Part shown: positions 1 to 64,000 of the stretch, in pieces
Layout of the letters: each line of letters begins with the position of its first letter
Position numbering within the stretch: the first letter of the stretch is position 1
Notes under the pieces: model-generated
The model's input: only the letters and a program-made list of their open reading frames with translations
Databases searched by the model: none
Told to the model about the DNA's origin: nothing
From: Gammaproteobacteria bacterium
GTDB taxonomy: Bacteria; Pseudomonadota; Gammaproteobacteria; Ga0077536
Assembly: GCA_016209015.1 (NCBI GenBank)
Contig: JACQWY010000032.1
Coordinates: 103,427 to 167,426 of the forward strand
Length of the DNA: 64,000 nucleotides
Direction of reading: 5' to 3'
Position numbers and translations under genes: made by a program

Positions 1-72
1 GCGACGTCCCGCAGTCGGGAGATGAAAAAAAGTCCCTCCGACCCCGGTGGATAACTTCGGTGCGCGGGTGGT

Positions 73-101
73 TTGCGCGGCGCGGTCGTGCTCCGTAGAA
101 T
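73..101 (+). promoter_or_regulatory. Candidate sigma-70 promoter for rep
   Basis: TTGCGC (73-78), a 17-base spacer and TAGAAT (96-101) give a plausible -35/-10 pair, with transcription expected near 108 and the TTG start of the helicase at 135. The match is by eye and the rest of 1-134 shows no gene. Confidence 0.4.
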
Positions 102-134
102 CCAACGCCCCGACTTCCTCGCATCGGATTTCCC

Positions 135-2138
<2,004 letters not shown>

Positions 2139-2747
2139 AGCCGCCCGCACCCCGGTCGCCGTGCAGCGCGGCGGGGCTGCTTGCACACTTCACGCCGCGA
2201 GCAAAGCTGCCTTCAACGGCGCGCGGAGCGCCGCAGGGCACTTGCCGCTCGCCTGCTCGCCGCCCTTCGCCGACGAGCGCTCGTCGTCGAGAGCGTCACC
2301 GGGAGTTGCGCCTCGAAGGGCGGAACGTCGGGGACGCCGGTCGGGTTGCGTGCATCGAGCTCCGCCGTCGGCACGAGATTCGCGCGCTCGAATTCGTTGC
2401 TCCTTCGGATTGAATGGCACCCCGGCACGTCGGCCGTCGTGAGACCTCAGGGTCCCTACGCCGGGCGCCGTCCCGCCCGAGACGGCTCTTTGCGCCGCAG
2501 GACCGGATGGCGCACACGCCTGCGCGCCCGCGGGCTTGTCGCCACGAGGTGACACATTCTCTCGCCCTGCGGGTCGCCGGACCGGCCACGGGCTCGAAGT
2601 GCGCGCCGGCCAAGCCGCGGCAGGGGTGGAAATTCTTCCTGTTTTTCAGAAGTTTCCAGGCCGCCATCCGGCGCAGGGGGCCGGCTGTGTCCGGTGGCGC
2701 CCAATTGGCATGCGGTGTGCTGTATCGGGATCACAAGGAGAAAGCCC
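2139..2747. other. 609-bp gap without a convincing gene
   Basis: Several short open frames cross this stretch on both strands, but they overlap one another, are Arg/Ala-rich and have no good ribosome binding site. Nothing recognisable as RNA, IS or tRNA is visible. The part from about 2400 to 2660 looks less random than its surroundings and is treated as a finding. Confidence 0.5.
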
Positions 2748-3014
2748 ATGCTGCACGACGAACCACAACTCCAGACCCGTACGCCCGATCGTGTCGCGCC
2801 CCTGGCGACGCTGGTGTCGGTCTACTCCCAGGAACTGGCGGAGCGCCGGGCGCAGCTCGAGCACGACCTCGCCTACTACCGCGGCAAGCTCGCCGAGCTG
2901 GAACGCCTCGACCCGCTGGACTTCACGGGCCTGAAGCGGCTGTACACGACGCACGTCGAGCAGACGAGCTATCTGCTCGACCTCATCGACACGCCGGTGG
3001 AAATCGACACCTGA
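2748..3014 (+). CDS. Hypothetical 88-residue charged protein, probable coiled coil
   Basis: Not recognised. The start is ATG 2748, preceded by AAGGAG at 2735-2740 with good spacing; upstream ATGs in the same frame lack such a site. Residues from about 25 to 55 (SQELAERRAQLEHDLAYYRG and on) show a heptad-like pattern rich in Leu, Glu and Arg, consistent with a short coiled coil. There are no Cys residues, signal peptide or membrane segment. It stands alone, convergent with the ABC exporter gene, and the two stop codons are separated by a GC-rich hairpin. Confidence 0.7.
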   Translation: MLHDEPQLQTRTPDRVAPLATLVSVYSQELAERRAQLEHDLAYYRGKLAELERLDPLDFTGLKRLYTTHVEQTSYLLDLIDTPVEIDT

Positions 3015-3015
3015 A

Positions 3016-3041
3016 GCCGGCGCGGCGCCTCAGGCGCCGGC
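3016..3041. terminator. GC-rich hairpin between convergent genes
   Basis: GCCGGCGC (3016-3023) pairs with GCGCCGGC (3034-3041) around a 10-base loop. It overlaps the end of the ABC exporter gene and immediately follows the 88-residue gene. There is no T-tract, so a bidirectional terminator role is an inference. Confidence 0.4.
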
Positions 3042-4829
3042 CTGTCCATACAGGCGTTGGTAGAAGCCGTCCGCGCTGATCAGCGCCTGGTGCGGTCCTT
3101 CCTGGACGATGCGCCCGCCATCGAACACATACACCCGATCCGCTTCCTTCACCGCGCTCAGACGATGCGCGATCACGAGCAGCGTGCGGCCGCGTAGATA
3201 GCGCCCCAGCGCCTCGTGCACCCGCCGCTCGGTGTCGACGTCGAGCGCCGAAGTCGCCTCGTCGAGGATCACGACGTTCGGCTCGGTCAGCAGCATGCGC
3301 GCGATCGCGAGCCGCTGACGTTGTCCGCCCGAGAGCCGCACGCCGTCCCGTCCGATGATCGTCCCCAGCCCCTCCGCCATGCCCGCGACGAAATCGGCGA
3401 GCTGGGCGACTTCGAGTACTTTCCACAGCCGCGCCTCGTCGACCTCGGCGCCGAGCGTGAGGTTGTTGCGGACGGTGTCGTTCAGGAGCGCCGGATGCTG
3501 CAGCACCGTGCCGACGTGGGACCTCACGACGTCGAGGCCGATTTCCTGCACCGGCACACTATCGAAGCACAGCTCGCCGGCTTCCGCCGGATAGAGCCCG
3601 AGGATGACCTGCACGAGCGTCGACTTGCCGCCGCCGCTCGCGCCGACGAAGGCGACGTGCTCGCCGGCCGCGATTTCGAGATCGACGTCGTCGAGGATCA
3701 GCGGCCCGTCGCCGTAACGGAAGCGGATGCCCTTCAGCGAGAGCGCATTCGCGCGCCGGCCCGTGAAGGGATCGCGCAGATGCGGATAGGCCGGCTCCTC
3801 GTCGAGCTTCACGAGCCGGTTGACGCGGTCCAGCGCCGCGGTGGCGGCCTGGAGCTGGAACTGCAGGTTCAGGATCGTGTCGATCGGCCCGAGCATGTAC
3901 CAGAGATAACCGAACACCGCGATCATCTGGCCGATCGAGAGATCCGAAATCAGCACGATCACCATCGCCGCCGTACGGAAGACGTCGATGCCGACGAGGA
4001 AGACGGTGAACGACAGCCGGTTCGCCGCGTCGCTGCGCCAGGAGTAGGCGGCGGCGTGCGTGCGGATGTGATCGGCGAGATCCGTCACGCGCGCGAGGTA
4101 GTGGCGATCGCGGTTCGCGGCGCGGAGCTGGTGTATGGCCTCGAGCGTTTCGGTGAGCGCCTCCTGGAAAGCCTGCAGCGCCGCGTTCTCGCGCCGCTTC
4201 AGCTCCCGGACCTTCTTGCCGATCGCGACCGTGAAGTAGACGGCGACCGGATTCATCACGAGCAGGAAGAGGCCGAGCTGCCAGTTCATCCAGAGCAGCA
4301 CCGCCGCCGCGCCGATCAGCGTCAGCACGCCGACCATGAAACGATTCAGCGTGTCGCCCGTGAACTGATCGATGGTGCCGAGATCGACGATGAGATGCGA
4401 GGACACCGTCGCACCGCCGAGCGCCTCGTACTCAGCCATCGACACGCGCTGCAGGCGCCCGAGCAGGCGTTCGCGCATGCGGAAGATGATCTCCTTGGCG
4501 ATGAGCGCGAAATCGCGGGCCTGCCAGACCTGCAGCACGAGGCTCGCCATACGCAAAAGTATGGTCGCCGCGAGGACGACGCCGAGATAGGCGAGCGGTC
4601 CCTGCCAGGCCTGCGGCAGGAAGCGATCGAGCATCGCGACGAGACGACCGGGATGATGGAGCAGGACTTCGTCGACGAGCAGCGGCATCAGGAGCGGCAC
4701 CGGCACGCTCAGCACGGCGGCGACGATCGCGACGGCATGGGCGCGCACGAGCCGCGGCTTGTGGGCGAGCGCGAGCTCGAGGAGATTGCGCCAGGTGTAA
4801 CGGGCGGGGTCGGTGGACTCGGGTGTCAT
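3030..4829 (-). CDS. ABC exporter, fused permease and ATPase (MsbA-like half-transporter)
   Basis: Inner-membrane exporter of unknown substrate. The first roughly 320 residues carry six hydrophobic segments of an ABC type IV permease. The C-terminal ATPase shows Walker A (VGASGGGKST), the signature LSGGQRQRLAIAR, Walker B (VVILDEATSALD) and the switch histidine in VIAHRLS. At 599 residues it has the usual length of homodimeric exporters such as MsbA or LmrA. It is a single gene that starts 221 bp from the divergent fadD and converges with the 88-residue gene. Substrate cannot be read from the sequence. Confidence 0.88.
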   Translation of the reverse strand: MTPESTDPARYTWRNLLELALAHKPRLVRAHAVAIVAAVLSVPVPLLMPLLVDEVLLHHPGRLVAMLDRFLPQAWQGPLAYLGVVLAATILLRMASLVLQVWQARDFALIAKEIIFRMRERLLGRLQRVSMAEYEALGGATVSSHLIVDLGTIDQFTGDTLNRFMVGVLTLIGAAAVLLWMNWQLGLFLLVMNPVAVYFTVAIGKKVRELKRRENAALQAFQEALTETLEAIHQLRAANRDRHYLARVTDLADHIRTHAAAYSWRSDAANRLSFTVFLVGIDVFRTAAMVIVLISDLSIGQMIAVFGYLWYMLGPIDTILNLQFQLQAATAALDRVNRLVKLDEEPAYPHLRDPFTGRRANALSLKGIRFRYGDGPLILDDVDLEIAAGEHVAFVGASGGGKSTLVQVILGLYPAEAGELCFDSVPVQEIGLDVVRSHVGTVLQHPALLNDTVRNNLTLGAEVDEARLWKVLEVAQLADFVAGMAEGLGTIIGRDGVRLSGGQRQRLAIARMLLTEPNVVILDEATSALDVDTERRVHEALGRYLRGRTLLVIAHRLSAVKEADRVYVFDGGRIVQEGPHQALISADGFYQRLYGQAGA

Positions 4830-5050
4830 GCTCCGTAACCAGCCCCGCGTCTGTCAGGCGGCATGCCAGGGGCGACGGCCGTGCGAGGGCGCGCTAGAAT
4901 CGGGACCCGGGGGCACGGACTATAACACGAGCGCCCGCCGGCCTCGCCGTCTGCAGAAGAGCCGAGGTGGATCCGCCCAGCCGCAACGTCGGCGGGCGAG
5001 CCGCCCGCTATCGCCGCCTCGTGCGGCCGTCCGGACTCACAAGGCGTGTC

Positions 5051-6739
5051 ATGGATCGTGTGTGGTTGAAGCACTACCCGGAAGGCGTGCCCGTCGACAT
5101 CGACGACGCCGGTCCGGCCTCGCTCGTCGCGATGTGCGAGGAGGCCTGCAGCCGCTTCGCCGATCGTTCGGCGTTCGGCAACTTCGGGACTTATCTGAGC
5201 TTCGAAGAGCTCGACGCGCACTCGCGCGCGTTTGCCGCCTACCTGCAGCAGCGGCTCGGGATCGCGCGCGGCGATCGCGTCGCGATCATGATGCCGAACG
5301 TGCTGCAGTACCCGGTCGCCCTGCTCGGCGTGCTGCGCGCGGGCGGCGTCGTGGTCAACACGAATCCGCAGTACACGGCACGCGAGCTCCTGCACCAGCT
5401 CCGGGATTCCGGTGCGCGTGCGATCGTCGTGATGCGCGAGATGCTGCCCGTGCTCGCCACCGTGATCGCGGAGACGGCGCTCGAGCACGTGATCGAGACC
5501 CGGGTCGGCGATCTGCTGGCGTGGCCGCGATCGATACTCTACGATTTCGTCGCCGCGCGCCGCGCGAAGTCCGCGCCGCGCGCCGCGCTGCCTTCCGCCG
5601 TGCATCGTTTCCCGGACGTGCTCGCCGCCGGCCGGCGCCTCGCGCTCGACGCGCCCGCGCTCGGCCCGGAGGACCTCGCATTCCTGCAGTACACGGGTGG
5701 CACGACGGGCACCTCCAAGGGCGCGATGCTCTCGCACGGCAACGTCGTCGCGAACGTCCGCCAGGTCACGGCCTGGTTCAACGGGCTCACGACGCCGGGT
5801 TCGGAAATCATCGTGACCGCCCTGCCGCTCTATCACATCTACGCACTCTCGGTGAATTGCTTCACGTTCATGTGGCAGGGCGGGCTCAACTATCTCGTCA
5901 CGAATCCGCGCGACCTCACCGGCTTCGTGAAAGACATCGCGCGCATTCCGTTCACGGCGATTACCGGCGTGAATACGCTGTTCAATCATCTCGCCATGCA
6001 TCCGGGCTTCCGCACGCTCGATTTCTCGCACCTGCGCTTCACGAGCGGCGGCGGCATGGCCGTACAGCGGCCCGTCGCCGAGGCCTGGCAGGAGCTCACG
6101 GGCAGCGTGATCATCGAGGGCTACGGACTCACCGAGGCGAGCCCGGTCGTGACCATCAATCTGCTCGCGAGCACGGGCTTCACGGGTCTCATCGGCGTCC
6201 CGATGCCCTCGACCGAATGCCGCGTCGTCGACGACGAGGGCCGCGACGTGGCGCCGGGCGATTCGGGCGAGCTGTGGGTGCGCGGGCCGCAGGTCATGCG
6301 CGGCTACTGGCAGCGGCCGGAGGAGACGGCGCAGGTCATCACGGGGGACGGCTGGCTGAAGACCGGCGACATCGCGGTGATGAGCGAGGACGGGCTCTTC
6401 AAGATCGTCGATCGCAAGAAAGACATGATCCTGGTCTCGGGCTTCAACGTGTACCCGAACGAGATCGAGGAAGTCGTCGCGAGCCATCCCGGCGTGCTGG
6501 AAGTGGCCGCCGTCGGCGTGCCCGATCGCAACACCGGCGAGGCCGTGAAGGTCATCATCGTGCGCTCCGACAAATCGCTCACCGCGGAATCCGTCATCGA
6601 GCACTGCCGCGGCATGCTCACCGGCTACAAGATCCCGCGCCACGTCGCGTTCGCGACCGAGCTGCCGAAGAGCAACGTCGGCAAGATCCTGCGCCGCACG
6701 GTGCGCGACATCTACGGCGACGAATCCCCGGCCGGCTGA
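5051..6739 (+). CDS. fadD: Long-chain fatty-acid--CoA ligase
   Basis: Activates long-chain fatty acids to acyl-CoA with ATP for beta-oxidation, at the inner face of the membrane. The AMP-binding P-loop [13 protein letters not shown] lies at residues 214-226, close to its position in E. coli FadD, and the downstream motifs [15 protein letters not shown] and [16 protein letters not shown] are intact. ATG 5051 gives 562 residues, matching E. coli FadD (561); a GTG 84 bp upstream would add an unconserved extension. Its 3' end overlaps the 3' end of convergent ttcA by 28 bp. No beta-oxidation genes adjoin it. Confidence 0.93.
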
Positions 6740-7605
6740 GGCGCTTCCAGCAACCAATCCTCGATCGTCAGCGCGCGTGCCGCGGGCCGCGCGCCGTTCA
6801 GCGTCGCGAAATCGTAGAGCGTCGGATCCGCGAGATGCGAGGCGGTGACTGAAGTCAGACTGCGGAACACGTTCTCCACGCGTCCCGGCGCCTCGCGCTC
6901 CCAGTCCGCGAGCATCTTCTTGATCTGCACGCGCTGCAGGTGTTCCTGGCTGCCGCAGAGATTGCACGGAATGATCGGAAAGCGCCGCGCCTCGGCATAG
7001 CGCGCGATGTCCGGCTCGCGACAGTAGATGAGCGGGCGGATGACGACGTTCGCGCCGTCGTCGGAAAGCAGCTTCGGCGGCATCGCCTTCAGCTTCGAGC
7101 CGAAGAACATGTTCAGAAACAGCGTCTCGACGACGTCGTCGCGATGATGGCCGAGCGCGATCTTCGTGATGGCGTGCTCTTTCGCATAGGTGTAGAGCGC
7201 GCCGCGGCGCAGCCGCGAGCACAGCCCGCACATCGTCTTGCCCTCGGGCACGACGCGCTTCACCACGCTGTAGGTGTCCTGCTCGAGGATCTCGAAGGGC
7301 ACGCCGAGCTCGCGCAGGAAGCCCGGCAGGACTTGCGCCGGGAAATCCGGCTGCTTTTGATCGAGGTTCACGGCGACGATCTCGAAATCGACGGGCGCCT
7401 TCTTCCGTAGCTCCAGCAGGATGTCGAGCAGCGTGTAGGAATCCTTGCCGCCCGAGAGGCAGACCATGACGCGGTCGCCGTCCTCGATCATCTGGAAGTC
7501 CGCGATCGCACGGCCGACGTTGCGGCGCAGGCGCTGCTGCAGCTTGCCATGCTCGTGGCGCAGCTTCTGCGCGCGGGGCGAGGGAACGTCGACGCGAATT
7601 TCCAT
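6712..7605 (-). CDS. ttcA: tRNA 2-thiocytidine(32) synthetase TtcA
   Basis: Thiolates C32 of certain tRNAs using ATP and an iron-sulfur cluster. The PP-loop SGGKDS is at residues 51-56, and the two CxxC pairs that define TtcA are present: C126/C129 in MCGLCSR and C214/C217 in CNLCGSQ. The length of 297 residues is normal. ATG 7605 was chosen because the conserved region starts soon after it; the open frame continues far upstream only as a GC-driven extension. The gene follows the AI-2E permease by 41 bp in the same direction and may share its transcript. Confidence 0.94.
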
Positions 7606-7646
7606 GGCGGGCTCGGACTCGGGAGTGGGCTCTGCAGTGCGAACGG

Positions 7647-8717
7647 TCAGCGCGTCTCGCCGGCACCGGCGATGACGTTCTCGTGCGTCCATTCGCGGAC
7701 GAGAGTATAGCCCACCGCGAGCAGCGTCGGCCCGAGGAAGATGCCGATGAAACCGAACGTGAGGATGCCGCCGATGATGCCGAGGAGCACGAGCAGGAAC
7801 GGCAGCGACGCGCCCTGGCTGATGAGATAGGGTTTCACGAAGTGATCGATGCCGCTGATGACGAGCACGCCCCAGGCCGTCATGAACAGTGCCCAGCCCA
7901 TCTGATCCTGGTGCACGAGCCAGAGTATCGCCGGCACCCACACGAGCGGCGGTGCGCCGGGGATGATCGAGGCGATGGCGGTCAGGAGCCCGAGCAGCAT
8001 CGGCCCCGGCACGCCCGCGACGAGGAAACCGAAGCTCGCGATCGTGCCCTGCATCAGCGCCGTGCCGAGCACGCCGTAGACGACGCCGCGGATCGTCGCG
8101 CCGGTCAAGGTGAGCAGATGATAGGCGCGCTTGCCGGCGATGCGCTCCATCGCCGCGTTCAGACGGCGCGAGAGATCGAGGCCGTCGCGATAGATGTAGT
8201 ACGCGGCGAAGACGCTCAGCAGCAGTTGCAGCAGCACCTCGCCGAACGCGAGCCCGCGCCCGAGCAGCCAGCGGCTCACCGGCGCCGCCTGCTGCTGCAG
8301 CCAGTGCACGACCTCGGAACCGTCCTTGCTGTCGTGCAGGTCGTTCCAGTAGCCCGTCGCGGCATCGCCGACGAGCGGCACCTTGTGCAGCCAGTCCGGC
8401 GCCGTCGGCAGGCCTTCGTCGACGACGTGGCTCACGGCGCGCGAGAGATTCGTCATGTTGTCCGTGAGACGCGACGCGAGCACGACCGTCGGCACGATCA
8501 ATACCGCGGCGAGGCAGAGCGTCATCGCGAGCGCGGCCCGCGAGCTGCGCCCGCCCGTCCAGGCGACGAGACGCTGATAGAGACCCCAGGTCGAATAGCA
8601 GACGATCACCGACCACAAGAGCGGCGAGAGGAACGGCGTCATGACGAGGATGCAGCCCGTCGCGAGCAGCCCCAGGGCGGCCAGCGGCAGGAGCATCTCG
8701 ATCCGGAACGGCGTCAT
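7647..8717 (-). CDS. AI-2E family membrane transporter
   Basis: Polytopic inner-membrane protein of the former UPF0118 group (PF01594), whose members have been linked to autoinducer-2 export, Na+/H+ exchange or other small solutes. From ATG 8717 the product is 356 residues, the usual length, with two hydrophobic segments near the N-terminus, a central soluble stretch (about 60-200) and a hydrophobic C-terminal half with family-typical [18 protein letters not shown]. It sits 41 bp upstream of ttcA on the same strand. Substrate is not inferable. Confidence 0.85.
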
Positions 8718-8837
8718 GCGGCGATTAGAAGGGATCGGGACGGGGAGAGCAATACGGGGGGAGAGGCGCGCCGAAATCGCTTTCGTCTCGCAGCTGAGTA
8801 CTGGTGCGAGCGAAGCAGTGCGGAGCTCTCGACACTT

Positions 8838-9004
8838 GGTCGCCCTCGCGCAGGCGAGGGCCCAGTCGGCGACCCGCGGCGCGTACAGTGAACCCCGGGT
8901 CGTCGAATCCTCCACTCCAGCGCCGTGAGCGTTCGACGCTGCCCACGCGGTTCGACGCCTGCGCCGGAGCTGAACGACTGGGCCCTCGCCTGCGCGAGGG
9001 CGAC
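8838..9004. repeat. Palindrome-ended dispersed repeat (family A), copy 1
   Basis: A 167-bp element bounded by inverted copies of a roughly 30-bp sequence that is itself a hairpin (CGCCCTCGCGCAGGCGAGGG). The left end is 8838-8868, the right end 8975-9004. The inner part contains GACCCGCGGC and ACAGTGAACC, also seen in copies near the end of the window. There is no open reading frame inside, so it resembles a MITE or paired REP element. The rest of 8718-9400 holds no convincing gene. Confidence 0.75.
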
Positions 9005-9400
9005 AAAGATCAGCCACGGCGGGAGGCGTCGACAGACCCCGCGGTCTGGAGAAGAACGGAAAAAAAGAACGCGGCTCGCGTGGACGAGTCCACGCGAGCC
9101 GCCAGGTTGCCAGGGAAATGCCGCCGTCGCGTCGTCGTCGACGCAAGTGCGGAGACGGCGCTGAGCGCCTGCCTGCGCTGCTCGGTGGCAGCGTGGACTG
9201 AACACTCGCCGCGATGGAGGCACGCGGTCTTTTGCAAACCGGGTGCCATCAGGCGCACGCACGAAGAGGCGTGTGTGCGCTCAGAGACTTAGCGACGCGC
9301 GGCGTTCGGTCTCTGCTGCCGGCAGGCGCCGGACTGTCAATCGCCTTGACAGCCCGGCACCGGAAAAGCCGGCGAAAATTAAATTTCTGGACAGCGCGCC

Positions 9401-10531
9401 TCAGCCGACGGCGCGCAGGAACGCGGGCTCGCCGCTCTCTTCGACGTCGAACGCGGGGCGCGCGCCGAGCTTCTTCAGCTCCGGCATCACCTCGCGCGCG
9501 AAGAGCGTCATGCCGTTGCGTGCATCGTCGAGCGGCATGCCGGCGTAGCGGAACACGCCCGTGAAGCCGCAGCAGTCGGTGCGCGAATGAATGTCCTTCA
9601 ACTTCTCGTAGCACTGCTCGGGCGTGCCCCAGATCTGCAGGCTCATGAAGAACTCCGCCATGCCGTCGACGCCCATGTCGGCAATGGTCTGGTTCAACTT
9701 CTCGTAGTATTCGTAGCCCTTCGTGTGCGAGAAGTGATCGCTCGCCATCTCGTAATGCTTCACGACCGACGTCCAGTAGCCCGAGATGTACTTGCGCGCG
9801 AGCGCCTCGGCCTTCGCCGGGTCCTTGTCGCAGGCGACCCAGCCCGCAATGTAGGGACGCGGCGCGGGCACGCCGTGCTGTTCCTCGAACAGCGTGTTGT
9901 ATTCGGCGAGCTCCTTCGCATGCTGATCCCAGGGCTTCTGCGGAATGACGAGGATGCCGATGCCGAGGCGCGCCATGATGAGCGCGGATTCGGGCGACAC
10001 CGACGCCGCATACGTGCGATTCTTGAACGACTTGAACGGCTCGGGGCGGATACGCGCCTTCGGCTGCTTCACGTGCTTGCCGTCGTATTCGCAATAGCCC
10101 TGCTCGAGGCCCTGCAGGATCATCTCCGCCGATTCGACGAAGCGCTCGCGCGAGGCGTTCATGTCGACGCGGAAGCCCTCGAACTCGACGCGCGCGAGGC
10201 CGCGGCCGATGCCGAAGATCGCGCGGCCGTCCGTCTGACAGTCGAGCATCGACATCTTCTCCGCGACGCGCAGCGGGTCGTTCCAGGGCAGGACGACGAC
10301 CATCGTGCCGAGCTTGACCTTGCGGCAGGCGCCGCCGATGTAGGACAGGAACTGCACCACGTCCGGCATCATGGTGTAGTCGGTGAAGTGGTGCTCGATA
10401 CCCCAGACCGATTCGAAGCCGAGTCCCTCGGCCGCGAGCGCGAGCTTCATGTCTTTCTGATAGACGGAATAGTCGGAGACGCCCTGATCGCGCTCCGGGT
10501 TCTGGAATATCGCAGCCATACCTACGTGCAT
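9401..10531 (-). CDS. LLM-class (luciferase-like) flavin-dependent oxidoreductase
   Basis: TIM-barrel flavin enzyme of the bacterial luciferase-like superfamily (PF00296), which oxygenates an organic substrate using reduced FMN supplied by a partner reductase. The 376 residues cover the full barrel: N-terminal GFESVWGIEHHF, the KLGTMVVVLPWNDPLRVAEK segment and GRAIFGIGRGLARVEFEGF are typical of the family. The start ATG has AGGAGG nine bases upstream. It lies 222 bp downstream of the dimethylformamidase-like subunit genes on the same strand, so a role in the same catabolic route is likely but unproven. No flavin reductase gene is adjacent. Confidence 0.85.
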   Translation of the reverse strand: MHVGMAAIFQNPERDQGVSDYSVYQKDMKLALAAEGLGFESVWGIEHHFTDYTMMPDVVQFLSYIGGACRKVKLGTMVVVLPWNDPLRVAEKMSMLDCQTDGRAIFGIGRGLARVEFEGFRVDMNASRERFVESAEMILQGLEQGYCEYDGKHVKQPKARIRPEPFKSFKNRTYAASVSPESALIMARLGIGILVIPQKPWDQHAKELAEYNTLFEEQHGVPAPRPYIAGWVACDKDPAKAEALARKYISGYWTSVVKHYEMASDHFSHTKGYEYYEKLNQTIADMGVDGMAEFFMSLQIWGTPEQCYEKLKDIHSRTDCCGFTGVFRYAGMPLDDARNGMTLFAREVMPELKKLGARPAFDVEESGEPAFLRAVG

Positions 10532-10753
10532 CGTGCATACCTCCTGAAATCGTCATGTGTGCGGGCGGCGTCGCGGCGTACGCCTCGTGAATGACGCGGA
10601 TCCGCCGGGCGTGCGAATGCAACCGGGAGGTGATGTGCTGTCGAGAGAAGCGCTCTGGGCTGCACCGCGCGTCACTGCTACCGGACAGTAGCTTTTTACG
10701 CGCATCCCAGTCAATGCCACCCCGCCGCGAACGGCGGGGTGCATCACGCACGC

Positions 10754-13021
10754 TCAGGCGAGCGGGCCGTCCTGCATGAAACGGCGCAACACGTTCGCGG
10801 TGAGGCGCGAAACGTCGTTGTCGCAGTTCTTCCAGGGCAGGGCCTGGCCCCAGGCGATGGAGCCGGTGGAGAACACCGCGCCGCCGTTCAGCGTCGGCAT
10901 GAGCGTGAGATCGGCGCGGATCTGGAAATCCTGCGTACCGCCGACGCCCGGGTAGTTGAACATGATCTCCTCGCAGACGTGCGGATAGTTGTCCGAATGC
11001 CCTTCCGAGCACGCGAGGAGATACGTTCCGGGCGGCGTGCCGAGGCCGAGGTCGTAGCGATCGAGCTCGAGGCCGGCGGCGCCGCCGAGCGCGAGCCCGT
11101 TCTCGCCGAACACCTCTTTGTCGAGGCCCTCGAACACCCAGGAGACTTCGGGCAGGTAGCTGTCCGGCATTCGCCGATAAGGCTTCGACTCGTCCATGCC
11201 CTCGCTCGTGAAGCCGACGCCGGTGAGCTTCTGCGGCAGGCGGCCGCGATTGCGCCAGATGCCGCCCTTCTCGCCCGTCGTCGCCATGTAGTACTCGCCG
11301 GGCGCGGCCTGCCAGGCGCGCGAGCCGGAATCGAGCTTGCGGATCTCCATGCACCACGGCTCGTCGTCGCGATAGGCGACGACCCAGTAGTAGCCGTTCG
11401 CGCCGAGATACATCACGCGCCCGCCGGCCGCGAGATAGTCCTCGGTGGCATCCATCATGCGCTCCGAGTAGTACTCCGAGTGCGTGCCGTTCAACACGAC
11501 GTTGTACTGACGGAGCAGCGAAGCACCCTCGCGATGCAGATCCTCGTCGGTAATCACGTCGTACTCGAAGCCCATGAGCTCGAGCCAGCCGACGATCGAC
11601 ATGTCCGCGGGGAATTGCCACGGCACGCCGGTCGAGGCCATGCGGTGCTTGGGCCGGAACACCATGATCGGGCGCAGATAGGAGCTGTAGCACACGCCCG
11701 CGCCATCGCCGTGATGATCGTAGGAGGAACGCCCGAACTCCGGATGCGCGCCGAGCAGATAGTCGTAGTCGTTGAGGACGAGCGGATGGCCGGTGACGAG
11801 CTCGACGCCGAGCGCTTCCAGCACGAAGCGCTCGTTCGCATACGCGAGATAGCTCGAGGTCGCCATCAGCATCGCGATCTTCGCCGTCGCGTGCTTCGGG
11901 CGCACGAAGAACGTCAGATGATCCTCGGCGCCGCCGCCGCGCAGGCGCGCCGCGTAGACGCCGCTCTTCAAGTCATCGGGCAGCGTCCATTTGAAGGAGG
12001 GACACCAGCCGCTGTCGATGATCGCGTCGTCGTTGAAGTGGATCCCGCCGTATTCGCCGGGCGCGAGCCGGAAGCAGTCGTTCTTGCCGTTCCAGTTGTA
12101 GCCGGTCATCGCGCGCACCGGGCGGTTCCTGCCGAGGCCGTCGCAACGATAGGGACCGATGTCGACGACGATGTCGCCGATGCCGTTGTCGGTGTAGCCG
12201 GCGCTCGTGTCCCAGCGCGCGAGCAGATGATCCGCGGGCGGCTCGCGGCCGGCGCGGATCGCGTCGAGCTCCTCAGCCGACAGCACGCGGCCCTGCAGGC
12301 CCGAGCGATCGATCTTGCCGTTGTAGAGCCCGGCGACGAACTCGCCGCGACCCGGCGCGTGATCGTGGTAGCCCGCGAACAGGAACGCGCCGCCACAAGC
12401 CGCCGGACCGCTCGTCGCGGGCACGCAGAGCGCGACGCGATCGTCCGTCACCGCGACGCGGCTCAGGAGACTGTTGTACGCCGTGTAAACCGGCTCCTGA
12501 CGCAGGGAGATCGTGCCCGCCGCGGCGTCGTACGTCGCCGCGACGAAATACCAGACGCGCGCGAGGAGCGGCTTGTCGGCCGTGACCTCGACGCGATTCG
12601 TGCCGTCGCCCATCCAGAACGCGAGACGGCCGCCCGTGCCGATGCCGAGCGCATAGCCCTTGCCGCTCGCCGCCGACCACTGCCCGAGCAGGCCCTGTCG
12701 GCCCTTGCCGGGCGTCGTCGGCCAGATGAAGGCGTGGATCGTGAAGCTGCCCGCGGGCGCGAGACGCTGACCCGGATCGGCGACTTCGACATAGCTCCCC
12801 ATCTGCGTGTACTGCTTCGTGACTTTGATGCGGCCGTTGCACGAGGCGTCGATTTCCTTTTCGAGAAAGCCCGGGCCTTCCGGATTCTCGTCGCCGTGGA
12901 TGAGACGGACGATCTGCACGTCGGCCTCCGTCACGTCGTCGCCGCCCACCATGAACTGCACGCCATCGCCGGGCTTCACGCTCAGCTTGTCGCAATAGCC
13001 GTAGAGACTCGGTTTCGTCAT
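10754..13021 (-). CDS. dmfA2: N,N-dimethylformamidase-like large (beta) subunit
   Basis: Amidohydrolase subunit resembling DmfA2, which with a small subunit splits N,N-dimethylformamide into formate and dimethylamine. The 755 residues match the family (about 762). A concanavalin-like region (GSFTIHAFIWPTTPG, 91-105, onward) precedes a catalytic domain with TSSYLAYANERF (389-400), SSYDHHGDG (432-440) and NGTHSEYYSERM (511-522). From memory, Paracoccus DMFase binds iron through two Tyr and one Glu; Y394, Y434 and E516 fit that spacing. It begins 8 bp after the small subunit gene, whose stop codon overlaps this gene's ribosome binding site. The true substrate may be another amide. Confidence 0.85.
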   Translation of the reverse strand: MTKPSLYGYCDKLSVKPGDGVQFMVGGDDVTEADVQIVRLIHGDENPEGPGFLEKEIDASCNGRIKVTKQYTQMGSYVEVADPGQRLAPAGSFTIHAFIWPTTPGKGRQGLLGQWSAASGKGYALGIGTGGRLAFWMGDGTNRVEVTADKPLLARVWYFVAATYDAAAGTISLRQEPVYTAYNSLLSRVAVTDDRVALCVPATSGPAACGGAFLFAGYHDHAPGRGEFVAGLYNGKIDRSGLQGRVLSAEELDAIRAGREPPADHLLARWDTSAGYTDNGIGDIVVDIGPYRCDGLGRNRPVRAMTGYNWNGKNDCFRLAPGEYGGIHFNDDAIIDSGWCPSFKWTLPDDLKSGVYAARLRGGGAEDHLTFFVRPKHATAKIAMLMATSSYLAYANERFVLEALGVELVTGHPLVLNDYDYLLGAHPEFGRSSYDHHGDGAGVCYSSYLRPIMVFRPKHRMASTGVPWQFPADMSIVGWLELMGFEYDVITDEDLHREGASLLRQYNVVLNGTHSEYYSERMMDATEDYLAAGGRVMYLGANGYYWVVAYRDDEPWCMEIRKLDSGSRAWQAAPGEYYMATTGEKGGIWRNRGRLPQKLTGVGFTSEGMDESKPYRRMPDSYLPEVSWVFEGLDKEVFGENGLALGGAAGLELDRYDLGLGTPPGTYLLACSEGHSDNYPHVCEEIMFNYPGVGGTQDFQIRADLTLMPTLNGGAVFSTGSIAWGQALPWKNCDNDVSRLTANVLRRFMQDGPLA

Positions 13022-13029
13022 GACTCCCC

Positions 13030-13383
13030 CTACTCCGCCATCAGATCGCGCACGTGGCAGAGAAACACCGCGTGCATCGCTTCGTTCTTGTCCGTGTACA
13101 CCGTCCCGTCGAGCGGCGTCGGTGTCGCGCCCGGCTTCACGGGCAGACGGATGAGCCGGTATTCACGATAGGGTTTCGTCGAATAGAGCCCGTAGGACGG
13201 CGGCCGGCGGAAGAAATTCAGCACGCGCTCGAGCGCGTCGCTGTGCTGACCGAGCGGCTTCCTGCGATGTTCCTCGATGAGCTCCGGCGTGCAGAGCGTG
13301 CGCAGCTCTGCTTTCAGTTGGTCGGTGAAGCGGACGTACGCGATCACTTGCTGATCGGACGGCGCGGCCAGGCGGTAGGCCAT
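13030..13383 (-). CDS. dmfA1: N,N-dimethylformamidase-like small (alpha) subunit
   Basis: Short 117-residue protein encoded directly before the large subunit, in the order and orientation of dmfA1A2; the described small subunit is about 130 residues. It is largely charged, with FRRPPSYGLYSTKPYREYRLIRLP in the middle as the likely contact region and no signal peptide. The start ATG 13383 has a strong GGAGGGGA site. A -10-like TATACT lies at 13421-13426 on the minus strand without a good -35. The assignment rests mainly on position, size and partner. Confidence 0.75.
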   Translation of the reverse strand: MAYRLAAPSDQQVIAYVRFTDQLKAELRTLCTPELIEEHRRKPLGQHSDALERVLNFFRRPPSYGLYSTKPYREYRLIRLPVKPGATPTPLDGTVYTDKNEAMHAVFLCHVRDLMAE

Positions 13384-13444
13384 GATCTCCCCTCCGGTGT
13401 CTTTGTCGATGCGAGGGGCGAGTATAGCAGCGGCAGGGGCGGCT

Positions 13445-13518
13445 ATCGGGGTCAGAGTCCATTAGCCTCGCGCTAATGGACTCTGACCCCGATTCAATTG
13501 GACTCTGACCCCGATTCA
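13445..13518. repeat. REP-like perfect hairpin plus a third half-copy
   Basis: 13445-13466 and 13472-13493 form a perfect 22-bp inverted repeat around a 5-base loop, built on GGGGTCAGAGTCC/GGACTCTGACCCC. A further direct copy of GGACTCTGACCCCGATTCA lies at 13500-13518 and overlaps the P450 stop codon. Motifs of this type are common REP sequences associated with RAYT (Y1) transposases in proteobacteria; no transposase is in the window. Confidence 0.8.
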
Positions 13519-14856
13519 GCGGCGCTCGACGCGCATCGCCATCCCGTCGCGCGGCTTCAGCGTCACGCGCGCCACGGGTACGACCTCTGCCCCGGGCATC
13601 GGCCGGAACCGGAACCGCGGCAAGAGCTGCGCGAGCACGAGCTCGGTCTCGAGCATTGCCATGCCCATGCCGATGCAGGTGCGCGGACCGGCGGCGAACG
13701 GCAGGTAGGTGTAGGGCGCGCGCGCCTCCTCGCGGCCCGGCGCGAAACGCTCGGGGTCGAAGCGTTCGGGATCCGGCCAGTGTTTCGGATCGCGATGCAG
13801 CGCATAGGGCACGATCACGAGGTAGGCCCCGGCCGGCACGCGATAACCGCCGTACACCTCCTCGTTCGTCTGCCGCCGCGCGATCGCCCACACCGGCGGA
13901 TAGATCCGCATCGATTCCTGCACGACCTGCTTGAGATACGGCAGACGCGCGAGATCGGCGCTCGTCGCCGGCTTCTCGCCGAGCTCGCGATCGAGCTCAT
14001 CCAGCAGCTTCGCCTCGCAGTCCGGATGCTGCGCGAGGAGGTGGATAGTCCACACCAGCGCCATCGCCGAGGTCTCGTGACCGGCGAGCATGAGCGTGAC
14101 GAGCTCGTCGCGGAGCTGGGTGTCGCTCATGCCCGTGCCATTGCCGTCATAGCGCGCGGCGATGAGCCGGTCGAGGAGATCGCCTTTGCCGGGCCCGCTC
14201 GCGCGTCGGGCGTCGACGAGGCCGTGGACGATTTCGTCGAGCCGGCGCTTGGCGACCTTGAAGCGCCGGTTGTGACGCGTCGGCAGCCAGGGCAGGAGCG
14301 TCAGCAGCGCGCGCGGATCCTGGGTGTGGAGATTGACGACCTCGAGAATGTCCGCGACCTCGTCCGCATAGCGCTCGATGTCCGTGCCGAAGAGCGTCGC
14401 GCCGACGATCTCGAACGTCAGCTTGCTCAGCACGTGATCGAGCATCACCGTCTCCGGCGGCGCCTGTTCCCAGCGTGCGACGAGCGCCGCGGTGAGCGCG
14501 TTGATGCTCGTGTCGAAGGCGTTCACGATGCGCGCGTGGAAGAGCGGCTGGATGAGCTTGCGCTGGCGCTCCCAGTCCGGCCCGTCGTTGCTGACGAGGC
14601 CGTTGCCCATCACTTGGGCCAACACACGGTAGTCGATCGTCCGCTTCGTGAACGCGGGGTGCGCCTGCGCGAGCACGCGCTTGATGTCCTCGGGCTGATT
14701 CAGCACGTGGATGGTCATCAGCCCGCGCCAGCGCACGACGTCGCCGTAGCGGCGGATGAGCAGCGCGAGATGCCCCGGCGGATCCTGCCTGAATTCGGCG
14801 AAGCCGCTGAACGGCCGCGGTCCGGGCGGCAGAGGCAGGGGATGGGAGGCGTCCAT
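13516..14856 (-). CDS. Cytochrome P450
   Basis: Haem monooxygenase that inserts oxygen into an unknown substrate using electrons from a ferredoxin or reductase partner. The I-helix AGHET (258-262), K-helix ESMR (314-317) and haem loop FAAGPRTCIG (387-396, ligand Cys394) are intact. The 446 residues make a complete soluble protein without a membrane anchor, of a type common in fatty-acid or terpene hydroxylation. Start ATG 14856 has GGAG upstream. It lies upstream of the dimethylformamidase-like genes on the same strand, separated by a hairpin repeat, so co-transcription is uncertain. No redox partner gene is adjacent. Confidence 0.92.
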   Translation of the reverse strand: MDASHPLPLPPGPRPFSGFAEFRQDPPGHLALLIRRYGDVVRWRGLMTIHVLNQPEDIKRVLAQAHPAFTKRTIDYRVLAQVMGNGLVSNDGPDWERQRKLIQPLFHARIVNAFDTSINALTAALVARWEQAPPETVMLDHVLSKLTFEIVGATLFGTDIERYADEVADILEVVNLHTQDPRALLTLLPWLPTRHNRRFKVAKRRLDEIVHGLVDARRASGPGKGDLLDRLIAARYDGNGTGMSDTQLRDELVTLMLAGHETSAMALVWTIHLLAQHPDCEAKLLDELDRELGEKPATSADLARLPYLKQVVQESMRIYPPVWAIARRQTNEEVYGGYRVPAGAYLVIVPYALHRDPKHWPDPERFDPERFAPGREEARAPYTYLPFAAGPRTCIGMGMAMLETELVLAQLLPRFRFRPMPGAEVVPVARVTLKPRDGMAMRVERR

Positions 14857-14939
14857 GAGCGCTCCAGTGCGGTGATGGGCGATTATAGGCTCAGCCGGCG
14901 TCGTGTGCGCCGCGCCGGCCTGCGATAAAGTACCGCCCC

Positions 14940-15563
14940 ATGCGCACTCTCACGCCCGAGCTCCACGCTCACTTCAAACGCCGTGCCCGCAAACTCTCGC
15001 CGACGCTCGCCCGCGAGCTCGGGACGCTCGGCCCGATCGGTTTTCCGCAACGTCGTTATTGCGATCTCACGACCCATCTCGCACGCGTCGTCGTGGGTCA
15101 GCAGCTCTCGACGAGCGCGGCACGTTCGATCTGGTCGCGCGTCGAGCAGGCCGCGACGGAGCGCGGAATCGCGCTCGCGGAGCTCTGCACCGCCGATCAT
15201 GCCGAGGCACTGCGCCGCTGCGGTCTGTCGGCCGCGAAAGTTAAAGCGCTGGCGGCGATCGGCACCGCCGCGCGCGACGGCAGACTCTCCTCGCGAGCCC
15301 TCGCCCGCCTCGCCCACGACGCGCGCCACGCCGCGCTCTGTTCGATCTGGGGCATCGGCCGCTGGACCGCGGACGTGACCTCGATGTTCTACTTCCGCGA
15401 GCCGGACATCTGGCCGGACGGCGATCTCACCGTGCGCAATACGTTCGCGGGTTTCGTCGCCGAGCAGTCCGCGCTCACGCCTGCTGATGCCGCCGCGCTC
15501 TTCGCGCCGCATCGCTCGTTCCTCGCGCTGTACATGTGGCGGATCGCCGATCGGGGGCCGTGA
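14940..15563 (+). CDS. DNA-3-methyladenine glycosylase (AlkA-like HhH-GPD)
   Basis: Base-excision repair glycosylase that removes alkylated purines. The helix-hairpin-helix segment LCSIWGIGRWTADVT is at residues 133-147 and is followed by WPDGDL, where Asp162 is the expected catalytic residue. VVGQQLSTSAA (51-61) is the usual N-terminal helix of this fold. With 207 residues it has only the catalytic core and lacks the AlkA N-terminal domain and the Ada domain. It diverges from the P450 gene with 83 bp between starts. A family-B hairpin repeat follows its stop codon. Confidence 0.85.
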   Translation: MRTLTPELHAHFKRRARKLSPTLARELGTLGPIGFPQRRYCDLTTHLARVVVGQQLSTSAARSIWSRVEQAATERGIALAELCTADHAEALRRCGLSAAKVKALAAIGTAARDGRLSSRALARLAHDARHAALCSIWGIGRWTADVTSMFYFREPDIWPDGDLTVRNTFAGFVAEQSALTPADAAALFAPHRSFLALYMWRIADRGP

Positions 15564-16158
15564 ACGGCAGCTCGTCCGCTCTTCCGGCTCGCTCTTCACA
15601 GGATGTGCCGACGCAGGAGGCGCATCGATCGCGTCTTCGAAATTCCAGCCCCGACGATCTGCCACCTGTCGACCTCGATGAGAACTCGCGGAGCGGCAAT
15701 TTCGTCCGCCATCGCCCATCCGATATGCCAGGGGCGACCTACCCCCGACGTCATCCCCGAAGACGCGGGGATCCGGTCGTCGAGCCCCGGCGCTCGCGAT
15801 CATTCCCGGGCACCCTGCGCACGACCTCGCCGTCAGCGCTCTGGAATGGCGGGGTTCGCTGCTCGTGCCGACCTCGAGCGTAGCCTCGGGGGCACCGGCC
15901 GCTGCGCCACCCATGGCCCCGTAGGAAGGCAGCGGAATCCAAGCCGAAACGGGCATCGGATCCTCGTCGCCCGTCTTACGACGCAGCACACCGCGCGGAC
16001 TGCGCGAAATACCCTTCCCGACGCAGACATCCAGTGTCCTCTACCGCCGAAATCCCTGGTCAGCATAGCGCCCGGCCGCTCGCCAGACACCCCAGTCGCC
16101 ACCCGCCCGCCGATCAGGTGTAATGAAACCCCCATCCCGAATCCCATGGAGGTGCGCC
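15564..16158. other. 595-bp gap with repeats, no convincing gene
   Basis: Besides the family-B hairpin at 15602-15636, the stretch holds CGTCATCCCCGAAGACGCGG at 15749-15768, a relative of the widespread 'CGTCATCCCGGC' genomic repeats. Long open frames cross it on both strands but are Arg/Ala-rich and lack ribosome binding sites. Confidence 0.5.
15602..15636 (+). repeat. Family-B hairpin repeat, copy 1
   Basis: GATGTGCC, GACGCAGGA, GGCGCATC form a short stem-loop followed by GATCGCGTC. The same element recurs at 20412-20445, 24232-24264 and 33165-33204, each time within 40 bp of a gene's stop codon. Confidence 0.8.
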
Positions 16159-16803
16159 ATGAAGCTCTATTCCTTCGAGGAGTCCGGCAACAGCTACAAA
16201 GTCCGGCTGCTGTTCTCCTTCCTCGGCGTCGACTACGAACGCGTCGACGTCGATCTCATGGCGGACGAGCAGCATCAGCCGGCGTTCCTCGCGGTGAATC
16301 CGCGCGGCGAAGTGCCGGCGCTCGTCGACGGCGAGGTCCTGCTCTGCGATTCCGCGGCGATCCTGATGTACGTCGCCGCGCGCCACGGGCCTCGGCCCTG
16401 GTGGTCGGACGCGATCGACGAGCAGGCGCACATCCTGGAGTGGCTCGCGTTCGCCGCGAGCTGGGTGCAGTACGGCGTGTTCACGGCGCGCGCGATCCTC
16501 TCCTTCGGGATCTCGGCGAACGGGCTGCCGCACGACTATCGCGGCGAGAGCGTCGAGGCGGCGCAGATGCGCGGCCGGCATTCGCTCGCAATTCTCGATC
16601 AGCATCTCGCGACGCGCGACTGGCTCGCCTGCGGCCGGCCGACGATCGCCGACATCGCGGTGCTTCCCTACATCGCGCTCGCGCCGATGGGCGACGTCGC
16701 GCTCGAACCCTATCCCGCGGTGTGCGCCTGGATCGAGCGCTTCAAACGGCTGCCCGGCTTCGTGTCGATTGCCGGGCTCGACGACCCACGCTACCGGCGG
16801 TAG
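16159..16803 (+). CDS. Glutathione S-transferase family protein
   Basis: Soluble GST-fold protein (thioredoxin-like N-terminal domain to about residue 78, helical C-terminal domain after) that conjugates or reduces electrophiles with glutathione. KLYSFEESGNSYKVRLL opens the N-domain, with Ser or Asn in the place of the catalytic Tyr/Ser, and NPRGEVPALVDG with CDSAAIL are the classical cis-Pro and glutathione-contact motifs. ATG 16159 (214 residues) has GGAGG six bases upstream and is preferred to an ATG 36 bp earlier. It stands alone upstream of the porin gene. Confidence 0.88.
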   Translation: MKLYSFEESGNSYKVRLLFSFLGVDYERVDVDLMADEQHQPAFLAVNPRGEVPALVDGEVLLCDSAAILMYVAARHGPRPWWSDAIDEQAHILEWLAFAASWVQYGVFTARAILSFGISANGLPHDYRGESVEAAQMRGRHSLAILDQHLATRDWLACGRPTIADIAVLPYIALAPMGDVALEPYPAVCAWIERFKRLPGFVSIAGLDDPRYRR

Positions 16804-16908
16804 CTGCCGCTGGCGGGACGCGCCGGTTCCGAGTTCCTGCGCGGGCTCAAGTCCGCGCCGCCGGCCGGCCGCTATCCTCGCCGGAAATCCGAGCGATCAC
16901 GGAATCCG

Positions 16909-18345
16909 ATGCGTCTCCGTCCGGCCCAGCTCGTCTGCAAATCCGCGTGCTGCCGCAGCGCGCTCGCGCTCTGCCTCGCAACGATCTCCGCATTCGGCGC
17001 CGACTTCCCGGGCCTGCATTTCGACTACGGTGGCGATTTCCGTGTGCGCAACGATTTCCTCGACGGCGCGATCACGCTCTCGACGGATGCGCCCCATCAT
17101 CAGCAGAACTATCTGCGGCTGCGCGAACGCGTCTGGGCGAGCGTCGCCGATACTTCGGGCTGGCGCTTCAAGGCGGGTCTGAGCGGCGAGCAGCGCGACT
17201 GGTACAAGTCCGCGTTCGCGAGCCAGTTCCCGGCGGACACGGGCTTCGAAGCGCGCTACGGCATCGTCGATCAGCTCTTCGTCGAATGGCAGGCCCCGGG
17301 CGGGCGCGGTCCGACCGTGACGATCGGGCGCCAGGACATCCTGTTCGGCGAGCGCATGAACGGGTGGCTCGTCTCCGACGGCACGCCTTACGACGCCTCG
17401 TGGACCGCGTTCTTCGATGCGGCACGCGTGCGCTTCACGCCGGCCGGCACGCAGACGCAGCTCGATCTCGTCTGTCTCGTGAATTTCGCGAAGCCCGATG
17501 CCTGGCTGCCGACGATCGGCGATTCGAGCCGCCACTCGCCGGGACCCTACTACCTCACCGAGCAGGACGAGCGCGGCGTGATCCTCTACGCCTCGAACCA
17601 TGCGCTCGCGCACACGGACGTCGATGCCTACTACATGGCGAAGCTCGACGATCGCGTCGCCTCGAACGGCGACGATGCCGAGCTGCACACGCTCGGCGGC
17701 CGCGTGCGCGGCGAGCCCGGGTCGCACTGGCTCTATTCGCTGGAAGGCGCGTACCAGTTCGGCTCGAAACGCGACGCCGGCCTCGGGCGCGCCTACGGCG
17801 GCGGGACCTGGCTCGACATCTCGGCCTGGGGTCTGAACGGGCGCGCTGCCTATCGCTTCCGCGATCGCTACGACGATCAGCTCACGCTCGTCTTCGAATA
17901 CCTCTCCGGCGACGATCCGCAGACCACGGGCCGCGACGAGATGTTCGACATCCTGTGGTCGCGCTGGCCGCGCTGGAGCGAGCTCTTCGTGCACGACAAC
18001 ATCCTCGAGGTCGGCGGGCGCCCGTCGCAGATGGCGAACCTCGAACGCGCGGGCCTCGCCTGGAGCGTGACGCCGCTGCCGGCGGCGACGCTCACGCTCG
18101 GCTACAACGCGCTGTGGGCGCCCGAAGCCCTGCCGACGCGCGCGCTCGACGCGGCGCGAGCGAACTCGCCGCTGTTCTCGCGCGAGGGCAATTTCCGTGG
18201 CCACGACGTGCAGGCACAGATGCTCTATCAGATCGACAAGCACCTGAGCGTGCACCTCTGGGCGGACGGCCTGTGGCAGGGCGGGTTCTATCGCGGCGGC
18301 GAGCTGATCACGTTCTTCCGCGCGGAATTGCTCGCGACGTTCTGA
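16909..18345 (+). CDS. Alginate-export-type outer-membrane beta-barrel protein
   Basis: Predicted outer-membrane porin resembling the alginate export family (AlgE, PF13372). A signal peptide ends near residue 31 (CLATISAFGA), and alternating aromatic beta strands run to a terminal Phe, the usual barrel assembly signal. FDYGGDFRVRNDFLDG and TIGRQDILFGERMNGW match the family. The length of 478 residues suits an 18-strand barrel. No alginate biosynthesis genes are near, so a role in uptake or export of another organic compound is as likely. It converges with the cupin gene, with a hairpin between. Confidence 0.8.
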   Translation: MRLRPAQLVCKSACCRSALALCLATISAFGADFPGLHFDYGGDFRVRNDFLDGAITLSTDAPHHQQNYLRLRERVWASVADTSGWRFKAGLSGEQRDWYKSAFASQFPADTGFEARYGIVDQLFVEWQAPGGRGPTVTIGRQDILFGERMNGWLVSDGTPYDASWTAFFDAARVRFTPAGTQTQLDLVCLVNFAKPDAWLPTIGDSSRHSPGPYYLTEQDERGVILYASNHALAHTDVDAYYMAKLDDRVASNGDDAELHTLGGRVRGEPGSHWLYSLEGAYQFGSKRDAGLGRAYGGGTWLDISAWGLNGRAAYRFRDRYDDQLTLVFEYLSGDDPQTTGRDEMFDILWSRWPRWSELFVHDNILEVGGRPSQMANLERAGLAWSVTPLPAATLTLGYNALWAPEALPTRALDAARANSPLFSREGNFRGHDVQAQMLYQIDKHLSVHLWADGLWQGGFYRGGELITFFRAELLATF

Positions 18346-18409
18346 GGCGGCCGTAACGACGGGCGCGGCGCATCGGACGATGTGCCAGGCCCGGGTGAGC
18401 GGGGCTTAC

Positions 18410-18437
18410 GGAAGCTCTGGACTTATCAAGAGCTTCC
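18410..18437. terminator. Hairpin between porin and cupin genes
   Basis: GGAAGCTCT (18410-18418) pairs with AGAGCTTCC (18429-18437), ending directly at the cupin stop codon. The stem sequence is shared with the first hairpin of the array at 27566, so it may be a repeat element serving as a terminator. Confidence 0.5.
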
Positions 18438-18923
18438 TTACTTCGTCGCGCCGAGCCGGCGCTCGACGAAATCCTCGACCGTCGGGCTCGCGAGCACCTG
18501 ATCGTTCTCGTCGAGCACTTCGAAGGCCACACCGTTCGCCGGCGCGTGAATGCTGAAGAGCATCACGAGGCCTTCCGGGCCCGCGCGCTCCTCGTGCACT
18601 TCGCCGTCCGGCACCTGACCGCGGAAGCCGGCCTTGCGGATCTTGTGGATGGTCTCGAGGCCGCGCTCCTCGATGATGTGCTGCTCGCCCTCGATCACCG
18701 CGACCTTCGTCGTGCCGAGATGGCGGTGATAGTGGCAGTAGGCGTTCGGCGCCCAGCGCACGAGGAGATCCACTTTGTTCGCCGGGATGTCGGAGGCCGC
18801 GACGGCGATCGAATAGTCGATCGTGTAATCCGCATCCGGCTTGCCGGTGTAGCGATCCCACACTACGGAGTTCAGGTCGAAACCGGCGGGCAGCTCGGCG
18901 GTGAAAGCCTGGGGCTTGTTCAT
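18438..18923 (-). CDS. Cupin-fold protein
   Basis: Single-domain cupin of 161 residues. CHYHRHLGTTKVAVIEGEQH gives the first cupin motif, with two or three His and a Glu as metal ligands, and PDGEVHEE with a following strand gives the second. Function unassigned: such proteins can be dioxygenases, isomerases or sensors. ATG 18923 has GAGG at about eight bases; the ATG two codons upstream sits too close to it. The gene lies 62 bp downstream of the SDR gene on the same strand, suggesting a small operon. Confidence 0.75.
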   Translation of the reverse strand: MNKPQAFTAELPAGFDLNSVVWDRYTGKPDADYTIDYSIAVAASDIPANKVDLLVRWAPNAYCHYHRHLGTTKVAVIEGEQHIIEERGLETIHKIRKAGFRGQVPDGEVHEERAGPEGLVMLFSIHAPANGVAFEVLDENDQVLASPTVEDFVERRLGATK

Positions 18924-18985
18924 GGGCATGGTCCTCGTAATGGCGTTCCCGGGTCGGTGACCGGATTCTAAGAGTTTCCGGGCCC

Positions 18986-19774
18986 TCAATCGAGCGGCGG
19001 CACGGCCCGCGAGGTGACCCCGCCGTCCGCGACCACGATCGAGCCGTTGAAATAGCTCGCCTCGTCGGAGGCGAGGAAGAGACATGCGTTCGCCATCTCG
19101 ACCGGCCGACCGCGCCGGCCCATCGGCACGATGCGGTCGGCGAGCCGCTGCTCGGCGAAGACCGGCGCCGTGACGGCGATCATTTCCGTCTCTATGAATC
19201 CCGGACACAGCACGTTCGCGCGGATGCCGTCTTTCGCATAGGCCGCGCACAGCGATTTCGTGAACGCGTTGATGGCACCCTTCGCCGCGCAATAGGCGTG
19301 GCCGTCGTTGTTGCCGGTGATGCCGAGGATCGACGAGACGTTCACGATCGCCCCCGCCTTCGCGGCGAGCATGTGCGGCAACGCGGCGCGGCAGACGTAG
19401 AACATCGAGTCGAGATTGATGCCGATGACCTCGCGCCATTTCGCGGGCGGTGTGGTAAGTGCTGCGTCCATCGAGTGCGGACTCACCTCGGCCCAGCTAT
19501 AGCCGACCCCCGCGCAGTTCACGACGATGTCGAGCTTGCCGAACTGCGCGATTGCCGCGGCGACCGCGGCCGCGGCTTCGTCCTCGTTCGAGAGATCGGC
19601 GGCCTTGCAGGCCGCGACCGGGCCGAGCTCCGCGCAGATCTCGTCGAGCTTCTTCTGCGTGCGCGAGACACCGAATACCTGCGCACCTTCCTCGGCGAAC
19701 CGCTGCATGCAGGCCCGGCCGATGCCGGCGCCCGCTCCCGTGATCAATGCGACCTTGCCGTCGAGTCGTCCCAC
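18986..19774 (-). CDS. Short-chain dehydrogenase/reductase
   Basis: Classical SDR of 262 residues that interconverts an alcohol and a ketone with NAD(P). TGAGAGIG (12-19) is the cofactor loop, NCAG (86-89) follows, and the catalytic Ser148, Tyr161 and Lys165 (YCAAK) are in place. The start is GTG 19774 with GGAGG six bases upstream. The cupin gene follows 62 bp downstream. Substrate cannot be deduced; the long loop around residues 93-112 (WAEVSPHSMDAALTTPP) is larger than in many family members. Confidence 0.88.
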   Translation of the reverse strand: MGRLDGKVALITGAGAGIGRACMQRFAEEGAQVFGVSRTQKKLDEICAELGPVAACKAADLSNEDEAAAAVAAAIAQFGKLDIVVNCAGVGYSWAEVSPHSMDAALTTPPAKWREVIGINLDSMFYVCRAALPHMLAAKAGAIVNVSSILGITGNNDGHAYCAAKGAINAFTKSLCAAYAKDGIRANVLCPGFIETEMIAVTAPVFAEQRLADRIVPMGRRGRPVEMANACLFLASDEASYFNGSIVVADGGVTSRAVPPLD

Positions 19775-20040
19775 TCGGACCTCCGAAAAGTGACTGGTAT
19801 GAAAAATGGGGGGTCAGTGTACTCAATCCCGATGGAACCTAGATGAGCGGTCGCGATGGAGCTTGCCGTCCGACGCCCAATTTCCGCGCTGCAATGTGCG
19901 CTTTCCGTCTACCAAGGGTCGCTCGGTCGACCACGGCAGGTAATGTGGGGTCATGTTCGAATGCGCGGGCTAACGTTCGGACGTGGGCCGCTTGCGTCGA
20001 CCGCGAAATCGAACCTGACGCCAATTCCCTCTTGGCGAAC

Positions 20041-20068
20041 GTCCGATTACGCCTTCGGCTAATCGGAC
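20041..20068. repeat. GTCCGATTA/TAATCGGAC hairpin repeat
   Basis: GTCCGATTA (20041-20049) pairs with TAATCGGAC (20060-20068); the inner bases GCC/GGC extend the stem around TTC. It resembles the widespread 'CGATTACGC..GCTAATCGG' intergenic repeat of proteobacteria. Confidence 0.7.
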
Positions 20069-20179
20069 CTACGACGTCCTTTCTTTCAGGGATTGAGACC
20101 GGTGGCAGGCGCCTGCGGCCGCCTCTCCGCGCGCCCAGCAGTTCGGAGTGTGCAGAGCTTCCGCGAGAAATACTCCACG

Positions 20180-20350
20180 GCGTCGTCCCGGCGCAGGCCG
20201 GGACCCAGTTGGCGAACCTCGGCTGGCGCAGTCAACGCCGCGTTTCCAGCGTACCGACCCGCGACGTACCGTGTGAATTGAGGATTGGACCCGCGGATGA
20301 TCGTCGACGCCGTGGAGCAATGACTGGGTCCCGGCCTGCGCCGGGACGAC
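20180..20350. repeat. Palindrome-ended repeat related to family A
   Basis: The left end CGTCGTCCCGGCGCAGGCCG (20180-20199, continuing to GGACCCAGT) reappears inverted at 20322-20350. The layout of two inverted hairpins about 110 bp apart matches family A, with CCGG in place of the CGAG core, so it is a sister lineage. Confidence 0.7.
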
Positions 20351-20411
20351 GATGAGGAATACTTGGTGGCTGTGCCGGGGCTCGGCCGGGTTTTGCTCAG
20401 AGGTGATATCG

Positions 20412-20445
20412 GATGTTCCGACGCAGGAGGCGCATCGATCGCGTC
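20412..20445 (+). repeat. Family-B hairpin repeat, copy 2
   Basis: GATGTTCC, GACGCAGGA, GGCGCATC followed by GATCGCGTC; only four bases from the stop codon of the N-formylglutamate amidohydrolase-like gene. Confidence 0.8.
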
Positions 20446-20449
20446 GTCC

Positions 20450-21223
20450 TCAGACCTCGACCCCAATCGCCGCCGCCGCCTTGCGCAGCACGCGCGCGAG
20501 CCGCGCCGCCCATTCCGTCTGGCCCGCTTCCTCCGCGATCAAATCCTGGCGCATTTCGATCAGGGCATACGGGATCCCGGCCTGCTCCGCATATACCGGC
20601 ACGCCGTAATCGCCTTCGTCGGTGAGACGATAGGGCGCGTTGTCGCCGACGCAGAGCGCCGTCTCTTCGCGCAAGGCCGCGAGCATCGGATCCGTGAGGC
20701 GGCGATCGCGGTTCGAGAGCAACCCGATGTGCTGCGGACGCGCCGCGCCGAGGTAGACGGGCGTGAAGCTGTGGACGGAGACGTAGAGCAGCGGGCGGTT
20801 CGCCGCCTTGCGCGCTGCTATCGCATTCCCGATGGCGGCGCGATACGGCACGACGATCTCCTGCTGACGCGCCGTCTTCTCCGCTTCACTCAGGTTCTCG
20901 TTCGCGGTGATCGTCGTCGCTTCGCTGATCGTGGGGATCGAATCCTGGCGCCAGAAGTGACGATTGCAGTCGATCACGAGCCGCGAGTAGTTCTGCGCGA
21001 TCAGCGTCGCATCGAATTCCGCCGAGAGCCGTCGCGCGACGCCGAGTGCACCGATGTCCCAGCCGATGTGGCGGGCGATCTCGCTGTCCGGCAGGCCGAG
21101 TCGATTGAGGCATTCGGGGATGCGCTTCGAGGCATGGTCGCAGGTGAGCAGGATCGGGGAGCGGCCGTCCGGCCGTTCGAGGTTCAGGGCCGGCGGTTCG
21201 TGGGGCGCGAGCAGACGGATCAC
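20450..21223 (-). CDS. N-formylglutamate amidohydrolase family protein
   Basis: Predicted zinc-dependent deformylase or amidohydrolase (PF05013); the type enzyme HutG splits N-formyl-L-glutamate to formate and glutamate. The 257 residues include LLTCDHASKRIP near residue 30, NYSRLVIDCNR and YVSVHSFTPV, with the expected metal-binding His/Asp. The start is GTG 21223 with AGGAG upstream. No hut genes are nearby. It lies 86 bp downstream of the PPOX-fold gene on the same strand, so it may belong to the ligase-centred operon and act on a different N-acyl amino acid. Confidence 0.8.
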   Translation of the reverse strand: MIRLLAPHEPPALNLERPDGRSPILLTCDHASKRIPECLNRLGLPDSEIARHIGWDIGALGVARRLSAEFDATLIAQNYSRLVIDCNRHFWRQDSIPTISEATTITANENLSEAEKTARQQEIVVPYRAAIGNAIAARKAANRPLLYVSVHSFTPVYLGAARPQHIGLLSNRDRRLTDPMLAALREETALCVGDNAPYRLTDEGDYGVPVYAEQAGIPYALIEMRQDLIAEEAGQTEWAARLARVLRKAAAAIGVEV

Positions 21224-21309
21224 GGGTTGGACGTCTCCTGGATGGGTTGCGGGTATTCTCGCAGGCGCAAGCTTAACCGCGGCCTAACCGCTGACGGCAA
21301 TCGCAGCTC

Positions 21310-21840
21310 TCATGCCTTGCCTTCGCCCTCCGCCGGATACAGCTCCGGATGCTTGTAGCGCTTCGCCCAGCCGAAGCCCTGCCAGGTCGTGAGCTTCTTC
21401 GGCACGATCTTGAACGTCCAGCACGGCTCGACGTTCACCGAGCCGCGATACTCCTTCGCCTTCGCGCCGAGATAACGCGGGCCGGTATGCTTCTCGCCAA
21501 TCAAGTTCCAGATCGATTTTTCGCCGGTCATGAGATGCGGCCCGACGGCCGCTTCGACGACGACCGCCGTGCCTTCGCAGATGACTTTCCGGATCGGCGG
21601 CACCGGCTCGTCGACCACGAGCGAGACGCGGCCGTCGTGTGCCATGTAGTGACACCACTCCGAGCGCTCGCGGCCGACGATCCAGAACGCGATGCCGTCC
21701 CAGTGATACCAGACGGGTACGACATAGGGCCAGCCGTCCGGCTTCAGGCACGCGAGCCGCGCGAGCCAGGGGCCGTTCAGGAATTCGTTCATCTCGGCGG
21801 GCGTCATGCCGCCGAGCTTGTTGCCGCGCCAGTTGCTCAT
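21310..21840 (-). CDS. Pyridoxamine 5'-phosphate oxidase-fold (PPOX) protein
   Basis: Split-barrel flavin-binding protein of 176 residues. WLARLACLKPDGWPYVVPVW is the hallmark N-terminal strand pair, and RVSLVVDEP and the KVICEGTAVVV strand follow. Family members bind FMN, F420 or haem and carry out small redox steps; the specific role is unknown. The start codon lies two bases after the stop codon of the glutamine-synthetase-like gene, indicating translational coupling and a shared operon. Confidence 0.8.
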   Translation of the reverse strand: MSNWRGNKLGGMTPAEMNEFLNGPWLARLACLKPDGWPYVVPVWYHWDGIAFWIVGRERSEWCHYMAHDGRVSLVVDEPVPPIRKVICEGTAVVVEAAVGPHLMTGEKSIWNLIGEKHTGPRYLGAKAKEYRGSVNVEPCWTFKIVPKKLTTWQGFGWAKRYKHPELYPAEGEGKA

Positions 21841-21842
21841 CT

Positions 21843-23312
21843 TCAGAAGACCTCGAAGTATTCCTTGTGCTCCCAGTCCGTCACGTGCTGCAGGAAACGA
21901 TCGATCTCGCTCTGCTTCACGGCGAGGATGTAATCGACGAAGGCCGAACCGAAACCCTGGCGGTACACCTCGTTCACCTTCAGCGCCGCGGTCGCCTCCA
22001 TGAGGCTCGCCGGCAGCTTCGGCTTGTCGGAGGAATAGGGTGTGGGATCGAGCGGCCCGGGCTCGAGCTTGCGATCGAGACCGGCGAGGCCCGCGGTGAT
22101 CTGGGATGCCATGTAGAGATAGGGATTCGCGCAGGGCTCGCCGGCGCGGTTCTCGATGTGCGCGGAGTTGTCGCCGGGCTCCCCGAGCACGCGGATCATC
22201 GCGGCCCGGTTCTCCGTGCCCCAGGTGATCTTGTCGGGGGCGAAGGAGTTCGGACGGTAGCGCTTGTAGCCGTTGATCGTCGGCGTACTGAACACGCAGC
22301 CCGCGGCCGCGTTCTCGAGGATGCCGGCGACGAACTGCCGGCCGAGCGCGGAGAGCGGCCACTCGCGATCCTCGCGGTTCGTGAAGAGATTCTCGCCGGT
22401 GTGCGCCGCGCACAGCGACTGGTGCAGATGCCAGCCGCTCGCGAAGAAATTCGGCAGCGCGGGCCGCGTCATGAACGTCGCGTGATAGCCGTGACGGCGG
22501 CAGATCTGCTTCGTCGCCGTGCGGAACAGCAGCATGTTGTCCGCGCTCGTCACGCCGCGCAGCGGGTCGAACGTGAACTCGCACTGGCCCGGGCCCCACT
22601 CGTCCTCCATCGTCCGCAGCGGCAGGCCGAGCCCTTCGAGATTGTCATGCAGGATCTGCAGGATCGGATCGATCTCGTCCTGGCGTTCCTCCGTCAGATA
22701 CTGGAAGCCATGCGCGATGCAGCTCACCCGCGGCGGCTCCGGCGGCCAGCCCGACTGCTCGGGCGTCAGCATGCGATCCTCGATCTTCGTGATGTAGAAC
22801 TCGACCTCGAGTCCGCTCACGTAATCCATGCCGCACGCGTTCAACTCGGCGAGCTTCCTCTTCATCAACGCACGCGTGTCGAAGGGCACGGGCTCGCCGC
22901 TCGAGAGATGCATCTCCGAGAGGATCCAGCCCGTGCGCGCAGCCCAGGGCAGGCGGCGGAACGTCAGCGGATCGGGCACGAGGATCGCATCCGGCCCACC
23001 GGCGAGCGCGGTGACGCCCAAGCCGCCGTCCTGCGAGAACATCGGCGCGAAGATGTGGTTCGTGGTGTCCATGAACAGCGTCGCGGTCTGGAAGTCGATG
23101 CCGTTCTCGAGGGCCAGCAGGAAATCGTGGACCATGACGTGCTTGCCGCGCACGAGGCCATGCTGATCGCCCCAGGCGATGCGGATGGTGCGGAGATCGT
23201 GCTGCTTGATCTCGGCCTTGATGCGATCGATGGCCTCGCGCTGCGCCTGGTTGTGGAGCCCGTGCCGCTCGACGAATTTGCGTTGTCCGACGCTGCCGTC
23301 CTGTATGCTCAT
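21843..23312 (-). CDS. Glutamine synthetase family ligase (GlnA-like)
   Basis: Class III/GSI-fold ligase of 489 residues that would join glutamate, or a glutamate-like acid, to an amine or ammonia with ATP. Visible are GLEVEFYITKIEDR (metal-binding Glu), ECEFTF-like GQCEFTF, SGWHLHQSL (the HxH nucleotide site), NGYKRYRPNSFAPDKITWG and AHIENRAGEPCANPYLY with catalytic Arg/Glu. It lacks the GlnA adenylylation-tyrosine segment, so it is a specialised paralogue (PuuA, gamma-glutamylmethylamide synthetase or similar). ATG 23312 follows a good promoter; the PPOX gene is coupled downstream. Confidence 0.88.
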   Translation of the reverse strand: MSIQDGSVGQRKFVERHGLHNQAQREAIDRIKAEIKQHDLRTIRIAWGDQHGLVRGKHVMVHDFLLALENGIDFQTATLFMDTTNHIFAPMFSQDGGLGVTALAGGPDAILVPDPLTFRRLPWAARTGWILSEMHLSSGEPVPFDTRALMKRKLAELNACGMDYVSGLEVEFYITKIEDRMLTPEQSGWPPEPPRVSCIAHGFQYLTEERQDEIDPILQILHDNLEGLGLPLRTMEDEWGPGQCEFTFDPLRGVTSADNMLLFRTATKQICRRHGYHATFMTRPALPNFFASGWHLHQSLCAAHTGENLFTNREDREWPLSALGRQFVAGILENAAAGCVFSTPTINGYKRYRPNSFAPDKITWGTENRAAMIRVLGEPGDNSAHIENRAGEPCANPYLYMASQITAGLAGLDRKLEPGPLDPTPYSSDKPKLPASLMEATAALKVNEVYRQGFGSAFVDYILAVKQSEIDRFLQHVTDWEHKEYFEVF

Positions 23313-23342
23313 CACCCGCCCCCGTTTGACTCGCCCCGGTCG

Positions 23343-23371
23343 AGTATAGAGAGCCGCGCCGCGGGCGCCAA
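23343..23371 (-). promoter_or_regulatory. Candidate promoter for the GlnA-like operon
   Basis: Reading the minus strand, TTGGCG (23371-23366), a 17-base spacer and TATACT (23348-23343) precede the ligase start by about 30 bases. It is the best -35/-10 match I found in the window. Confidence 0.5.
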
Positions 23372-23419
23372 TGGGCCGGCGATGGCCTATCATGGCGACG
23401 AACGATTCGAGGATCCCGC

Positions 23420-24076
23420 ATGCCTGGAACAAACCTGACGCGCGACGTGCCGCTGCTCCCGGGCCGCTCCGCGCTGCTCGTGATCGACGTCCAGAACTTC
23501 TGCTGCCACGCGTCAGGCGGCATGTTCGCGGGCTGCACGCCCGCCGCGCGGGAGACGCGCTTCGGCTACTACGAGCGGCAGCTCCAGACCGTCGCCGTGC
23601 CGAACATGCAGCGGGCGATCGCGGCGTGTCGCGCGCGCGGGGTCGAAGTGATCTACACGACGATCGAGGCCCTCACCGCGGACGGCCGCGACCAGAGCCT
23701 CGACTACAAGATCAGCGGCATCCTCGTGCCGAAGGGGAGCTGGGAGGCGCGCGTGATCGCCGAGATCGCGCCGGCCGCGGACGAGATCTTCCTGCCGAAG
23801 ACGGCCTCGAGCGTCTTCAACGCGACGAACGTCGAGTACGTGCTCCGCAACCTCGGTGTCGAGCGTCTCGCGATCATGGGCGTGGTGACGGATCAATGCG
23901 TCGAGAGCGCGGTGCGCGACGCCTGTGATCGCGGCTTCCTCGTCACGCTCGTGACCGATGCCTGCGCAACGCTCTCGCAGGAGCGGCACGACGCCTCGCT
24001 GCGGGCGATCAAGGGCTATTGCCGGCAGGTGGCGACGGCGGCGCTCGTGGCGGAGTTGTCCGGGAAAGGGGGCTGA
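23420..24076 (+). CDS. Isochorismatase-family cysteine hydrolase
   Basis: Hydrolase of 218 residues with the catalytic triad Asp23 (VIDVQN), Lys127 (LPKTASS) and Cys160 (TDQCVESA), preceded by the cis-peptide GVVTDQC. Related enzymes split ureidoacrylate, N-carbamoylsarcosine, nicotinamide or other amides. The start ATG 23420 has GAGG at seven bases. It is divergent from the GlnA-like ligase with 107 bp between start codons, so the two may be co-regulated and belong to one amide or amine pathway. Specificity is unknown. Confidence 0.85.
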   Translation: MPGTNLTRDVPLLPGRSALLVIDVQNFCCHASGGMFAGCTPAARETRFGYYERQLQTVAVPNMQRAIAACRARGVEVIYTTIEALTADGRDQSLDYKISGILVPKGSWEARVIAEIAPAADEIFLPKTASSVFNATNVEYVLRNLGVERLAIMGVVTDQCVESAVRDACDRGFLVTLVTDACATLSQERHDASLRAIKGYCRQVATAALVAELSGKGG

Positions 24077-24231
24077 CGCGCGGAGTGCCGGGGTCTGACG
24101 CGTGGGGGTGACCCGCTGCGCCTTCGCCGAGATCTGGCTCGCCGGAGGCTCACGGAGCAGCGCGTTATCCACGCGCGTCATACCCCGGCTTCCAGGGCGC
24201 CGAATCGAAGGCGATTCCAGAGCGCGAAGAC

Positions 24232-24264
24232 CGCGATCGATGCGCCTCCTGCGTCGGCGCATCC
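24232..24264 (-). repeat. Family-B hairpin repeat, copy 3
   Basis: Inverted copy: GCGATCGATGCGCCTCCTGC and on, forming the GATGCGCC/GGCGCATC stem with perfect arms. It ends about ten bases from the stop codon of the DUF445 gene. The rest of 24077-24273 shows nothing. Confidence 0.8.
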
Positions 24265-24273
24265 TATAGAGAA

Positions 24274-25602
24274 TCAGCCCCGCACCAGCTCCGTGATCCC
24301 ATAGATCAACAACCCCACCGAGCCCCCCACCAGCGTGCCGCTGAACCGGATGTACTGCAGATCGCGCCCGATGTTGAGCTCGACCTGCTCGACCATGTAG
24401 CGATCGTCCCAGGCCGCGATCTGACGTTCGATGAATTCGACGAGCTTGCCGCGATAGTCCTCGACGAAACGCGTCGCGGCGGCGTCTACGCGCTCGTTGA
24501 TCCAGGCCTGCATGTCCGTATCCGCGGCGAGCCGCGTGCCGAGCCGCACCCACATCGAGCTCAGGCGCGCGCCGAGCGCGGAATCGGCCGCGCCGAGGTC
24601 GCGGACGATCCAGCCTTTGAAATCCGTCCAGAGCTGATGCAGATACGCCGCGAGCTCGGGGCGGGCGAGGACTTCGTCGCGCAGGCGCTCGAGACGCAGT
24701 CGGTAGGCGGGATCCGATTCCAGGCGCGCGACGAACGTCGCGACCTGCACGTCGAACTCGCGGCGCACGCTGTGATCGGGATCCGCGTTGATCTCTTCCA
24801 GCAGGCGATGCACCGCGGCGACGACCTTGTCGGCGGAGAACCGCCCGAGAATCTCGTCGAGCTGGATACCGACGCGGGCGAGCCACTTGTAGCGCAGCGC
24901 ATCGAGCTCCTTCGCGATGGCGTCGATGATGCGCGCACGGATCTCCTCGCGGTCGAGCATCGCGCCGAGCTGCTTCAGCACGGCGTCGAGCAGCGCCTGG
25001 TGACGGCCGCGATCGGTGAGCGCGCCGAGGAGTTTGCCCGAGAGCTCGGCGACGTCGACCTCGAGCAGGCGGTTCGTCACCGTCGCCTGCAGGTAATGCC
25101 GCACGCGCTCGTCGTCCACGGCATCGAGCATGAAGCGCGCGGCGCGGAGCGCGTAGCCGCTGAGGGCCGCGGCATACCGGGGCGCGACGAGCGCCGCCGA
25201 GAGGCGCTGCGCGGGATTGAATTCGCGGACGCGATCGAGGACCGCGGTCGTCGTGAGGAAATGCGAGACGATGAAGCTCGACAGGCGGCGGCCGAGCGCG
25301 GCGCGGCTGCGCGGAATGATCGCAGTGTGCGGGAACGGCAGGCCGAGCGGATGGCGGAACAGCGCCGTGACCGCGAACCAGTCGGCGAGCGCGCCGACCA
25401 TCGCGGCCTCCGCGAACGCCGCGACCGCGGCGAGGCCGGGATAGCGCCCCTCCAGCGCCCGCGCGGCGGCGTAGAGCACCGTCACTGCGAGCAGCAAGCC
25501 GCTCGCGGCCCACTTCGCGCGCGACAACGCCTGCCTTCGTTCGTGGAGCGCGGAATCGGTGTCGGTCGGGCTCATGAGAAACGGGTCGTGCGTGCTGTCC
25601 AT
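24274..25602 (-). CDS. DUF445 family membrane protein
   Basis: Membrane-anchored protein of unknown function (PF04286, YjiN-like). After a short cytosolic segment come two hydrophobic stretches (residues about 35-80) containing EAAMVGALADWFAVTALFRHP, the family signature, then a long amphipathic helical region and a final hydrophobic segment GTLVGGSVGLLIYGITELV. ATG 25602 gives 442 residues; ATG 25575 is a possible alternative and neither has a clear ribosome binding site. It diverges from the ABC exporter gene, 123 bp apart. Confidence 0.85.
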   Translation of the reverse strand: MDSTHDPFLMSPTDTDSALHERRQALSRAKWAASGLLLAVTVLYAAARALEGRYPGLAAVAAFAEAAMVGALADWFAVTALFRHPLGLPFPHTAIIPRSRAALGRRLSSFIVSHFLTTTAVLDRVREFNPAQRLSAALVAPRYAAALSGYALRAARFMLDAVDDERVRHYLQATVTNRLLEVDVAELSGKLLGALTDRGRHQALLDAVLKQLGAMLDREEIRARIIDAIAKELDALRYKWLARVGIQLDEILGRFSADKVVAAVHRLLEEINADPDHSVRREFDVQVATFVARLESDPAYRLRLERLRDEVLARPELAAYLHQLWTDFKGWIVRDLGAADSALGARLSSMWVRLGTRLAADTDMQAWINERVDAAATRFVEDYRGKLVEFIERQIAAWDDRYMVEQVELNIGRDLQYIRFSGTLVGGSVGLLIYGITELVRG

Positions 25603-25725
25603 GATCGTCGGACCGCGCGTCCCGCGGGCAATTCCGGGGCGTGACCGATGTCGCGTATGGTCGCAGCACGGCGCCGCGAGGGGAAGCCGTGTTACTCTGC
25701 CGGCACTTCTTCTCCTGCGACCCCG

Positions 25726-27498
25726 ATGGCGAAACCGGACACCTCGCGCCCGCGCGGCGAACTGCGCCGTCTCGGCCTCCTGCTGCGCTTCGTGCGGCCC
25801 TACTGGCCGCGTGCCGTCGCCGCCGGCATCGCGCTCGTCGTCGCGGCCTCGGCCGTGCTCGGCATCGGCCAGGGCCTGCGGCGCGTGATCGATCACGGCA
25901 TCGCGCGCGGCGATCCGGGGCTGCTCGACCAGGCGCTCGTCGGCCTGCTCGGCGTCGTCGCGGTCATGGCCGTCGCGACGTACTGCCGCTACTACTTCGT
26001 GTCCTGGCTCGGCGAGCGCGTGACGGCCGACATCCGCCGCGCGGTGTTCGATCACCTGCTCGAGCTCTCGCCCGGCTACTTCGAGCTGACGCGAACGGGG
26101 GAAGTCATCTCGCGCCTGACGAACGACACCTCGCTGCTCGAAGTCGTCATCGGCTCGTCGGTCTCGCTCGCGCTGCGCAACGTGCTGCTCATGCTCGGCG
26201 GCCTCGGCATGCTCGCCTACACGTCGCTGAAACTGACGGCCTTCGTGCTCGTCGGCGTGCCGGTCGTGCTGCTGCCCATCATCTTCGCCGGCAAGCGCGT
26301 GCGGGCGCTGTCGCGCGCGAACCAGGATCGCCTCGCGGACGTCGCGGCCTACGTCGACGAAACGCTGCACGAGATCCGCACCGTGCAGGCCTATACGCAC
26401 GAGGGCACGGACCGCGCCGGCTTCGGCGCGCGCGTCGAAACCCAGTTCGCGACCGCGAAGCGGCGCATCTCGGTGCGCGCGGCCCTGATCGCGACCGTCA
26501 TCCTGCTCGCGTTCGGCGCGATCGGCCTCATCCTCTGGATCGGCGGCCACGACGTCGTCGCGGGCCGCATCTCGCCCGGCGATCTCTCGGCGTTCGTGTT
26601 CTACGCCGTGCTCGTGGCCGGCGGCTTCGCGGCGGTCGCGGAAGTGATCGGCGATCTGCAGCGCGCCGCGGGCGCGGCCGAGCGTCTCGTCGAATTGCTC
26701 GAGACCGAGCCGCAGATCGTCGCGCCGGCTGCGCCGATCGCGTTACCAGAGCCGGCGCGCGGCGAAGTGGAATTCGAGCGCGTCGTGTTCGCCTATCCCT
26801 CGCGGCTCGACACACCGGCGCTAGACGGTATGAGCCTCCGCGTCGCGCCGGGCGAGAAGCTCGCGCTCGTCGGGCCTTCGGGCGCCGGCAAGACGACGGT
26901 GTTCCAGCTCCTGCTCCGCTTCTACGACCCGCAGTCGGGCAGCATCCGCATCGACGGCGTCGACACGCTCGCCGCCGATCCGCTGGCGCTGCGCCGCCAC
27001 CTCGCGCTCGTGCCGCAGGATCCGGTGATCTTCGCGACGAACGTGCTGGAGAACGTGCGCTATGCGCGCCCGGGGGCCTCGGTCGAGGAAGTGGAGGAAG
27101 CGTGCCACGCGGCCTATGCAAGCGAATTCATCGAACGTCTACCGCAGGGCCTCATGAGCGAGCTCGGCGAACGCGGCGTGCGCCTCTCCGGCGGCCAGCG
27201 CCAGCGCCTGGCGATCGCACGCGCCATCCTCGCGCGCCGCCCGGTGCTGCTCCTCGACGAGGCGACGAGCGCGCTCGATGCGGAATCGGAGCGCCTCGTG
27301 CAACTCGCGCTCGCCGGGCTCATGCGCGATCACACCACACTCATCATCGCCCACCGCCTCGCGACCGTGCTGAACGCGGATCGCATCGCCGTGCTCGAGC
27401 ACGGACGCATCATCGAGGTCGGCACGCATGCGGAGCTCGCGGCGGCGGGCGGGCTGTATGCGCAGCTCGCGGCGTTGCAGTTCGGGTTGGAGGCGTGA
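25726..27498 (+). CDS. ABC exporter, fused permease and ATPase
   Basis: Second half-transporter of the window, 590 residues. Six hydrophobic segments occupy about 25-310. The ATPase carries Walker A (VGPSGAGKTT), a Q-loop, the signature LSGGQRQRLAIARAIL, Walker B (VLLLDEATSALD) and IIAHRLATV. It is closer to the MsbA/lipid or multidrug exporter type than to the first ABC protein of the window. ATG 25726 is chosen because the conserved permease follows; an upstream extension is possible but Arg-rich. Substrate unknown. Confidence 0.88.
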   Translation: MAKPDTSRPRGELRRLGLLLRFVRPYWPRAVAAGIALVVAASAVLGIGQGLRRVIDHGIARGDPGLLDQALVGLLGVVAVMAVATYCRYYFVSWLGERVTADIRRAVFDHLLELSPGYFELTRTGEVISRLTNDTSLLEVVIGSSVSLALRNVLLMLGGLGMLAYTSLKLTAFVLVGVPVVLLPIIFAGKRVRALSRANQDRLADVAAYVDETLHEIRTVQAYTHEGTDRAGFGARVETQFATAKRRISVRAALIATVILLAFGAIGLILWIGGHDVVAGRISPGDLSAFVFYAVLVAGGFAAVAEVIGDLQRAAGAAERLVELLETEPQIVAPAAPIALPEPARGEVEFERVVFAYPSRLDTPALDGMSLRVAPGEKLALVGPSGAGKTTVFQLLLRFYDPQSGSIRIDGVDTLAADPLALRRHLALVPQDPVIFATNVLENVRYARPGASVEEVEEACHAAYASEFIERLPQGLMSELGERGVRLSGGQRQRLAIARAILARRPVLLLDEATSALDAESERLVQLALAGLMRDHTTLIIAHRLATVLNADRIAVLEHGRIIEVGTHAELAAAGGLYAQLAALQFGLEA

Positions 27499-27565
27499 GG
27501 GGCTGCATGACGAGAACTCGTCATCAGGGAGGATCAGGCGGGTGAAGCTCTCTTACTACGCCTAG

Positions 27566-27677
27566 GGAAGCTCTGAACAAGTTCAGAGCTTCCGGCGGCA
27601 CAGGGATGTGCCGCCGTGAACAGTGGCGTAAGCCATTGTTCACGTAAGGTCGGCAAGAACCACGCTTCTTGCCGACC
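27566..27677. repeat. Array of four consecutive hairpins
   Basis: Four different stem-loops lie end to end: 27566-27593 (perfect 13-bp stem GGAAGCTCTGAAC, 2-base loop), 27594-27615 (perfect 9-bp stem GGCGGCACA, loop GGGA), 27616-27643 (GTGAACA and TGGC arms with one G/T mismatch, loop GTAA) and 27648-27677 (perfect 12-bp stem GGTCGGCAAGAA, 6-base loop). There is no gene inside. It lies between the ABC exporter and hicA, which converge on it. Confidence 0.8.
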
Positions 27678-27689
27678 GTGCTCTGAAAA

Positions 27690-27842
27690 GTCCAGGATGG
27701 GGACGAGGATCGATATGGCTGCAGTTGGCCGGTTCGATCCTGATGTGAACTCGATCTTGAATAGGACAGCGCCATCGACCTCGAGAGGGATCGGCAGCAG
27801 ATTGTCGAAGGCGATACCAAGTGTAACGCCACGCGCCGGCCG
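27690..27842 (-). other. Open, protein-like stretch downstream of hicA, possibly a gene remnant
   Basis: On the minus strand, in the same frame as hicA and straight after its TGA, the translation runs LGIAFDNLLPIPLEV and KIEFTSGSN without a stop into the hairpin array. Residue composition is more protein-like than the usual GC-driven frames, but there is no start codon or ribosome binding site. It could be the tail of a decayed gene or chance. Confidence 0.3.
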
Positions 27843-28031
27843 TCAGCGGGGAGCTTCGATCCCGAGGTCTTTGCAGATCTTACGCACAAGTTGGTCATCT
27901 ATCTCCCGGTGACGCGGGACTGCCGACCGCTTGCCGGATTCCTGATGCTGCCACCAGGACTGCCGCCCACCCTCTCGCGACAGGGCACATCCCATCAGCT
28001 CGAGATGGCGGACCAGATCCCGCCGCTTCAT
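27843..28031 (-). CDS. hicA: HicA-type mRNA interferase toxin
   Basis: 62-residue toxin of the double-stranded-RNA-binding-like HicA family, which cleaves mRNA when not bound by HicB. KRRDLVRHLELMGCALSREG is the N-terminal helix and strand, and the catalytic His lies in a variant context (WWQHQESGKRSAVPRHREID). Its ATG overlaps the hicB stop by four bases (ATGA), a typical arrangement of coupled toxin-antitoxin genes. Confidence 0.85.
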   Translation of the reverse strand: MKRRDLVRHLELMGCALSREGGRQSWWQHQESGKRSAVPRHREIDDQLVRKICKDLGIEAPR

Positions 28032-28240
28032 ACGGCGATTTCCATCTCCTCGTATTCGCCTCCCGCCGCGCGGAGGGCATCCAGCCGATTGAATTCGAGC
28101 GCCTCCCTCAGCGTGACACGCAGCGTATCGAGCAATCCCTCGCGCGAGGCTTCCTGACAATTCACGCCGGGCACTTCCTGGATCCAGCCGATCCACCAGG
28201 CGCCTTCCTGTTTGATGACGGCCGTGTAATTCGTATTCAT
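28028..28240 (-). CDS. hicB: HicB-type antitoxin
   Basis: 70-residue antitoxin with the partial RNase H-like HicB fold: YTAVIKQEGAWWIGWIQEVP and GVNCQEASREGLLDTLRVTL match the family, ending in ALEFNRL. It is short and lacks the C-terminal DNA-binding domain of longer HicB proteins, so repression of its own promoter may need another factor or may not occur. It is first in the operon, ahead of hicA. Confidence 0.85.
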   Translation of the reverse strand: MNTNYTAVIKQEGAWWIGWIQEVPGVNCQEASREGLLDTLRVTLREALEFNRLDALRAAGGEYEEMEIAV

Positions 28241-28341
28241 GGCCAGAGTGTATTCCTATTCCTACGGCAGCAAAATCAGGCAACGGGCGTGACCGCCGTG
28301 TCCGGTCGGTGAGAATTTCCTTTGCTGATCGGGCATACGCC

Positions 28342-29988
28342 TCAACTCCCCGCGATCGCCGCCCCGACCAGCGCCTGCGCCTCGTGGATGATGGCCTCCA
28401 GGTGATCGCGCCCTTTGAAGCTCTCGGCGTAGATCTTGTAGATGTTCTCCGTGCCCGAGGGCCGCGCGGCGAACCAGCCGTTCGCGGCGACGACCTTGAT
28501 GCCGCCGATCGCCTGATCGTTGCCGGGCGCTCTGCTCAGCACCTGCTCGATGCGCTCGCCGGCGAGCGTCTTGCCGGTGACGGCGGCGGGCTCGAGCTTC
28601 TTCAGGCGATCTTTCTGCGCGGGCGTCGCCGGCGCGTCGATGCGATCGTAGTAGGGCGCGCCGAATTCCTGCGTGAGCTCGCGGTAGCGCTCGCCGGGGT
28701 CCTTGCCCGTGACTGCGGTGATCTCGGCGGCGAGCAGATTGAGGATGAGGCCGTCCTTGTCCGTGCTCCACACCGTGCCGTCGCGACGCAGGAACGAAGC
28801 CCCCGCGCTCTCCTCGCCGCCGAAGCCGAGCGTGCCGTCGTAGAGGCCGTCGACGAACCACTTGAAGCCGACCGGCACTTCGACGAGGGTGCGGCCGAGG
28901 CGCGCGGCGAGACGGTCGATCATGCTCGAGCTGACGAGCGTCTTGCCGATGCCTGCGGCCGCGCGCCAACCCGGTCGATGGCTGAAGAGATGGTCGATCG
29001 CGACCGCGAGGTAATGATTCGGCGCGAGCAGCCCGGTGCTGCGCGTGACGATGCCGTGACGATCGTGATCGGCATCGCACGCGAACGCGACCTGGAATCG
29101 ATCCTTCAGGCCGACGAGACTCTGCATGACGTGCGTCGACGAGGGATCCATGCGGAGCTGGCCGTCCCAGTCGACCGTCATGAAGCGGAACGTCGGATCG
29201 ACGAGCGGATTGACGACCGTGAGGTCGAGGCGATAGTGCTCGGCGATCCGCCCCCAGTAGTGCACGCCCGCGCCGCCCAGCGGATCGACGCCGAGCTTCA
29301 CGCCGGATTTCGCGATCGCCTCCATGTCGACGACGGACGCGAGATCGGCGACGTAGGCCGTGAGGTAGTCGTGGGTGTGCGTCGTCGCGGCGAGGCGTGC
29401 GGTCTCGTAGCTCACGCGCTGCACGCCCTCGAGCTTCGCGGCGAGGAGCTCGTTCGCGAGCTTCTCGATGACGGTGGTCGCATCGGTGCCGGCCGGGCCG
29501 CCGTTCGGCGGATTGTACTTGAAGCCGCCGTCCTGAGGCGGATTGTGCGAGGGTGTGATGAGGATGCCGTCCGCGAGGCCGGCGCTGCGGCCGCGGTTGT
29601 GAGCCAGGATCGCATGCGAGACCGCGGGCGTCGGCGTGTAGTCCGTGCCGGTCGCGATCATGACGTCGATGCCGTGCGCCGCGAGCACCTCGAGCGCGCT
29701 CGCATGGGCGGGCACCGAGAGTGCGTGCGTGTCCATGCCGAGGAAGAGCGGGCCCGTGATGCCCTGTTGCTTGCGGTAGCGGCAGATCGCCTCGGTGATC
29801 GCGAGGATGTGCGCCTCGTTGAACGAGCGATGGAACGCCGAGCCGCGATGGCCCGAGGTGCCGAACGCGACGCGCTCCGTCGGCACGCCGGGGTCGGGCG
29901 TTTCCGTGTAGTACGCGGTGATGAGCTTCGGCACGTCGACGAGCATGTCGGGCGTCGGCAGGTGGCCGGCGGCGGTACTGAGTTTCAT
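28342..29988 (-). CDS. pgm: Phosphoglucomutase (alpha-D-glucose-specific)
   Basis: Interconverts glucose 1-phosphate and glucose 6-phosphate, supplying precursors for nucleotide sugars and glycogen. The catalytic serine is Ser147 in TPSHNPP, the metal loop CDADHDRHG is intact and GGEESAG forms the sugar-binding loop. The 548 residues match E. coli Pgm (546). The start has AAGGA at six bases. It sits alone, divergent from the flippase gene. It could feed the glycan cluster at 48-60 kb, which lacks its own mutase. Confidence 0.93.
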   Translation of the reverse strand: MKLSTAAGHLPTPDMLVDVPKLITAYYTETPDPGVPTERVAFGTSGHRGSAFHRSFNEAHILAITEAICRYRKQQGITGPLFLGMDTHALSVPAHASALEVLAAHGIDVMIATGTDYTPTPAVSHAILAHNRGRSAGLADGILITPSHNPPQDGGFKYNPPNGGPAGTDATTVIEKLANELLAAKLEGVQRVSYETARLAATTHTHDYLTAYVADLASVVDMEAIAKSGVKLGVDPLGGAGVHYWGRIAEHYRLDLTVVNPLVDPTFRFMTVDWDGQLRMDPSSTHVMQSLVGLKDRFQVAFACDADHDRHGIVTRSTGLLAPNHYLAVAIDHLFSHRPGWRAAAGIGKTLVSSSMIDRLAARLGRTLVEVPVGFKWFVDGLYDGTLGFGGEESAGASFLRRDGTVWSTDKDGLILNLLAAEITAVTGKDPGERYRELTQEFGAPYYDRIDAPATPAQKDRLKKLEPAAVTGKTLAGERIEQVLSRAPGNDQAIGGIKVVAANGWFAARPSGTENIYKIYAESFKGRDHLEAIIHEAQALVGAAIAGS

Positions 29989-30137
29989 GGCTGTCCTTCT
30001 GCTTTCGTTCCGGGGTGGACCCTGTCCCGATCATAGCGGCGATCGGGGGGCGCGGTGCAGGCGCATGCCGTGCTCCGGTATCATCCGCCCATGCCGTTTT
30101 CCGCCGATCGACACCGGGCCGGTCCGGGGCCTGCCGC

Positions 30138-31619
30138 GTGAACCCGCTGCGCAAGCTCGCCGGCGAGACGGCGATCTACGGGCTGAGCACGATCGTGGGG
30201 CGCCTGCTGAACTACGTGCTCGTCCCGTTCTTCACCTATGTGTTCGGGCAGCCGGCGGATCTCGGTCTCAACACCGAGTTCTACGCCTATATCTCCTTCC
30301 TCGGCGTGATCTTCACCTACGGCATGGAGGCGGCGCTCTTCCGCTTCGGCACGACGGAGGACGATCCGGCGCGGGTCTATGCCACCGCGCAGCGCGCCGT
30401 GCTCGTTTCGACGCTCGCACTCGCCGTGCCCGTCATGGTGTGGGCCGGACCGATCGCCGGGGCGCTGCGCCACGGGGGGCATCCGGAATACGTGGTGTGG
30501 AGCATGCTCATCGTCGCGCTCGACGCGCTGACGGCGCTGCCGTTCGCGCGCCTGCGCGCCGCGCACCGGGCCTGGCGCTTCGCGAGCTTGAAGCTCGCGA
30601 ACATCGCCGTGAACCTCGCGATCAATTTCTTCCTCATCGGCTGGTGCAAGTGGCACTACGAGCACGCACCGGAATCGCTGTGGGCGCAGTTCTATGATCC
30701 GCGCATCGGTATCGCCTATGCCTTCATCGCGAACGCCGTCGCGAGCGGCGTGACGCTGCTGCTGCTCGCCCCGGAGTTCCGCGGGCTCGGCGCCGGTTTC
30801 GACGCGACGCTGTTGAAGCGCATGCTCCGCTATGCGCTGCCATTGCTCGTCGTCGGCCTCGCCGGCATGGTGAACGAGACGCTCGATCGCATTCTGTTGA
30901 AATACCTGCTGCCCGAAGAGACCGCGCTCACCGCCGTCGGCATCTACGGGGCGTGCTACAAGATTTCGATCATCATGTCGCTCTTCATCCAGGCCTTCCG
31001 CTATGCGGCCGAGCCGTTCTTCTACGCACATGCCGCGAGCGAGCGCGCGCCGGAGACGTACGCGTTCGTGATGAAGGCCTTCGTGGTCTGTTGTGCCGGC
31101 ATCTATCTCGGCACGCTCGTGAACATGGCGTGGATCCAGTATCTCGTCGGGCCGAATTATCGCGCCGGCCTCGGCGTCGTGCCGATACTCCTGCTCGCGA
31201 ACCTCTGTCTCGGCGTCTATTACAACCTCTCGATCTGGTACAAGCTCACGGACCGCACCGGCGCCGGAGCGCTCATCACGCTCTTCGGCGCGGCCGTTAC
31301 GCTCGCGCTGAACTGGCTGCTCATCCCGCGCCTCGGCTACCTGGGCTCGGCCTGGGCGACGCTCGCCTGCTATGCGCTCATGGCCGCGGTCTCGTATCGC
31401 GCCGGCCAGCGCCACTATCCCGTGCCCTACGAGAGCGGGCGGCTGCTCGTCTACGTCGGCGCGGCTATCCTGCTCGCGTCGGGCGCGGCACGGATCGTGC
31501 TCGATGCGCCCGTACTCGAGCTCCTGGCGAGGAATCTCATGCTGCTGCCTTTCATCGCCCTCGTCCTGTGGTGGGAACGGCCGGCAGTCGCGCGCCTGCT
31601 GCGGGCGCGTGCGGCATGA
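30138..31619 (+). CDS. Polysaccharide flippase-like membrane protein (MOP superfamily)
   Basis: Polytopic inner-membrane protein with about 12-14 hydrophobic segments, of the polysaccharide transport/Wzx type (MATE-like MOP superfamily). LAGETAIYGLSTIVGRLLNY at the N-terminus is characteristic, as is the position of ARLRAAHRAWRF at the start of the central region. The start is taken as GTG 30138 (493 residues), since sequence before it is Arg-rich and unlike the family. The POT transporter gene follows after 25 bp. Function may be glycolipid translocation for a surface polysaccharide. Confidence 0.8.
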   Translation: MNPLRKLAGETAIYGLSTIVGRLLNYVLVPFFTYVFGQPADLGLNTEFYAYISFLGVIFTYGMEAALFRFGTTEDDPARVYATAQRAVLVSTLALAVPVMVWAGPIAGALRHGGHPEYVVWSMLIVALDALTALPFARLRAAHRAWRFASLKLANIAVNLAINFFLIGWCKWHYEHAPESLWAQFYDPRIGIAYAFIANAVASGVTLLLLAPEFRGLGAGFDATLLKRMLRYALPLLVVGLAGMVNETLDRILLKYLLPEETALTAVGIYGACYKISIIMSLFIQAFRYAAEPFFYAHAASERAPETYAFVMKAFVVCCAGIYLGTLVNMAWIQYLVGPNYRAGLGVVPILLLANLCLGVYYNLSIWYKLTDRTGAGALITLFGAAVTLALNWLLIPRLGYLGSAWATLACYALMAAVSYRAGQRHYPVPYESGRLLVYVGAAILLASGAARIVLDAPVLELLARNLMLLPFIALVLWWERPAVARLLRARAA

Positions 31620-31644
31620 GCGGCACCGCAGCGGGGCGCGCGCG

Positions 31645-33162
31645 ATGACCGATCCCGACGGCGCGCGCAGTGGGCACGCGGAGGCGCTGCTCGACCGCGG
31701 CTTCTTCGGCCATCCGCGCGGACTGAAGACGCTGTTCTTCACCGAGCTCTGGGAGCGCTTCAGCTATTACGGGATGCGCAGCATCCTGATCCTGTTCATG
31801 ACGGCCGCGGTCGCGGACGGCGGCCTCGGTTTCGCGGTGCCGAAAGCCGGCGCGATCTATGGCGTCTACACCGCGAGCGTGTATCTGCTGTGCCTGCCGG
31901 GCGGCTACATCGCGGATCGTCTGCTCGGGCAGCGCCGCGCGACGCTCGTCGGCGGGCTCGCGATCATGATCGGACACTTGAACCTCGCCGTGCCCGGGAT
32001 CGTCACGTTCTATGCCGGCCTCGGGTGTGTCGCGATCGGCACGGGTTTGTTGAAGCCGAACATCAGCACCATGGTCGGCCAGCTCTACGCGCCCGGCGAT
32101 GCGCGCCGCGACGCGGGCTTCTCCATCTACTACATGGGCATCAATCTCGGCGCGTTTCTCGCGCCGCTCGTCTGCGGCTCGCTCGCGCAGGGCACGCTCG
32201 TGCGCGACTGGCTGGCGGCGCACGGGCATGCGGCGGGAGAGGCCTGGCACGTCGGCTTCGGCATGGCGGCGCTCGGCATGGCGTTCGGCCTCGTGCAATA
32301 CGTGCGCGGCGGTGCCGCACTCGGCGCGGCGGGACTGCCGCCGGCGCCCGACCCGCGCGCGTGGTGGCCCGTGCTCGGCGTACTGGCCGCGTCGCTGCTC
32401 GCGATCGGCGGCGCGATCGCGGCCGGTGTCACCGCGGCGCAATTGAGCGGTGCGCTCGGCAGCGCCTTGCTCGTCATCACCGTCGCATTCTTCGCCGGCC
32501 TCTTCCTCGTCGGCCGGTGGACGGCGGCCGAACGTCGCCAGCTCCTCGCCGTGCTCGCGCTCTTCTTCGGCGCCTCGGTGTTCTGGTCACTCTTCGAGCA
32601 GGGCGGCTCGACGCTCACGCTCTTCGCCGAGCGCAACACGGCGCGCGAAGTGCTCGGCTTCACGATACCCGCGAGCTGGTTCGCGTCCTTGAACGCGATC
32701 CTGATCATCGTCTTCGCGCCGCTCTTCGCCTGGGGCTGGACGCGGCTCGGCTCGCGTGAGCCCTCGGCGCCCGCGAAGTTCACGCTCGGTCTCGCCTTCG
32801 TCGCGGCGGGCTTCGGTGTGCTCGTGCTCGCAGCGCTCGCCGCGCAAGGTGGCGTGAAAGTGAGCCCGTGGTGGCTCGTCGCGACCTACGTGCTGCACAC
32901 GATAGGCGAGTTGTGCCTGAGTCCCGTGGGCTTGAGTGCGATGACGAAGCTCGCACCCGCGCGCATCGCGGCGCTCACGATGGGCGTGTGGTTCCTCGCG
33001 ACCTCGGTCGGCAATTATCTCGGCGGGCGGGTGGCGGGGCTCTACGAGGCGTTCACGCTGCCGCAGCTCTTCGGCGCGGTGACGGCGTTCGCCGCGGCGG
33101 CCGCGATCGTGATGGCGCTGACGGTGGGGCCGTTGCGGCGGATGCTGGCGGAGCGGGAGTAG
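31645..33162 (+). CDS. Proton-dependent oligopeptide transporter (POT/PTR family)
   Basis: MFS-type peptide/H+ symporter in the inner membrane. The POT signature ELWERFSYYGM is present near residue 40 (the ExxERFxYY proton-coupling motif), and GTGLLKPNISTMVGQLY is the second family motif. With 505 residues and about 14 hydrophobic segments it matches bacterial DtpA-D (about 490-500). It starts 25 bp after the flippase gene in the same direction. A GC-rich hairpin follows its stop codon. Confidence 0.9.
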   Translation: MTDPDGARSGHAEALLDRGFFGHPRGLKTLFFTELWERFSYYGMRSILILFMTAAVADGGLGFAVPKAGAIYGVYTASVYLLCLPGGYIADRLLGQRRATLVGGLAIMIGHLNLAVPGIVTFYAGLGCVAIGTGLLKPNISTMVGQLYAPGDARRDAGFSIYYMGINLGAFLAPLVCGSLAQGTLVRDWLAAHGHAAGEAWHVGFGMAALGMAFGLVQYVRGGAALGAAGLPPAPDPRAWWPVLGVLAASLLAIGGAIAAGVTAAQLSGALGSALLVITVAFFAGLFLVGRWTAAERRQLLAVLALFFGASVFWSLFEQGGSTLTLFAERNTAREVLGFTIPASWFASLNAILIIVFAPLFAWGWTRLGSREPSAPAKFTLGLAFVAAGFGVLVLAALAAQGGVKVSPWWLVATYVLHTIGELCLSPVGLSAMTKLAPARIAALTMGVWFLATSVGNYLGGRVAGLYEAFTLPQLFGAVTAFAAAAAIVMALTVGPLRRMLAERE

Positions 33163-33164
33163 AA

Positions 33165-33204
33165 GACGCGATCGTTGCGCCTCCTGGCTCGGCACATCGT
33201 ATAG
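33165..33204 (+). repeat. Family-B hairpin repeat, copy 4 (diverged)
   Basis: GACGCGATCGTTGCGCCTCC, then TGGCTCGGCACATCGTATAG; two bases after the POT stop codon. The arms carry several changes compared with copy 3, so this is an older copy. Confidence 0.7.
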
Positions 33205-33210
33205 AACCGG

Positions 33211-33240
33211 GGCCGGCGGGACGCGTGTTCCCGCCGGCCT
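33211..33240. terminator. Strong GC hairpin between convergent genes
   Basis: GGCCGGCGGG (33211-33220) pairs with CCCGCCGGCC (33230-33239), extended by an A-T pair. It lies between the stop codons of the POT transporter and the cyclase-family gene. There is no T-tract. Confidence 0.5.
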
Positions 33241-33249
33241 CGCGAGCGA

Positions 33250-34221
33250 TCACTTGATGACGAGCGGATTCACCGGCGCACCGGCGCCGTTCACGATCTT
33301 GAGCGGCGCGGCGGTGTAGAGGAACGTGTACTGCTTGTCGGCGGCGCAGTCCGCGGCGAGATCGTCGAGCCATGCGATCTCGGTGAGCGTGACGCCGAGA
33401 TTGCGCATCAGGGCGTTGTGGAGCGGCAGCACGACACCCGAGACCGGATCGACCGTTACCTCGTTCGCAATCGTGTCGGTGACGAGATTCGGGATCTCCA
33501 TGTCCTGGAACCACTTCACGAGCTCGGGCGAATACGTGAGCCCGGGCTCGACGAAGTTGCCGTAGAACTCCTCGCGCTTCACCCTGTAGAACTTCGCGAT
33601 CCAGCCGGTGCGCACGACGAGCACGTCGCGCTTCTGGATTTCCGTGCCCTGCGCCATCGCGCACGCCATGAGGTCTTCGTGCGTGAACGTCTCGCCGACG
33701 TCGAGCACTTCCTTGTTACGCCAGCGCGCGATGTCCAGCAGGATTCCGCGGCCGACGACGCCCTTCTCCGCGATCGGCATGATGCTCGCCTTGGACAGGC
33801 CGCCGATCGTCGTCTTCGCGTCGTAGCCGTTCCAGATCTGATCGTCGCACCAGACGTGGCCGAGCGCGTCGTACTGCGTCGAGCCTTGCGGGAAGCAGGT
33901 CATGTAATCGTCCGCGTAATGGCAGCCGCCCGCGAAGGCGGGGCCCTTGCCCGCGATCCAATGACCTTCGTCCATCACGTTCACGCGGATCGCGCCGGAG
34001 CGCCCCGGCCACACGGGATCGCCTTCGGGGCTCGCCATCTTCACCTGCAGCGTGAACACCTTGCCGGACTTGATGCAGCCAGCGGCCTTCACGATCAGAT
34101 CGGGCGTGAGGTAATTGAGACTGCCGACCTCGTCGTCCGGGCCCCACTTGCCCCAGTTCTTCGGTGCGTCCTTCAGCAGCTCGCCGACCGACGGGACGGC
34201 ATTGTTCGGTGTGCTCGACAT
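33250..34221 (-). CDS. Cyclase-family metal hydrolase (PF04199)
   Basis: Swivelling-domain hydrolase of the cyclase/kynurenine formamidase family, 323 residues. GSTQYDALGHV corresponds to the usual HxGTHxDxxxH metal motif, with Gln-Gly-Ser in place of His-x-Gly-Thr, so the first ligand is altered. Family members hydrolyse N-formylkynurenine, isatin or cyclic amides. ATG 34221 has GAGGAG eight bases upstream; the upstream ATG lacks one. It is a single gene in convergent position to the POT transporter; substrate unknown. Confidence 0.82.
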   Translation of the reverse strand: MSSTPNNAVPSVGELLKDAPKNWGKWGPDDEVGSLNYLTPDLIVKAAGCIKSGKVFTLQVKMASPEGDPVWPGRSGAIRVNVMDEGHWIAGKGPAFAGGCHYADDYMTCFPQGSTQYDALGHVWCDDQIWNGYDAKTTIGGLSKASIMPIAEKGVVGRGILLDIARWRNKEVLDVGETFTHEDLMACAMAQGTEIQKRDVLVVRTGWIAKFYRVKREEFYGNFVEPGLTYSPELVKWFQDMEIPNLVTDTIANEVTVDPVSGVVLPLHNALMRNLGVTLTEIAWLDDLAADCAADKQYTFLYTAAPLKIVNGAGAPVNPLVIK

Positions 34222-34362
34222 GTATTCGCTCCTCGTTGTGATGGCGTGCGGCGTGGGCAACGGTGGGGCAAATTTGCAGATGCGCTCAAGGCTGTCAAGC
34301 CGGGCGCGGCCCAGCGCGTCGCGGGTCTGCGCGGCGCGCTGGGCGAGTGGCGAAAGCGCGCC

Positions 34363-35355
34363 TCAGGCGGCGCGCTTGATGCGAAGCAGCAGGAGCAGCG
34401 CGGAGCCGAGGAGCGGGAACGCGGCGGGCACGGGGACGGGGACGATCGCGTTCTGGAACGCGCCGGCGATGATGCCGTGGACGAGCGTCGTCGGGTGGAC
34501 GTCGTCCCAGTAGACGCGTTGCGCGCCGAGATCGGAGCACAGATTCGGATCCGTCGCGCCGCTGATGCAGCCGTCGGTCGTGTTCGTGATACCGAACGCG
34601 GCGGGATTCGCGAGCACGAAGTTGAACGCGGTGTAGACGTCGACGAGGTGGATGCCCGCGCCGCCGCCCGACACGATGTTCGAGAGGCCGAGGTTGAAGT
34701 CGTTCACTGCCTGCGAATACTCGTTCTGCAGACCGAGGACGTTCGCGCGCGGCGTGCGCCCGATGTCGGGCAGGTTCGCGATGTAGACGTCCGCGAAGCC
34801 GAGCGTAGTGCGCATGTAACCGAGCACGACATTCACGTTCGAGAGCGCGGTCGGCACGACGTCGGCAGGTGTCGCGAAACCATTGTCCTGGGCCGAGAGG
34901 ATGTCGTTCGCGCCGATCCACAGCACCGCCGCGGCATTCGTGCCGGTCACGACCGGCGCGGTGAGAACCTCCGTACCGAGACCGTACGCGGCGGTTGCGA
35001 GCAGGGAGCCGACGACGGGTACGGCGTTCAACGTGCTGTCGAGCGAGTTGTCCGACACGCCGAAACCGGGCGTGTTGTAGAGCCCGCTGTAGGCACCGAC
35101 GATCGCCCGGTCGCTCACGGCGATGCCGGGATGCGCGGCGGCGAAGTAGTCGACCCACACCGGGCCGTTCGTCGCGCCGCCGTTGCCGGGATAGTTCGGA
35201 GTCGGCACAGCACCGCCGGTGGCGGCGTACAGGTTGCCGTTGTCCGAAAGACTGTCGCCGAAGACATAGAGGTTGCCGGGACTCGCTGCTGCGGCGGTGC
35301 CCAATCCGAGGCCGAGAACGAGCGTGAATGCTGCCGTGAGCTTGTGCATGGACAT
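34363..35355 (-). CDS. Secreted SGNH/GDSL hydrolase with C-terminal sorting signal
   Basis: 330-residue exported esterase or lipase. A signal peptide (LVLGLGLGTAAAA) is followed by the block I motif FGDSLSDNGN, block III GANDILSAQDN and the terminal DDVHPTT Asp-His pair of the catalytic triad. The C-terminus VPVPAAFPLLGSALLLLL then basic residues is a VPLPA/PEP-CTERM-type anchor processed by an exosortase. Start ATG 35355 follows a G-rich site. A second protein with the same tail lies at 61.3-62.1 kb; no exosortase is in the window. Confidence 0.85.
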   Translation of the reverse strand: MSMHKLTAAFTLVLGLGLGTAAAASPGNLYVFGDSLSDNGNLYAATGGAVPTPNYPGNGGATNGPVWVDYFAAAHPGIAVSDRAIVGAYSGLYNTPGFGVSDNSLDSTLNAVPVVGSLLATAAYGLGTEVLTAPVVTGTNAAAVLWIGANDILSAQDNGFATPADVVPTALSNVNVVLGYMRTTLGFADVYIANLPDIGRTPRANVLGLQNEYSQAVNDFNLGLSNIVSGGGAGIHLVDVYTAFNFVLANPAAFGITNTTDGCISGATDPNLCSDLGAQRVYWDDVHPTTLVHGIIAGAFQNAIVPVPVPAAFPLLGSALLLLLRIKRAA

Positions 35356-35453
35356 GGGTGTTCCCCCCGTGCGTGCTGTTGTTCGTCGATTTCGCCGACG
35401 ATCCGTCCGGCGTGCCGCCAGCATAACGAGGTCGGGCGTCTCCGGACAGCGAA

Positions 35454-36341
35454 TCAGAGCGGGTGGTGAAAGCACTCCTCGAGGAACGCGACGAAGGTGC
35501 GCACGGTCGCTGGCGGCTCACGGTGCGCATAGACGGCAAAGAGCGGGATCGCAGCCGGCGAGCATTCGGCGAGCACGGGCTGCAGACGGCCGGCGGTGAG
35601 ATCCGCGCGCACCATGTAACTCGGAAGCTGGACGAGGCCGAGGCCGGCAATCGCGGCCATGCGCACGGCGTCGCCGGTCGTCGCCTCGAAATCGCCCTGC
35701 ACGCGGATGACGGTCTCGCCCTCCGCCGTCATCAGCAGCCACATGCCCTTGCGCTGGCCCTGCGAATAGCGCAAGCAGTTGTGCCCGACCAAGTCCGCTG
35801 GCGTCGCTGGCGCGCCGTGGAGCGCGAGGTATGCCGGCGCGGCGCAGACGACGAGCCGCACTTCGGCGATCTGGCGTGCGACGAGGCTCGAATCGTGGAG
35901 CGATCCGATGACGATCGCGACGTCCACGCCTTCCTCGAGCAGGCCGAGCGGGCGGTCGCTCAGCGTGAGCTGCACCTGGACTTCGGGAAACCGGTGGGCG
36001 TATTCGGCGAGCACGGGCGCGAGCTGGAAGCTGCCGAAGGATGTCGGCGCGAGCACCTTCAGCCGGCCATGGGGTTTCGCGTTGAACCCGCTGACCTGCC
36101 GCTCGAGCTCCGCGAGCGCACCGAGCACGTCGCGACAGCCCTGGAGATACGCCTCGCCGGCCTCGGTGAGCCGCAGCCGCCGCGTGCTGCGGCTGAACAG
36201 CCGGATCCCGAGCGCGTGCTCGAGCTGCTGGATGTGCTTCGTGGTCATCGCCTTGGAGATCCGCAACGCTTCAGCAGCGCCCGAGAAACTGCCGAGCTCC
36301 GCGACGGTCACGAACGCCTGCATGCTCGAGAGCTTATCCAT
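35454..36341 (-). CDS. LysR-family transcriptional regulator
   Basis: 295-residue LTTR with an N-terminal winged helix-turn-helix (MQAFVTVAELGSFSGAAEAL to about residue 60) and a periplasmic-binding-like effector domain. Such regulators often control a divergent or adjacent gene; the nearest is the GDSL hydrolase gene 98 bp downstream on the same strand, with nothing divergent within 378 bp. Target and ligand are unknown. Confidence 0.9.
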   Translation of the reverse strand: MDKLSSMQAFVTVAELGSFSGAAEALRISKAMTTKHIQQLEHALGIRLFSRSTRRLRLTEAGEAYLQGCRDVLGALAELERQVSGFNAKPHGRLKVLAPTSFGSFQLAPVLAEYAHRFPEVQVQLTLSDRPLGLLEEGVDVAIVIGSLHDSSLVARQIAEVRLVVCAAPAYLALHGAPATPADLVGHNCLRYSQGQRKGMWLLMTAEGETVIRVQGDFEATTGDAVRMAAIAGLGLVQLPSYMVRADLTAGRLQPVLAECSPAAIPLFAVYAHREPPATVRTFVAFLEECFHHPL

Positions 36342-36719
36342 GCCTTCGCCCGCTTCGTTCCCGCTTCATGGCGCGATTATGTCGCGCCCGGCGCCGCGGC
36401 GCCCGCGCGTCGGTGCGAATGTTCACGATCGGAATGCGCGCCCCACGCCGTGCCGGAAATTCAAGACATCCTTCCCGGCGTGATGCGGCTCACGACATGC
36501 GGCGGCGTAGGGGTGACGCAAGACCGGGATTCAGTGTCGCGAACGCGATCGGACGCCTTTTGTTCACTCAGAGGAAACAATCTTTCTTCGGATCCCGGGT
36601 TGATGCGACACGATCCGTTCACTATCTTTCATTGCATTGCAGCAATCTGCTCGATCGCGCGGCGGTGGCATTGAGGGACCTGCACCCCTTTCAGTCATTG
36701 TCATTGCAGGAGATCATCC
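36342..36719. other. 378-bp gap upstream of the small secreted protein
   Basis: Less GC-rich than its surroundings, especially from about 36540 (TTTTGTTCACTC, CTATCTTTCATTGC). No open frame with a ribosome binding site. It probably contains the promoter of the 82-residue gene, but I see no confident -35/-10 pair. Confidence 0.4.
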
Positions 36720-36968
36720 ATGAAGAAGCGCTTTATCCTGGGGTTGGGCTGCCTCACCACGTTCCTCACGCTGTCGAGCGTGCAGGCTGCAGACCACTGC
36801 GCGTGGCCGATGCTGCGTGCGACGAACCTGCGGCCCGCGTGCGAGCAGTACGGCTCGTCCGGCCTGAGCGGCCTGTACGAGAACAACCGCCACATCGCCG
36901 AGCTCGTGGCCTCGCCGGTCACGCACAAGATTGCGGCCGTCACGCCTCACGCGACGACCGGTTCCTGA
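36720..36968 (+). CDS. Small secreted protein of unknown function
   Basis: 82 residues with a clear signal peptide (KKRFILGLGCLTTFLTLSSV, cleavage after VQA) and a short mature part with two cysteines, in ADHCAWPML and RPACEQYG, that could form one disulfide. AGGAG lies eight bases before the ATG, and a strong intrinsic terminator follows 22 bp after the stop, so this is a monocistronic, expressed unit. I do not recognise the family. Confidence 0.75.
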   Translation: MKKRFILGLGCLTTFLTLSSVQAADHCAWPMLRATNLRPACEQYGSSGLSGLYENNRHIAELVASPVTHKIAAVTPHATTGS

Positions 36969-36989
36969 TCGCAACGACGCGACCTCGGA

Positions 36990-37023
36990 CCCCACCGCGC
37001 GGTCATCCGCCGGTGGGGTTTTT
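36990..37023 (+). terminator. Rho-independent terminator
   Basis: CCCCACCG (36990-36997) pairs with CGGTGGGG (37011-37018) and is followed by TTTTT (37019-37023). It terminates the small secreted protein gene. Confidence 0.85.
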
Positions 37024-37100
37024 CGTGTCTGGAGGATTTGATTGAGGGCTTCGGCGGTCGCGCGAAGCCCTGAGGAGCGGGATCTGTCTCGAAAGGCGTC

Positions 37101-37250
37101 TCAGCGCGGCTTCGTGTTCTGAGGCGGCTCTGCCGAGAGCTTCATGAACATGTTGGCCAGATAACCCACGATCCCGATGGTTATGACCACCACACCCAGG
37201 CTCATGAGGCCGATGTCGGTGGCGAACAGCTCTTGCATTAATGCCATCAT
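37101..37250 (-). CDS. DUF3149 small membrane protein
   Basis: 49-residue protein (ATG 37250, TGA 37103-37101). Translation begins MMALMQELFATDIGLMSLGV and continues with a hydrophobic helix VVITIGIVGYLANMFMKL, then a short polar tail. This matches the DUF3149 pattern: a conserved amphipathic start with ELF-TD-GL-SL and one membrane span. A GGGA stretch lies seven to eight bases upstream. Function unknown. Confidence 0.8.
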   Translation of the reverse strand: MMALMQELFATDIGLMSLGVVVITIGIVGYLANMFMKLSAEPPQNTKPR

Positions 37251-37598
37251 AAAATTTCCCTGATTTTCCGGAGCCCCGCATCACCCTACGCCTGCCCCCG
37301 GTCGCGATTCTGACCTGGATCAACAAGCCCGAGGCCTCGTCCTACACCGGCACCCGGCTTTGTCCGACAAAAAACTGGCGCACACGCAAGATATTTGCGC
37401 TAGACTGCCATGAACTTCGAAGCCGGCGCGCCGTATCGCCGCCGGTCTCGCCTAACCGAGCACTTCAGATTCGTCCCCGTCGTGCGTTCGTTAGAAGAAT
37501 CTGCCGCCTTGCGGCATTTCGGTTGCGATGGGCTTTGTGCATGGGCCGTCGGAACTGTGAATGAGGATCACGCACGACAATCTGATGAGACAATCTGC

Positions 37599-37868
37599 AT
37601 GAATATCTATGTTGGTAACCTGGCCTATTCCGTCACCGATGAGGATCTCCGCGAAGCGTTCTCCGCTTCGGGCCAAGTCACGCGCGCAAGCGTGGTGAAG
37701 GACAAGTTCTCGGGTCAATCCAAGGGCTTCGGCTTCGTCGAAATGCCCGATGGCGTCGAAGCCAATAACGCCATAAAGGCCATGAACGATAAGCCCCTGA
37801 AGGGCCGTAACCTGCGCGTCAACGAAGCTCGTCCCCGCGAAGAGCGCCCGCGCCGCGCGTCGTTCTAA
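37599..37868 (+). CDS. RRM-type RNA-binding protein
   Basis: 89-residue single RNA-recognition-motif protein. RNP2 is IYVGNL (3-8) and RNP1 is KGFGFVEM (42-49), with a basic tail REERPRRASF. Such small bacterial RRM proteins bind RNA in the cytoplasm and are often cold-induced. ATG 37599 is the start of the conserved domain; sequence upstream (37380-37598) is a likely long leader with no conserved protein. A hairpin follows the stop. Confidence 0.92.
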   Translation: MNIYVGNLAYSVTDEDLREAFSASGQVTRASVVKDKFSGQSKGFGFVEMPDGVEANNAIKAMNDKPLKGRNLRVNEARPREERPRRASF

Positions 37869-37907
37869 GTCCGCGGGCGGGTCACCGCCCACGAACGTCT
37901 TCAGGGT

Positions 37908-37926
37908 GCGCGGCCTCGTGCCGCGC
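37908..37926. terminator. Hairpin after the RRM gene
   Basis: GCGCGGC (37908-37914) pairs with GCCGCGC (37920-37926), followed by GTCCTTTC. It lies between the stop codons of the RRM gene and the convergent flavoprotein gene. Confidence 0.45.
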
Positions 37927-37932
37927 GTCCTT

Positions 37933-40476
37933 TCAGAACAAATCGTCCAAGTCGTCCGCGCCGCCCCCCGGCATGCGCCCGTGCGTCTGCACGTAGGCCT
38001 GGATGAGCTGCGATTCCCGCGACGTGTAGAGCGCCGCTTCCTCGAACACGAATGAACCGGCCTCGACTCCGGCAGCAAGCTGCCCGGCGAGCCCGGCACG
38101 CAGATTCTCGACCCCTTTGATGACCGTCACCATGCCGGTGGCGTCGATGAGCTGGAACACTCCGGCCTCCGCAGGCACGCCTGCGATCGTCGCCGCATCG
38201 AAGCGCAGACTCGTCGTGGGCGGCAGCGGCGCCGCGCAGATTCCGGCTGCGAGATTGCAGCGCAGACAGCGCGCCGCTTCGCGCCGTCCCTCGGCGTCCG
38301 TATAAGCACACTCGACCTCGTCCCAGCCCGCGCGTGCGGCCGGCTCGCGCAGCGGCGGCTTCACCCGCGGCCGGCGATTGAAGCCGTCCTCGCGTCCCAG
38401 CGACTGCATCGGCTCGTCCGGCGGCAGCAGCACCTCGCTGATGTCGCCGTCGCCGCCGAGTGCGAGATCGATGGCCGCCGCCGCGATCCGCCCGTGCGCG
38501 ACGGCTTCGATCAGCGTCGCGGACCCGAGCACGCAATCGCCGCCCGCGTAGACGCCCGCACGGCTCGTCATGAGGGTGTCGGCGCGCACGACGAAACGGC
38601 CGCTCGCGTCGACGTCCACGCCGAAATGCGCGGCGCGATGCGGGCGCTGACCGACGGCGGCGATCACGAGGTCGACGGCGTGCGTGCGCTCCGTGCCCGG
38701 CACCGGCACGGGCCGGGCGCGACCCGAGGCGTCCGGCTCGCCGAGGCGCATTTCCTGATAGGTGATTGCGAGCCGCGCCTCGCCGTCGTGCGGCTCGATG
38801 CGTATGGGTGCCAACAGATAATGCACATTCACGCCTTCGTCGAGGCAACCCGCGAGCTCGTCCTCGCGTGCCGGCATCTCGGCCTGCGTGCGGCGATACA
38901 CCATGTCGACTTCCGCACCGAGTCGCCGCGAGGAACGCGCGTTGTCCGTCGCGACGTTGCCGCCGCCGATCACCGCGACCTTGCGGCCGGTCATGATGCC
39001 GCCCTCGGTGTTCACGAGCCCCATGGTCGCGGCGCGCAGGAACGTCGGGCTGTCGACGACACCCGGCAAATCGTCGCCCGGCACGCCGAGCGCATCCCCG
39101 GCCTGACAGCCGATGCCGATGAAGATCGCCTCGTAGCCGGCGGCGAACAGCGCAGCGACGTCTTCCACCCGCGTGTCGTAACGGAATTCGACGCCGAGGC
39201 GCGCGACTTCGCCGACCTCGTTCGCAATGACCTCGATCGGCACGCGATACGACGGAATGCCGTAGCGCGCCATGCCGCCGCCGGCGGGATGCGCGTCGAA
39301 AACGGCGACCGCATGGCCCTGCTTCGCGAGGTAGTACGCGACGGTCAGGCCCGCCGGCCCGGCGCCGATCACCGCGGCACGCCGGCCGCTCGGCGGCAGG
39401 CGTTTCGCATGCGCACGCCAGCGACCGTCGTCGTTGTCCGCGGCGAGACGCTTGAGACTGCGGATCGCGATCGGCTCGTCGAGCTCACCGCGCCGGCACA
39501 CGCCCTCGCACATCGCGAAGCAGGCGCGCCCGAGGATGCCGGGGAACGGCAGCTTCTCGCGCACGACCGCGACGGCTTCCCCATAGCGCCCTTCCGAAGC
39601 GAGCTGCACGTAACGCGGCACGTCGATGCCGGCGGGGCACGCCGCCTCGCAGGGCACCCTCGAAGACTCGCGATGCGCCGGATCGAGCGTGCGATCGATC
39701 AGCGCGCCCGTCGGGCACACCGTCACGCAGGCCTGGCAGAAGCGGCAGCCCGACTCGACGAGCGTCTCGGCGATCGCGCCGACATAGTGCCGCGTGCCGT
39801 CAGCCGTCTCGATCGCCTTCACTTCGAGGCAACCCACCTCGCGGACGTCGTTGCAGGCCGTCAGACAGCGCCTGCAGTCGATGCACAGGTTGTAATCGCG
39901 ATCGAAGAACGGCTCGCTGCGCGAGACGGTGAGATCGTCGGGCCTGTAAACCGGCGTATTGTTCGGAATGCCGATGTGATCGGCGATCTTGCGCAGCTCG
40001 CAGGACGCGAAGATCTCGCAGCAGCGCGTCGCCGGCGGGTTACCGTAGGAGCACTGCGAGCGACTGCAGCCTTCGCGCTGCGGACAGGTCAGACAGACGT
40101 GCGGGTGATGCGCGAGGATCTTCGCGAGCTTCGTCTGGCGCGCCGCGATCACGGCCGGCGTCGCAGTACGTATGGAGAGACCGGGCGCGACGGCGAGATC
40201 GCAGGAACGGTGCAGGCCGTCGCGGCCGTCGACCTCGACGAGACAGAGCTGACAGCCCTCGCCACCGCCGCCGCGCCGGAGCGCCGGCGGCAGATCGGGA
40301 TGCGCGCAGAGCGCGGGAATGTAGACGCCGGCGTGATGCGCGGCGTTCAGGACCGAAGCGCCCGCCGGTGCCGCGACGGCGGTGCCGTCGAGCACGAAGC
40401 TCACCGGCGCCCCGAACGCCGCGGCATCCGCCGCGCGGCTCATCGTCCACCATTCGTGCTTCGCTCCCGCACCCAT
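37933..40476 (-). CDS. bzdV: Multi-cluster FAD/NAD(P) oxidoreductase, BzdV-like
   Basis: 847-residue flavoprotein likely to pass electrons from NAD(P)H to ferredoxin. The N-terminal [2Fe-2S] domain has C57, C75, C78 and C92; a His-Cys [4Fe-4S] site follows (H124, C128, C131, C137), then two [4Fe-4S] sets (C198/C201/C204/C208 and C244/C247/C250/C254). A GltD-like part follows with FAD loop GAGPAG (371-376) and NAD(P) loop GGGNVA (504-509). ATG 40476 has GAGGAG at seven bases. It ends the nine-gene benzoyl-CoA reductase cluster, as bzdV does in Azoarcus. The electron donor is inferred, and reduction of a low-potential ferredoxin would need an energy source not visible here. Confidence 0.82.
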   Translation of the reverse strand: MGAGAKHEWWTMSRAADAAAFGAPVSFVLDGTAVAAPAGASVLNAAHHAGVYIPALCAHPDLPPALRRGGGGEGCQLCLVEVDGRDGLHRSCDLAVAPGLSIRTATPAVIAARQTKLAKILAHHPHVCLTCPQREGCSRSQCSYGNPPATRCCEIFASCELRKIADHIGIPNNTPVYRPDDLTVSRSEPFFDRDYNLCIDCRRCLTACNDVREVGCLEVKAIETADGTRHYVGAIAETLVESGCRFCQACVTVCPTGALIDRTLDPAHRESSRVPCEAACPAGIDVPRYVQLASEGRYGEAVAVVREKLPFPGILGRACFAMCEGVCRRGELDEPIAIRSLKRLAADNDDGRWRAHAKRLPPSGRRAAVIGAGPAGLTVAYYLAKQGHAVAVFDAHPAGGGMARYGIPSYRVPIEVIANEVGEVARLGVEFRYDTRVEDVAALFAAGYEAIFIGIGCQAGDALGVPGDDLPGVVDSPTFLRAATMGLVNTEGGIMTGRKVAVIGGGNVATDNARSSRRLGAEVDMVYRRTQAEMPAREDELAGCLDEGVNVHYLLAPIRIEPHDGEARLAITYQEMRLGEPDASGRARPVPVPGTERTHAVDLVIAAVGQRPHRAAHFGVDVDASGRFVVRADTLMTSRAGVYAGGDCVLGSATLIEAVAHGRIAAAAIDLALGGDGDISEVLLPPDEPMQSLGREDGFNRRPRVKPPLREPAARAGWDEVECAYTDAEGRREAARCLRCNLAAGICAAPLPPTTSLRFDAATIAGVPAEAGVFQLIDATGMVTVIKGVENLRAGLAGQLAAGVEAGSFVFEEAALYTSRESQLIQAYVQTHGRMPGGGADDLDDLF

Positions 40477-40487
40477 CGCGCTTCTCC

Positions 40488-41120
40488 TCATTCGATGCTG
40501 ACGTGGCCCTTGTAGTAGGCGCCGCGACACGCCCCGGCGCGCACGGCCGCGACGAAAGTCTGCATGTCGCTCACCGGCACGCAGAACTCCGTCGCGCAAC
40601 GCGCGACTGCCGCGCTGCGATGGCAGTCGCTGCCGCCGAGTCCGGGCAGGCCGCGTTCGTGCGCGGCCTGCAAGGCACGCGCATTCGTCTCGCGATCGTT
40701 GCCGCCGTTGTGGGTCTCGAGCGCGGCGATGCCGCCGAGAGAGCGCGCGCCGTCGAGCAGGCTCGCGACCCCCGTTTCGCGATAGGGATGGGCCGGTACG
40801 CAGATGCCGCCGAGCGCCGCGATGCGGGCCGTGAGCTCGTCGATCGGCAGGTAGTTGTCGCGGCCCCAGCAGTTCCAGGAATCGTCCACGACGCCGTAGA
40901 CGAGCACGTGTCCGCGATCCGTCGAGGCTTCGACGCCGCGCAGCACCAGGAGCTCGAATTCCCCGGCGAGCGCTTCGATCGGCGCCGAAGCTTCATACGA
41001 GTGGTGCTCGGTGACGACGACGCCGTCGAGCCCCTGATCCTTCGCGCGGCGCAAGAGATCGCCCGGCTCGAGCCAGTTGTCGTGCGAGTACTTCGTATGA
41101 CAGTGGCAGTCGATCCACAT
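40488..41120 (-). CDS. PHP-domain metal-dependent phosphoesterase-like protein
   Basis: 210 residues with the PHP signature motifs DCHCHTKYSHD at the N-terminus, VTEHHS, VPAHPYR and GSDCHR, which together bind two or three metals. PHP proteins hydrolyse phosphoesters, nucleotides or RNA ends. It lies 9 bp after the GNAT gene and 11 bp before the BzdV-like gene, in the third small-gene position between ferredoxin and flavoprotein. Its role with the reductase is unknown. Confidence 0.85.
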   Translation of the reverse strand: MWIDCHCHTKYSHDNWLEPGDLLRRAKDQGLDGVVVTEHHSYEASAPIEALAGEFELLVLRGVEASTDRGHVLVYGVVDDSWNCWGRDNYLPIDELTARIAALGGICVPAHPYRETGVASLLDGARSLGGIAALETHNGGNDRETNARALQAAHERGLPGLGGSDCHRSAAVARCATEFCVPVSDMQTFVAAVRAGACRGAYYKGHVSIE

Positions 41121-41129
41121 GGCCCGTGC

Positions 41130-41579
41130 TCAGGGCAGGGCGAATTCGAGATTGATGCGCTTCGAGGGCACGAACTTGTGGCGCGCGAAGAACCGCTCCA
41201 GCGCGAAGTCGTCCCAGTTCACGAGCGTGTAGACCTTCGTCACGCCCGCCGCCTTCATGTTCATCATGAACTGATCGAGCAGCTCGCTCGCGAGACCTTT
41301 GTGCTGGAGCGCGGGATCGACGCCGAGTGAATCGATCGTCGCCGTCGTCTCGGGGATCCCGAACTCGCCGAAGTAGACGTCGCCCATGATGAAGCCGGCG
41401 ACCCTGCCGTCGATCTCGGCGACGATTGATGAATTGATGCTGCGGGTCGGATCCGTGATGAGCGCGATCTTCCGCTCGTAGTATTCGCGGCGCGACTGGC
41501 GGCTCGCCTTCTCGTCGATCGCGACGATGGCGTCGAGATCGCCGGCCTTCAGCACACGCAGGATGCGGTCCTCTGACAT
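41130..41579 (-). CDS. GNAT-family N-acetyltransferase
   Basis: 149-residue GNAT fold with the acetyl-CoA loop in LGVDPALQHKGLASELLD and preceding beta strands FIMGDVYFGEFG. It would transfer an acetyl group to an amine or protein lysine. AAGGAGG precedes the start by seven bases. It sits within the reductase cluster; post-translational control of a CoA-ligase or reductase subunit is one possibility, but the target is unknown. Confidence 0.82.
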   Translation of the reverse strand: MSEDRILRVLKAGDLDAIVAIDEKASRQSRREYYERKIALITDPTRSINSSIVAEIDGRVAGFIMGDVYFGEFGIPETTATIDSLGVDPALQHKGLASELLDQFMMNMKAAGVTKVYTLVNWDDFALERFFARHKFVPSKRINLEFALP

Positions 41580-41619
41580 GTCGTCCCTCCTTGCGGGAAA
41601 CCGCCCGCGGGCGGCGCTG

Positions 41620-41880
41620 TCAATCGAACAGTTCGTCCGTCGCCGGCGCATCCGCGCGGCGTCGCACGTAGAGCGTGCCGAGCACCTGGCCCAGGGCTTC
41701 GCCGGCATCGAGGCAGCTCGTGCATTCGTCGCCGCAGCGCGGCGGCAGGCCGCGGATCTCGACCTCGTAGCCGAGCGCGCGATAGTTCTGCGCCATTTCC
41801 GAGAGCCGCGGCTCGGAGAGCGTCGAGAGGCGCTGCCAGCCGTCGTCCTGTACCTGTTCTGCCGGGACGATGGGGATCAC
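41620..41880 (-). CDS. Small cysteine-containing protein of the reductase cluster
   Basis: 86 residues from GTG 41880, fifteen bases after the ferredoxin stop. It opens with IPIVPAEQVQDDGWQRL, and has RCGDECTSC in the middle, where three cysteines (and one His-free stretch) could bind a metal or cluster, then TLYVRRRADAPATDELFD. I do not recognise the family. Its frame differs from that of the ferredoxin. By position it would be the first of three small genes between bzdM and bzdV. Confidence 0.65.
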   Translation of the reverse strand: MIPIVPAEQVQDDGWQRLSTLSEPRLSEMAQNYRALGYEVEIRGLPPRCGDECTSCLDAGEALGQVLGTLYVRRRADAPATDELFD

Positions 41881-41894
41881 GCGGCGCACGGCGG

Positions 41895-42179
41895 CTACCA
41901 AGAATGCCCGATCGCGCCCGGCGTGCAGGCGCTCGCGCAGGGCAAGGGTCCGCGCCCGGTCGAGGGTTTGCACTCGGCGCAATCGTAAGCGAGGCTGCGG
42001 CGGAACTGCTCCTTCACGTGCACGACCTCGTCGTCGTAATCGTCGACCATGGATTCGAACATGCCTTTCGGGCACGCGCCCAGGCAGGCGCGACCGACCG
42101 GGCAGGTGATGCACTGGTCCGTGTCGATGCTGATGTAGTACTCGCCCGAGCCGTCCTTGTAACCGTAGTTCGCGATCAC
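41895..42179 (-). CDS. bzdM: 2[4Fe-4S] ferredoxin, BzdM-like
   Basis: 94-residue ferredoxin, expected to be the direct electron donor to benzoyl-CoA reductase. Eight cysteines are arranged as CITCPVGRACLGACP and CAECKPSTGRGPLPCASAC; the cluster spacings (Cx2Cx5Cx3C and Cx2Cx10Cx3C) are unlike clostridial ferredoxins. The GTG start at 42179 has GAGG eight bases upstream, overlapping the end of the preceding ATPase subunit gene, which ends 10 bp earlier. Confidence 0.82.
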   Translation of the reverse strand: MIANYGYKDGSGEYYISIDTDQCITCPVGRACLGACPKGMFESMVDDYDDEVVHVKEQFRRSLAYDCAECKPSTGRGPLPCASACTPGAIGHSW

Positions 42180-42189
42180 GGCGCCGGCC

Positions 42190-43107
42190 TCAGGCGAGGA
42201 GGGGCTTAGCCGGCCCCTGTTTCTGCACGAGCGTGTGGGCGAACAGCGCGCCGCCGAGCGCGCCGGCGATCTGGCTGTCGATCTTCGTCGCCATGGCCTG
42301 GATGCCCAGCAATTTCTCGATGCGCTTCACGACGCCGGGGTTCTTCGCGATGCCCCCGGTGATGAAGAAGCCTTCCTCCACACCGATGCGCTCCAGCAGC
42401 GACACCACGCGTTCGGCCATCGCCTGGCAATACGCCGCGATCACCTTGTTCTTCGTGTAACCGCCCTTCAGCAGCGCGAGCGCTTCCGACTTCGCGAACA
42501 CGACGCACACCGAGGACACGGCCTCGGGCTCCTGGTCGACGTCGAACGAGCGCCCGCCGAGCTCGGCGATCGGGATCTGCATGAGATCGGAGATCACTTC
42601 CATGCCGCGGCCGGTTCCCGCCGCGCACTTGTCGTTCATGAGGAAGTTCGTAACCTTGCCCTTCTCGTCGCAGTGGATGGCCTTGCAGTCCTGGCCGCCC
42701 ATGTCGAGGATCGTGCGCACCGAGTTGCCGCCCATGTAGTTCGCGCCGCGCGCATGGCAGGCGATTTCCGTGATGGCCTTGTGCGAGAACGGCACGTTGA
42801 CGCGGCCGTAGCCGGTGCCGACGACGAAGTGCACGTCGTTCAGCGTCATGCCGGTCTGGCCCGCGATGCCCTTGAACGCATTCAGCGCGGAATCCGGCGA
42901 GTTGCTGCCGGTGCGCATGGAGCTGTAGGCATAGAGCTCGCCGTCGGCGACGGCGACGCACTGCGAGCTCACGGAGCCGACGTCGATGCCGAGCGTGAGC
43001 GTCTTCGCGCTCCGCCAGTCCTTCGTCTCGTCCACCCAGACGTTCTCGGCCCAGCGCCAGAATTCGGGTTTCTCGCCGGCGGCGGGCGTAGCGGCTTCTG
43101 CATTCAT
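42190..43107 (-). CDS. bzdQ: Benzoyl-CoA reductase ATPase subunit, bzd-type (BzdQ position)
   Basis: 305-residue ASKHA ATPase, one of the two activator subunits that hydrolyse ATP to drive electron transfer at low potential. Phosphate loop GIDVGSVSSQ, second loop DMGGQDCKAI and the cluster-ligand cysteines in NDKCAAGTG and SSVCVVFAKSE (bridging [4Fe-4S] at the subunit interface) are present. It lies fourth in the cluster, 19 bp after the other ATPase subunit. P versus Q naming is by gene order only. Confidence 0.85.
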   Translation of the reverse strand: MNAEAATPAAGEKPEFWRWAENVWVDETKDWRSAKTLTLGIDVGSVSSQCVAVADGELYAYSSMRTGSNSPDSALNAFKGIAGQTGMTLNDVHFVVGTGYGRVNVPFSHKAITEIACHARGANYMGGNSVRTILDMGGQDCKAIHCDEKGKVTNFLMNDKCAAGTGRGMEVISDLMQIPIAELGGRSFDVDQEPEAVSSVCVVFAKSEALALLKGGYTKNKVIAAYCQAMAERVVSLLERIGVEEGFFITGGIAKNPGVVKRIEKLLGIQAMATKIDSQIAGALGGALFAHTLVQKQGPAKPLLA

Positions 43108-43126
43108 CGTTGATTCCCCTCGGCGT

Positions 43127-43936
43127 TCAGGCGCGTTGCGTGGCGGCGAGCAGCGCACAGCCGAGCGCGCTCACGTATTCCGGCATGTCGGGCAGCTTGA
43201 TTTCGTCCACCCCCATCGCGGTCTGCAGCGATTTCACGAAGCCCGTGTTGTGGACCATGCCGCCGATGAGCACCACGTCGTTGTCGATGCCGACCCGGCG
43301 CACCATCGCGCACACGCGGCTCGCGACGGCGTCGAGCACGGCCTTCGCGATGTCCTCTTTCGGCGTCGAGGAATGGATGAGCGAGACGACTTCGGATTCC
43401 GCGAAGACGGTGCACTGCGCATTCATCGGGATCGAGCGATCCGAGCGCAGGCTCGATTCGCCGAACTCCTTCAGCGACATCTGCAGCGCGCGGCTCATCG
43501 CCTCGGCGAACGAGCCCGCGCCGGCCGCGCACTTCTCGTTGCCGGCGAAGTCCGTCGCCTTGCCGGAGCCGTCGGTCTTGATGCCGCGGCCCTCCTCGGC
43601 GCCGACGTCGACGATCGTGCGCGCGCTCGGGTAGAAGAACGACGCACCCTTCGCGCCCGCGGACATCTCGGTGACGCTGTCCGTCGCGAACTTCACCATC
43701 TTGCGACCCGCCCCCGTCGCGTAGACGGCACCGACCGCGCCGCGGTCGAGCCCGGCCGAGGCGAGCGCCTCCTCGAAGGCCTGATCCGCCGCGGCATCCG
43801 CGTCGAGATCGCCCGGGAACATGAGGTGTTTGCCCTTGACCACGAATTGCAGCGCGGGTGCACCCTCGACTTTCGCATCCTCGAGCAGCACCACTTTGAC
43901 GGTGCGCGAGCCCATGTCGATACCGGCGGTGATCAT
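43127..43936 (-). CDS. bzdP: Benzoyl-CoA reductase ATPase subunit, bzd-type (BzdP position)
   Basis: 269-residue ASKHA ATPase partner. GIDMGSRTVKVVLLED, DVGAEEGRGIK and the cluster cysteines in NEKCAAGAG and AQCTVFAESE are intact, as in activators of the 2-hydroxyacyl-CoA dehydratase/benzoyl-CoA reductase group. Two paralogous ATPase genes in a row, rather than one, distinguish benzoyl-CoA reductases from 2-hydroxyacyl-CoA dehydratases with a homodimeric activator. GGAGG lies nine bases upstream of the start. Confidence 0.86.
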   Translation of the reverse strand: MITAGIDMGSRTVKVVLLEDAKVEGAPALQFVVKGKHLMFPGDLDADAAADQAFEEALASAGLDRGAVGAVYATGAGRKMVKFATDSVTEMSAGAKGASFFYPSARTIVDVGAEEGRGIKTDGSGKATDFAGNEKCAAGAGSFAEAMSRALQMSLKEFGESSLRSDRSIPMNAQCTVFAESEVVSLIHSSTPKEDIAKAVLDAVASRVCAMVRRVGIDNDVVLIGGMVHNTGFVKSLQTAMGVDEIKLPDMPEYVSALGCALLAATQRA

Positions 43937-43953
43937 GTCGTTGCGTCCTCCGT

Positions 43954-45264
43954 TCAGGCGGCCGTCTTGCGCAGGCCGAGTTGTTCCATGAAGGCGTCGA
44001 CGCGGCCCTGCGTGCGCACTTCGTCGAATTCGCGCTCGTCGCCCATATTGCCCTCGAAAGTCATGACGGGTATGCCCGAGCCGGCGAGGCCGAGGCGATT
44101 CTCCATGATGCCGAGCGAGAGCCCTTCGCAGCCGCGGTTCAGGTGCAGCATCACGCCGTCGACGTGCCATTCCTTCACGATGCGCATCATCATCTCGGTC
44201 TTCAGGCGCGCGTCGTAGAAGTGCTGCCACTGCGGCTTCGAGAGATTCCATTCCGCGTAGAGCTTCAAGGCCGTGTCGCGATCGTTCATCTCGATGCCCT
44301 TGTCCCACGGCAGCGTGCGGCCGCCCCAGCTGCCGTCGGGCTTGTCTTCCCAGATGCCCTCGAGGCCGAAGGTATAGAGCGAGCCGACCGAGACCGTGCC
44401 GAAGGTTTCGAGATAACGGAAGATCTTGAGGAAGCTCCACGGGGGTTGCGTGTCGGAGATGACGCGGCAGCGCTCGTTCGGCACCGCGGCGATGCCGCGC
44501 GCGACGCGATCCTTCACCTCGTCGTAGAGCTCATCATAGAAGTCCGCGCACCACTGCGCGGACTTGTGCAGCGTCGCGAGCACGTAGAGCGAGTACATCG
44601 TCTTTTCGTCGAGCGGCGCGGGACGTGCCTTGTTCAGCGCGCAGATGTCCGCCCAGCGGCTCGTCGAGCGCATCTCGTTCCTGATCGCGCGAATGAGGCG
44701 CTCGTCGTCACACTTCCGGCCCGTCGCCTTCTCGATGAACTCGATGCCGTCGTGAAGCTGGTTCGCGACGTAAGCGATGCGCTGGGCGTCGAGATCACGA
44801 TGCGGTCCGACGCCGACGTCGAGATAGAACTGCGGCACCTTCTCGTGCTGCGCGACGTGCTGGTACCACTTCGAGTGCGAGCAGCAGATCTGGGTCTGGA
44901 AGATGAAATCCGGTTTCGGGAACGTGCCGCCGAACGCGTATTTGTTCAGATGCATGCCGCCCCAGTAGATGCGCATGTAGGCGCAGAGATCGCGCGCGAA
45001 GCCATAGGCCTCGGCGGCATCCATGCATTCCTTCGCGAAGCGGCGATCGTGCGAGGCGGAGGCCGCATAAGGCTCGCCGGTCAATGAATAGACGTCATCT
45101 CCGAACGCGGTCGGGATCGCGTCCAGCGCCCAGGCGGAGCCCGACCAGCGCAGCCCGCCGTTGTCCTTGGCGCGTGCGTAGTTCAGGTAATACTGCTCGC
45201 GCAGCTCCTTCGCCTTCTTCCAGAGCTTCAGCGGTTCGGTCGGATAGCGGTTCTCGGCGGTCAT
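43954..45264 (-). CDS. bzdO: Benzoyl-CoA reductase catalytic subunit, bzd-type (BzdO/BcrB-like)
   Basis: 436-residue iron-sulfur subunit that with BzdN forms the ring-reducing module: benzoyl-CoA plus two electrons and ATP hydrolysis gives a cyclic dienoyl-CoA. [11 protein letters not shown] (Cys ligand), [17 protein letters not shown] and the long [18 protein letters not shown]-terminus match BcrB/BzdO. The length fits the known subunit (about 440). GGGAGG precedes the start by eight bases; 16 bp separate it from bzdN. Confidence 0.87.
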
Positions 45265-45280
45265 GGCGTGGCCTCCCGGC

Positions 45281-46420
45281 TCAGAACAGGTCGTCTTCGC
45301 GCAGCGTCTCGAGGAAGGCCTCGATGCGGATGCGGAACGGACCGATCGGATTCGTGATGTCGAACTCGAGGAAGAGCGTCGGGATGCCGGCCGCCTCGAG
45401 ATGGCGTTTCAGGTCGGGATAATCGCCTTCGTGCGGATCGCAGAACTTCTGCTGCAGGAACACCGCGGCCTGCGCCTTGTAATTCTGCGCGAGCTTCAGC
45501 ACGTGATCGAAGCGGGTGTGCTCGGGATAGTCCTTCGTCGGGCACGCCGGGCGTTCGCAGTAGCGGTCCGCGATCGCCGCGACCGCGTCGCCGTTCACCT
45601 TCACCTCGTTCCAGAAGTAGCGCGATCCCGAGCACTGGTCGTCGATGACGATCGTCGCACCCACGGATTCCACCATCGCCATGAAGCCGCAATCGTCGTT
45701 CTCGGAGCCGATGGTCATGAGCCGCACGCCTTCTTCCCGTTCCATCTCGCGATCCGGCAAGGCGGCGATCACGCGCTTCAACTCCGCGTTGTGCTCGCGC
45801 TTGTCGACGAACTGCGCGGTCAGCGCGGCGTAGACGGCTTCGAGCCCCGTGACTTTCGGATTCGCTTCCTTGCGGAATTCGTAGAGCGCGCGGAGCAGGC
45901 GACGGTTCTCGTTCACGACGCCGATCGCCTCGTTCAGCGCGGCCTCGTCGAGCGCGCGGCCCGTGAGCTGCTCGAGGAACTCGCGGAAGCGTCGGACCTC
46001 GTGGCGGTGCGCGGCTTTCGCATGGCGACTCTGCACGTCGTTCGGCATCGGGCAGTAGTAGTCCCACTGCACGGACGGCACGTGGCGGCGCCAGGCGTCG
46101 AAGGCCTGCCGGTACTGGATGCAGGATTGGGTGAGCGTCACGCCGTCGGCGTAGTCGAAGCGGCCGAGCAGCCCCTGCGCGAGCGAGTCGCGGCAGAACG
46201 GGCAGAACATGCCGAAGATGTGCGGCTCGGAGACGTTCTGGGGCTCGTGGGCGCCGAGCACGCGCACCGGCAGCATGCCGGCCGCGATCAGGAGCTCCTC
46301 GGGCGTGTAAGTGCACATCGTCGCCACGACCTGACCGCCGGTGCGGGCTTTCCAGTCCCGCGCGTAGTCGTGGCGCCGCTCGTACCAGGCCGTGAATTGG
46401 CCGAACAAGCCGCTTCCCAT
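45281..46420 (-). CDS. bzdN: Benzoyl-CoA reductase catalytic subunit, bzd-type (BzdN/BcrC-like)
   Basis: 379-residue HgdB-fold subunit and first gene of the cluster. Probable cluster ligands are in [18 protein letters not shown] and [13 protein letters not shown]; the middle [17 protein letters not shown] and the end [17 protein letters not shown] also match BcrC/BzdN. GGAGG lies seven bases before ATG 46420. The upstream gap carries a palindrome and an FNR-type box, suggesting oxygen- and effector-regulated expression. Another member of the same reductase/dehydratase superfamily cannot be excluded. Confidence 0.87.
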
Positions 46421-46475
46421 CGGGGGTCCTCCATCAGCTCAGCGTTGTCGGTCCGGCCTCGGTCGGGCCGGTAAA

Positions 46476-46515
46476 GGCAGCATATCGCAGAATATGCATT
46501 ATGTTGCATGCTGCC
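46476..46515. promoter_or_regulatory. 40-bp palindrome upstream of the reductase cluster
   Basis: Arms GGCAGCAT (46476-46483) and ATGCTGCC (46508-46515) enclose ATGCAT and two TGCA tetramers at 46495 and 46505. On the minus strand CATAAT (46503-46498) inside it could be a -10 element. TGCA repeats are also reported in BzdR operators of Azoarcus (from memory), so an operator is likely, with its regulator unknown; no bzdR gene is in the window. Confidence 0.55.
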
Positions 46516-46535
46516 GGGACGGCTTCCAGGCGGGT

Positions 46536-46549
46536 TTGACGCAGATCAA
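46536..46549. promoter_or_regulatory. FNR/CRP-type box
   Basis: TTGACGCAGATCAA differs from the FNR consensus TTGATnnnnATCAA at one position. Its centre is about 122 bp upstream of the bzdN start and about 40 bp upstream of the CATAAT hexamer, one helical turn farther than the usual activating position. Suggests anaerobic activation. Confidence 0.5.
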
Positions 46550-46865
46550 CGAAATGCGAGGGCGGGATGCGGGGCGTACACCCCGCGAGCGCGACGAAGT
46601 CGATCGTGGCCGCGGTGCCCGAGGCACCGAGGTCGAGAAGGATGACCGCCGCGACGGCGGCCGCCGGCCGGACGATGCCGTGCCTCGTGAGCAGCCGGTA
46701 AGAGGCGGACCCGTGGCCATGTCCGTCCCCGCGTTCAGCGGTTCGACGGTCGGCCTCCGGAGTGGCGGTGGGGCTGCGGACTGCAGGACGACGCCTTCGG
46801 CCGTGTCATCGGCCGGCGGGTCACTGCTCAGGGCAGGCGGCCGCGGCTCCCCGCGGCCGGCGCGC

Positions 46866-47813
46866 TCAGATCCCGCCGCCGTCCTGGTACGCTTCGGCGC
46901 GGGACTGGGCCTGCGAGACGTTGCTGCCCGGCGGCACGCTGTAGGTGAGCCAGACGTTGCCGCCGATCGTCGAGCCGCGGCCGAGGGTGATGCGGCCGAG
47001 CACGGTCGCGCCGGCATAGATGACGACGTCGTCCTCGACGATCGGATGGCGCGCGTTGCCCTTCACGAGCGTGCCGTCCTCGGCCGCCGTGAAGCGCTTC
47101 GCACCGAGCGTGACCGCCTGGTAGAGACGCACGTTGCGCCCGATGATCGCCGTCTCGCCGATCACGACACCCGTGCCGTGATCGATGAAGAAGCTCTCAC
47201 CGATCGTCGCGCCCGGGTGGATGTCGATGCCGGTCGCGGAGTGCGCGATCTCGGCGATGATGCGCGCGACGAGCGGCAGGCCCGCGAGATAGAAGACATG
47301 CGCGATGCGGTGATAAGTGACCGCCGTGAACCCCGGATAGCAGACGAGCACCTCGTCGACGCTGCGCGCCGCCGGGTCGCCGCGATAGGCCGCGATCATG
47401 TCCGTCTCGAGCAGCGCGCGGATCCCGGGCAGGTAGCCCGCGAATTCGCGCACCACCGCCGCGGCGCGCGCCTCGTGCTCCGCGCAGTGCGCCGGATCCG
47501 TGAACGCGAGCTCGAGACGGATCTGCTCCGTGAGGTCGCGCAGCGCACGGGCGAGCGTGTCGCCCACGAAATAATCCGCGCCCTCCGCCGTCAGCCCGGC
47601 GGGGCCGAGCCCGTTCGGAAAGAGCGCCGCGCGCAGCCCCTGCAGCACGTCGGCGAGCACGTGCGGCGAGGGCAGCTTCGCGAGGTTCGAATCGCAGAGA
47701 TGATTACGCGAGCCCTGCGCCTTCACGCGTTGCGCGCGGAGATCGGCGACGATGGCTTCGATGCCCCAGGCCGTGCCCGGGTGTGCGGTGAAGGGGAGGT
47801 CGGTCGTACTCAT
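46866..47813 (-). CDS. cysE: Serine O-acetyltransferase
   Basis: Acetylates L-serine with acetyl-CoA, the first step of cysteine synthesis. The 315-residue protein has an N-terminal helical region and a C-terminal left-handed beta helix of hexapeptide repeats (IHPGATIGESFFIDHGTGVV, ETAIIGRNVRLYQAVTLGA), with the catalytic His in DHGTGVVIGE. AGGAG lies eight bases before ATG 47813. Its longer N-terminus resembles the EpsC/SAT type. It stands between the reductase cluster and the glycan cluster on the same strand; a link to iron-sulfur cluster demand is only a guess. Confidence 0.88.
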   Translation of the reverse strand: MSTTDLPFTAHPGTAWGIEAIVADLRAQRVKAQGSRNHLCDSNLAKLPSPHVLADVLQGLRAALFPNGLGPAGLTAEGADYFVGDTLARALRDLTEQIRLELAFTDPAHCAEHEARAAAVVREFAGYLPGIRALLETDMIAAYRGDPAARSVDEVLVCYPGFTAVTYHRIAHVFYLAGLPLVARIIAEIAHSATGIDIHPGATIGESFFIDHGTGVVIGETAIIGRNVRLYQAVTLGAKRFTAAEDGTLVKGNARHPIVEDDVVIYAGATVLGRITLGRGSTIGGNVWLTYSVPPGSNVSQAQSRAEAYQDGGGI

Positions 47814-47955
47814 CGGGTTCACTCCTGGCTCGGGCGCCCTGGATACCCTGTGCGGAGCCCGTGCGAAACGGGGCGTCGGCGATCCGGTCAGCGTCGGTCG
47901 GTATGGCGCCAAACTAAAGAGCCGTCCCCGGCCCGTCAAGGCCGATGCATTCCCG

Positions 47956-50097
47956 CTACGGCGCAGGGGTTTGGTGCGTGCGCGGCCCGAACAGCCTGGC
48001 GACGAGCGGCGAGGCGGGCTTCGCCCGGGCGAGTCGCGTGTTGTCGAAGTAATCCTGCATCCGGCATTCGCCGTGACCGAACGCGCCGAAGCGGAAGCGC
48101 AACGTCGCCTCGAGCGCGCCTTCGAACACGACGCCGAGCAGGAGACCGTCCGCTCTCACGAGCCGCACGGGCACCCCGGCTTCCTGCCGCCAGCAATGGC
48201 TGTAACCGAACGGCAGCACGAGCAGCGAGCGGCCCGCGCTCTTCGCGCGGAGCTCGAGGCCGTTCGGCACGATCCGGATCGCGCGGTCGACGGCCGTCAC
48301 GAACGCGCCGGGCTCCGCGTGCGCGAGGATCGCCTGCCTCGCCGGGTCGATTTCACCCGCCGCGAGCCGCGCGAGCGTGCGGTTCGGATCCGCCTCGCCG
48401 ATCGTTTCGACGGGCGAGTAGCCGTCGATGTTCGCGCCCGCGACGTCGTAGAGCACGAGCTCGCCGCCCGGCGCCGCCACGCGGCGCTTTTCCGTCGCGC
48501 GATCGCCGAGCTCGACGAGCGGCCGATCGGTGACGATCGTGCGCACGCCGAAGAGCGGGAAGAGCGCCGCGCTCTCGCGGCCGAGGGTGAAGATGTTCCG
48601 TTCGAGGTGTTTGCCCGCCGGGACGAACGAAGGGCCGAGCGCGTAGAGCAGCGGCGAATAGACCGAGCTGTATTCCTCGAGCGTCGGCACGCCGAACCAC
48701 CACAGGCCCATCAGCCGGTGATCGTTGCCGGTCGCCCGCGCGACCTCGTGCTGGCGCCCATACTGGCCGCCGTTCCAGAGGATGGGCGCCTTGTCGGCGA
48801 TGCCCGAGATGTTGACGGTGCGGCCGCGGAATGCGCTGCCCGGCGCGATTGCGAGCGCCTCGCGCAGATCGCCCGGGATCGCCGCGAGCTGCGGCGGCCA
48901 GGGCTGGCGCGTCGGATTCGGCGGGATCGGCTGCCAGAGGCCGTAGCCGAGGAGCGCGACGACGGCCGCGATGCCGGGCAGCGCGCGCGGCAGCCGCGGT
49001 GCGAGCCATGCGACCGGCACCCACAGGAGATCGCCGAGCCGCGACAGCGCGTAGCCCGCGACGATCGCGTACGCCGGCCACAGCACGAACTCGAAATACG
49101 CGAGATGGATGCCGACCCAGCCGAGCTGCGGGATCGTGGCGAGATAACTCCCAAGCGCTATCGCCGCTTCGGCGGACAGCATGACCAGCGCGAAGCGGCG
49201 CAGCCGTCCCTGCGCGACGATCGCCGTGACGAGCGCGCCGCAGCCGGCGGCCGCTCCCGCGATCGTGCTGTTGCCGCCCTGGAAGACGAGCGCCCCGGTC
49301 GCGAGCGTGATCGTGTCGGGGGCGAACTCGCCACCGAAGAGTCCGGCCGGGGAATTGAGCAGCGTCGCCAGCACGAAGGGCACCGCGCCGACGGCGAGCA
49401 GCAGCACCGCAGTCGACACCAGCCCTCCCAGGCGCCAGGGCACGTCTCGCCGATCCTCGAGCAAGGAAGCGCACGAGAATCCCAGGAGTGCGGGGACGAG
49501 GATCAGCAACGCGAGCGTGAGCGCGACGGTGAGCCAAAGTGAGCAGAGCGCGAACGTGACGGCCCAAAGCGGGCCAGATACTCCGCGCGCCATGCGGTAA
49601 CACGCGCCGATGGCGATCGCCGCAACCGCGATGGCAGCGCCGGTCTGTGGAGCGAGCGGCATGATCGGGTAAACGAGGGGATGGGGCCACAGGGGATACG
49701 CGACGATGATCACCAACCAGCCCGCGAGCGCTGCCGCGCTGGGCGATGCGCGTACGCTTCGGGCGAGAAACCAGGTTGCCGCGAAGAGTTCGACGGCCGA
49801 GACCGTCATCAGCACCACTTGGCTGGGCGATTCCCGGTCCGCCAGCCAGGCGGCCCACAACTCCGGAAAATAGACCGCCTTGAACGGATACCAGCTCGCG
49901 CCGAGCGACTGCAGCGGATTCCATCCATCTTCCAATCCCGACCACGCTCCGAACTCGAATTGAGCCTTCACGTTGGCCAGGACGTAGCTCCCATCCAGGC
50001 ACCAGTCGAGCAGCCAGTCGTGGTTCAGCGTGAAGACCACGCCGCAGAATGCGGCGAGCAATGCGACCTGGAAGGGAAAGGTCCCGAAGCGGTCCAT
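47956..50097 (-). CDS. Large polytopic membrane protein of the glycan cluster
   Basis: 713 residues; about 11 hydrophobic segments between residues 10 and 440, then a soluble C-terminal domain of about 270 residues (starting near KAPILWNGGQYGRQ). The layout resembles GT-C-fold or YfhO-type membrane glycosyltransferases, but I cannot name a family. ATG 50097 lacks a ribosome binding site; a GTG 33 bp upstream, overlapping the aminotransferase stop, is an alternative and would imply coupling. It is the last gene of the glycan cluster. Confidence 0.6.
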   Translation of the reverse strand: MDRFGTFPFQVALLAAFCGVVFTLNHDWLLDWCLDGSYVLANVKAQFEFGAWSGLEDGWNPLQSLGASWYPFKAVYFPELWAAWLADRESPSQVVLMTVSAVELFAATWFLARSVRASPSAAALAGWLVIIVAYPLWPHPLVYPIMPLAPQTGAAIAVAAIAIGACYRMARGVSGPLWAVTFALCSLWLTVALTLALLILVPALLGFSCASLLEDRRDVPWRLGGLVSTAVLLLAVGAVPFVLATLLNSPAGLFGGEFAPDTITLATGALVFQGGNSTIAGAAAGCGALVTAIVAQGRLRRFALVMLSAEAAIALGSYLATIPQLGWVGIHLAYFEFVLWPAYAIVAGYALSRLGDLLWVPVAWLAPRLPRALPGIAAVVALLGYGLWQPIPPNPTRQPWPPQLAAIPGDLREALAIAPGSAFRGRTVNISGIADKAPILWNGGQYGRQHEVARATGNDHRLMGLWWFGVPTLEEYSSVYSPLLYALGPSFVPAGKHLERNIFTLGRESAALFPLFGVRTIVTDRPLVELGDRATEKRRVAAPGGELVLYDVAGANIDGYSPVETIGEADPNRTLARLAAGEIDPARQAILAHAEPGAFVTAVDRAIRIVPNGLELRAKSAGRSLLVLPFGYSHCWRQEAGVPVRLVRADGLLLGVVFEGALEATLRFRFGAFGHGECRMQDYFDNTRLARAKPASPLVARLFGPRTHQTPAP

Positions 50098-50119
50098 GAC
50101 TGCGACGGGCCGACGCGTT

Positions 50120-51259
50120 TCACCGCCCACCCGAGATCGCCTCCGCAATGATCTTCGCGACAAGAGCCGGTACTTCGTCGGGCAGGCCGATCCACATCGG
50201 CAATCGCAGCAGGCGGCCGCTCGAATCCTCGGTGACCGACATGGACGATCCCGTGCGCGCGAATCGTCGCCCGGCAGGCGAGCTGTGCAGAGGAACGTAA
50301 TGAAAGATCGCGTGTATCCCGCGCGCCCGCAATGCGGCGATGACGCGCGGCCGCGCTTCGGCATCCGGCAGCATGATGTAGTACATGTGCGCGTTGTGCG
50401 TGCAATGCGCCGGCACGATCGGACGTCTCAACAGGCCTTCGCGTTCCAGGGGTGCCAGCGCGGCATCGTATGTCGCCCAGATGCGGAGCCGCGTACGCGT
50501 GATTTCTTCGGCCTGCTCCATCTGTGCGTAAAGGAAGGCGGCAGTCAGGTCGCCGGGCAGATAGGACGAGCCCAGGTCCATCCAGGTGTACTTGTCCACT
50601 TCACCACGGAAGAACTGCGATCGGTTCGTGCCCTTTTCGCGGATGATTTCGGCACGAGCGACATGAGCGGGATCGTTCAACAGCAGCGCGCCACCCTCGC
50701 CCGATATGATGTTCTTGGTTTCGTGGAAGCTCAGCGCGCCGAAGTGGCCGATCGAGCCCAGCGCACGCGAGGCGTAGCGCGCGCAGATAGCCTGTGCCGC
50801 ATCTTCGATTACGATCAGCCCCCGGCGGGCGGCGATATCCATGATGGTGGGCATCTCGCAGCCGACGCCTGCATAGTGTACCGGCACGATCGCCCGCGTG
50901 CGGTCCGTAATCGCTTCTTCGATCAGCGTCTCATCGATGTTGAGGGTATCCGGCCTGATGTCCACGAACACGGGAACCCCGCCGCGCAGCACGAATGCAT
51001 TCGCGGTCGACACGAAAGTGAAGGAGGGCATGATGACTTCATCCCCGGGACGGATGTCGATCAGGATTGCCGTCATTTCGAGCGCTGCTGTGCACGAATG
51101 GGTGAGCAGGGCTCGCCTCGTGCCCGTCGTCTCCTCCAACCATCGGCTACAGCGACGTGTGAACTCGCCGTCGCCGGCCAGAACCCCGAAGCCCTTCGCC
51201 TCGTCGATGTAGGCGTGCTCTCTCCCCGTGAGGTGGGGCCGATTGAATGGGATGTGCAT
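50120..51259 (-). CDS. wecE: dTDP-4-amino-4,6-dideoxygalactose transaminase-like (DegT family)
   Basis: PLP-dependent sugar aminotransferase, 379 residues, that converts a nucleotide-linked 4-keto-6-deoxyhexose into its 4-amino sugar. The PLP lysine is Lys182 in FHETKN (E. coli WecE Lys181), EDAAQA (152-157) supplies the ring-stacking Asp, and HYAGVGCEM is typical of the WecE/RffA subgroup. It is closer to WecE than to other DegT enzymes. In this cluster it probably makes the amino sugar that is later N-acylated. Nucleotide-sugar synthesis genes (rmlA/rmlB) are not in the window. Confidence 0.88.
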   Translation of the reverse strand: MHIPFNRPHLTGREHAYIDEAKGFGVLAGDGEFTRRCSRWLEETTGTRRALLTHSCTAALEMTAILIDIRPGDEVIMPSFTFVSTANAFVLRGGVPVFVDIRPDTLNIDETLIEEAITDRTRAIVPVHYAGVGCEMPTIMDIAARRGLIVIEDAAQAICARYASRALGSIGHFGALSFHETKNIISGEGGALLLNDPAHVARAEIIREKGTNRSQFFRGEVDKYTWMDLGSSYLPGDLTAAFLYAQMEQAEEITRTRLRIWATYDAALAPLEREGLLRRPIVPAHCTHNAHMYYIMLPDAEARPRVIAALRARGIHAIFHYVPLHSSPAGRRFARTGSSMSVTEDSSGRLLRLPMWIGLPDEVPALVAKIIAEAISGGR

Positions 51260-51361
51260 GATCAGGTCGCTCTTCGGTTCGATACTGGACGAATCGCCAC
51301 GACGGCACGAGCTACCCGCATCGGAGGCTCGGCTGCTGCGGCTGCGAATTCCGGACGCCTC

Positions 51362-51721
51362 TCATCCCTGACTGCTCACGATCACGCCGCACATGATGAA
51401 ACCGATGCCCAGGACCTTGGGCCAGGTGAGAGGTTCGTGGAGCACGAGCCAGCTGAAGAAGAGAACCAGAGCGAAGGACAGACTCACGAACGGATAGGCG
51501 TGGCTGAGCTCCAGCTTCGTCATGGCAATCATCCAAGACAATCCCGCCAGAATTGCAGCCAGGAAGCCGCTGGCCACCCAGGGGTTGACGAGGAGCAACG
51601 CGAGGAAGCGAATCCGCTCCAGCCCGTCGGGCAGAGCACCGGCCTGAACCACTTGCCATTTGATCACGATTTGCCCGTACACCGTCAGCAGAACGGTCAG
51701 GAGGACGTAGAAATAACCCAT
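51362..51721 (-). CDS. EamA/SMR-like four-helix membrane protein
   Basis: 119 residues forming four hydrophobic helices (VLLTVLLTVYGQIVIKWQVV; the final KVLGIGFIMCGVIVSSQG), the size and pattern of half-length DMT transporters such as ArnE/ArnF. In glycan clusters such proteins move lipid-linked sugars across the membrane. GGAG lies nine bases upstream of the start. Possibly works as a homodimer with the GT2 transferase of the cluster. Confidence 0.75.
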   Translation of the reverse strand: MGYFYVLLTVLLTVYGQIVIKWQVVQAGALPDGLERIRFLALLLVNPWVASGFLAAILAGLSWMIAMTKLELSHAYPFVSLSFALVLFFSWLVLHEPLTWPKVLGIGFIMCGVIVSSQG

Positions 51722-51763
51722 CGAGTGGCTCCCCGTGAACTTGATGCGGTACCGTGCGGTTGC

Positions 51764-52618
51764 TCAACGCCGGACGGCGACGGCAAGCAACGAACCGCCC
51801 ACGGGGAAACGCGCCCCGCGTCGGATCGCGGCGCACTCCAGGTCGAGAATGCGCTCCAGCAGCCGGTTCGTCACTGCGCCGATCTCGAATTCGCGTGAAT
51901 GTGGCTCGTGCTCGTTCCGGTGCAGACGTCGCGTGGCCACCATCAGAGGCAGCAGCAACGACACGAACGAAGTCCGGAGCACGCAACTGAAGCCGGCATG
52001 CCGCAACCTGACCGCCAGTTCGTCCGCAGTGTAGCGCCGTACGTGTCCGGCGATATCATCGGCCCGAGACCACAGCCAGCTGTGTTGTGGCACCGTGATG
52101 ATAACGCCACCGCCGGGCCGCAGTGCCTGCCGCATCTCGTCGAGGACGCGAACGTCGTCGACGATGTGTTCCAGCACGTCGAATGCGCCTACGACGTCGA
52201 ACTCGTCTCGAAACGGGATCTCCTGGGCATCCATCTGGAACAACTCGACGCCCGGCAGCCGGGCGGCCGCGAACTTCAATCCCTCCGCCGCCAATTCACT
52301 TCCGCGGATCGTCGCTTGTGGAAATGCATCGCGAATGCCGGCCAGCACGTAGCCCGTGCCGCAGCCGACCTCCAGAATGTCGGTGCAGTTTGGAAAATAT
52401 CGCTCGAGCGCCCAGAGAATCAGCCGGTTCCTGGCGCGAAACCAGAAATGCCGCTCTTCGACGGCGGCCAGCGCGGCGAAGTCCGTCGGATTGGCCGCAT
52501 CTCGCTGCAGCCGAGGCGCAAAGCAGTAAATGCCTTCCCGGGTCTCCGGCTGCCAGTTGCACGTCGGGCATTGCCAGCCGCCTTCGAAGGAGCCCCCACA
52601 GCCGAGGCAGCGCTTCAT
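51764..52618 (-). CDS. SAM-dependent methyltransferase with N-terminal zinc ribbon
   Basis: 284 residues. An N-terminal CLGCGG plus CPTCNW pair forms a zinc ribbon, then a Rossmann methyltransferase with motif I LEVGCGTGYVLAGI, GAFDVLEHI and a C-terminal basic segment. Start taken as ATG 52618; a GTG 33 bp upstream (52651) is equally open. Substrate probably a glycan or its lipid carrier, judged by context only. Confidence 0.8.
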   Translation of the reverse strand: MKRCLGCGGSFEGGWQCPTCNWQPETREGIYCFAPRLQRDAANPTDFAALAAVEERHFWFRARNRLILWALERYFPNCTDILEVGCGTGYVLAGIRDAFPQATIRGSELAAEGLKFAAARLPGVELFQMDAQEIPFRDEFDVVGAFDVLEHIVDDVRVLDEMRQALRPGGGVIITVPQHSWLWSRADDIAGHVRRYTADELAVRLRHAGFSCVLRTSFVSLLLPLMVATRRLHRNEHEPHSREFEIGAVTNRLLERILDLECAAIRRGARFPVGGSLLAVAVRR

Positions 52619-52690
52619 GCGATGTCCGCGCGTCCCGCGCTCGTCGGACACGTCGCGTCCAGCCTCGGGAAAACGCTCACTGCCGCAGCT

Positions 52691-53611
52691 TCAGGGTTCG
52701 AGTATCGCGAGCCCTATGCCGGTCGCACCGTATGCGTTGCCGTTATAGAGCGCATAGTGTCGCCCGGCCCAGACGAGGGGATGGGCGTAACAGATCATTT
52801 CCTGATCCCAGCCGTCCGCGGACACGTCCACCCCCAGCGGCTCATCGGCTCGAACCCAGTGGACGCCGTCCCGTGACGAGGCAGTGCCTACCCGGTAGGT
52901 GTCCGCGCCGCCGCGATACGTGAACCACATCTCGTATCCCGCAGCGTCACGCCTCACCACCGGCCGGGCGATGGCGTATTCGTCGGGCCGGTAATCGAGG
53001 CAGAGATGGTCGCTGCAGGTCCAGGTTACGCCGTCATGCGACTCGGCATACTTGACCGTGTAGTAATGTTTCGGCTTCGCCGCTTCGGATTCGCGCTCCC
53101 ACTTCGTCGCGGAGATGTACCACATCTTGAACATGTCGCCTTCGACGAGAACGTACGGCGCTCCGGTGATGAACGGGTCATGGTGATTCCTGCCGAGCAC
53201 CGGCGCCCGGGAGGCGCGTACGTAGCTCAGCCCGCCGTCGTCGGAAACTGCGAGCCCGATGTGGAAAGAGAACGGGACTTCCACGGCTTTGGACCAGCCC
53301 GTGTAGTACATGAACCTGCGTCCGTCTCGCTGAACGATGGAATTCGGCATGACTCCGCAATCGTCGAAAGCCCCGAGATCGCCGAGCTCCAGCGTAGGCT
53401 CGGCCGAGACGGCGAGGACGCGACCTGGATCCCGGATGTCGAAATCGAACCAGCCGCCCCGCGCCCGGTTTTGAGCGTCCCGGGCCGCAAAGTGAACCCG
53501 GTATTTGCCGTGCCCCAACGATTCGGGAAACGGATTCTGCGCGTGGGAACGCATCCAGCCGTGCCCGGACGGCGAGAATACGAGCCCCAGTTTCTGCCAA
53601 CCTGCCGTCAT
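52691..53611 (-). CDS. Five-bladed propeller glycosidase-like protein
   Basis: 306 residues rich in repeated propeller strands, with MPNSIVQRDGRRFMYYTGW, HHDPFITGAPYVL and YHDGVTW-like ESHDGVTW segments of the GH43/GH32/GH130 type. The carboxylates needed for hydrolysis are not certain, and there is no signal peptide, so a phosphorylase or transferase role on cytosolic sugars is as likely. GAGG precedes ATG 53611 by six bases. It lies 8 bp after the acyltransferase gene. Confidence 0.65.
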   Translation of the reverse strand: MTAGWQKLGLVFSPSGHGWMRSHAQNPFPESLGHGKYRVHFAARDAQNRARGGWFDFDIRDPGRVLAVSAEPTLELGDLGAFDDCGVMPNSIVQRDGRRFMYYTGWSKAVEVPFSFHIGLAVSDDGGLSYVRASRAPVLGRNHHDPFITGAPYVLVEGDMFKMWYISATKWERESEAAKPKHYYTVKYAESHDGVTWTCSDHLCLDYRPDEYAIARPVVRRDAAGYEMWFTYRGGADTYRVGTASSRDGVHWVRADEPLGVDVSADGWDQEMICYAHPLVWAGRHYALYNGNAYGATGIGLAILEP

Positions 53612-53619
53612 TGTGGACC

Positions 53620-54312
53620 TCACTCGTGCATTCGCTTCTGCATGGACTCGAGCAACCCCAGGAATTTGTCGCTCGTCATGTTGAATCGCTTGGTGCCCTC
53701 CACCGCGTACACCGCGTCCGCGGGGGTGTCTTTGGCGATGAACGCGTTCGCGCCGACATAGTTGCGTTCGCCGATCTTCACGAAATTCGAAACCGTACAG
53801 TTCACGCCGAGGAACGAGTAGGCGCCCACCGTCACTTCGCCCGCCATGCACGCGTGGGATGACAACCATGCATGATCCTCGATCACGCATTGATCACCGA
53901 TCTGGCACGCCGACCAGATCACCACATTAGTGCCGATCCGGACATCGTGATTGATGGTGTTGTTCTCGAGGATGAAGCAGTTCTCGCCGCAACGCAGTTC
54001 GTCGTGGGTGGAGACTTTGGAGCTCACGTAGCTCGCACATTCGTAGCCCTTGTTCTTGACGGCCGAGAACTTCTCCGCGCGGAGCTGGTTCATACGCTGG
54101 AAGCCCAGAGGCACGAACATCAGATATTCGGAAGGCGGAAACTCACTCTCGACGTTCGCGAAATCGACGAGCGGCAAGCCTCTGAACGCGGCGGCTGCCA
54201 AATAATCCTTCTCCACGGTGAAGCCGCAGACTTCATGCGCGCTGTCATTGGTGAAATAGCGCGCCGCGACGTCTGCACCCCGCCCGCATCCGAAAATGAT
54301 CACTTTCGCCAT
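53620..54312 (-). CDS. Sugar acyltransferase, NeuD/PglD type
   Basis: 230 residues. An N-terminal Rossmann-like part (KVIIFGCGRGADVAARYF) precedes a left-handed beta-helix of hexapeptide repeats (ENCFILENNTINHDVRIGTN, GEVTVGAYSFLGVNCTVSNF). Such enzymes N- or O-acylate amino sugars with acyl-CoA; here it may transfer an acyl group to the WecE product, although an ACP-linked donor would be unusual for the family. ATG 54312 has GAGGA at seven bases. Confidence 0.82.
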   Translation of the reverse strand: MAKVIIFGCGRGADVAARYFTNDSAHEVCGFTVEKDYLAAAAFRGLPLVDFANVESEFPPSEYLMFVPLGFQRMNQLRAEKFSAVKNKGYECASYVSSKVSTHDELRCGENCFILENNTINHDVRIGTNVVIWSACQIGDQCVIEDHAWLSSHACMAGEVTVGAYSFLGVNCTVSNFVKIGERNYVGANAFIAKDTPADAVYAVEGTKRFNMTSDKFLGLLESMQKRMHE

Positions 54313-54370
54313 TCGCACTTCCTCGACTGCTTCACGCGATACTGTCGTCGGGTTGACGGTCCGACGCCGT

Positions 54371-55534
54371 TCATCTGCAAATGAGGTGGTTCCACTTCAC
54401 GCAGCTGCGGCCGGATGCCGTCAGGCGGCGCGCGAAAGCGTCCTGACTGTATGGATTGACGCCGAGCACCAGCAGCAGCCGTTCGTCCGCCTCGGCGAGC
54501 GAGGCGAAGTCCACGACCGGACGGCCCTGAAATTCGCCTGCGCCACCGTCGATGACGCAGGCCGCGACTCGCGCCCAATAGTCCGGGCAGTAAGCAGCGA
54601 GCAGCATGCTCCAGGTACTCGTGCCGAAGTTGAGTACCCTCGCGAAGCCTTCGCTCGAACGCACGAGATAGTCGCTGCACTCGGAGTAGGATGCAACGTA
54701 GCGGCAGCGCAGCGAATAGAGCGCGGCAGGATCCACGCGCGGGGGGTCCGGTTCGCCCCCGCTCGCCGACGGGCGCGAGAATACCATCAGCTGCTTGTCG
54801 CGAATGGAGTCGACCGCCGGAGCAGCTTGCCAGCGTCGTGGAACGAGGCCCGCCTGACGGCCGAGCGCGGCGAGGTGCTCCGGCGTGAACGAGTAGTTTT
54901 GATCGCTGAACATGAACTCGGCATTCGGCACCGCGGCGTCGGGACAGACGATGACCAGGACGCCGCCGTCGCTGAGGCTTCCGGCCAGTACCTGCAGGAA
55001 TTCGCGGGGATTCGCCGTGTGCTCGAGCACGTTCGTGGAGTAGACGAGATCGTAGGACCCAAGCAGGGACAGGCGCTCGTCGACTTTCGCCGTGATGACC
55101 GGGAATCCGGCACGACGCGCGTTTTCGCTTTCCTGCTCCGAGGGCTCGATGCCGTCGAATCGGGCGCCCGGCAGGTGTTTCCGCATCGCCGCCATCATCC
55201 AGCCGCGACCACAGCCCGCGTCGAGCACGCTGACGGGCTCCTGGCCACCGATCGCATCGGTGATCCACCGAGCCATCGCCGCATAGCGCGGCCGGTCGTA
55301 GTTCGCGGCCCCCGGGCGCTCGTAAAAGCTGTACTGGCGTTCGTAGAAATCGGTTCGCGCCAGGTGGCGCATGCCGACCCGCTGCAACAGACCGCAACCA
55401 CGGCAGTGCGCTTTCGACAGCGGTTCGTGCACGAGTCGGCCCGCTGTGGTCATTGAGTGGCTCCAGGGTGCCGGAATCATTTCGAAGTCCAGGCCACCGC
55501 ACACGACGCAACCTGTCTCGGATACGGGATTCAC
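54371..55534 (-). CDS. C-methyltransferase-type SAM enzyme with zinc domain
   Basis: 387 residues. CVVCGG and CRGCGL form the N-terminal zinc domain (PF08421), followed by motif I LDAGCGRGWMMAAM, VYSTNVLEH, and a C-terminal domain (NFGTSTWSMLLAAYCPDYWA) as in NDP-hexose C-methyltransferases (PF08484). The GTG start overlaps the stop of the GT2 gene by four bases (GTGA). It could add a methyl branch to a sugar, but action on another cluster intermediate is possible. Confidence 0.8.
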   Translation of the reverse strand: MNPVSETGCVVCGGLDFEMIPAPWSHSMTTAGRLVHEPLSKAHCRGCGLLQRVGMRHLARTDFYERQYSFYERPGAANYDRPRYAAMARWITDAIGGQEPVSVLDAGCGRGWMMAAMRKHLPGARFDGIEPSEQESENARRAGFPVITAKVDERLSLLGSYDLVYSTNVLEHTANPREFLQVLAGSLSDGGVLVIVCPDAAVPNAEFMFSDQNYSFTPEHLAALGRQAGLVPRRWQAAPAVDSIRDKQLMVFSRPSASGGEPDPPRVDPAALYSLRCRYVASYSECSDYLVRSSEGFARVLNFGTSTWSMLLAAYCPDYWARVAACVIDGGAGEFQGRPVVDFASLAEADERLLLVLGVNPYSQDAFARRLTASGRSCVKWNHLICR

Positions 55535-56493
55535 GATTTCACCTGCTCCTCGATGGCCCGCGGCGCGACATTTCCATGCAGCCGCCTCACGATCGTGTAG
55601 GGACGTCCCTTGGTCTCGATGAATATTCTCGACACATAGAGGCCGACCACTCCGACGCTGAAAATCCCCAGGCCGCCCAGGATCCAAACCGAGACCATCA
55701 CCGAGATCCAGCCCGCGAGCGAACGGCCGGTGAAGTGCAGGACGACGAGATAGGCCGCGAAGACCAGCGACGTGAGGAGTATCGCGAGGCCCAGGAAAAA
55801 GATCGCGAACAACGGCACCTCGCTGAACGACGTGATGCTGTCGAGGAGCATGCTCAGCCGCCCCAGCAGTGTATAGCTGCTCACCGGCCGCTGGCCTTTG
55901 ACGAACTCCACGCCATGCTGCCTGAATCCCGTGATGACCCAGAGGCCGCCGATCGCCGTCTTGTTCTCCTTGTGCTGAACCAATGCATCGACATAAGTGC
56001 GCGTCATGAGCCGCACTGTGCTGTGATTGTCCGGCACGTGAATCGGGAGCATGAAGTTAATCATTCGCCAAGCCAGGGCGCCGCTCACCTGCTCCCACCA
56101 TCCGCCCTTGCGCCGCCGTTGATAGCCGTAGACCACGTCCCAGTTTTCCGCTCGCATGCGCTCGTAAAACAGTCCCAGCAGCTCGGGGGGTTCTTCGAGA
56201 TCGATGTCGATGAGGAATACGAACTCGCCCCTGGTGTGGCAGAGCCCCGTCATCATGGCTTTGTGATGGCCGAAATTCCGCGAGAGTTCGACGACACGCA
56301 CGTGGGGATCACGGGCAACGACACCGAGCGCGACATCGAGTGCATTATCCGGCGATCCGTCGTCGACCAACACGATCTCGTACTCGGAAGTGATCTTTCG
56401 TGCCTCCGAAGTGATCCGCGCGCAGAACTCTTCGACGTACGCGGCGGACTTATAGAGAGTCGCAACTACGGAGAGCGTGGGGGTGTCGCTCAT
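55531..56493 (-). CDS. GT2 glycosyltransferase (GtrB/DPM1-like)
   Basis: 320 residues. GT-A catalytic domain with LVDDGSPDN, DIDLEEPPELL (metal site) and YGYQRRRKG, then two C-terminal hydrophobic segments (about 225-290) as in polyprenol-phosphate sugar transferases. It probably loads a sugar onto undecaprenyl phosphate at the inner membrane. Both ends overlap neighbours by four bases (methyltransferase downstream, adenylation enzyme upstream), so the genes are co-translated. Confidence 0.88.
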   Translation of the reverse strand: MSDTPTLSVVATLYKSAAYVEEFCARITSEARKITSEYEIVLVDDGSPDNALDVALGVVARDPHVRVVELSRNFGHHKAMMTGLCHTRGEFVFLIDIDLEEPPELLGLFYERMRAENWDVVYGYQRRRKGGWWEQVSGALAWRMINFMLPIHVPDNHSTVRLMTRTYVDALVQHKENKTAIGGLWVITGFRQHGVEFVKGQRPVSSYTLLGRLSMLLDSITSFSEVPLFAIFFLGLAILLTSLVFAAYLVVLHFTGRSLAGWISVMVSVWILGGLGIFSVGVVGLYVSRIFIETKGRPYTIVRRLHGNVAPRAIEEQVKS

Positions 56494-58031
56494 GAAGCGT
56501 ATTCCCGTTTCAGCGCCGGGCGATCCGTTTTCCCGTTCGCGTTCTTCGGCAGCGCGTTCACGAAGTGGATTTTCGTGGGCAGCATGTACTTCGGCAAGCG
56601 CATGCCCAGCATCCGCCGCACGTCCGCGGTTCGGAGCGCGCACCGGCTTGCCACGACGGCGATGAGTTCCGACATTTCGCTCTGCTTGCGATGCAGCACC
56701 GCCGCTTCGTCGACTCCCTCTATGTCCAGAAGCGCGTGCTCAATCTCTTCGAGCTCGATGCGGTAGCCCATGTGCTTTACCTGCAGGTCTCGTCGTCCGA
56801 CGAAGTGCAGCTCGCCGGTGTGCGGATCGCGCCGAACCAGATCGCCGGTGCGGTAAAAGATTTCACGAAAGTCGGCCTGCAGCGGATTCTGGACGAACGC
56901 GACGGATGTGAGGTCGGCGCGGCCGAAATAGCCGAGGCCGACGCAAGGACCACCGAGGAACAGCTCGCCACACTCACCGGGCGCGACAGGCTTCCCGTCA
57001 TCGAGCACGAGTTCCGAGAAATGGTCGGCAAGGCGTCCCAGCATCGGAATCCCATCCAGGTCAATGAAATCCGATTCACCCAGCAGCCGCGAGGAGCAGA
57101 TGCAAGTGCACTCGGTGGGGCCGTAGACGTTGTGCAGCTCGGTGCCCGGGGTCATTTCGTCGAACAACGCCTTTAGCTTCACTTTCGGAAAACCCTCACC
57201 ACCGAAAATTATCCGACGCAGCGGGCCGAGCGCGGCGCGCGTCGCGAGCTTCGTGACCTGCAGGAACATGAGGAGCGAAGGCACGGAGAACCATGTGGTA
57301 CAGGCGGTCGCACGGACCCGGGCGGTCAGAGCAAACGGGTCCTGCACGGTAACCGCGTCGAACGGCACCAGGGTTCCACCGGTGAAAAACGTCGAATAGA
57401 TGTCGAAAACCGAGTTGTCGAAATACAGTGGGTTCAGATGTGTGTGCACGTCGTCGGACCGGAATCCATAGGCCTCCCGGAGCCACGCAATAAAGTGCAG
57501 GAGATTGTCATGGCTGATCGCCGCGCCCTTCGGTGTTCCGGTCGATCCGGACGTGAACATTACATACGCCGGCGTGGCACCTGTAATACCGCGAGGTTCT
57601 TCGATCGCCGCGTCGCTCGCCGTCGCACAGAACGCCGGCATGCGTTCGACCGGATCGCAGTCGACTGCCGGGATTCCGCCGACCGCCGAGCCTTCGCCCG
57701 AGGCGAATACGATACTGGGTCGGCACTGCGCGAGAATGGCATCGCGGCGGCTAGCTGGATTGCGGGGATCCAGAGCGACGTACGGCGCCCCGAGCTTCAC
57801 GGCCGCGAGCATCAGCGCATAGGCGGCCGGCGACTTCTCAAGAGCGATCGCGATGCGGTCCCCGGTCCGGATCCCGCGGTCGATCAGAAATCGCGCGGCG
57901 CGATTAGCCAGGCGATCGAGATCCACGTAACTGAGCTGCAAAGCGTCGTCGAAATAAATCGCCCGACGTTCGCCGTGGACCGCGACGACTTCCGCAAACG
58001 CCCGGCCAATACTGCATGCTTCTAGCCCCAT
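56490..58031 (-). CDS. Stand-alone adenylation enzyme (DltA/NRPS A-domain-like)
   Basis: 513-residue ANL-superfamily enzyme that activates a carboxylic or amino acid as an acyl-adenylate and loads it on a carrier protein. Core motifs: MFTSGSTGTPKGA (A3), YGPTECTC (A5), YRTGDLVRR (A7), GRRDLQVKHMGYRIEL (A8) and NANGKTDR with the catalytic Lys (A10). No condensation or thiolation domain is fused; the free ACP encoded three genes upstream is the likely acceptor. Substrate code not deducible by eye. Confidence 0.85.
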   Translation of the reverse strand: MGLEACSIGRAFAEVVAVHGERRAIYFDDALQLSYVDLDRLANRAARFLIDRGIRTGDRIAIALEKSPAAYALMLAAVKLGAPYVALDPRNPASRRDAILAQCRPSIVFASGEGSAVGGIPAVDCDPVERMPAFCATASDAAIEEPRGITGATPAYVMFTSGSTGTPKGAAISHDNLLHFIAWLREAYGFRSDDVHTHLNPLYFDNSVFDIYSTFFTGGTLVPFDAVTVQDPFALTARVRATACTTWFSVPSLLMFLQVTKLATRAALGPLRRIIFGGEGFPKVKLKALFDEMTPGTELHNVYGPTECTCICSSRLLGESDFIDLDGIPMLGRLADHFSELVLDDGKPVAPGECGELFLGGPCVGLGYFGRADLTSVAFVQNPLQADFREIFYRTGDLVRRDPHTGELHFVGRRDLQVKHMGYRIELEEIEHALLDIEGVDEAAVLHRKQSEMSELIAVVASRCALRTADVRRMLGMRLPKYMLPTKIHFVNALPKNANGKTDRPALKREYAS

Positions 58032-58044
58032 CCAGCCTTTCCGA

Positions 58045-58794
58045 TCAGAGCGTCAATCCGCCGTCCAACTCGAGAACCTTGCCATGGAAATAGTCGTTCT
58101 CGACGATGAAGCGGAGCGCGTGATAGAGATGCCGCAGTTCTCCGAGGCGTTTCAGCGGGATCGACTTTCTGAGCTTGTTCAGCGCATCTTCCGACACTGC
58201 GGCTCTCGTCGATGCCGTGTCGAAGAAGCCCGGGGCGAGCCCGGCAACGCGTACACCGAACGCACCCAGTTCCTTGGCAAGGGTCATGGTCAACGCGTTG
58301 ACGCCGGCCTTGGCGGCCGAATAAGCCGCTTGTCCGACGTTGCCGACCGCGCAAATCGAACCGATATTAATGATGACGCCGGGACGCCGGTTCTCGACCA
58401 TGGCCCGGGCGGTTCGTGCACTCACGACGAAAGCGGAGTTGAGCGTCGCGGCGATCACCTCGTTCCAGGCGCCGAGATCGTGGGCCTGCAGCCGTCCGTC
58501 CCGAAAGGCGAGGACCGGCGAATTGAAGATATATCCGGCGTTGTTGATCACCACGTCAAAAAGCCCGGCCGCCGAAGCTTCGGTCAGTACCTGATCGAGA
58601 GCCCCAGGGTCGGTGACGTCGCATCGAGCGAAGTGCGGCGACGGGCCGTCCCAAACCGTCGCCGGCAACCCATCGAGGCGCACGTCCAATCCGAGCACTT
58701 CGTCACCGTCCTCGCTGAATCGCTCGACGAGATACCGCCCGATGCTACCCCCGGCTCCGGTGATCAGAATGCGGCGATGCTCGCCGGGGTTCAT
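58045..58794 (-). CDS. SDR oxidoreductase of the acyl-group module
   Basis: 249 residues: TGAGGSIG (12-19), NNAG (84-87), Ser146, Tyr158 and Lys162 (YSAAKAG). It resembles FabG-type ketoreductases in length. Its ATG overlaps the ACP stop codon by four bases, and the adenylation gene follows 13 bp later, so it probably reduces an ACP-bound acyl group, giving for instance a hydroxyacyl unit. That substrate is an inference. Confidence 0.83.
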   Translation of the reverse strand: MNPGEHRRILITGAGGSIGRYLVERFSEDGDEVLGLDVRLDGLPATVWDGPSPHFARCDVTDPGALDQVLTEASAAGLFDVVINNAGYIFNSPVLAFRDGRLQAHDLGAWNEVIAATLNSAFVVSARTARAMVENRRPGVIINIGSICAVGNVGQAAYSAAKAGVNALTMTLAKELGAFGVRVAGLAPGFFDTASTRAAVSEDALNKLRKSIPLKRLGELRHLYHALRFIVENDYFHGKVLELDGGLTL

Positions 58795-59021
58795 GGGGAG
58801 AGTCCGCGTGACACGAGGAGCTGCTCGAGGGCGGCCACTGAAGTGATGGACTGAACTTCGTCCGGCGTCAGATCGACCTCGAATTCGGCTTGGATCCCGA
58901 CGACGAGCGCGACGTACTTGAGCGAGTCCCAGTCTTCGGAATTGCTGAATTCGCCGATCGCGATGACTTTCTCGAGCGGTTCGTCGAATACGCCTTCAAT
59001 ACACTTTCGCAATCGATGCAT
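58791..59021 (-). CDS. Acyl carrier protein
   Basis: 76-residue free-standing carrier. NSEDWDSLKYVALVVGIQ contains the phosphopantetheine serine Ser33 in the DSL motif, with acidic helices around it. It is not the fatty-acid ACP (whose gene would sit with fabD/fabF) but a dedicated one for the adenylation enzyme. It is the second gene of the block after wbqC-like, 129 bp downstream of it. Confidence 0.9.
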   Translation of the reverse strand: MHRLRKCIEGVFDEPLEKVIAIGEFSNSEDWDSLKYVALVVGIQAEFEVDLTPDEVQSITSVAALEQLLVSRGLSP

Positions 59022-59150
59022 ACGGGGTTCCCAAGTCTGCGGGGGCGACGGGGGCGGACTCGCCGCGGCAATGCACCGAGAAAACCTGCCCGCCAAAACG
59101 ATTTGGGATTATAAACAAGACTTCGGAATGGAGACACCCGGCGGGCTGCC

Positions 59151-59855
59151 TCAAGCTGGCCGAGAGTACTTCATGTAGCTGCCGGCATCCGGGCCGGTGT
59201 TCAGGAGAAGGTCCAGTATCGAGACGCCATGCTCGAAGGGCGCATGGAGCTGGGAATACTCTCGATAGCCCGAATAGTCCATGTAGGCCACGTCGATACC
59301 ACGTGCAGCGAATTTCGATTCGTCGAGATAGGATTTCGCCGCCGGCCCCGACAGATAGACCGTGCCCCCGAGCGCCTCGCAGACCTCGACGAGACGGTCT
59401 GTCTTGTCGCCCGTTTCCGTTGCGCCATACGCGCTCGACCACGACAGGCGCGTCCCGATGTTCAGCACCCCGGTGATTGCCGACAGGAAGCGATAATTGA
59501 CGCGCGACAAAAGGTCCTCGCGGCAGCCCAGATAAAGATCCTCGAGCAGATCGCGATACGCATGAAAAAAAGGCGCCTTGGCATAGTTGTGGCGCAGCGT
59601 CGCCCAGTGCTGTCGTGCCCAGTTCGGATCGCTGATCCGCGTCTCGTCGATCCGCTGGAAATATTTGCCTTTGACCGTCACCGGGATTGTGAGCCAGGCC
59701 AGACCGGCCGGCGTCTTGATCATGTTGCGGTTGCGCCAGTCCCGCCGCGTGTACTGGACTTCATCGTAGAGGACGAATTCATCGACTAGGCCGATGAGAT
59801 CGAAGTAGCCCTTCCAGGGAACGTAGTTGGACTGAACGATCGCTATCCGTTTCAT
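59151..59855 (-). CDS. WbqC-like family protein
   Basis: 234 residues of PF08889 (WbqC). The opening IAIVQSNYVPWKGYFDLIGL and YDEVQYTRRDWRNRN with GLAWLTIPV are family hallmarks; the family occurs in O-antigen and capsule clusters and is thought to act in acyl or amino-acid transfer, though its mechanism is not settled. It is the first gene of the minus-strand glycan block and may transfer the ACP-bound group to the amino sugar. Confidence 0.88.
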   Translation of the reverse strand: MKRIAIVQSNYVPWKGYFDLIGLVDEFVLYDEVQYTRRDWRNRNMIKTPAGLAWLTIPVTVKGKYFQRIDETRISDPNWARQHWATLRHNYAKAPFFHAYRDLLEDLYLGCREDLLSRVNYRFLSAITGVLNIGTRLSWSSAYGATETGDKTDRLVEVCEALGGTVYLSGPAAKSYLDESKFAARGIDVAYMDYSGYREYSQLHAPFEHGVSILDLLLNTGPDAGSYMKYSRPA

Positions 59856-60167
59856 GGCATCCCGGTGCTGGCTCTAAGTCTTAAACACGGCGGCGCCGTA
59901 TCAGGAACGCCGGGCCGGTGCCGGCAGATCACACGTGAATCTTCGCGCGACGCAGAGTGCACGCGCGATTGCTGCCAGAGCAGGTGGCGCATTCTACACG
60001 CGGTCCGGGAGCGGTGCGCGATTGCCGGGAAGACGAGCGCGGCTGGGGGACATACCTTCCCTGGTTAGACTAACTAAACAGCGGGGGGCATACATCTCGC
60101 GCATGCGCCAATCTGCCGTCTACGCTGGCATTTCCGTACCGCACATTGGTAAAAGGAGAACCTCTAG
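59856..60167. other. 312-bp gap upstream of the secreted pair
   Basis: Divergent region between the wbqC-like gene and the first secreted-protein gene. It contains GGTTAGACTAACTAAAC near 60062 and becomes AT-richer toward 60150. No gene; probably holds both promoters, none convincing by eye. Confidence 0.4.
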
Positions 60168-60659
60168 ATGCAAGTCTCGTCCAGAGTTTGGGCCGCTGGC
60201 CGCAGGGCGGCGATCGCAGCAATTTTAATGATTAGTGGATTCACTCATGTCGAGGCCGCCGGTGTAGTGCTGTTTACAAACACCTGCCCGGCACAGTCGC
60301 AAACGTCTCAGGTCGTCAAGGATGGCGTTCAAGCGATAAAGGACGCTGTCGACGCCGGCTACTCCATTAGGATTTCGCAAAGTGACGGAGCCGGAGCCGT
60401 ATGGTACGAGGAGATCGTTGCATTGCGGCTCTTGAATGGACCTTCAACCTATTTAGCGAGCGGCCTGCTTACCGTCCAGCCACCTCAAGATGGGAACGGC
60501 GTGCCGATTTGGAAAAACGGCTTCTTCATGGCAAGTGTGAACACCCAAGGTGACTATAGGTGGGGGCAATACTTGTTCGGTTCTGACACTTGGGGCCTAA
60601 GCTCTGCATGGCCTGTGTCCACATCAACTTGCATTGTAACCACTTGGTACAAGTACTAG
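60168..60659 (+). CDS. Secreted protein of an unrecognised family, member 1
   Basis: 163 residues: signal peptide of about 30 (RAAIAAILMISGFTHVEA), then a mature part with NTCP near its start, VKDGVQAIKDAVDAG, NGPSTYLAS, KNGFF, GQYLFGSDTWG and CIVTTW at its end. The two cysteines could form one disulfide. AAGGAG precedes ATG by nine bases. Base composition is clearly less GC-rich than neighbours. It is paralogous to the next gene; function unknown. Confidence 0.75.
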   Translation: MQVSSRVWAAGRRAAIAAILMISGFTHVEAAGVVLFTNTCPAQSQTSQVVKDGVQAIKDAVDAGYSIRISQSDGAGAVWYEEIVALRLLNGPSTYLASGLLTVQPPQDGNGVPIWKNGFFMASVNTQGDYRWGQYLFGSDTWGLSSAWPVSTSTCIVTTWYKY

Positions 60660-60741
60660 TTCGACTAACCGACAATGGCATGGGTCCGTGATCACCTTTT
60701 GCCGTTGTGTCCGGTTTGACTCGGACTAAGTAGGGAGCGCT

Positions 60742-61227
60742 ATGTTTATGAAGACCATCCATTTCGCTTTCGGGGCAATCGTTCTTCTCGTCAGCTTCTC
60801 ATCCCGCGCGCAGACGCCCGTTAAGCTTTTTGAGAACACGTGCCCGACAACGCAGCAATCGCAGCAATCGATTCAGACTGGTATCCAGGCCATACAAAAC
60901 GCCGTAACTGATGGGTCAAGAATCCACGTTTCGATGGTCGATCAGGACGGCGCACACTATTTCGCAGAGATATCTGGAATACGCGTCGTCGTGAACGGCC
61001 CCGGAAGTGTTTACTACGCAAGCGGCGTCCTCCCAATGCGGCCATACATTGACGGTGCGCCAAATCTGGTATCCAAGAATGGCTGGTTCGTTGGGGGAGT
61101 CGATACGAACGGCCTTTACTATTGGGGTGGCTATCTGTTCGGCACAGACACCTGGGGGACGAGCACCGCGTCGTCGAATGCAGCGACCCAGTCCGGTTGT
61201 TTCGTCACGACATGGTGGGCTCAGTGA
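60742..61227 (+). CDS. Secreted protein of an unrecognised family, member 2
   Basis: 161 residues with signal peptide (FAFGAIVLLVSFSSRAQ). The mature part follows the first member motif by motif: NTCP, IQTGIQAIQNAVTDG, NGPGSVYYAS, KNGWF, GGYLFGTDTWG and CFVTTWW. GGGAG lies four bases before ATG 60742 and ten before the in-frame ATG 60748, so the start could be either. It follows member 1 by 82 bp, so the two look like a tandem duplication. Function unknown. Confidence 0.75.
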   Translation: MFMKTIHFAFGAIVLLVSFSSRAQTPVKLFENTCPTTQQSQQSIQTGIQAIQNAVTDGSRIHVSMVDQDGAHYFAEISGIRVVVNGPGSVYYASGVLPMRPYIDGAPNLVSKNGWFVGGVDTNGLYYWGGYLFGTDTWGTSTASSNAATQSGCFVTTWWAQ

Positions 61228-61322
61228 AATAGCGCGGACACCGTTCGAAGATGATCAAGTGATTAACCAAGCGGGGCGACGCACCTGCATCGTCGAAGTC
61301 CCGCGCTCGGTCCCTCCGGGGT

Positions 61323-62138
61323 TCAGGCATCCCGGCGACGCAGCGCTCCCAATGAAACCATCCCGGAGCCGAGAAGCCAGACTGCCGCGGGAAGCGGCAC
61401 GGTAGCCGGGGTGGGTGCATAGTCGAGCACCACATTGTCGAAGAACGCTTCGGTGCGATTGGACGACTCGGTCGAAGCCGTGGACAGCATTATGCGCAAC
61501 GCCTGACCAAGGAATGGATTCGCGGCGCCGCTGTCGTAGGCCAGAGTGTCGGTTCCGAAAGAGTCGGGCCCCAGATTCAGACCATCGCTCGAGGAAGCCA
61601 ACAGTTCGCTGCCCGCGAACAGTTGGAGCGAATAATCGAAGGTGGCACTCAGCAGGCGCCGGCCTACGTTCACGTGCAAGTTGTAGGTCATATTCGGGAG
61701 AAGTACGTCGCCCAGAACCTGCGAGAGGCTCGTCACGTCACCCGAGCCGAAGGTTTGAACATAACCGAGGTTGTCACCGGTCCACCACTTTGTGGTCCAG
61801 TTCGGGGCGCCGAGATTCGGAGAGAAAGCACCCGCCGCACCATTATTCGTCAGGGAGATCGCGGTCCAGTCCGCGAGCGATCCAAAACTGACCTGCCCGC
61901 CCGCGATCACCTGGCTATACGGTCCGTTGCCGATATTGAACGCGAGGTTCGCGACTTCGAATGATGGGTTGAGCAGCGGCGCGAATGACTGCGCCGGGGT
62001 GACCAAACCACGGATGCCCGGCCTGGAGAAGCTCGAATCAGCTGCGGGCGCGGTCGGCGCCAACGCCAAACCGTACGCGAGCGCCACACAGGCGCCCGCC
62101 GCGCCGGGCGCCCGATAAAAACTGGTAGTGACTTTCAT
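61323..62138 (-). CDS. Surface protein with VPLPA-type C-terminal sorting signal
   Basis: 271 residues: signal peptide (ACVALAYGLALAPTAPA), a beta-rich jelly-roll-like domain (LLNPSFEVANLAF, WTTKWWTGDNLGYVQTFGSG, RTEAFFDNVVLDYAP) and the tail VPLPAAVWLLGSGM followed by a hydrophobic helix and RRRDA. It would be cleaved and anchored or released by an exosortase. The jelly roll suggests carbohydrate binding, perhaps to the surface glycan. Convergent with the secreted pair. Confidence 0.82.
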   Translation of the reverse strand: MKVTTSFYRAPGAAGACVALAYGLALAPTAPAADSSFSRPGIRGLVTPAQSFAPLLNPSFEVANLAFNIGNGPYSQVIAGGQVSFGSLADWTAISLTNNGAAGAFSPNLGAPNWTTKWWTGDNLGYVQTFGSGDVTSLSQVLGDVLLPNMTYNLHVNVGRRLLSATFDYSLQLFAGSELLASSSDGLNLGPDSFGTDTLAYDSGAANPFLGQALRIMLSTASTESSNRTEAFFDNVVLDYAPTPATVPLPAAVWLLGSGMVSLGALRRRDA

Positions 62139-62520
62139 CCCTTGTCCTCACTGGTTCCATACGCCTTTGCAGAAAACCCCGGAGCGCCGAGGGCCGAATC
62201 ACGCCACGCAAGAATGCAAATAAGTGTTTCGTACTCCTCATGATGCGGAGGTGTCAAGGCAAGCGACGGACAACGGGCGGGAACCCACCCAATTTTGCAA
62301 TGGACTAGCCGAAAGGAGCTTCCGATGTCCGCTCCGGCCCGAAATCAAACCGCATTCAGCGGTCGAGCGGAAGGGAGCAAATCACTGCACGCGTGCGTGC
62401 GGCGCCACCAACGGTCCGGGCAAGTTCCCGTCTGAAGCGTTGGATGCGAATCGGAATTTTCCGCGGCTCCGGAGCAAGGTTTACAATACGTCGCTGGATT
62501 CTCCACCGCGATCGATTCCC
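62139..62520. other. 382-bp region upstream of the DAHP synthase gene
   Basis: A short open frame at 62325-62435 (36 codons, ATG with AAAGGAG at good spacing) lies here, but its translation is not enriched in aromatic residues. A TTCCGC-17-TACAAT pair (62459-62487) could be the aroG promoter. No other gene is visible. Confidence 0.4.
62459..62487 (+). promoter_or_regulatory. Candidate promoter of the DAHP synthase gene
   Basis: TTCCGC (62459-62464), 17 bases, TACAAT (62482-62487); start codon at 62521. The -35 match is weak. Confidence 0.35.
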
Positions 62521-63597
62521 ATGACCGACAGCATCAACAACCTCAACGTCCTCTCGCAGGACCTCCTGCCCACGCCCGAACAGGTCAAGACCGAGCTTCC
62601 GCTCACCGCGAGCGCCGAGCGCACCGTGCTCGCCGGCCGTTCGGCCGTGATGCGCATCCTGGACCGCAAGGATCCGCGCCTGTTCGTGGTGGTCGGGCCC
62701 TGCTCCATTCATGATCTCGAGGCCGCGCGCGAATACGCCGCGCGCCTCAAGGCGCTCGCCGACGAAGTGAGCGGCACGATGCTGCTCGTCATGCGCGTCT
62801 ACTTCGAGAAGCCGCGCACGACCGTCGGCTGGAAGGGCCTCATCAACGATCCCGACATGGATGACTCCTTCCACATCGAGAAGGGCCTGCATCTCGCACG
62901 CGAGCTCCTGCTGCAGCTCGCCGAAATGGGCCTGCCGGCCGCGACCGAGGCGCTCGATCCGATCACGCCGCAGTACCTCTCGGACCTCATCACGTGGACT
63001 GCGATCGGCGCGCGCACCACGGAATCGCAGACGCATCGCGAAATGGCGAGCGGGCTGTCGACGCCGGTCGGCTTCAAGAACGGCACGGACGGCGGGCTCG
63101 CGGTCGCGGTCAACGCGCTGCAGTCGGCCTCGCGGCCGCACCATTTCCTCGGCATCAGCGCGGACGGCCAGTGCGCCGTCTTCCGCACGCGCGGCAACCG
63201 CTACGGCCACGTCGTGCTCCGCGGCGGCAACGGCCGGCCGAACTACGATTCCGTCTCGATCGCCATGGCCGAGCGCGAGCTCGCGGCGGTGAAGCTGCCG
63301 ACGAACATCGTCGTCGACTGCTCGCACGGCAATTCGAACAAGGACCCGGCGCTGCAGCCGCTCGTCGCCGAGAACTGCGCGAACCAGATCCTGGAGGGCA
63401 ACCGGACGATCGTCGGCCTCATGCTCGAGAGCCACCTGCACTGGGGCAATCAGTCGATCCCGGCGGACTTGCGCGATCTGAAGTACGGCGTGTCGGTCAC
63501 GGACGCCTGCATCGACTGGCCGGCGACGGAGAAGCTCATCCGCGCCATGCACGCGAAGCTCGCGACGGCGCTGCCGGGGCGGCTCGGCGCGGGCTGA
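62521..63597 (+). CDS. aroG: 3-deoxy-7-phosphoheptulonate (DAHP) synthase, class I
   Basis: Condenses phosphoenolpyruvate and erythrose 4-phosphate, the entry step to chorismate and the aromatic amino acids. The 358-residue length matches E. coli AroF/G/H (350-356). VVGPCSIHD, KPRTTVGWKGLINDPD, GARTTESQTHRE, SGLSTPVGFKNGTDG and DCSHGNSNKD are all present. The N-terminus INNLNVLSQDLLPTPEQVK is that of feedback-regulated AroG-type enzymes; which amino acid inhibits it cannot be read by eye. It is monocistronic, followed by repeats. Confidence 0.93.
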   Translation: MTDSINNLNVLSQDLLPTPEQVKTELPLTASAERTVLAGRSAVMRILDRKDPRLFVVVGPCSIHDLEAAREYAARLKALADEVSGTMLLVMRVYFEKPRTTVGWKGLINDPDMDDSFHIEKGLHLARELLLQLAEMGLPAATEALDPITPQYLSDLITWTAIGARTTESQTHREMASGLSTPVGFKNGTDGGLAVAVNALQSASRPHHFLGISADGQCAVFRTRGNRYGHVVLRGGNGRPNYDSVSIAMAERELAAVKLPTNIVVDCSHGNSNKDPALQPLVAENCANQILEGNRTIVGLMLESHLHWGNQSIPADLRDLKYGVSVTDACIDWPATEKLIRAMHAKLATALPGRLGAG

Positions 63598-63648
63598 GAG
63601 ACAAAAGGCCACGTCCAGGCTGCGCAAGCCCGGACACCTTTCTCGATC

Positions 63649-63817
63649 CGTCGCCCTCGCGCAGGCGAGCGCCCCGACGGTGACTCGCGGTACGCACAGT
63701 GCACCTCGCGTGCCCGTGCCGAACGGCTCGCGAGGAGCGACGATTCCGCGTCGGACCCGAGGTTCGACCGGACCGCCGAGGCTGAACGACTGGGCCCTCG
63801 CCTGCGCGAGGGCGACG
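63649..63817. repeat. Palindrome-ended dispersed repeat (family A), copy 2
   Basis: The left hairpin at 63650-63679 (with GCGC in place of GGGC in the arm) and the inverted right hairpin at 63787-63816 enclose GACTCGCGG and ACAGTGCACC, matching copy 1 at 8838. The surrounding stretch 63598-64000 has no gene. Confidence 0.75.
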
Positions 63818-63924
63818 GCTCCGTGAGACTCAGCGCCTCACTCCTCGATATTCACCCGGACTTCATTCCGCGCGTCAGCGCGCACCGATGAACGACTCAC
63901 CGGCACACGCGATGAAGCTCAACT

Positions 63925-64000
63925 CGTCGCCCTCGCGCAGGCGAGGGCCCAGTCGGTGACCCGCGGCACGCACAGTGAACCTCGGGTCCTGTCTCGGGAA
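63925..64000. repeat. Family A repeat, copy 3, cut by the window end
   Basis: CGTCGCCCTCGCGCAGGCGA at 63925 continues into GGGCCCAGTCG, GACCCGCGGC and ACAGTGAACC, as in copies 1 and 2. The right end lies outside the window. Confidence 0.7.

Follow-up and report, generated by a model that had tools for sequence, protein, structure and literature searches.

Two diverged tandem genes for putatively secreted proteins of no recognised family in a gammaproteobacterial genome

Within a 64,000-nucleotide stretch of a gammaproteobacterial genome (hereafter the window), two adjacent genes were found that encode putatively secreted paralogues. The pair is taken, from comparison of the two copies, to be an old tandem duplication under selection at the protein level. 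Judged by their sequences, the two products are lineage-restricted orphan secreted proteins within the collections searched, and they belong to no recognised family or system and carry no role in the public family libraries. Orphan secreted proteins make up a large unexplained share of bacterial genomes, and this pair offers a clean small case, in which the two copies have diverged, each has two cysteines and clear motifs, and surface genes adjoin the pair.

The gene pair and its divergence

The initial annotation had described a tandem pair of genes, and both ORFs were confirmed at 60168..60659 (+) and 60742..61227 (+). The first, secreted paralogue 1, encodes 163 aa with a predicted signal peptide at approximately residues 1–30, and an AGGAG sits 9 nt ahead of its ATG. 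The second, secreted paralogue 2, is listed with 161 aa and a predicted signal peptide at approximately residues 1–23. However, its second ATG (60748) is the more likely start because it is better spaced from a GGGAG, and the product would then be MKTIHFAFGAIVLL. Ribosome-binding sites were recognisable from the sequence upstream of both ORFs. As the intergenic gap of 82 bp (60660..60741, +) showed no terminator-like site, co-transcription of the two genes is likely.

The description of the products as paralogous was borne out by BLASTP, which gave 44% identity over 151 aa (E 1e-35). The mature parts reached a Smith-Waterman score of 288 against a mean of 32 for 2,000 shuffles (sd 5.9, maximum 64), which is 43 standard deviations above the shuffles. 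All of the motifs previously listed for the pair, namely NTCP, G(I/V)QAI, NGP, KNG(F/W)F, YLFG(S/T)DTWG and C(I/F)VTTW, occur in both products in the same order. At the nucleotide level the mature parts are 51% identical between the copies, with identities of 57, 65 and 31% at the first, second and third codon positions, respectively. Synonymous sites are saturated (dS), with a dN of about 0.54, and the protein motifs have been kept despite this saturation, which argues for an old duplication and for selection on the protein. Between the copies, conservation is highest at the first cysteine (0.70), followed by the KNG..DTWG hairpin and the last strand (0.62 each), whereas the signal peptide and loops are poorly conserved.

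It could be argued that these are chance ORFs in AT-richer DNA, as relatives outside the source genome were not found in the searched collections. This has next to no probability given the 44% protein identity with saturated synonymous change, the ribosome sites and the signal peptides, and it is ruled out by the codon-position pattern. On this sequence evidence both ORFs are considered genuine, diverged coding genes.

Both N-termini show, by inspection and hydropathy, a hydrophobic core followed by an AXA-like cleavage motif, with putative cleavage sites at VEA|A in paralogue 1 and SRA|Q in paralogue 2. This agrees with the earlier designation of the products as secreted, and it is plausible that both are Sec-exported. 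Each protein contains exactly two cysteines, at positions 40 and 155 in paralogue 1 and 34 and 153 in paralogue 2, and both are conserved, as had been noted previously. The mature parts are acidic (pI 4.7–5.0), consist of aromatic residues to 12–13% and lack any transmembrane-like stretch in either copy. In both copies the C-terminus (TTWYKY and TTWWAQ) follows directly after the last strand, and the signature of a PEP/VPLPA-CTERM sorting signal (motif, hydrophobic stretch and basic tail) is absent from it. No conserved His and no apparent Ser catalytic set were seen in the two copies; conserved Asp/Glu residues are present in both, so an enzyme is still conceivable.

Genomic setting

The pair lies in less GC-rich DNA, as the initial annotation had reported, with GC contents of 53.9% and 54.7% for the two ORFs against 66.1% for the window. 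The genes around it, at approximately 57–62.5 kb, are mostly of 59–63% GC, and within this moderately AT-richer stretch the pair has the highest AT content. Such a composition is compatible with acquisition of the pair from elsewhere. It was also observed that positions 57000–62500, covering genes of the glycan-type cluster to the left of the pair and flanking genes, mostly of 59–63% GC, may represent an acquired surface island. A mobile-element reading of the site was rejected: the window gave no tRNA or Rfam match, and no repeats of note were seen near the pair.

To the left of the pair lies a glycan-type cluster (53620–59855, −) with genes for a hexapeptide transferase, a methyltransferase, a family 2 glycosyltransferase, an AMP-binding ligase, a short-chain dehydrogenase and WbqC. 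Its first gene, encoding a WbqC-like protein (59151..59855, −), is the divergent neighbour of the pair, which lies on the opposite strand from the cluster and outside its transcription unit. It should also be noted that a short ORF at 58791–59096 (−), beside the genes for the AMP-binding ligase and the short-chain dehydrogenase, encodes an acyl carrier protein-like product that had no Pfam match at E 1e-5. To the right, the convergent neighbour encodes an HpiC1-like protein that carries a VPLPA-CTERM sorting domain (61323..62138, −). This gene was not found in any of the 35 further genomes of the family, and for this reason the site looks like a variable surface-related locus in which the pair would be transcribed from its own strand. 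The WbqC-like and HpiC1-like neighbours are regarded as context only, and any functional link to the pair is putative.

Search for relatives, families and folds

Profile searches of roughly 1,500 distinct genomes, in samples that overlap, found no relatives of the pair outside the source genome, which was itself searched for further copies. Homologues were not found in 58 genomes of relatives, in any of the 36 genomes available for the family (the order has no others available), in 369 genomes across the class and 399 across the phylum, or in two sets of 362 and 367 genomes drawn from the phyla to which two loci titled Phycisphaerae and Mycobacteroides belong. Searches of plasmid and phage collections with tblastn also found none. 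A genome collection of 84,980 species and a viral collection were scanned with peptide or DNA patterns, which reach only relatives keeping the chosen motifs, and gave no credible homologue. Matches to the pattern aromatic-x-FG-x-(D/N)TWG in the viral and species-genome collections were attributed to chance, as none aligned credibly beyond the motif, and viral contigs gave no match to two other patterns or to a query with one of the proteins. A small number of weak genome matches (L005–L007 and L055) were likewise treated as chance; one (L007) is an unrelated lipoprotein-like ORF, and another (L055) contains a stop and lies in a different frame, being antisense or out of frame relative to a kinase-like ORF. 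The initial annotation had held that a lack of homologues anywhere would count against its reading, and within the collections searched the only homologues were the two copies themselves. As records of or near the source genome may be missing from these collections, and the genus was not otherwise represented among the relatives, the result is that no relative was found rather than that none exists.

The suggestion of an unknown family was upheld, with no credible match in family libraries or among solved structures. Neither copy gave a match above the curated cut-off in Pfam or NCBIfam, or any match in PHROGs, and the weak family matches differ between the copies and cover local stretches only. 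One of these, to PADLOC PDC-M02B (ORF2, E 0.0012), involves mainly the signal peptide and helix, is absent for ORF1 and was taken as chance. The same was concluded for a local resemblance of ORF2 over approximately 90 residues to alpha-glucan phosphorylase (TIGR02094), which scored 18.4 bits against a cut-off of 191.7, matched a 600-position enzyme model in part and had no counterpart in ORF1. A sequence search of the PDB returned antibody, MecR1 and similar entries, all at chance level. AlphaFold models were of low confidence, with a mean pLDDT of 56 from the two-sequence alignment and 42 for ORF1 alone. The order of elements is nearly identical in both models, with a strand, a helix and further strands, the last of them right after the second cysteine. 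The domain is therefore likely to be strand-rich with a single main helix, and no named fold is assigned to it. A Foldseek search with the weak model gave no match below E 0.06 in the PDB or BFVD.

Possible roles of the pair

The reading that is tentatively preferred, and which is possible but well short of probable, is that the two genes encode small soluble exported binding proteins, perhaps glycan-binding, derived from the old tandem duplication. Both proteins would be exported by Sec and fold into one compact domain, for which the models weakly suggest an initial strand followed by a single amphipathic helix and about six more strands. A disulfide would close the domain by joining the cysteine that directly follows the first strand to the one that directly precedes the last strand, and the conserved aromatic KNG(F/W)F...YLFG(S/T)DTWG hairpin would form the functional surface. 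Outside the cytoplasm such a protein may act in soluble form and bind, most likely, a glycan or another ligand of the envelope. The two copies may have diverged in specificity. A glycan is suggested as ligand because of the location of the pair and its aromatic content. The initial annotation had suggested that the pair may be an undescribed secreted or surface-adhesive module. The signal peptide, the many aromatic and Gly/Asn/Ser/Thr residues and the surface-sorted neighbour fit an adhesive module, but an anchor, sorting signal, repeat or adhesin-like domain was not found in either protein, and an adhesive role is a guess. It is rather unlikely that the pair founds a domain family whose fold or ligand-binding mode is new, used at the surface or in the extracellular matrix of one small lineage. 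A new fold or ligand would make the pair an addition to the catalogue of domains; on present evidence it is an ordinary orphan secreted pair and one more lineage-restricted case.

Inhibitors of hydrolases are generally small and strand-rich, with disulfide-type cysteines and tandem diverged copies. The size, cysteines, strand-rich prediction and tandem divergence of the pair would suit secreted inhibitors of this kind, acting on a protease, a lysozyme or another hydrolase, that were duplicated and diverged for different targets, a role that is doubtful as no inhibitor family was matched in Pfam or NCBIfam and no target gene was identified adjoining the pair. Genes for antagonism are commonly orphan, low in GC and duplicated, as is this pair, and a protein secreted against competitors or prey could have been kept in two variants. 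With no toxin family matched in Pfam or NCBIfam, and neither an immunity-like partner nor a delivery domain recognised beside the pair, this was considered improbable.

The binding-protein reading was also set against VirK (PF06903), of which the pair could be distant members or analogues. VirK shares with the pair its small size, a signal peptide and a layout in which a helix ending in Gly is followed by strands, with a cysteine near the C-terminus. However, no VirK was found among Pfam matches up to E 10 (Pfam cut-off 23.7 bits), and the family model found none in the source genome at E 1e-5. An hhalign comparison between the pair and three VirK proteins, a weak test with such small profiles, gave a probability of 0.1% (E 0.46). 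Pairwise scores against VirK proteins fetched by family search were no better than shuffles in five of six comparisons, with the sixth equalled by 10% of shuffles. Moreover, the first cysteine precedes the helix in the pair and follows it in VirK. There is thus no significant sequence or profile similarity, and membership, which is not supported, is very improbable. VirK is nonetheless a useful precedent, as a small signal-peptide protein that leaves the cell through the Out type II secretion system in Dickeya (PMC9007343). SvfA and SvfB (DUF4879), small secreted proteins of Dickeya with variable copy number and patchy distribution (PMC9007343), resemble the pair in manner of occurrence only, with no Pfam match of the pair to DUF4879. 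One VirK homologue (L053), which was left out of the VirK alignment, carries an in-frame TGA and is apparently a decayed gene copy.
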